Position numbers and translations under genes: made by a program
Virus record (IMG/VR): IMGVR_UViG_3300028829_006578
Coordinates: 1-22,677 of that record
DNA length: 22,677 nucleotides
From: a virus
Strand: one strand, 5' to 3'
Part shown: piece after piece, positions 1 to 22,677 of the stretch
Layout of the letters: the number at the start of each line of letters is the position of its first letter
Numbering within the stretch: position 1 is the stretch's first letter
The notes under the pieces: model-generated
What the model was told of the DNA's origin: nothing
Seen by the model: only the letters and a program-made list of their open reading frames with translations
The model's database searches: none

Positions 1-260
1 GCGGTTTCACATATGTAATGGATTTTGATGACACCAAACGTCGACATGATTTATTATTTCAATCAGAAGGTATATGTGTTCTTGTAGATAAAAAAAGTTA
101 TTTGTTCATTAAAGATACAGTGATTGATTGGTCTTATGAATTGGTAAAAAGAGGATTACAATTTGAAAATCCTGCTGCAAAGATGAGTTGTGGCTGCCGA
201 ATAAGTTTTCAAGTTGATATGCCAGAACAAGAAGAACCTGTATTTAAACCCACTTGGTGA
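1..260 (+). CDS. A-type Fe-S carrier (HesB/IscA/ErpA family), 5' end outside window
   Basis: The frame is open from the window edge (first full codon at base 3), so the true start lies upstream. It reads GFTYVMDFDD at once, which matches the stretch just after the first conserved Cys in A-type carriers. It ends with FENPAAKMSCGCRISF, the family's C-terminal NP...CGCG.SF block. Two of the three cluster-binding Cys are therefore visible and the first should lie just left of the window. The last Gly of CGCG is Arg here. A-type carriers accept Fe-S clusters from a scaffold such as IscU and pass them to apoproteins in the cytoplasm. A second carrier gene (3122-3475) and an IscU gene (1087-1956) lie close by on the same strand, which supports an Fe-S role. 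The ATG at 18 is internal to the fold and unlikely to be the start. Confidence 0.82.
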   Translation, partial: GFTYVMDFDDTKRRHDLLFQSEGICVLVDKKSYLFIKDTVIDWSYELVKRGLQFENPAAKMSCGCRISFQVDMPEQEEPVFKPTW

Positions 261-338
261 CCTATTATTTTTGATAGACTAATCTAGTATTTTGTCAAGT
301 TACTGATATGAAATATAAAAAATACACTATTACTTAAA

Positions 339-354
339 ATCTTTGATCAAAGAT
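339..354. promoter_or_regulatory. 16-bp perfect palindrome upstream of the BI-1-like gene
   Basis: ATCTTTGATCAAAGAT is a perfect inverted repeat with no spacer. Its right end overlaps the GATAAATA box at 352-359. Such a position suits an operator for a dimeric regulator or a short hairpin in a read-through transcript. Neither role is demonstrated, and AT-rich palindromes of this size can arise by chance. Confidence 0.4.
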
Positions 355-359
355 AAATA
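352..359 (+). promoter_or_regulatory. Putative T4-like late promoter (GATAAATA)
   Basis: GATAAATA lies 23 bases before the ATG of the BI-1-like gene. It fits the T4-type late -10 core TATAAATA with one change, and the same octamer occurs upstream of fibre genes on the other strand (18270-18277, 21382-21389). As in T4 late promoters, no -35 element is needed or obvious. It could also drive the iscU operon downstream. Confidence 0.5.
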
Positions 360-382
360 GTTAAGTAACAAAAGGAGGTTCT

Positions 383-1078
383 ATGGCAATTTTACAAGCA
401 AGTCTTCAACCACCACCTCAAACGGACGAGGGTTTAAGAAACTTTTTCCTATCAATGTATAATCATACCGCAGGTGGATTAGGTGTCAGCGCATTGGTAG
501 CATATCTTGTTTATTCTACAGGCTTTTACTCCGCTATTTTCTCTGGCGGTTTATTCATGTGGCTTGTCTTTTTGGCACCGTTAGGAATGATTTTATATTA
601 TTCGTTCAAAGGACAAGACTGGGATTTACCCGCACTTCGAAGTTTCTATTATGCCTTTACGGCAGTGATGGGACTATCTCTCAGCAGTATACTAGCAATC
701 TATTCAGCAACAAGTATTGTTGAAGCCTTTCTCACTACAGGTCTTACCTTTGGTTTTGCCAGTTTATATGGTTATACTACAAAGAAAGATTTATCAGGTT
801 GGGGAAGTCTCCTACTGGTAGGTTTAGTGGGTATTATTATTGCGAGTGTACTCAACATATTTTTAGCCAGTTCAGTTTTTGGTTTAGTCATTTCAATTGT
901 AGGTATTGTAATCTTTTTAGGTCTCACAGCCTATGATACTCAACAAGCAAGAGACATCTATTATGAAACAGGTGACTCTCGTTATGGTATTAAGTTTGCT
1001 CTGAATTTATATCTGAACTTTATCAATCTATTTCAAATGATTCTTAGTCTAACTGGCTATTCTTCAAATACCGATTAG
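383..1078 (+). CDS. Bax inhibitor-1 (BI-1/YccA/YetJ-like) membrane protein
   Basis: The product is a 231-aa hydrophobic protein with about seven membrane segments, the usual size and topology of the BI-1 family (TMBIM/UPF0005). Family hallmarks are the segment ASLYGYTTKKDLSGWGSLL near residue 130, where the Gly/Tyr-Thr-Lys-Asp-Leu pattern is typical, and the late GLTAYDTQQARD block with the conserved Asp of the pH-sensing pair. Bacterial members are proton-sensitive calcium channels (YetJ) or partners of the FtsH protease (YccA). The start is well set by AAAGGAGG eight bases upstream. The gene is followed eight bases later by iscU. In a phage it could modulate FtsH, ion balance or host envelope stress during infection. 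That role is inference; family membership is fairly secure. Confidence 0.87.
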   Translation: MAILQASLQPPPQTDEGLRNFFLSMYNHTAGGLGVSALVAYLVYSTGFYSAIFSGGLFMWLVFLAPLGMILYYSFKGQDWDLPALRSFYYAFTAVMGLSLSSILAIYSATSIVEAFLTTGLTFGFASLYGYTTKKDLSGWGSLLLVGLVGIIIASVLNIFLASSVFGLVISIVGIVIFLGLTAYDTQQARDIYYETGDSRYGIKFALNLYLNFINLFQMILSLTGYSSNTD

Positions 1079-1086
1079 GAGCTTTT

Positions 1087-1956
1087 ATGGCATATTCGAA
1101 CGAAGTAATGGACCATTTTGACAACCCCCGCAATGTCGGTTCTCTTGATAAAAGTAAAGATAATGTTGGCACAGGTCTTGTAGGTGCGCCTGAATGTTTT
1201 GGTGGTGAAACTTTAGTTCACACACCAATTCAGCAGTATATTTCATTAGAAGATGCTTACCATTTAGGACGAGCAATCAATGTATGGTCTTATAATATTG
1301 CTGAAGAACGATATCAATTTAAAACAGCCAAGGTAGTTCATTCTGGTAAAAAAGAACTATATACGTATGAGATTGAGGACCGACAAATTCGTGTAACACC
1401 AGACCACGAATTTCTCACATTAGATAATGGATATCGTCCTGTCAATTTAATTGGTGACCATGAATTTATTCGTGGTGTTCGTGCTGAAGTTGGTGTCGAA
1501 GGTCAAGGTGATTTTGAATCAGCACATAAATTGGTCATGATTTGTTCAGATATTCCTGCTGAAGTGGATGATTGTTATACGTTACAAGTAGAAGAAACAA
1601 ATAATTATATTATTGTTACACACTTTGATCATGAATATTATTCAGGTATTGTTGCAAAAAATTGTGGCGACGTGATGAAGCTTCAAATAGAAGTCGATGA
1701 AAATGAACGAATTATCGATGCTAAGTTTAAGACTTTTGGATGTGGTTCAGCCGTGGCATCAAGTTCACTTGCAACTGAGTGGGTTAAAGATATGACTGTT
1801 GATGAAGCTTTTAACATAAAAAATTCTGCCATTGTCGAGTCGCTCTCTTTGCCGCCCATCAAGGTGCACTGCTCAGTCTTGGCGGAGGATGCAATCAAAG
1901 CGGCAATTGCAGATTATCGAAAAAAGAAACAATTAAAGGAAACACAAAATGTTTAG
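1087..1956 (+). CDS. iscU: IscU Fe-S cluster scaffold interrupted by a mini-intein
   Basis: The 289-aa product is an IscU with an insertion. Residues 1-36 (MAYSNEVMDHFDNPRNVGSL...VGAPE) and 193-289 (CGDVMKLQIEVDENE..., FGCGSAVASS, LPPIKVHCS, LAEDAIKAAI) join to a 133-aa IscU, close to the usual 128. The three cluster-ligand Cys, the Asp of CGD and the LPPxK chaperone (HscA) recognition motif are all present. IscU builds a [2Fe-2S] cluster in the cytoplasm from cysteine-desulfurase sulfur and hands it to A-type carriers, two of which are encoded nearby. The insertion at residues 37-192 is an intein that must excise to restore GAPE-CGDVMK. TAGGAG upstream supports the ATG. The stop overlaps the next start. 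No IscS, HscA/B or ferredoxin gene is visible, so the phage protein would rely on host partners. Confidence 0.95.
   Translation: MAYSNEVMDHFDNPRNVGSLDKSKDNVGTGLVGAPECFGGETLVHTPIQQYISLEDAYHLGRAINVWSYNIAEERYQFKTAKVVHSGKKELYTYEIEDRQIRVTPDHEFLTLDNGYRPVNLIGDHEFIRGVRAEVGVEGQGDFESAHKLVMICSDIPAEVDDCYTLQVEETNNYIIVTHFDHEYYSGIVAKNCGDVMKLQIEVDENERIIDAKFKTFGCGSAVASSSLATEWVKDMTVDEAFNIKNSAIVESLSLPPIKVHCSVLAEDAIKAAIADYRKKKQLKETQNV
1195..1662 (+). other. Mini-intein (Hint domain, no homing endonuclease) within IscU
   Basis: This segment encodes IscU residues 37-192, 156 aa. Block A is CFGGETLVHTP with Cys1. Block B is RQIRVTPDHEFLTLD, with the TxxH pattern. Block F is CYTLQVEETNNYIIVTH. Block G is GIVAKN followed by Cys+1 of the C-extein. 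The penultimate residue is Lys where most inteins have His, yet Cys1, the block-B His, the terminal Asn and Cys+1 are all kept, so splicing remains plausible. No LAGLIDADG or HNH region fits in this length. The C-extein nucleophile is the active-site Cys of IscU, so the host protein is inactive until splicing. The boundaries follow directly from alignment with uninterrupted IscU (GAPACGDVMK). Confidence 0.93.
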
Positions 1957-2464
1957 TCATCAAACAAGAGTTTATTGTCCAGATTTTTATTGCAAAATAA
2001 GAAAGTTTCGAATAGGAGATGAAGCTGTTGTAATGAAAGATGGTCAAATGAAACTTGCTCAAGTGATCGAAAGACCAAAGGTTTTTCATATCAAAGAAGA
2101 TTTACTTTGTTTACAATTCGAAAATACAGAAAAACCTATCTTTTGCTCAACTGATACAATCTTTTATTATTATGATACAAATCAAGCTGTGGCTGCTGAA
2201 CATTTAGAAATCAGTCGTTTGCTCAAAGGTTTCAATTTTTCACCATGTCGGTTGATTCATAAAGAAAGAATTGAGAATCAAGATGTTCTTGATAAATTTC
2301 GTATGAATGATGACCAGGCACCTCTCTACTCACTTCGGTTTGAAGAAGATGTGGATTATTTCTTTGTCAATGGCTTGATGACCAAACCTGCTCCTGAAAT
2401 GAAACCAAGTGCCACAACTTTTGATTCAGACCAACAATATATTAATGCTATGGAAAATCGATGA
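1949..2464 (+). CDS. Stand-alone degenerate Hint (intein-like) domain protein
   Basis: The product has 171 aa. I do not recognise a named family, but its layout matches a Hint fold. There is FRIGDEAVVMKDGQMKLAQV at 20-39 (GD.V...DG pattern), then LLCLQFENTEKPIFCSTDTI at 52-71 where inteins have block B, then AAEHLEISRLLKG, then LYSLRFEEDVDYFFVNGLM at 126-144, which resembles block F/G (vYdlev..n.YfvnGl). The block-B His is Thr70, and the usual terminal His-Asn followed by Cys/Ser/Thr is replaced by TKPAP, so protein splicing is not expected. The start overlaps the iscU stop by eight bases, which suggests coupling. It lies directly after an intein-bearing gene, so it may be a relic or a domesticated Hint protein. 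The Hint assignment is moderate and the function unknown. Confidence 0.62.
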   Translation: MFSHQTRVYCPDFYCKIRKFRIGDEAVVMKDGQMKLAQVIERPKVFHIKEDLLCLQFENTEKPIFCSTDTIFYYYDTNQAVAAEHLEISRLLKGFNFSPCRLIHKERIENQDVLDKFRMNDDQAPLYSLRFEEDVDYFFVNGLMTKPAPEMKPSATTFDSDQQYINAMENR

Positions 2465-2940
2465 CAAAATCAAAACTTCAGTTTCTCAAAAGATTGATCA
2501 TGAGTGATACTGATTTTCAGATTATTCATCAATCTTTAAAAGCAACCGAGTCTGCTTGGATATTTGATCATAAGAAAGACCAGGTTCCTACAGTTGGTGA
2601 CTTACAACATACAGCAAGACAATTGCTCGACTCTGTGATTGAAAAAGCAGATGTCTTAGGACCTTCTGCTTATTATATCAAAGGTAGTGGAGGTTTTGTT
2701 GTTACATACTATGGCGATCATTTTCCTGCGAAGGAATTAGCTGGTCACTTAACTCTCACTTTTAACATTTCAAATGTTTCTTTATCTTATCGTGATGTGG
2801 CAGGAGAACATCATACAGAAGAACGAAAAACAATTGAGGATGATGTATCTGAACTCAAAGATGATGTAAAAAAGATGTATGCTATTTTACAAGAACTCAA
2901 AAGAAATCAGCCACATCATATTCAAAGTTTATCAGACTAA
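2461..2940 (+). CDS. Hypothetical protein with C-terminal coiled coil
   Basis: The product has 159 aa and is not recognised. It begins in an ATGA overlap with the preceding gene. An alternative start is Met14 (base 2500), since the first 13 residues are basic and no clear ribosome site precedes either ATG. Residues 60-110 look like a small alpha/beta domain (SAYYIKGSGGFVVTYYGDHF, then HLTLTFNISNVSLSYRD). The C-terminal third (TIEDDVSELKDDVKKMYAIL) has heptad spacing typical of a coiled coil. It lies between Fe-S genes in one operon, but nothing in it suggests metal binding. Confidence 0.78.
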   Translation: MTKSKLQFLKRLIMSDTDFQIIHQSLKATESAWIFDHKKDQVPTVGDLQHTARQLLDSVIEKADVLGPSAYYIKGSGGFVVTYYGDHFPAKELAGHLTLTFNISNVSLSYRDVAGEHHTEERKTIEDDVSELKDDVKKMYAILQELKRNQPHHIQSLSD

Positions 2941-2949
2941 GGAGAAATT

Positions 2950-3138
2950 ATGACAGTTTATCTTGTAATGTGGAAATCATCAAAATCAAATGGTGTTTCA
3001 GCAGTTTTTAATTCACAGGCAGCGGCTGATAAAGCTTGTGAAATGTTTCGTGAAACACGTGAAGATTCTTCCACGGCATTTCATGTAGCACCATTTCTTG
3101 TTCAGTCAGAGGAGTTTTTGAATGATTCAAGTAACTAA
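2950..3138 (+). CDS. Small hypothetical protein
   Basis: The product has 62 aa and starts MTVYLVMWKSSKSNG. AAGGAG lies eight bases before the ATG, a good ribosome site. The sequence suggests a small alpha/beta fold: a beta strand (VYLVMW), then a helix (SQAAADKACEMFRETRED), then a strand (FHVAPFLV). The end overlaps the start of the A-type carrier gene by 17 bases, so the two are probably translated together. No function is assignable. Confidence 0.72.
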   Translation: MTVYLVMWKSSKSNGVSAVFNSQAAADKACEMFRETREDSSTAFHVAPFLVQSEEFLNDSSN

Positions 3139-3475
3139 GGAGGCTGCTGAAGCTTTATTGACATCCTATATGGCAGGAGATTTAGATCCGAAGAAAACTC
3201 TTTTGAGAGTTGGTGCGAATTCAGGAGGTTGTTCTGGTTGGCGCTGGGAACTTGAAACAAATTCAAAAGATGAAATAGGTGAAGATGATGTAACATTCGA
3301 ATCAAATGATATATCAGTCGTTGTGAATAAAGAACTTTATGAAGAAATTATTGGCCCTGTGAAGATTGACTACAGTCAAAAGAATCTTGTAGAGCAAGGT
3401 TTTGTCTTCATACGGCAAAGCGGCCAGCAATGTGGCTGTGGAGAAAGTTTTACACCCTATAAAGAATTTGCTTGA
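3122..3475 (+). CDS. A-type Fe-S cluster carrier (IscA/ErpA/SufA-like)
   Basis: The product has 117 aa, the normal family length. It begins IQVTKEAAEALL as A-type carriers do, and has LLRVGANSGGCSGWRWEL with the first conserved Cys, the central pattern VVNKELYEEIIGPVKIDYSQ, and the C-terminal QCGCGESF with the last two Cys. All three cluster ligands are present. The role is to receive an Fe-S cluster from a scaffold such as IscU and deliver it to apoproteins. The ATG lies inside the preceding gene, next to GAGGAG. The last codons overlap the -35 of a promoter for the next transcript. It is distinct from the carrier at 1-260, so this phage segment encodes two A-type carriers around one IscU. 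Confidence 0.92.
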   Translation: MIQVTKEAAEALLTSYMAGDLDPKKTLLRVGANSGGCSGWRWELETNSKDEIGEDDVTFESNDISVVVNKELYEEIIGPVKIDYSQKNLVEQGFVFIRQSGQQCGCGESFTPYKEFA

Positions 3476-3499
3476 CATTTTGAACCAGTGTGATATGAT
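3472..3499 (+). promoter_or_regulatory. Sigma70-type promoter with extended -10
   Basis: TTGACA (3472-3477) is followed after 16 bases by TATGAT (3494-3499), with TG at 3491-3492 giving an extended -10. A start near 3506 is expected. It would drive the run of small genes from 3537 and could be used by unmodified host RNA polymerase early in infection. The -35 overlaps the stop codon of the A-type carrier gene. Confidence 0.7.
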
Positions 3500-3536
3500 C
3501 TGATCATTGTTTGATGATGACTAACCCTAGCGAGAG

Positions 3537-3770
3537 ATGACCATGACAAAAGCAGAGTACCAAGCAAAGTATGTATCCCGATGCGTTCCAAAAGCAAAAA
3601 ATTCGACTAAGGGCAGCAAGCAGTTCGATGCGGACCTTCGCACAAAACAAGTTCAGTTTTTAGAGTCAGGTGGAAGTGCAAACACGGAGAACTTCATGCC
3701 TTCATCTTCAGCACTCAAGGTTCGCCGAATTGAAATAATCAACGGTAAAAAATTCAAAGTAATCTCATGA
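3537..3770 (+). CDS. Small basic hypothetical protein
   Basis: The product has 77 aa, is Lys/Arg/Ser-rich, and is not recognised. It is the first gene after the sigma70-type promoter and its stop overlaps the DUF3310 start. MTMTKAEYQ offers two starts three codons apart (3537 and 3543). GAGAG sits close before the first, so the choice is uncertain. The end KVRRIEIINGKKFKVIS looks like a short beta hairpin. The basic middle (VPKAKNSTKGSKQF) may bind nucleic acid, which is only a guess from composition. Confidence 0.7.
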   Translation: MTMTKAEYQAKYVSRCVPKAKNSTKGSKQFDADLRTKQVQFLESGGSANTENFMPSSSALKVRRIEIINGKKFKVIS

Positions 3771-4147
3771 CAGAAAAAGTAAATCATCCTATACATTATA
3801 ACCACCACCCCTCGGGGGTGGAGGCGATTGATATCATTGAGCATATGAACTTCTGTTTAGGCAATGCTTTTAAATATATCTTTCGTTTCAATCTCAAAGG
3901 TGGTCTTGAAGACATTGACAAAGCAATTTGGTATCTTGAGAGACAAACTAAGAATCCAAATACTCTTCGTTTTGATTTGCCCGAAGAAGTTTTTTTCAAA
4001 ATTGAAGAATTCTTAGCTAAAGAAGATGATCCTAATTTGAAAATTGTATACAATAATATCATTCAATATCAATTTTATGGTGAGCATCCTAAAGTATTGT
4101 GGGAATCAATTGAAATTCTACATCATATTGAACAGAGGTATAAATGA
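3767..4147 (+). CDS. DUF3310 phage protein
   Basis: The product has 126 aa. The first 65 residues carry the DUF3310 signature common in phages: NHPIHYNHHPSGVEAIDII, then GNAFKYIFRFNLKGGLEDIDKA and IWYLERQ. The biochemical role is not established. The domain is thought to be linked to phage nucleotide or replication functions because of its usual neighbours. The C-terminal half (about 60 aa) is a helical extension without recognised motifs. The gene overlaps both neighbours as ATGA, so it is part of one translated string. A 7-bp GC-rich hairpin (3805-3821) lies in its first codons. Confidence 0.88.
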   Translation: MTEKVNHPIHYNHHPSGVEAIDIIEHMNFCLGNAFKYIFRFNLKGGLEDIDKAIWYLERQTKNPNTLRFDLPEEVFFKIEEFLAKEDDPNLKIVYNNIIQYQFYGEHPKVLWESIEILHHIEQRYK

Positions 4148-4269
4148 AACTTTTTATTCTTTGCATTAGTTTGGCTTTACTTGCTTCATGTTCAAAAAAT
4201 TATAAAATTTGTGATTTAGAACATTATGAAAAAGCCTGGTCAAATGCCGATCTGAATAGGTGTATCTAA
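4144..4269 (+). CDS. Small lipoprotein (41 aa)
   Basis: The product is MKLFILCISLALLASC followed by 25 polar residues. The Lys-containing start, hydrophobic core and lipobox LLASC (Cys16) predict lipoprotein signal peptidase cleavage and a lipid-anchored peptide of about 26 aa. Two more Cys in the mature part could form a disulfide. The gene overlaps the DUF3310 stop as ATGA. Rz1-like spanins are also tiny phage lipoproteins, but this one lacks the usual Pro-rich sequence and is not nested in an Rz gene, so I do not call it a spanin. Confidence 0.72.
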   Translation: MKLFILCISLALLASCSKNYKICDLEHYEKAWSNADLNRCI

Positions 4270-4270
4270 A

Positions 4271-4741
4271 ATGTTTCAACATTTAGATGAAGAAGATGAT
4301 TCGTTTCTTGAAAATGAAAATTTTCTTTTTTTATATGAACAAATTTTTAACTCAAGTATTCAAAAATGTAATTTCAAACTTTGGTTTGATGTTATAAAAG
4401 CAGTAACAAAAAATACTCAAACTGATTTATCAGCAAAGTCTTTACAAACAAGAACATATAATTTGTTGAAAAAATGTTTGAATAGTATGATTGAAAATCA
4501 AAGTGAAAACTGTTCAATTTTTGATAGTTATATTTACATTGAAGTTTTTGGTTTAAATTATCCAGATCCTGAAAAACAAGCTTCTGTGAATATATCATTT
4601 CGTCTTGAAAACATTACTTCAAAGATATCAGATATTTTTGTTTTTGATGAAATAGTTGATGAACAACATTTATCACATGATGAAAGAATTTCTTCTCTTG
4701 AAAATCGTGTAAAAGCTTTGGAGAAAAAGATTGGCATATAG
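4271..4741 (+). CDS. Hypothetical acidic protein with C-terminal coiled coil
   Basis: The product has 156 aa and is not recognised. The ATG follows the lipoprotein stop by one base. The N-terminus is acidic and aromatic (DEEDDSFLENENFLFLYEQ). Residues 30-80 are probably helical, and the end (ERISSLENRVKALEKKIGI) has clean heptads typical of a short trimeric or dimeric coiled coil. The sequence is strongly AT-rich with Asn/Ser-rich runs. Context gives no function. Confidence 0.72.
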   Translation: MFQHLDEEDDSFLENENFLFLYEQIFNSSIQKCNFKLWFDVIKAVTKNTQTDLSAKSLQTRTYNLLKKCLNSMIENQSENCSIFDSYIYIEVFGLNYPDPEKQASVNISFRLENITSKISDIFVFDEIVDEQHLSHDERISSLENRVKALEKKIGI

Positions 4742-4749
4742 GGGGTATT

Positions 4750-4854
4750 ATGTCACCAGCAAATTTTCGAAGATGGCGAAGAATTTTAGTTTGGAGCATT
4801 CTCGTTGGATCAACAATTTTTTTACTAGACTTTTTTTACATGGCAAATATGTAG
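4750..4854 (+). CDS. Small membrane protein (34 aa)
   Basis: MSPANFRRWRRILVW is followed by one hydrophobic helix (SILVGSTIFLLDFFYM). The Arg-rich front predicts an N-in orientation in the inner membrane. AGGGGG lies just upstream. The frame stays open for 33 codons past the TAG stop (4852-4854) up to TAA at 4954-4956, so a read-through product is possible in principle. No function can be named. Confidence 0.55.
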   Translation: MSPANFRRWRRILVWSILVGSTIFLLDFFYMANM

Positions 4855-4974
4855 CCGCTTCATCAGGAAAGAGTGATACTTGATGGCATACCACACACCA
4901 TCAAAATTGTCCTTGGCACTTTTCATGGTCCTGTAAGTTGTGACTATGAGGTATAAATCACTCAACTCTCAACT

Positions 4975-5002
4975 GGCGTTCTTCGGAACGCCCTACTCTT
5001 TT
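4975..5002 (+). terminator. UUCG hairpin, probable terminator or leader structure
   Basis: GGCGTTC-TTCG-GAACGCC (4975-4992) is a perfect 7-bp stem capped by the very stable UUCG loop. It is followed after six bases by CTTTT (4998-5002). It is the most GC-rich spot around and lies at the end of the small-gene run. The T-run is short and delayed, so termination may be partial. The hairpin ends 15 bases before the methyltransferase ATG, which lacks a clear ribosome site, so it could also affect that gene's translation. Confidence 0.65.
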
Positions 5003-5007
5003 AAATT

Positions 5008-6198
5008 ATGGTCACACAAATTGAATTTCGTAAATGTTCATATGAGCAGTTCTGTTCAGAACTTGCTATTCTCGACATCGGTGATAAAACTGGAACATTT
5101 CAAGTCAAACAACATCTAAAACCATTTCTACTTCGAGTTTGTCGAAATCCAAATGATTTGCGACTTGACCTTTATGAAGACTATACTAAAAAGCTTTACG
5201 AAATTTTAGTTACAAATGCAGAAGAATCGTTTGATTATTTTATTGACAAATATATTTCACTCAATAAATCTCTTGAAAAATATTTGTATCTACCAAAAAA
5301 AACATCTCTTGAAGGAAAAGTTTTCAATGGACAAAAAAATGCCTGGCTTGGTCGTTTCTCAAAAAATCTGAATCATCAAGAATTTTTTAGCACTAAGAAG
5401 TATTCAGATAAAGATAGTGAATATACTTATGGTTTACTTCGTGTAATGTATGAGAAGTTTCATATAAGAAACTCCATGGCTTGTCCAGCTTTCTTTGATT
5501 CGATTCTTAAAGCTCAAAACTATGGTGCTTTTTGGAAAGCATTCATGTTAGGTTGTAACAAACCATCAATTTTTAATCCACACACATACTATTCAATTCT
5601 CTCTGAATGTTTTTCAGGTGAAGTTTTATTCGCTCCTGTGATGGGTTGGAATTCTTATCAGATTGGTTTTCAGAACAGTTTTTTTAAACATATGATCACA
5701 ACAGATGTGATTCCTTCTGTTGTTGATAACTCAAGATTAGTCACAAGATTATATGATCAGAATCCTTTTATTGAAGCAAAACAAGTGGATGCTTTTCTTT
5801 CACCAAGTGAGAAGTTGGGTATTGGTTTTATTCATGAATATCAAAATATGGTAGATGCTGTTTTGTTTTCACCACCTTATTATAATCTTGAAGTCTATGA
5901 ATCAGGAGAACAATCTTATAAAAATTATCCAAGTTACAGTGAGTGGCTTGATTGCTATTGGAGGGTAACTCTTCAGACTTGTGCTGAAGTGATGAAAAGA
6001 AAAGCCAAAATCGGCTTTGTGATTTCAAACTATCGGGGTAATGATTCTTTCTGTGCAGATATGACAGAGATCGCAAACTCAATCTTTGTTCAAAAGGATG
6101 TTTATTCTGTCAAGTGGGCTGCTCAAAGAGGCAGTCGAGCACCGAAGAAACAAGCTCAGGGTAATCTTGAAAACTTGTATATCTACTCTAAAATATAA
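5008..6198 (+). CDS. SPPYY-type DNA methyltransferase (putative N4-C or N6-A)
   Basis: The product has 396 aa. Motif IV, VDAVLFSPPYYNLEVYE, with SPPYY at 288-292, is the catalytic loop of amino-methyltransferases acting on DNA adenine N6 or cytosine N4. Upstream, EVLFAPVMGWNSYQIG (205-220) fits the S-adenosylmethionine site of phage enzymes of this kind, where the classical DPF.GSG is altered. The order, with the SAM motif before SPPY and a long N-terminal part (1-190), suggests the N-terminus reads the target. No restriction endonuclease is adjacent, so it is probably an orphan enzyme that protects phage DNA or marks it. There is no strong ribosome site before the ATG, and a stable hairpin precedes it. 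Confidence 0.78.
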   Translation: MVTQIEFRKCSYEQFCSELAILDIGDKTGTFQVKQHLKPFLLRVCRNPNDLRLDLYEDYTKKLYEILVTNAEESFDYFIDKYISLNKSLEKYLYLPKKTSLEGKVFNGQKNAWLGRFSKNLNHQEFFSTKKYSDKDSEYTYGLLRVMYEKFHIRNSMACPAFFDSILKAQNYGAFWKAFMLGCNKPSIFNPHTYYSILSECFSGEVLFAPVMGWNSYQIGFQNSFFKHMITTDVIPSVVDNSRLVTRLYDQNPFIEAKQVDAFLSPSEKLGIGFIHEYQNMVDAVLFSPPYYNLEVYESGEQSYKNYPSYSEWLDCYWRVTLQTCAEVMKRKAKIGFVISNYRGNDSFCADMTEIANSIFVQKDVYSVKWAAQRGSRAPKKQAQGNLENLYIYSKI

Positions 6199-6217
6199 CT
6201 CTAAATAGTAGGATAAT

Positions 6218-6307
6218 ATGAAAGAGATCGACATTATTATAAGTATTACAGGCTTCGTTTTATACTCTTGTGTATTTTCATTAGCGATAGCCGGTAGCAT
6301 GTATTGA
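6218..6307 (+). CDS. Small membrane protein (29 aa)
   Basis: MKEIDIIISITGFVLYSCVF and a further nine residues form a single hydrophobic helix. AGGA lies five bases before the ATG. A CTAAATA sequence at 6201-6207 just upstream resembles a late-promoter core but is too near this ATG to serve it; it might serve the gene at 6379. No function is recognised. Confidence 0.45.
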   Translation: MKEIDIIISITGFVLYSCVFSLAIAGSMY

Positions 6308-6378
6308 CCCGTGATTTATTATTAACGCACTTGCTGTTGGGTCAATCAGTGAGTGTATCAAATCTTTGAAAGGAAACA

Positions 6379-6506
6379 ATGAAAAAATTCCTCTTCCTCT
6401 TTTCTCTCATCTTTTCTCTCATCTTTTCAACAGCTTACGCCGATAAACCAAAAGCCGCATTTGTCTATGTAGGACCTGTAGGAGATGGTGGTTGGACCTA
6501 CGCACA
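6379..6506 (+). CDS. BMP/PnrA-type substrate-binding protein, exon 1
   Basis: This is the 5' part of a gene read as join(6379..6506, 9363..10281), 348 aa after splicing. AAAGGAA lies five bases before the ATG. Residues 1-21 form a clear signal peptide, ending STAYA before DKPKAAF, so the protein should be exported to the periplasm. The exon continues AAFVYVGPVGDGGWTYA, the first strand and ligand-loop motif of BMP-family (PnrA, nucleoside-binding) proteins. It stops after two bases of the 43rd codon. Without splicing, translation would end at TGA 6529-6531 and give a useless 50-aa peptide. See 9363-10281 for the remainder. Confidence 0.88.
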
Positions 6507-7056
6507 GTGCGACATGAAGTCGTTGGTTTGATGTAGATGAGAGTTCTACTATGATTTACTACAATCATATCACTGTCCCTGAAGCAGGCATCCGAGCAGA
6601 AATGCTTTGTCTGAAGCCTTCATACAGAGATGTAAGAAAGATAAACGAAAGTGAACCGAAGCTGCAAGTAAGATCTGCAGCTGAACTGATAACGTATCCC
6701 GAGTCTGCAATGTATTCGCAACTTGCCCACAAATGTCCTGTGCAAGAATACAACGAACTGATCACCAAAGTGGCAACTGGTGACGTAGTAGACGTAATAA
6801 TAGACGTAGTGGGGTATAAAGGCGGTATCTTCCCTTACAGTAAAACAAACCAACGAAACATGGTAAACCTGTATAGCAGTCAGAGCAATGATTCAAACGT
6901 CAACTCTGACAAGTTCATGAGAGCGAATGCTATGCTGGTAAAGGAAGTCACAGAAAGCGAATGCTCTGCTGTAATCGCAGAGATAGCTGCATCATGCAGT
7001 AACACGAAAGTGTGCAGACTTGTGACAGATCAGAACAATAGTAGCAGAGTAGAACT
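6507..7056 (+). ncRNA. Group II intron ribozyme, domains I-III
   Basis: These 550 bases run from the GUGCG 5' splice site to the maturase start, the usual size for domains I-III. GTGCGACATGAAGTC resembles the 5' ends of chloroplast-like bacterial group II introns as I recall them. Other domain-I-like pieces are CGAAAGTGAACCGAAGC near 6647-6663 and AAAGTGGCAACTGG near 6768-6781. I did not fold the full domain. A 169-codon open frame (6551-7060) crosses this region and ends in an ATGA overlap with the maturase. I treat it as fortuitous, because the ribozyme must occupy the same bases. Confidence 0.75.
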
Positions 7057-9063
7057 ATGACTTTAGTTTCAGATGTAAGCAAATCAGTTGAGTCAAGACT
7101 CGTAGAGAAGACATCAACTGGCAACACTGAGAAGTGTTTCAATGCAAATGACCAGAAGCATGTTGTATCCAACTGGGATGACATTAGCTGGAAGTATGTT
7201 GAGAGACACGTAGCACGTCTACAAAGCAAAATTGCCGTAGCAGCAATCAATGAAGATCATAAACTTGTGCGTGACCTTCAAAGATTACTTGTAAAATCTT
7301 ACGCCGCTAAGTTCATTGCCGTCAGGCAGGTGGCGCAGATCAACACTGGTAAGTTTAGTAGTGGTCTTGATGGACAACTCTGGTTGAGCCCACAACGAAA
7401 ACTTAGAGAAGCACTTGAACTAAACCCCTTCACAACGTCATATGATGCCGTGAAAGAAGTGAAGATTCCAAAGAAGCAGAAAGGTCAATTCCGCACACTT
7501 GGTATTCCGACGATAAGAGATAGAGCATTACAGATGCTCTGGAAATTAGCGTTAGAGCCAGTTGCAGAAGTCCGAGCCGATGACGAATCTTTTGGTTATA
7601 GAAAGCTCCGAGATGCCGAAGCAGCCGCAGCACAGATTCGTATGAATTTGTCGTCAAGAACCCAAGGTAAGAGAACGTATCACTACGTGCTTGAAGCCGA
7701 TATAAAAGGTTTCTTTGACAACATCTCACACGATTGGTTGCTGAAGAACATCCCGATGGACACGAAAGTGTTGCAAGCTATGTTGAGTGCAGGCGTAATA
7801 ATGCGATCTGATGAACAACCAGCCAAAGACTCAGATACCTCTGCAGGCACACCGCAAGGTGGCGTGTTGAGTCCAGTCTTAGCTAACATCGTTCTTGATG
7901 GTCTTCAGAAAGCCATTCACGAAGGTATGTATCCGACTCAGAAGTTGTATACAGACAAGAAAGGTGGTTTTACTTATTTCTACAAGAAGACAAATAAGCG
8001 TGACGCAAAACGAGGTAACAGAATAGTCAGAAAGCAGTATGCTGCTGGTTATAAAGTTGTCCGTTATGCCGATGACTTCATTGTCTGCTGTAGAGGTGAG
8101 AGAAGAGCCCATGACGTGAAGAAAATTGTGAACGAATTCTTGTCTGACAGAGGTTTAGAACTGAACGAAGAAAAGACCGTTGTGACGTCAGTTGCAGATG
8201 GTTTTGACTTCCTTGGTTGGAACTTCAAGATGACAAGAAGTAACAAGTTCTGGAAACGTCCGAGCCACGATAATATGTCTGCTCACGAAGCGAAGCTGAA
8301 AGAATTGCTGAAGAGAGGAATTCCGAACAGCCGAATTGAGTTAGCCGATCTATTTATGAAGATAAATGTTGTCAAAAGAGGTTGGATGGCATATCACAAA
8401 GGTTGTGATAATCTGCCAGCCTACAGCGATGGTATTTCATTCCGAACGTGGGACAAATGCTTCAAGTATTTGAAGCATACTAAAACCAGAATGCTCGTTC
8501 CAGATTTCATAAAGAAGCACTTAGTTGACCGACCTGGTGTGAAAGGTGGTAGAAATATGACCTTCTTTGCTAATGACCCGTCACGCTTTGATTACAGCCT
8601 GAATACACCGCACATCGTGTATCTTGAGCCACATCAAACGTTCTACAAACATATTGATGATCGCCGACCAGAGAAAGGTATAAATCCTTTCTTGACTGAG
8701 CATCAGCCATATGTTCGTTGGTGGCAGAGTTATAAAGCACAGAGAACGCACCAGAACTCATATATACTAAGAATTCTGAAGAACCAAAGTGCTGTGTGTC
8801 CAGTCTGTGACCAGTTCATAGATCCTGATATACATAGTCCGAGTGTTCTTCCAAAGTTATTAGGTGACAAATCAAGAAAGATAAAAGACGTGCAAGCAGT
8901 GCACTTTGACTGCCGAGCGTCATACAAGTGCTACAAAGGTTATCATCCTGATGCGTTTGATAACTTTGATAAAGTTTGCCAAGACTCAGTGCTTACTACA
9001 CGTGAGATACTGAGCCGTTATAACCCTAATCTTGTGAGACCAGAAGATGTTCTACCTGACTGA
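7057..9063 (+). CDS. ltrA: Group II intron reverse transcriptase/maturase (LtrA-like)
   Basis: The product has 668 aa. It reverse-transcribes intron RNA during retrohoming and helps it fold and splice. The N-terminal RT0 region (about 40-115) has RLQSKIAVAAINEDHKLVRD and QRLLVKSYAAKFIAVRQVAQ. Catalytic parts are EADIKGFFD with Asp215, TPQGGVLSPVLANIVLD (265-281) and YADD (337-340). A maturase X domain follows (about 390-560, with RGWMAYHKG). The tail holds CPVC at 581 and VHFDC at 615-619, the frame of an HNH endonuclease, but the usual His-His, Asn and terminal Cys-His positions read as non-catalytic residues, so DNA cleavage by this domain is doubtful. RT0 and domain order suit the chloroplast-like class. 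The ATG lies in domain IV of the intron, with no strong ribosome site. Confidence 0.95.
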   Translation: MTLVSDVSKSVESRLVEKTSTGNTEKCFNANDQKHVVSNWDDISWKYVERHVARLQSKIAVAAINEDHKLVRDLQRLLVKSYAAKFIAVRQVAQINTGKFSSGLDGQLWLSPQRKLREALELNPFTTSYDAVKEVKIPKKQKGQFRTLGIPTIRDRALQMLWKLALEPVAEVRADDESFGYRKLRDAEAAAAQIRMNLSSRTQGKRTYHYVLEADIKGFFDNISHDWLLKNIPMDTKVLQAMLSAGVIMRSDEQPAKDSDTSAGTPQGGVLSPVLANIVLDGLQKAIHEGMYPTQKLYTDKKGGFTYFYKKTNKRDAKRGNRIVRKQYAAGYKVVRYADDFIVCCRGERRAHDVKKIVNEFLSDRGLELNEEKTVVTSVADGFDFLGWNFKMTRSNKFWKRPSHDNMSAHEAKLKELLKRGIPNSRIELADLFMKINVVKRGWMAYHKGCDNLPAYSDGISFRTWDKCFKYLKHTKTRMLVPDFIKKHLVDRPGVKGGRNMTFFANDPSRFDYSLNTPHIVYLEPHQTFYKHIDDRRPEKGINPFLTEHQPYVRWWQSYKAQRTHQNSYILRILKNQSAVCPVCDQFIDPDIHSPSVLPKLLGDKSRKIKDVQAVHFDCRASYKCYKGYHPDAFDNFDKVCQDSVLTTREILSRYNPNLVRPEDVLPD

Positions 9064-9287
9064 GACTGAAGACGTCAACCCTATCGTCAGCAATGATGTT
9101 AGTAACGTTGCCACGTCTGTTCAGCCAAATAGAGCCGCTACCGGTGCCGCATCGCCAGCCGATTCGTCACCACCTGAGAACATAAGAAGAGATGCTATAA
9201 GATCTTCCAAAATGAAGTTTACCCACTTCAAGAAGAAGATTGCAGACCTTATACAGAGTAACAGATCGTGATAACCTTTTCTGATGA

Positions 9288-9362
9288 AAGCGGTATGCGT
9301 AGAAATGCGCACGTACCGTTTGACGAGAGACATGCTCACGTGAGTGAGTGTGTCTACTCTAC
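9288..9362 (+). ncRNA. Group II intron domains V and VI with branch-point A
   Basis: Domain V (9288-9321) is 34 nt. AAGCGGTA pairs with TACCGTTT and carries the AGC triad at 9289-9291. There is a two-base CG bulge at 9312-9313, an upper stem TGCGTA/TGCGCA and a GAAA loop (9302-9305). Domain VI (9325-9359) pairs GAG with CTC below and AGACA with TGTCT above bulged A9356. It then continues through TGCTCAC/GTGAGTG to a GTGA loop. The intron ends AC at 9361-9362. The 9064-9287 stretch before it is the distal part of domain IV and holds no gene I trust. Confidence 0.93.
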
Positions 9363-10281
9363 TGACCTTGGTAGGCGTGAACTTGAGAAAGCAGGATTTG
9401 AAACAACTTATGTTGAATCTGTTCCTGAAACTGATTCACAAAGAGTTCTTCGTAATTTAGCAAGGCGTGGTTATGATGTGATTTTTACAACCAGTTTTGG
9501 TTTTATGGATCCAACCCTTGAAGTCGCAAAACAATTTCCAGATACAGTCTTTCTACATTGTTCTGGATTTAAAACAGCAGAAAACATGGGCAATTATTTT
9601 GCTCGAATGTATCAAGCAAAATTTTTAGCAGGTATGGTTGCGGGGTTGACAACCAAGACAAATGAAATTGGTATTGTTGGATCACATCCAATTCCTGAGA
9701 TTGTTCGTCATATCAATGCCTTCACACTTGGCGCTCGTTCAGTAAATCCAGACGCAACGGTGAATGTAATTTGGGTCAACTCTTGGTTTGATCCTGCCAA
9801 AGAAGGTGCTGCTACCAATACATTGATTGATAATGGAGCAGATATTGTTCACATCACAACTGATTCTGCTGCAGCAACTCAAGTCGCAGAAAAACGAGGA
9901 AAATATGCGATTGGAAATGATTCTGATATGACTCTTTATGGACCAAAGGCTCATTTGACCGCACCAATTTTCAACTGGGGACGATACTATCTTGATGTAA
10001 TGAATCGTGTTGATTCTGGTGAATGGAGTTCAACTAGTGAATGGTGGGGAATGAACACAGGAATCGTTGATTTATCAAAGTTTGGTCCAATGATTCATTC
10101 AAAAGTTCAAACTCTTGTAAATAATAAGAAACAAGAAATTACAACTGGTCGTTTTAAAGTCTTCGCAGGACCAATTTATGACCGTGATGGAAATCTTGTT
10201 GTAGCAGCAGGTGAGGTTCCTTCAGATCCAGACCTTCTGTCAATGAATTATTTTGTCGAAGGTGTAAAAGGTAATCTATAA
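9363..10281 (+). CDS. BMP/PnrA-type substrate-binding protein, exon 2
   Basis: This exon supplies residues 43-348 of the split gene that starts at 6379. After splicing the protein reads GDGGWTYA-HDLGRRELE, then VPETDSQRVLRNLARRGYDV, IFTTSFGFMDPTLEVA, FLHCSGFKTAENMGNYFARM, AKFLAGMVAGLTTKTNEIG, VNSWFDPAKEGAATNTLI and GADIVHITTDSAAATQVAEK. These are BMP/Med/PnrA-family blocks in the family order, including two-lobe ligand contacts. Full length is normal for the family. Such proteins deliver purine nucleosides or related ligands to an ABC importer. No permease or ATPase gene is present, so the phage protein would have to work with host transporters or act as a scavenger. The frame is also open upstream into the intron to 9268, but that ATG is intron sequence. 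Confidence 0.92.
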
Positions 10282-10293
10282 CTAACGGTAACT

Positions 10294-10407
10294 ATGCCCA
10301 ACGAAGGACTCAGACTTTTTGTTTGGATTTTATGCCTTGCTGTATTCCTAATCGCATTTGGGTTCTTCGAAGAATTTCTTATTCCGGAGTCAATTGAGGA
10401 TCTATGA
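10294..10407 (+). CDS. Small membrane protein (37 aa)
   Basis: MPNEGLRLFVWILCLAVFLI continues AFGFFEEFLIPESIEDL. It has one hydrophobic helix (residues 7-24) and an acidic tail. It starts 12 bases after the BMP-type gene and its stop overlaps the next start as ATGA, which supports real translation. No function is recognised. Confidence 0.55.
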   Translation: MPNEGLRLFVWILCLAVFLIAFGFFEEFLIPESIEDL

Positions 10408-10775
10408 CACAATATACAAGAACAATTGTTTCAAATCAAAACTATGTATCATCAAACGCTCAAGATTTACTTCGTGATGAATTGAAATATCTTGAGAATT
10501 TACCAGAAGAAAAAATGTGTGATGAGCTAATTGATGAATTTCTTGGAAGTAAACGAATCAAACATGTTCCAATGTTTGTTGAAACTCTGAAGAATTTTCT
10601 TACAAAGGGTTCTGCTTCATTGACTCGATCAAACATGAAACAATATCCGCATTTACATATTGTATCTGATATGAAAGGTGATTTAGTTGCTTACATTTAT
10701 AATCGTGGTAAAGCACGAAACACAATTCACAAATCACCCACTGATGTTTTCTATGATTATTTTGATAATCGGTAG
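10404..10775 (+). CDS. Hypothetical phage protein
   Basis: The product has 123 aa and is not recognised. It starts in an ATGA overlap with the small membrane gene, with TTGAGGA nearby as ribosome site. The middle (DELIDEFLGSKRIKHVPMFV) looks helical. The C-terminal part (PHLHIVSDMKGDLVAYIYNR, then HKSPTDVFYDYFDNR) looks like a small beta/alpha unit. It is soluble, with no signal peptide or membrane segment. Confidence 0.7.
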   Translation: MTQYTRTIVSNQNYVSSNAQDLLRDELKYLENLPEEKMCDELIDEFLGSKRIKHVPMFVETLKNFLTKGSASLTRSNMKQYPHLHIVSDMKGDLVAYIYNRGKARNTIHKSPTDVFYDYFDNR

Positions 10776-10793
10776 GTTTATAGGAGATTTCAA

Positions 10794-11042
10794 ATGATCA
10801 AACTTTTTTACGCTAAAAAACTTACAGACAACTGGGCTTTTGAAGTTGAAGTCTTGAAATGGTCTGGTTCACCAGGTTGGTTTCCAATTTATGAAAACAA
10901 TTTTTCTGCTAAAATTCGTGGTTCTCATCGTGGGTTTTACTGGTCATATTATATTCTTGGTTTGAAAATCATTGAATTTAATCTTTATGACACAAGACAC
11001 GAAGATGAATATGAAAATAGTGACCTAAAGAAAAAGGAATGA
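10794..11042 (+). CDS. Small hypothetical protein rich in aromatic residues
   Basis: The product has 82 aa. TAGGAG lies nine bases before the ATG. It is rich in Trp, Tyr and Phe (WAFEVEVLKWSGSPGWFPIY, FYWSYYILGLKIIEFNLYD) and ends in a charged tail (HEDEYENSDLKKKE). This suggests a compact beta-sheet protein or weak membrane association. No family is recognised. Confidence 0.68.
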   Translation: MIKLFYAKKLTDNWAFEVEVLKWSGSPGWFPIYENNFSAKIRGSHRGFYWSYYILGLKIIEFNLYDTRHEDEYENSDLKKKE

Positions 11043-11043
11043 T

Positions 11044-11229
11044 ATGGAAATTGGATTTATGTTTGGTGTTGGGTTTGCACTCGGCATCATTGTCGGCCTT
11101 CACATTTCAAGAATGTGTTGGCCTGAATATGATAAATCAATATGGGATCGAAGAAAGCGTGAAAAAGAAATGATTGATGAGGCTCTCGAAAAAGAAAGAG
11201 CAAGTCTTCAGGAACCCCAATCAAGATAG
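11044..11229 (+). CDS. Small single-pass membrane protein
   Basis: The product has 61 aa. An N-terminal Gly-rich hydrophobic helix (IGFMFGVGFALGIIVGL) is followed by a charged cytoplasmic-type helix (KSIWDRRKREKEMIDEALEK). The ATG follows the preceding stop by one base, with AAAAGGAA upstream. It is the last plus-strand gene, and its 3' end overlaps the convergent oxidoreductase gene by 22 bases. The shape recalls small phage membrane adaptors, but the function is unknown. Confidence 0.62.
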   Translation: MEIGFMFGVGFALGIIVGLHISRMCWPEYDKSIWDRRKREKEMIDEALEKERASLQEPQSR

Positions 11230-11813
11230 TTGAATTCATAGATTTCATATTGTATATCTTTTCTCACTCGCCCTAAATACTTCTCTTTTTTCTTTTCACT
11301 ACAGAATGGCACTGAAAAGAATTGACGTATGGTTGGGCGAAACCATCCAAAACAAAAGCTGAACACACCTAACTGTAATCTCCACTTCACTGAATTCAAA
11401 TAGATTGTAAGTACTGGCAATGCGGGAGCGCCGTGTGTCAAATAAGCATACACAATCTTATTCTTTAACAAAGGTGTGGGTAAACCATATGTCTTTGTGA
11501 TTTGCTTAAACTTATAAGCAAACCCTGGTACAAAAATCTGGTCAAAAAATCCTTCCAACATTGAAGTACAACGAAACCACCAAACAGGTGACACAAAGAT
11601 CAAATGTGTTGCTTCTGTGATCTTGTCTTTATACTTTTGAATCAATTCACTATTTTTCTCAGCTTGAAATGCTGCATGAAATTCATCATCATAAAGATCG
11701 ATGATTTCAAAATCTCTACGAACAGATGAAAGTTCTTCAACTAAAGTCTTCACAATTCCCTGATGATTGAAACTATCCTTTTTATGATAGCCTATGATGA
11801 TTAGAACTTTCAT
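11208..11813 (-). CDS. Flavodoxin-fold NAD(P)H:quinone oxidoreductase-like protein
   Basis: The product has 201 aa. It starts MKVLIIIGYHKKDSFNHQGI, a Rossmann-like flavodoxin strand and phosphate loop. It then has EATHLIFVSPVWWFRCTSML, EGFFDQIFVPGFAYKF and KNKIVYAYLTHGAP, the conserved blocks of the NAD(P)H dehydrogenase (quinone)/flavodoxin-2 family (MdaB/KefF-like). Members bind FMN or FAD and reduce quinones or related substrates with NAD(P)H in the cytoplasm. The length is normal. It sits at the distal end of the fibre-gene run and its start overlaps the preceding fibre gene as ATGA, so it is co-transcribed with structural genes, an odd place for a redox enzyme. The substrate is unknown. 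Confidence 0.85.
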   Translation of the reverse strand: MKVLIIIGYHKKDSFNHQGIVKTLVEELSSVRRDFEIIDLYDDEFHAAFQAEKNSELIQKYKDKITEATHLIFVSPVWWFRCTSMLEGFFDQIFVPGFAYKFKQITKTYGLPTPLLKNKIVYAYLTHGAPALPVLTIYLNSVKWRLQLGVFSFCFGWFRPTIRQFFSVPFCSEKKKEKYLGRVRKDIQYEIYEFNYLDWGS

Positions 11814-12454
11814 GAAAAGATTTCAAACAAAGTAACTGTTCCACCATTGACATTAAATTCTGCTGTTCCTGTGAAGTCATGGAGACGAATATTAAAGGTT
11901 GTTGAACCTGTGATTGAACCTGTGAGTGCGGCGAAGGGAATATGAATATTTTGACTGTCGGCTGCTCCATATGAAACAGCACCATCAACAAGAACATTTG
12001 TCATGTTCATATTCTCTACAGATAATTGTGCTGAATCAGTTGTGTCAGCACTGATTCTTTCGAGATTGATGAAGCCAGTCAAATAGATTTTTGAATTTGT
12101 TTTACTGGTAGAAACTGTGATTGTGTGGACGATTGTGTTCATGGTCAGTCCAGCACCATACCCAATTTGCGAAAAATCAAGCAATTTCATGTGACCAGTG
12201 GGGAAGTTCACGCTTGACGATAAAGTGCCGCTGGTGACGCTTCCAGACGCATCCAAGACGAAGTTTCCGGCTTTCAGGGAATCGCCCGTGCCCGACTGTG
12301 AGATTGTGAGAGATGTGTTTGCTTGTGAAAATTTGAGGTCAACGGATTTTTCAGAGATTGAAACAGAATTGTTTGCGTCAAATTCACTCGCATCAAAGAT
12401 TTGATAAACACCGTTTTTGCTCAAAATCTCATTCGCAAATAATTTACTTGCCAT
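11810..12454 (-). CDS. Tail-fibre-like structural protein
   Basis: The product has 214 aa and no enzyme motif. The composition is typical of fibres: Ser/Thr/Asn/Gly-rich and low in Lys, with beta-rich repeats (SVDLKFSQANTSLTISQ, GNFVLDASGSVTSGTLSS). The C-terminal region (NIHIPFAALTGSITGSTTFN, then FNVNGGTVTLFEI) resembles the jelly-roll-like end domain seen in many phage fibre proteins that finish in a VxLFEI-type strand. It lies between the accessory protein and the oxidoreductase and overlaps the latter's start. Assignment rests on composition and context. Confidence 0.7.
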   Translation of the reverse strand: MASKLFANEILSKNGVYQIFDASEFDANNSVSISEKSVDLKFSQANTSLTISQSGTGDSLKAGNFVLDASGSVTSGTLSSSVNFPTGHMKLLDFSQIGYGAGLTMNTIVHTITVSTSKTNSKIYLTGFINLERISADTTDSAQLSVENMNMTNVLVDGAVSYGAADSQNIHIPFAALTGSITGSTTFNIRLHDFTGTAEFNVNGGTVTLFEIFS

Positions 12455-12456
12455 GT

Positions 12457-12846
12457 TTATACAGTTTCCTCAGGTTTTGGATAGAGTGCTTTGATTTCAG
12501 CAACCTTTTGTTGCCATGCTTCGACACCGTGTTCTGTTATATATTCAAGTTGTTGATCAATTGTACCATAAGCGGCTAGACGATCTAAGATATATTGAGG
12601 TGTATCTTGTTGAGCATCATTGATCACATCACCGGGATTTTGAAGGTCAATTTCTTCTTCTGTTTCAGTTGGAAGGTCTTCAATAATCCATTTTGAATTT
12701 TCATAACGAACAGTTTGAGTTGTGTTGTCGTAAGTTGGTGGTGGAAATTCTGTTGAGTTTGCTGGTATCAAATAAGATCCAGGTCGTGCTGGATTTCGAT
12801 GAGCAACAACAGGTTCACCATTGATTGTTGAATAAACAGTTTTCAT
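12457..12846 (-). CDS. Putative tail-fibre accessory/assembly protein
   Basis: The product has 129 aa. The pattern of SYLIPANSTEFPPPTYDN, a short WIIEDLP strand, an acidic linker, and then the helical end RLAAYGTIDQQLEYITEHG with WQQKVAEIKALYP recurs in small proteins encoded beside phage tail-fibre genes. These are often annotated as tail fibre assembly or accessory proteins. AAGGAG upstream supports the ATG. Two bases separate it from the next gene. Whether it is a chaperone or a virion part is not shown by the sequence. Confidence 0.65.
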   Translation of the reverse strand: MKTVYSTINGEPVVAHRNPARPGSYLIPANSTEFPPPTYDNTTQTVRYENSKWIIEDLPTETEEEIDLQNPGDVINDAQQDTPQYILDRLAAYGTIDQQLEYITEHGVEAWQQKVAEIKALYPKPEETV

Positions 12847-12859
12847 AATCTTTTACTCC

Positions 12860-13189
12860 TTAATATTTGATACAATATAGAATGGTAGAATTGTATGATG
12901 ATGCCTCATCACCAAGAAAAGCATTTCTCAAATCTGGTATTTGAAAACTTGTTTCGCCGGTTCCTCCCCATGTTGTTCCAATTGCATCAAATAATTCACG
13001 AAACATTACATCTTGTAAAGCATTGAGAGTTGAGCCATCACAAACAAGCCATCCTTCAGGAGGTGTTGTTCTACCAAAAGAAGCAATTAAACCTTTAGGT
13101 ATTGCAGAACCCCAAGTAACTTCACTTGAATAAACAGTATTCAGTAAGTCACTTTGCCCTGATCGACTTTCAATGAATAGTTCTGCCAT
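12860..13189 (-). CDS. Short tail-collar-domain protein
   Basis: The product has 109 aa. After a 27-aa lead it carries the phage tail collar domain: GSAIPKGLIASFGRTTPPEG, WLVCDGSTLNALQD, FRELFDAIGTTWGGTG and SFQIPDLRNAFLGDE. The end, TILYCIKY, is nearly identical to that of the neighbouring collar protein (VALLYCIKY). It lacks the 75-residue His/Tyr-rich middle of that neighbour, so it looks like a paralogue shortened by deletion. Collar domains form trimeric fibre or baseplate parts, as in T4 gp12. The start lies one base after the preceding stop. Confidence 0.85.
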   Translation of the reverse strand: MAELFIESRSGQSDLLNTVYSSEVTWGSAIPKGLIASFGRTTPPEGWLVCDGSTLNALQDVMFRELFDAIGTTWGGTGETSFQIPDLRNAFLGDEASSYNSTILYCIKY

Positions 13190-13190
13190 G

Positions 13191-13685
13191 TTAATACTTG
13201 ATACAATAAAGAAGTGCTACGTTTCTTGGTCGTCCATCATTGGGAGTAGACCAATCCCAATTACCATCCGATTTTTGATAATAAGCTAAAGTGCTACGAA
13301 TAGTGTTATTATTTGTATCTCCTGCGCTATGACAGTGATGATAAGTCCAATAATGACCGTGCGGAATATAGTTATATGAAAGACGATAGATTGAATGATA
13401 GTGACGTCCTGGATTCCATTCTTGCCATGAACCAAAACTTCTACCACTATCTGCTCCTCGGCCCGCATCCCAACCACGAACAAATTCACCTCTTAGATCA
13501 GGAATGCGGAAACTGTCTGCTCCTGTTCCACCAAAGGATGTTCCAATCTTATTGAACAAGTCACGAAAAACATCATCTGTGACAGAATCAAGAGTTGATC
13601 CATCACAGACTAAAAATCCTTCAGGTGCTTCGGATCCTGCGAAAGGAATAACAGCACCTACAAAACTTGGACCAAGCCAACTCAT
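13191..13685 (-). CDS. Tail-collar-domain fibre protein with His-rich insertion
   Basis: The product has 164 aa. The collar domain occupies residues 1-75: AVIPFAGSEAPEGFLVCDGS, FRDLFNKIGTSFGGTGADSF and RIPDLRGEFVRGWDAGRG. A His/Tyr/Trp-rich segment follows (HYHSIYRLSYNYIPHGHYW, then TYHHCHSAGDTNNN), and the C-terminal strand is RPRNVALLYCIKY. In T4 gp12 and gp37, His residues in HxH arrangements hold metal ions on the fibre axis and shape the receptor-binding tip. The HxH and HHxH patterns here suggest a similar metal-tied tip, which is inference. It is encoded between the RCC1 proteins and its own short paralogue. Confidence 0.88.
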   Translation of the reverse strand: MSWLGPSFVGAVIPFAGSEAPEGFLVCDGSTLDSVTDDVFRDLFNKIGTSFGGTGADSFRIPDLRGEFVRGWDAGRGADSGRSFGSWQEWNPGRHYHSIYRLSYNYIPHGHYWTYHHCHSAGDTNNNTIRSTLAYYQKSDGNWDWSTPNDGRPRNVALLYCIKY

Positions 13686-13703
13686 ATTATTCCTTTCGTT
13701 TGA

Positions 13704-15485
13704 TTAGAATCTTACAGGATTCAGTACCCAATAATCTTCAGTATCTTCTGAAGCCATTTGACGATTTTCACCGGCACCACAAGCTAATACTTGACCATCT
13801 TCAAGTAGAACCATCAAACTGACACTAGAGCCATTACCATAGAAAGAAGCACCTGTAATATAATCTCGACAAATCACAGGTGTTGGTGTAGACATTTGAT
13901 CTGCATGTCCAAGTCCTAATTGACCTTGACCATTATATCCGCAAGTATACAATCTTCCTTGGTCTGTTAGAACACCAAAAGAACTATAGCTACCATCACC
14001 GCCACTGATCATTTTAGTTACAGATTCACCAGCTTGTAAGAAGCTCATGTCAATTGCTGCCCAAGTTGATTGAGCCGAAGTTCCATTTGAACCAAGTTGA
14101 CCATAACCATTATAACCGCAAGCATAAAGTGTTCCGTCTGTTTTTAGAATCCAAGTTGATTGATAGTCTGTATAATAAACCATTGCAATTTCTTGAACAT
14201 CAGTTGCTGTGAGTGTAGGTATTCTTGAATTTGTATTCACTCCACCAGAACCAGTATTTCCATTTACTCCAGTATTTCCATAATAGTCTGTTCCACAAAC
14301 ATGTAATGTATCATCTGTACACAAGAACCAAGTTGCTCGATAATTTGCCCAAGCTTTCTTTACATTTTTTCCAGAAAGTGTGCCATTATTTGCGATAAAT
14401 GGAAGTGTAGAATCAACAGTTGAATTATTGCCTAATTCATATTGAGCATTTCGTCCCCAAACATGGGCACGGAAAGCATCATCAACAGCAACACAATGCG
14501 TATATCTTTCTCGTCCGAGTGACAACCAGTCAATTGTTCGTGGATCAACTGCTTCAACAGTTGTTTCACCAGTATCTGGATCAATAACCGCTGGTTGGCC
14601 GGTAACAACAGTATTGAAATAAGGAACTTGAATAAACCAATTTGATTGATCAGTATTTCCTCTTCCAAGTTGTCCTGATTCGTTCCATCCAGCCATGTAT
14701 ACTTTATCATCAGAACCAATCACACCAGCAGTGTTACGTCCTTCAGTTCCCGCTGTATGAGCAATGAATTTAACTTTTAAGCCACCAGCTGACCTTCGGA
14801 ATGGATTTGCTCCATCTTCGACAGCCATAACATTAACTGGAACATAAGCATCAGCACCAATACCCGTTGATCCATATTCAAGTCTTCCCCAAGTCCAAAG
14901 TTCATCATTTTGATCAATAAGCTTTCCGTTATACGCATGACCTTGCCAAATATGATTTTCTTTCACACCGGGGAAAGTGCTTGGGAATGGAAACAACATC
15001 GGATTTGCTCTGTCTCCGCTATGGTTTCCTTGACCCATCATATAATGACTACCATATCCCCATGTTCTTACAGAATCATTATCCATAATTACCAAGGCAT
15101 TATGTGAATGATATCCGACGTTTCGAAAGGGAACAAGCGCTCGAGCACGGAGAGAACTTCTTGATGGATTTGATGTCCACTCTGGTAGACCATCTGAATT
15201 TACATAAAGAATTTGATTTTGTTCTCCGATTGGTAGTCTTTCTAATTTAATACCATCGTGATAGAGAATGTCACCCTCGGTTGTCGCAATACCTTGCGTT
15301 CCTTGAGCAAACAAATCCCACTCAGATGAATCGAAAGCAGTTTCACTTAAATTGTCACTTGATTCTACAACACAAATATAAGCAGAACCATTATAGTAAA
15401 CAACATCTTGCTTGCGATAATGAACGGAAGGTAAAAACTCACCTTTCCAAGTTATAGCAACTTTGCCGAGTATAATATTAGCCAT
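13704..15485 (-). CDS. RCC1-repeat tail-fibre protein
   Basis: The product has 593 aa. The N-terminus (ITWKGEFLPSVHYRKQDVVY) resembles a carbohydrate-binding 5/12-type fold common at the front of phage fibre proteins. A linker (GDILYHDGIKLERLPIG) follows. From about residue 115 there are roughly eight RCC1-type repeats, for example LWTWGRLEYGSTG, VYMAGWNESGQLGRGN, AHVWGRNAQYELGNNS, LYACGYNGYGQLGSNG and LYTCGYNGQGQLGLGH. RCC1 repeats fold into a seven-bladed beta-propeller, best known in eukaryotic exchange factors but also found in bacteria. In this run of fibre genes the propeller is probably a receptor-binding head. The next gene upstream is a paralogue. Confidence 0.88.
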   Translation of the reverse strand: MANIILGKVAITWKGEFLPSVHYRKQDVVYYNGSAYICVVESSDNLSETAFDSSEWDLFAQGTQGIATTEGDILYHDGIKLERLPIGEQNQILYVNSDGLPEWTSNPSRSSLRARALVPFRNVGYHSHNALVIMDNDSVRTWGYGSHYMMGQGNHSGDRANPMLFPFPSTFPGVKENHIWQGHAYNGKLIDQNDELWTWGRLEYGSTGIGADAYVPVNVMAVEDGANPFRRSAGGLKVKFIAHTAGTEGRNTAGVIGSDDKVYMAGWNESGQLGRGNTDQSNWFIQVPYFNTVVTGQPAVIDPDTGETTVEAVDPRTIDWLSLGRERYTHCVAVDDAFRAHVWGRNAQYELGNNSTVDSTLPFIANNGTLSGKNVKKAWANYRATWFLCTDDTLHVCGTDYYGNTGVNGNTGSGGVNTNSRIPTLTATDVQEIAMVYYTDYQSTWILKTDGTLYACGYNGYGQLGSNGTSAQSTWAAIDMSFLQAGESVTKMISGGDGSYSSFGVLTDQGRLYTCGYNGQGQLGLGHADQMSTPTPVICRDYITGASFYGNGSSVSLMVLLEDGQVLACGAGENRQMASEDTEDYWVLNPVRF

Positions 15486-15513
15486 TTTTCTAAACCTTTA
15501 TATCGTGTTGTAT

Positions 15514-17325
15514 TTAAAAATTGAGTTTTGTTGGAACGTAAGCATCGTAAGTTTGGAGTGAACCAGTAAGTCCATAACCTCCACTTCCTGTAGCAAAAAC
15601 ATCACCATGTTCTGTTAGCATATAATTGACCATATAAGTTCTGTCTGGACCACTTGCTCCTTCATGATAATAGCAATATCCCGCTTGAGCAATGTCAACA
15701 ACTTTGTCATGAATTGGCATAAAGTGGTCAGGTAAAGCATCCAAATATGCTAGGTCTCCACTATTTCCAAGACCGGCATATCCGATCACATAATTACTAG
15801 TAACTCCTGTTCCTCTTTGACCGTTGTTGTTTAAACCATCAGCAAATACACGACCATCTTTTGTTAGAGCCAAGTATGCACATCTTAGGTTGCCCATCAT
15901 TGCTAACATTTTATCAATATTAACATTATAATAATCTGACATCATCTGATATTTTGCTGTTGTGTCAAAATCTGTTGCGCTGGTTGGTTGAAAATGTTGT
16001 GCTGTTCCGTTTACGTTATCATTAAGTCCCGTATAATAATTAATATATCCTCTGAATAGAAAACGGTCATCAAAAGTTTGAACAATTAGAGTAGCATAAC
16101 CACCATGTCTCCACCAAAACTTTTTGACATTCTTTGCAATAAGATGTCGGTCATCAATAAATGAATTTGAAGGGTCTAGTCCGGGTGTTCCCCAATCTAC
16201 TTGTCCCCAACCATTTCCTCTTCCAAGCAGTCTTCCGCTTTCTGTTAAAATTAGACTACCAAGACGATGACCTCCTGAGTAATTACTCCAGTGCCCTCGG
16301 CTAGAATGCCCTTGGAAATCAACAACCTTTTCTCCAATTTCAACTTTACGAAATTCAGAAATATGATTTCCATGATAGTTATAATTTTGACTTCCAATAG
16401 TCCATAAATTACCATCTACATCAATCATACCTGTAACGGTATGAGCATCTGAGCCAACATGAACAATCGGATGATCTTTTGTAAATTCAATCAATCTTGC
16501 TTTATAACAAGTACTTGTTGATGAATCTGGATGTCCTAAAATATTATTTGGATCATGTCCCCAACTATAAACTCGCCCATTTTCGCAAAGAGCATAGTAA
16601 CAATGATGTCCACCTTCCCAATCATAAAAATGATATATGTCTTTTACTATGTCATCTCCAATATCACTGTATTCAGACATGCTTTTCATACCACCTGCTT
16701 CTACAAAAGCACCCGGATCAGTATAATGATTGGATAAATTTGATATTCCTGGCTCGTAGTTAAGTCCTGATGACCATACTTGACCACTCGAATCTTGAAT
16801 AAAGAGTGCGCCACTTCCATACCAACCTTTTTTAGCTGGTTTGGTTCCTCTTGGAAAGTTAACTCTCAGTGGTGTGTAATAACCTTGACCCTCATCTTTA
16901 TCACCGACTCCCATTTGGCCTTCATATGTTCTACCTATAGCTCGAACAGAACCATCAGTCATAATAAAGGTTGAAAACCGATGCGAACCATATGAATAAG
17001 AGTGTTGAGTTGATGCTTTACCAACAAGAGCAGCAACTTTTGTTCCATTGCGGTCAATTGGATGGTCAAACTGTACAGCACCATTTCTTACAAAGAGGTA
17101 TTCACCATTGAAACCTGCTGCTGTTGTTGTATCACCACCAACGATAATTTCACCTTTTGAAATTGCTTCAATTTGCCCTCTGGCAAAAAGTTTAAAGGCA
17201 TTTGTGTTTGTATCGTAATAAAATGCCGCTCCTTCCTTGAAGACAACATCTTTATCATTGTAAGCTGAGTCCGGAGAATAGTATCCTCTCCAGCGATACC
17301 CTAATTTTTTGTAATCTATATTCAT
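15514..17325 (-). CDS. RCC1-repeat-like tail-fibre protein, divergent paralogue
   Basis: The product has 603 aa with the same plan as its neighbour. The front, YRWRGYYSPDSAYNDKDVVF, is CBM5/12-like and is followed by a linker with GEIIVGGDTT. There are then about eight weak RCC1-like repeats, such as VRAIGRTYEGQMGVGD, VYSWGHDPNNILGHPD, LLGRGNGWGQVDWG, VFADGLNNNGQRGTG and VFATGSGGYGLTGSL. Several blades have lost the classic Gly-Gln-Leu-Gly signature, so this copy has drifted further. Tyr, His and Asn are abundant on the loops, suiting a surface that binds glycans or envelope proteins. It is translated just after the Mtd-N-type gene. Confidence 0.84.
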   Translation of the reverse strand: MNIDYKKLGYRWRGYYSPDSAYNDKDVVFKEGAAFYYDTNTNAFKLFARGQIEAISKGEIIVGGDTTTAAGFNGEYLFVRNGAVQFDHPIDRNGTKVAALVGKASTQHSYSYGSHRFSTFIMTDGSVRAIGRTYEGQMGVGDKDEGQGYYTPLRVNFPRGTKPAKKGWYGSGALFIQDSSGQVWSSGLNYEPGISNLSNHYTDPGAFVEAGGMKSMSEYSDIGDDIVKDIYHFYDWEGGHHCYYALCENGRVYSWGHDPNNILGHPDSSTSTCYKARLIEFTKDHPIVHVGSDAHTVTGMIDVDGNLWTIGSQNYNYHGNHISEFRKVEIGEKVVDFQGHSSRGHWSNYSGGHRLGSLILTESGRLLGRGNGWGQVDWGTPGLDPSNSFIDDRHLIAKNVKKFWWRHGGYATLIVQTFDDRFLFRGYINYYTGLNDNVNGTAQHFQPTSATDFDTTAKYQMMSDYYNVNIDKMLAMMGNLRCAYLALTKDGRVFADGLNNNGQRGTGVTSNYVIGYAGLGNSGDLAYLDALPDHFMPIHDKVVDIAQAGYCYYHEGASGPDRTYMVNYMLTEHGDVFATGSGGYGLTGSLQTYDAYVPTKLNF

Positions 17326-17823
17326 TTAGACTGCCATTACTAGATTGTTGTTTACAATTGAGAATGAAGCAGCACCAATAAAATGCTGTTCGTCCATTGA
17401 GAGTTCAATTTGATCTGCTGGCTCTGCTGTATACCAGTTAAGTTCTGTTGAATCTGACTCAAGTGACAATCGATAGAAACTTGTATTTGCTGATCCACCA
17501 CTTCCACTTGGAAGTCCAATTACACCAGAACCAATTGTGACATTTTCTAAAATGGCTGCGCCAGAATCTTCTCTTAGAATTGATGTTCCATCGCTACGAA
17601 CAATTGTTTTATCGTTGTTTACACCTACAAGAGGCAAAATGTCCGCACGAACATCAGCAGCATTTCGATGGAAATAATCAAGGTCAGTCCATGGTTTCGT
17701 TCCGTCACCTATCTTAAGTTTACCTGTATCAGTTTCAAATCCAAACTCTCCCATGTTAAGTTTAGGATCAGCGGCCTCCCATTCAGATTGAGAACCTCTC
17801 CTAACTTGAATTAAACTAGCCAT
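17326..17823 (-). CDS. Fibre protein with Mtd-like N-terminal domain
   Basis: The product has 165 aa. It starts SLIQVRRGSQSEWEAADPKL and continues NMGEFGFETDTGKLKIGDG and TKPWTDLDYF, the N-terminal module found in many phage receptor-binding proteins (major tropism determinant N-terminal type). This module trimerises and docks a fibre to the tail. The remainder has Gly/Ser linkers and a C-terminal beta segment. Its ATG overlaps the preceding stop by eight bases. The gene is short for a complete fibre, so it is probably an adaptor piece. Confidence 0.8.
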   Translation of the reverse strand: MASLIQVRRGSQSEWEAADPKLNMGEFGFETDTGKLKIGDGTKPWTDLDYFHRNAADVRADILPLVGVNNDKTIVRSDGTSILREDSGAAILENVTIGSGVIGLPSGSGGSANTSFYRLSLESDSTELNWYTAEPADQIELSMDEQHFIGAASFSIVNNNLVMAV

Positions 17824-18229
17824 TTGTTACTCCTCCTCCATCTATATGTGTTAGTTCACTTGACCAAACACTGTCTGGTTTTCCGCCATTGATTACTTGG
17901 TCAATTGAACTTGTTGAATAACCAACAATACCCTGTTCAATTGGATTCAAAAAGGCAAAACCACCCATACCATCTGCTGTCAGAACTTGGTTGATTCCCG
18001 CAGTTGGCGCATTTGGAACAATCATGTGCATTTGAATTCCTTGAAAATTTTGACCAATCACATTATTAGCATTTAGGTCTTCAGTTACATTGATATTTTG
18101 TCTTGTAACCGAGAGTCTACCATCTGCTGTAATAAGGTCACCAGATGGGCCTGTGATTTTACCTACAATGTGAATACCGGCATTCGCCGTCAATTCTTGT
18201 AAAGAATCTACTTTGAGAATCGATGCCAC
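17816..18229 (-). CDS. Short tail-fibre-like protein
   Basis: The product has 137 aa and starts MASILKVDSLQELTANAGIH, a front shared with other fibre proteins here (compare MSGVLIVDEIQAPVGK at 20790). It continues with GPSGDLITADGRLSVTR and NQVLTADGMGGFAFLNP, a beta-rich pattern typical of shaft and adaptor parts. No receptor-binding or enzyme motif is visible. A GATAAATA box lies about 41 bases before the ATG. Confidence 0.68.
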   Translation of the reverse strand: MASILKVDSLQELTANAGIHIVGKITGPSGDLITADGRLSVTRQNINVTEDLNANNVIGQNFQGIQMHMIVPNAPTAGINQVLTADGMGGFAFLNPIEQGIVGYSTSSIDQVINGGKPDSVWSSELTHIDGGGVTNG

Positions 18230-18269
18230 TATAAACCTTTTTCTATAAGATTAATAATTGTTTATACAT

Positions 18270-18277
18270 TATTTATC
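18270..18277 (-). promoter_or_regulatory. Putative T4-like late promoter (GATAAATA)
   Basis: On the minus strand GATAAATAATG lies in the only roomy intergenic gap of the fibre run (18230-18289). It would start transcripts for the fibre genes from 18229 leftwards. The core and two following bases match the site at 21382-21389. Confidence 0.55.
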
Positions 18278-18289
18278 ATACTAATCTTT

Positions 18290-18934
18290 TCAAATGACCG
18301 TTAGAGTTCCTTGAACATGGATCACACTATTCAATTTGACCGGCCCTACAATCATTGCATTCTCACCTTCTTTAATTGTCATGTCACTATTTATTGTATC
18401 TGGTGTAGAAAACATAGGATGAGATGCTTTTTCATTTTTTGTGTTATGCATTGAACTACGAAATCCGTGATGTAGAACTTCAAGAAAAAGAACATCATCC
18501 TCTTCTCGTTCATCGATAATAATTTTTTTATTTAAGTAATCAATATCATAATCTAATTCAGATAGTCTCAATCCATTTAGATGTACAGTAATTCTTTCAC
18601 CACCAGAAAGAGGTGTGCTTATAATAAATTCTGTTTGCCCTGCGTCTGCTGTCCAAGTTTCTTTTGAAATTGTTGAACGAGATAAATCAGTTACTTCGGA
18701 TGTTCCATAGACATCAATTGTATCATTGAGTTCAGGTGCTTCAGTGAAACGAACAAAGTTTCCCGTATTTACAATTTGATAATCAACACCTTCTTTAAGC
18801 TTAATACCATTTAGAAAAACTAAGACTGAATTACCTTCATAAAGAACAGCAAAAACTGTTCGTATACCGTCACCAGCATAGGTGTGATGGTCTTGTATTT
18901 TTTCTTTTGTGAATTGATTACCAATAAGAGGCAT
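18290..18934 (-). CDS. Fibre protein with two NG-type repeats
   Basis: The product has 214 aa. Two copies of a phage-fibre repeat are visible. The first is AGDGIRTVFAVLYEGNSVLV with FLNGIKLKEGVDYQI. The second is ADAGQTEFIISTPLSGGERI with VHLNGLRLSELDYDI. The shared core is hydrophobic-NG-x-x-L....DY. Such repeats form beta-sandwich units in the shafts of marine phage fibres. A C-terminal segment (VGPVKLNSVIHVQGTLTVI) looks like a short beta helix end. The single-copy relative is the next gene upstream (18945-19343). Confidence 0.75.
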   Translation of the reverse strand: MPLIGNQFTKEKIQDHHTYAGDGIRTVFAVLYEGNSVLVFLNGIKLKEGVDYQIVNTGNFVRFTEAPELNDTIDVYGTSEVTDLSRSTISKETWTADAGQTEFIISTPLSGGERITVHLNGLRLSELDYDIDYLNKKIIIDEREEDDVLFLEVLHHGFRSSMHNTKNEKASHPMFSTPDTINSDMTIKEGENAMIVGPVKLNSVIHVQGTLTVI

Positions 18935-18944
18935 AGTTTACTGT

Positions 18945-19343
18945 TTATGATAAGTTTGCTACTTGTGTTTCGAGAGCTTCGATTCTCTCAAGCATTTCTT
19001 TAAATTGACTCACATCAACACCACCAATTTTACCGGCTGTAATATGAACATCTGTTCGTTCGAGTACAACACTTGAACGAACATTATATCCTATAATTTC
19101 AATTACGTCTGTATTATTGATTGTTGATGAAATGCGAATATCTTTACCGTTTGTTGCTTCAAAATCAGATGGTAATAAATAGTTACCTTGAACAATTACT
19201 GAAACATTTTCTGGTGTATAATTCACATAAAATGTTGAAACACCGAGATTTGTTGTGACATCAGCATCACTACCGAGAAATCGTAAATGTTCAATCATTG
19301 AACGATTTGAAACATTTTGAAGATTTGAACCAAAGTAAGGCAT
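18945..19343 (-). CDS. Fibre protein with one NG-type repeat and coiled coil
   Basis: The product has 132 aa. VSTFYVNYTPENVSVIVQGN and YLLPSDFEAT form one copy of the repeat seen twice in the neighbouring protein, with the NG altered to GN. The end (FKEMLERIEALETQVANLS) is a heptad coiled coil that probably trimerises. It starts four bases after the preceding stop. A joint or connector between fibre parts is the likely role. Confidence 0.72.
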   Translation of the reverse strand: MPYFGSNLQNVSNRSMIEHLRFLGSDADVTTNLGVSTFYVNYTPENVSVIVQGNYLLPSDFEATNGKDIRISSTINNTDVIEIIGYNVRSSVVLERTDVHITAGKIGGVDVSQFKEMLERIEALETQVANLS

Positions 19344-19347
19344 TTTT

Positions 19348-20790
19348 TTACCAGATTGGAATTGGATTATAATAATTTAGCCAAGATCTTTTTTCAGTCT
19401 CACCACCATATGGAGAAAAATCTTCATATATGATTCCAGCACCCACTCGAAAAATTAGAACATAAGCACCATGAGAAGGTACAGCATTGATCATTTTTGA
19501 TGCTTGATATGAATTGTAATCAAAGAAATCAAGTTTTCTCAAAATATATTGTGGGTCTCCGTAAGTATGAATAAAATACCAATTAGCATGATAGTTATTA
19601 TTAAGTAAGACAGTATTTAACTCTTGATAATCACTATAAGATTTATTATGAACAATAGCTGTATAGTATTTAGGATCTGGTCTTTCAACACCACCAACAA
19701 TTGTTAGATGAACAGTATTACTTGTAGAACATTGTGAAACTAGTTTACCGTTGAAACGAAGACCATGAGTATAATTAGATGCTAAAGCTGCTGCTGCTCC
19801 TGTTCCTAAAGAAGAAATATTTACATAAATCACAGGTATGTTTGGCATACCAATCATGAAAGTTGCGTGAGGGTAAAGAACTTCTTGATAGGTTTCTGTA
19901 GTTGAGACTACTGTATTTGTAATTGCGTTAACTGTATTCGTAGTCTTTGTTCTTTCTTCACTAATTACACTTTCAATTGAAGTGAATGGTATTGAATTCG
20001 CATAAACATTTATTTTATCAATTGAAATTGAATTGTTCGCAAGTGCAGCCTCACTTAGGTCAACTTCAATTGAATCAGGTGTGATTTCAAATTTTGATAA
20101 AGGAATTGAATTATCTGGTATGTTAATTTTAGTGAGAGAAATTTCAGCATTTGCTACATTGACTTTCGCAAAAGGTATTTCTTCCAGTTTTACTACCTCA
20201 ATTTCACCATCTTGTAAATCTAATTTTGAATAAGGGATTGGTGCTAAAGTATTTGCCTCAATTTCACCATCTTGTAAATCTAATTTTGAATAAGGAATTG
20301 GTGCTAATTTAACAGCTGGTATTTCTTCATCTTGAATTGTAATATGATTGAACTGTAATTCTTCAATATGTCCAACAGGTATCTCACCATTGTTTACAAT
20401 TATATGTTCATAAGGTATCTTTGAAAGTTTACCATGAGGAATTTCTTGTAGATAATCATGAGCAATTGCAAGATATGGTATATCAATGCGGTCAAAAGGA
20501 ATTTCATTTTCAGAAATTGAAATTTTACTGAGCGGTAATGATTCAATTTGAGGTGCTTTAATTTCATTTAAAGCTATCGCAATTTTCTTATAAGGTATTG
20601 AAGCATCATTCAGAATAATTTTTTCAATGGGTATTGATTGATCCTGAATATTTGTAAAACGAAGTTCATTATTACCTGTCACAGGATCAAAAATATTTAC
20701 ACCATCTGAACTTACTAAGGACGCAGCAAGTTTGATACTGCTTTTTCCGACAGGTGCTTGAATTTCATCTACAATTAGAACCCCAGACAT
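19348..20790 (-). CDS. Repeat-rich tail-fibre protein
   Basis: The product has 480 aa. The front, MSGVLIVDEIQAPVGKSSIK, matches other fibre starts. Residues 50-270 are built of short hydrophobic-polar units such as NEIPFDRIDIP, PIPYSKLDLQDGEIE (twice, 20 aa apart) and DNSIPLSKFEI. The last 190 residues form a globular, aromatic-rich end domain (YKSDY-like loops, ILRKLDFFDYNSYQ) that may bind the receptor. The units recur in the partial protein at 21789-22677. A beta-solenoid or intertwined shaft is a reasonable guess. No enzyme motif is seen. Confidence 0.75.
   Translation of the reverse strand: MSGVLIVDEIQAPVGKSSIKLAASLVSSDGVNIFDPVTGNNELRFTNIQDQSIPIEKIILNDASIPYKKIAIALNEIKAPQIESLPLSKISISENEIPFDRIDIPYLAIAHDYLQEIPHGKLSKIPYEHIIVNNGEIPVGHIEELQFNHITIQDEEIPAVKLAPIPYSKLDLQDGEIEANTLAPIPYSKLDLQDGEIEVVKLEEIPFAKVNVANAEISLTKINIPDNSIPLSKFEITPDSIEVDLSEAALANNSISIDKINVYANSIPFTSIESVISEERTKTTNTVNAITNTVVSTTETYQEVLYPHATFMIGMPNIPVIYVNISSLGTGAAAALASNYTHGLRFNGKLVSQCSTSNTVHLTIVGGVERPDPKYYTAIVHNKSYSDYQELNTVLLNNNYHANWYFIHTYGDPQYILRKLDFFDYNSYQASKMINAVPSHGAYVLIFRVGAGIIYEDFSPYGGETEKRSWLNYYNPIPIW
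20196..20307. repeat. Two 52-bp direct copies at 60-bp spacing
   Basis: Bases 20196-20247 and 20256-20307 are the same except one position (20235 G, 20295 A). The 60-bp period equals 20 codons, so gain or loss of a unit would keep the fibre frame. It encodes the doubled PIPYSKLDLQDGEIE segment. The near-identity points to a recent duplication. Confidence 0.9.
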
Positions 20791-20798
20791 TGACTACC

Positions 20799-21341
20799 TT
20801 ACCTAAAAATATGTAATGAGATCATGGAAGGATCTACAAATGATGTTGTATTTCCAGAATAAACTTTGAATGAACTTGTTGTAAGCTGATCGATACAGAC
20901 AGTGTTTAGTTCAACTTCTTTTGTATTTTCATTCGTTTTGATTGTAGCAACTACAGAATAATTTTCATCAAGCATACCAACATTAGGTTTGAAATTTACT
21001 GTAAAGTCTCCTACACTATTATAAATTACATTTGAAATATTATTGCTGCTGGAACGTATGAATAATTCATCACTTCCTCCAGGAACGTCCGAGTTGATAT
21101 TGAGTTGCGAGTTAAAATTGATCCAACCACGACAAGCGTATATTGGTGCGTCACCTTCTACATTGAGAACTTTACGCACAGGTTCAATACCTCCTGATGT
21201 TTTACCATCATGAACACGAAGTTCTCCTGTTGGTTCATGTGTTCCGTCTTCGGTAATAACAAGAGAAATTACTCCTTTTTCACCAACATAACTTGAATGT
21301 TCTGTATCTGTTCCTCTTAAATGACGAATTACATTTCCCAT
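20799..21341 (-). CDS. Tail-fibre protein with Mtd-like front
   Basis: The product has 180 aa. The first 55 residues (RHLRGTDTEHSSYVGEKGVI, then GELRVHDGKTSGG) follow the Mtd-N-like plan of a short beta domain ending in a TGELRVHDG turn. The remainder has GDFTVNFKPNVGMLDENYSV and VVATIKTN, a pattern repeated in many phage fibre end domains. A GATAAATA box lies 41 bases before the ATG. It is the first gene after that box and probably an adaptor or short fibre. Confidence 0.76.
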   Translation of the reverse strand: MGNVIRHLRGTDTEHSSYVGEKGVISLVITEDGTHEPTGELRVHDGKTSGGIEPVRKVLNVEGDAPIYACRGWINFNSQLNINSDVPGGSDELFIRSSSNNISNVIYNSVGDFTVNFKPNVGMLDENYSVVATIKTNENTKEVELNTVCIDQLTTSSFKVYSGNTTSFVDPSMISLHIFR

Positions 21342-21381
21342 ATTTGATCCAATTATTTTTGATAAAGTTGAATTTACTTAT

Positions 21382-21389
21382 TATTTATC
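21382..21389 (-). promoter_or_regulatory. Putative T4-like late promoter (GATAAATA)
   Basis: GATAAATAATAAG on the minus strand lies between the small membrane gene and the fibre gene at 21341. Its core and spacing to the ATG (about 41 bases) equal those of the site at 18270-18277, which supports both. Confidence 0.55.
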
Positions 21390-21541
21390 TATTGAGAAAT
21401 GTATAAAATCACCGAAGCAGCAAAAACGAAAAGGTATGAAAGAACAAACACACTGATTACTTTTGGATGAAAAAGTTCTTTGCGTGTGAATAAACTTTGA
21501 AAGAGCCGATAGTCATTCAAAAGTTTATTTTTGATACTCAT
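21389..21541 (-). CDS. Small membrane protein (50 aa)
   Basis: I place the start at 21541 because CAGGA lies just before that ATG; the frame is open further upstream to 21622, but those codons overlap a decayed gene. The product starts MSIKNKLLNDYRLFQSLFTR and ends in a hydrophobic helix (VISVFVLSYLFVFAASVILY), so it is anchored by its C-terminal end. Its stop overlaps the last base of the late-promoter box. No function is recognised. Confidence 0.5.
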   Translation of the reverse strand: MSIKNKLLNDYRLFQSLFTRKELFHPKVISVFVLSYLFVFAASVILYISQ

Positions 21542-21566
21542 ATTCCTGATGAACCATGAATCTTGA

Positions 21567-21792
21567 TCATGCCGGCTCCTCTGGCCAAGTAACGTTTTCT
21601 GGATCTTGTAATGTGATATCACGAAGTGCCTGACGATAAATCAGATGGATTGCTACTGAGTATTGCATTTTTATCTTCATCTTTCCCAATTACTTTACGA
21701 AACATTTGTAAAAATTGTGTTTCATCTTTAGGATTACCATAGAGAGTAAAATCTTTTATACCAAGTTTTTGTAAAGCATAAATTGTTTTCAT
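21567..21792 (-). pseudogene. Remnant of a fibre-associated gene with internal deletion
   Basis: From ATG 21792 (ATGA overlap with the preceding gene) the frame reads MKTIYALQKLGIKDFTLYGN, then DETQFLQMFRKVIGKDE and AILSSNPSDL, and stops at 21619-21621. A second minus frame covers the rest: IYRQALRDITLQDPENVTWP then EEPA, ending at 21567-21569. The two halves look like the start and end of one small protein type found beside phage fibre genes, which normally has a longer middle. The simplest reading is a deletion near 21645 that removed the middle and shifted the frame. Alternatives are a real 57-aa protein plus a 33-aa protein, or a programmed frameshift. Confidence 0.5.
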
Positions 21793-22677
21793 TGACGAAT
21801 CTCCATGAGTATCATACTCGCATGTGAAGCGAATCGTGAATCATAGTTAAAAAAGTAGCCAGCAGAATTATTATCACAATAATGATAAAGTTCATAAGAA
21901 CACTGAACTGAATCTGTATTTGGAAAATCAGTTGTTGTATAACTTCCTAAGGAAGGAACATATCCAGTATTGATGTAAGTTGAATGAATGTGTAAATTCG
22001 ATGTTGCTGGACCAGTTCGAATAACTTTAAAGGCATTATGATAAAGATTATTTGCTGCGATTCCAAAAGTACACCAAATAACAATTTTACTATTATTATA
22101 CTTTGGTGTAATATCAATACTAAGTCCAGTAGGAAGCCAGGTATCTAAACTGATACTGGAAATTTCAGAATCTACTACAGCATGTTTACACTCGATCACG
22201 TGCCCCGCAGGAAACGAAACATTCTCCGTCAATGCTCCATTCTGCATCATCACATTGTCTTCTAAGTCTCGTATCTCTTTGATTCTTAAAATACTAGGCA
22301 TTAGTTCTCCAATGCCATTTTCGGTCAAAGCAATTGAATCCAATGAGATTGAATTTGCTGTAACTTCAACTGCTTCAATTGGTATTGAATTTGCTGTAAC
22401 TTCAACTGCTTCAATTGGTATTGAATTTGCTGTAAGTTCAACTGCTTCAATTGGTATTGAATTTGCGGTCAAAGCAATTGAATCCAATGAGATTGAATTT
22501 TCGGTCAAAGCAATTGAATCCAATGAGATTGAATTTGCTGTAACTTCAACAGCACTTAAAGGAATGCTGTTATCGATTAGATTGAGTTTGCTTACATCAA
22601 TTGAATTGTCTAAAATGATTGAAACTTCTGTGCGATATTCAAATGCTACAATATCACCCACCTCTGCATTTTCACTT
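21789..22677 (-). CDS. Repeat-rich tail-fibre protein, 5' end outside window
   Basis: The frame is open to the window edge, so the gene starts further right; the GTG at 22661 is probably internal. About 295 residues are visible. An array of eight 12-residue units (xNSIPIEAVEVT type) fills the first third. Next come a linker, LRIKEIRDLEDNVMMQNGAL, and a C-terminal beta domain (LSIDITPKYNNSKIVIWCTF, AFKVIRTG, ending SMILMEIRQ). That end type, with an ITP..NSK strand and a final LMEI strand, is common at the tips of phage fibres. The repeat family is shared with the 480-aa protein at 19348-20790. Confidence 0.78.
   Translation of the reverse strand, partial: SENAEVGDIVAFEYRTEVSIILDNSIDVSKLNLIDNSIPLSAVEVTANSISLDSIALTENSISLDSIALTANSIPIEAVELTANSIPIEAVEVTANSIPIEAVEVTANSISLDSIALTENGIGELMPSILRIKEIRDLEDNVMMQNGALTENVSFPAGHVIECKHAVVDSEISSISLDTWLPTGLSIDITPKYNNSKIVIWCTFGIAANNLYHNAFKVIRTGPATSNLHIHSTYINTGYVPSLGSYTTTDFPNTDSVQCSYELYHYCDNNSAGYFFNYDSRFASHASMILMEIRQ
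22323..22610. repeat. 36-bp tandem repeat array in a fibre gene
   Basis: Eight consecutive 36-bp units encode the 12-residue motif. Two unit types alternate in blocks: one gives ANSIPIEAVEVT, the other (A/E)NSISLDSIALT. Several copies are identical or differ at one base, so the array is young or homogenised by recombination. The period is a multiple of three, so unit changes preserve the frame. Confidence 0.9.

Follow-up and report, generated by a model that had tools for sequence, protein, structure and literature searches.

The window analysed here, an entire IMG/VR virus record of 22,677 bp, raises the question of what interrupts its gene for a BMP/PnrA-family substrate-binding protein, and whether that protein can still be made. 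We found the gene to be split by a complete group II intron of 2,856 nt, and the anatomy of the locus makes it very probable that a mobile intron of the chloroplast-like (CL)/IIB kind was inserted in a phage BMP-family gene and is spliced out, with the binding protein being made normally. The features of the locus are as follows.

6379-6506, + strand: exon 1 of the BMP/PnrA-family substrate-binding protein gene (joined open reading frame; colinear with the uninterrupted genes of the sister contigs L037-L041)
6507-9362, + strand: group II intron (RF00029 at the 3' end, D2/D3 homology, exact empty sites in sister phages)
6580-6622, + strand: domain I hairpin bearing a GAAGC bulge of the AARC type known from IIB (sub-threshold RF02003 alignment; UUUGUCUGAAGC motif shared with the relative L042)
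6701-6706, + strand: candidate EBS2, GAGUCU (placed by visual homology with relatives; pairing at chance level)
6739-6744, + strand: candidate EBS1, UGUGCA (5/6 pairs with its own IBS1, 6/6 with the L041 allele; chance level)
6814-7025, + strand: 3' part of domain I with domains II and III (nhmmer, profile of the relatives' 5' halves)
7057-9063, + strand: intron-encoded protein (IEP) in domain IV, 668 aa (RVT_N, RVT_1 containing YADD, a weak maturase domain and, at the C terminus, a degenerate HNH)
9288-9321, + strand: domain V (RF00029; 34-nt hairpin, AGC, GAAA loop)
9324-9360, + strand: domain VI with predicted bulged branch-point A9356 (RF00029 and fold)
9363-10281, + strand: exon 2 of the BMP/PnrA-family gene (PF02608, E 1.7e-56; joined open reading frame)

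The contig is viral: the record is classed as phage in IMG/VR, it carries RCC1-repeat and tail-fibre families, and a terminase is present in two sister contigs, in line with the earlier note, which had called the gene phage-borne. DUF3310 is encoded on the contig as well.

Group II intron termini were judged by a 5' GUGYG, a 3' AY and a bulged A 7-8 nt upstream. Here, the intron opens with GUGCG at G6507 (sequence from 6507: GUGCGACAUGAAGUCG) and closes with ..UCUAC at C9362 (AC at 9361-9362; terminal sequence ..UGUCUACUCUAC), and in the folded domain VI hairpin A9356 is unpaired, 7 nt from the intron 3' end. The Rfam model RF00029 (D5/D6) matched 9286-9362 over its full length (model positions 1-77) with 56.7 bits and E 6.5e-9 at a cut-off of 40 bits; nowhere else in the record did a group II model exceed its cut-off. 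The earlier note had described a complete intron with these boundaries, a 34-nt domain V with AGC and GAAA loop and a domain VI with bulged A9356 and AC end, and had named a covariance search as the check on domains V/VI; the model, the fold and the termini agree with all of this. Neither D5/D6 nor the reverse transcriptase (RT) showed degradation.

Joining 6379-6506 to 9363-10281 yielded an in-frame protein of 348 aa that reads ...GDGGWTYAHDLGRRELE... at the junction; thus the reading frame is restored by excision, as previously claimed. Exon 1 covers a likely signal peptide and the first motif and runs up to position 2 of codon 43, and exon 2 is the PF02608 (Bmp) part, open and without frameshift, so that the assignment to the BMP family stands. 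In an unspliced mRNA a stop would be met shortly past the exon 1/intron junction. The insertion point lies in the most conserved 15-residue stretch of the protein, in agreement with the earlier note, which had placed it in the most conserved BMP motif. Compared with the L037 gene, the joined gene has a dN of 0.09 and a dS of 0.75, indicating purifying selection. Alphaproteobacterial homologues are uninterrupted and about 45-52% identical at best, and the literature searched gave no report of BMP-family genes as phage auxiliary genes.

The empty sites in sister phages, which the earlier note had not described, are, at the level of sequence, the decisive evidence. Five IMG/VR sister phage contigs (L037-L041) carry the uninterrupted gene, with 70-84% amino acid identity, and all five are contiguous exactly across 6506/9363 when aligned base to base. 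These genes represent three allele types (DNA identity 82, 78 and 67%), and L037 and L038 have a common gene order on both flanks. A second copy of the intron at the BMP site was found neither in the five sister phages nor in IMG/VR scans nor in 142 alphaproteobacterial genomes. Likewise, searches with D5 and D3 patterns revealed no copy elsewhere in IMG/VR, an IEP scan of IMG/VR returned only relatives of 27-35% identity, and the sister contigs contained no intron at other positions. A split match in G089 was rejected as a bacterial same-site intron, as a mere ~20 nt separate its pieces. The search for a same-site intron in bacterial BMP-family genes, proposed in the earlier note, thus found none among the 142 genomes, and the note's expectation of homing to a conserved site finds no support here, given the single copy and an encoded HNH that looks dead.

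The 5' half of the ribozyme is more divergent, and none of the Rfam D1-D4 models reached its cut-off on the intron. A sub-threshold RF02003 alignment (6580-6622, 14.5 bits) is centred on the hairpin with the GAAGC bulge, whose motif also occurs in the relative L042, which matches RF02012; this alignment and the motif are what points to the 5' part of domain I. For the remainder, a DNA profile was built from the aligned 5' halves of ten bacterial relatives, 10/10 of which match RF02012. Its single nhmmer match in the window (6814-7025, E 2.6e-12, with a composition bias of 7.3 bits corrected by the program) takes in the D3 motif AAAGCGAAUG..CUGUAAU, and D2/D3 are, on this sequence evidence, homologous to those of bacterial chloroplast-like introns. 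The minimum free energy of 6507-7060 was 3.8 sd below that of shuffles. The EBS1 and EBS2 candidates form 5/6 pairs when matched to the present exon and 6/6 when matched to the L041 allele, and since shuffled sequence pairs equally well, they are candidates only; EBS/IBS pairing was accordingly dropped as independent proof of the intron. Two open reading frames (6551-7060 and 9047-9271) were rejected as intron genes, being without Pfam match; the former overlies the ribozyme and is therefore probably a chance frame.

The 668-aa RT frame, absent from the earlier note, is open with an intact YADD motif and matches RVT_1 (4.4e-37) and RVT_N (8.2e-25). The GIIM (maturase) domain stayed under the Pfam cut-off, and the TIGR04416 match (1.7e-80) scored 270.8 bits against a cut-off of 300. 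The best PDB match, far ahead of other solved structures, was the T.el4h maturase 6me0 (E 1.7e-73), which we take to be a chloroplast-like IIB intron protein. The intron therefore looks like a member of the IIB/CL class, judged by an IEP nearest to CL-class maturases (by the match to 6me0 among solved structures) and by the GAAGC bulge of AARC type. Relatives in bacterial genomes are about 26-40% identical and spread over many phyla, and thus point to no particular donor. An HNH endonuclease with catalytic residues is common, though optional, in the CL/IIB class. The C-terminal HNH reads HH...N...H..CH in relatives and HS...H..CR in the present IEP; with HS.../CR in place of HH/CH the endonuclease is probably inactive, and any homing would probably be endonuclease-independent. 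Splicing should not need it.

All sequence parts needed for splicing were shown to be present, the EBS elements as candidates, and removal of the intron leaves an intact gene. Group II introns act by established biochemistry, comprising maturase-assisted folding, branching, exon ligation, lariat release and retrohoming. From the anatomy we infer that the transcript would fold into a six-domain ribozyme, aided by the intron's own RT/maturase, that A9356 would attack the 5' splice site, and that ligation at CA|U would release the lariat, after which the binding protein could be made normally. The intron may have arrived by retrohoming, through reverse splicing and target-primed reverse transcription, or by retrotransposition. 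As the HNH endonuclease has degenerated, present mobility, if any, would probably depend for priming on strands at the replication fork and not on a protein-made nick.

Of the other readings, one concerns history only and is less likely than not: intron-linked recombination, in which the intron and ~28 nt of downstream exon came from an L039-like allele by co-conversion, or else L037 lost the intron. At 10/11 of the first diagnostic sites past the junction the exon is L039-like, after which exon 2 is mixed, whereas exon 1 is L037-like (5 L039-like vs 30; Fisher 7e-6, in a post hoc test). However, mosaicism extends through the entire neighbourhood (58-100% identity per 100-nt step), and the alternative state is common to L037 and L041, which makes the direction of change ambiguous. 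The wider picture of a phage-adapted intron lineage that circulates among alleles of one auxiliary gene, endonuclease-free via replication forks, and has left a short co-conversion patch downstream, is rather unlikely. Improbable, too, is a decaying intron that splices poorly and effectively knocks out the gene in the present phage. The degenerate HNH, the weak GIIM and the imperfect IBS candidates would fit such decay, but D5/D6 are canonical with a branch A, the open RT frame keeps YADD, exon 2 is free of frameshifts and loss of the HNH would not affect splicing. An assembly chimera of a bacterial intron with a phage contig is barely credible: although this is a single metagenomic contig and IMG/VR scans gave no second copy, on either side of the intron the sequence is colinear with L037/L038, through the same phage gene and its neighbours, and both ends are exact intron termini, not expected of a random chimera.

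Several neighbouring genes were recorded as well. The IscU/NifU scaffold gene (window 1087-1956), about 5 kb from the intron, contains a small intein of about 150 aa just before the Cys of CGDVM, without recognised homing endonuclease; it is shared with the sister contig L129 (80% identity), and IscU genes of the phage collection match only the parts that flank it. Together with a nearby IscA-like Fe-S assembly gene (3122-3475, at the Pfam cut-off) it forms a phage Fe-S cluster set. L037 and L038 hold ~730 nt extra at the position corresponding to 3459-3471. Additionally, the window encodes a phage-borne Bax inhibitor-1 family membrane protein (383-1078) and, on the minus strand, two adjacent tail-fibre-like proteins with RCC1-type repeats (13704-17325).

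Compared with known systems, the probably spliced CL/IIB-like intron favoured here resembles the CL IIB element T.el4h of Thermosynechococcus (6me0), to which the IEP aligns over residues 37-630, and introns of this type in its RVT_N, HNH region, AAGC bulge and 34-nt D5. It differs from CL IIB introns by the lost HNH catalytic residues and by a D1 so divergent that no Rfam D1-D4 model reaches its cut-off. The earlier statement that group II introns are seldom described in phages is outdated, as Merk, Jones & Eddy (NAR 2025, PMC12350094) reported 20 in curated phages, 14/20 of them within coding genes for which an intronless homologue exists, and matches in 9,229 IMG/VR contigs, often within coding genes. 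The present element is thus one more, well-supported phage group II intron and not a novel type of element; its contig may be included in their IMG/VR set. Thanks to the exact empty sites in sister phages it is a very clean addition to these recently recognised introns, and it is suited to testing how group II introns spread among phages. Particular to it are the host gene, the dead-looking endonuclease and the intein in nearby IscU; it shows a group II intron in a nutrient-uptake-type auxiliary gene near an intein in another auxiliary gene. Like the introns of Merk et al., whose IMG/VR search used the RF00029 model matched here, it is a group II intron with an RT-type IEP that splits a phage coding gene; it differs from them in that the interrupted gene encodes a BMP/PnrA-family binding protein of periplasmic type and is not a core phage gene.
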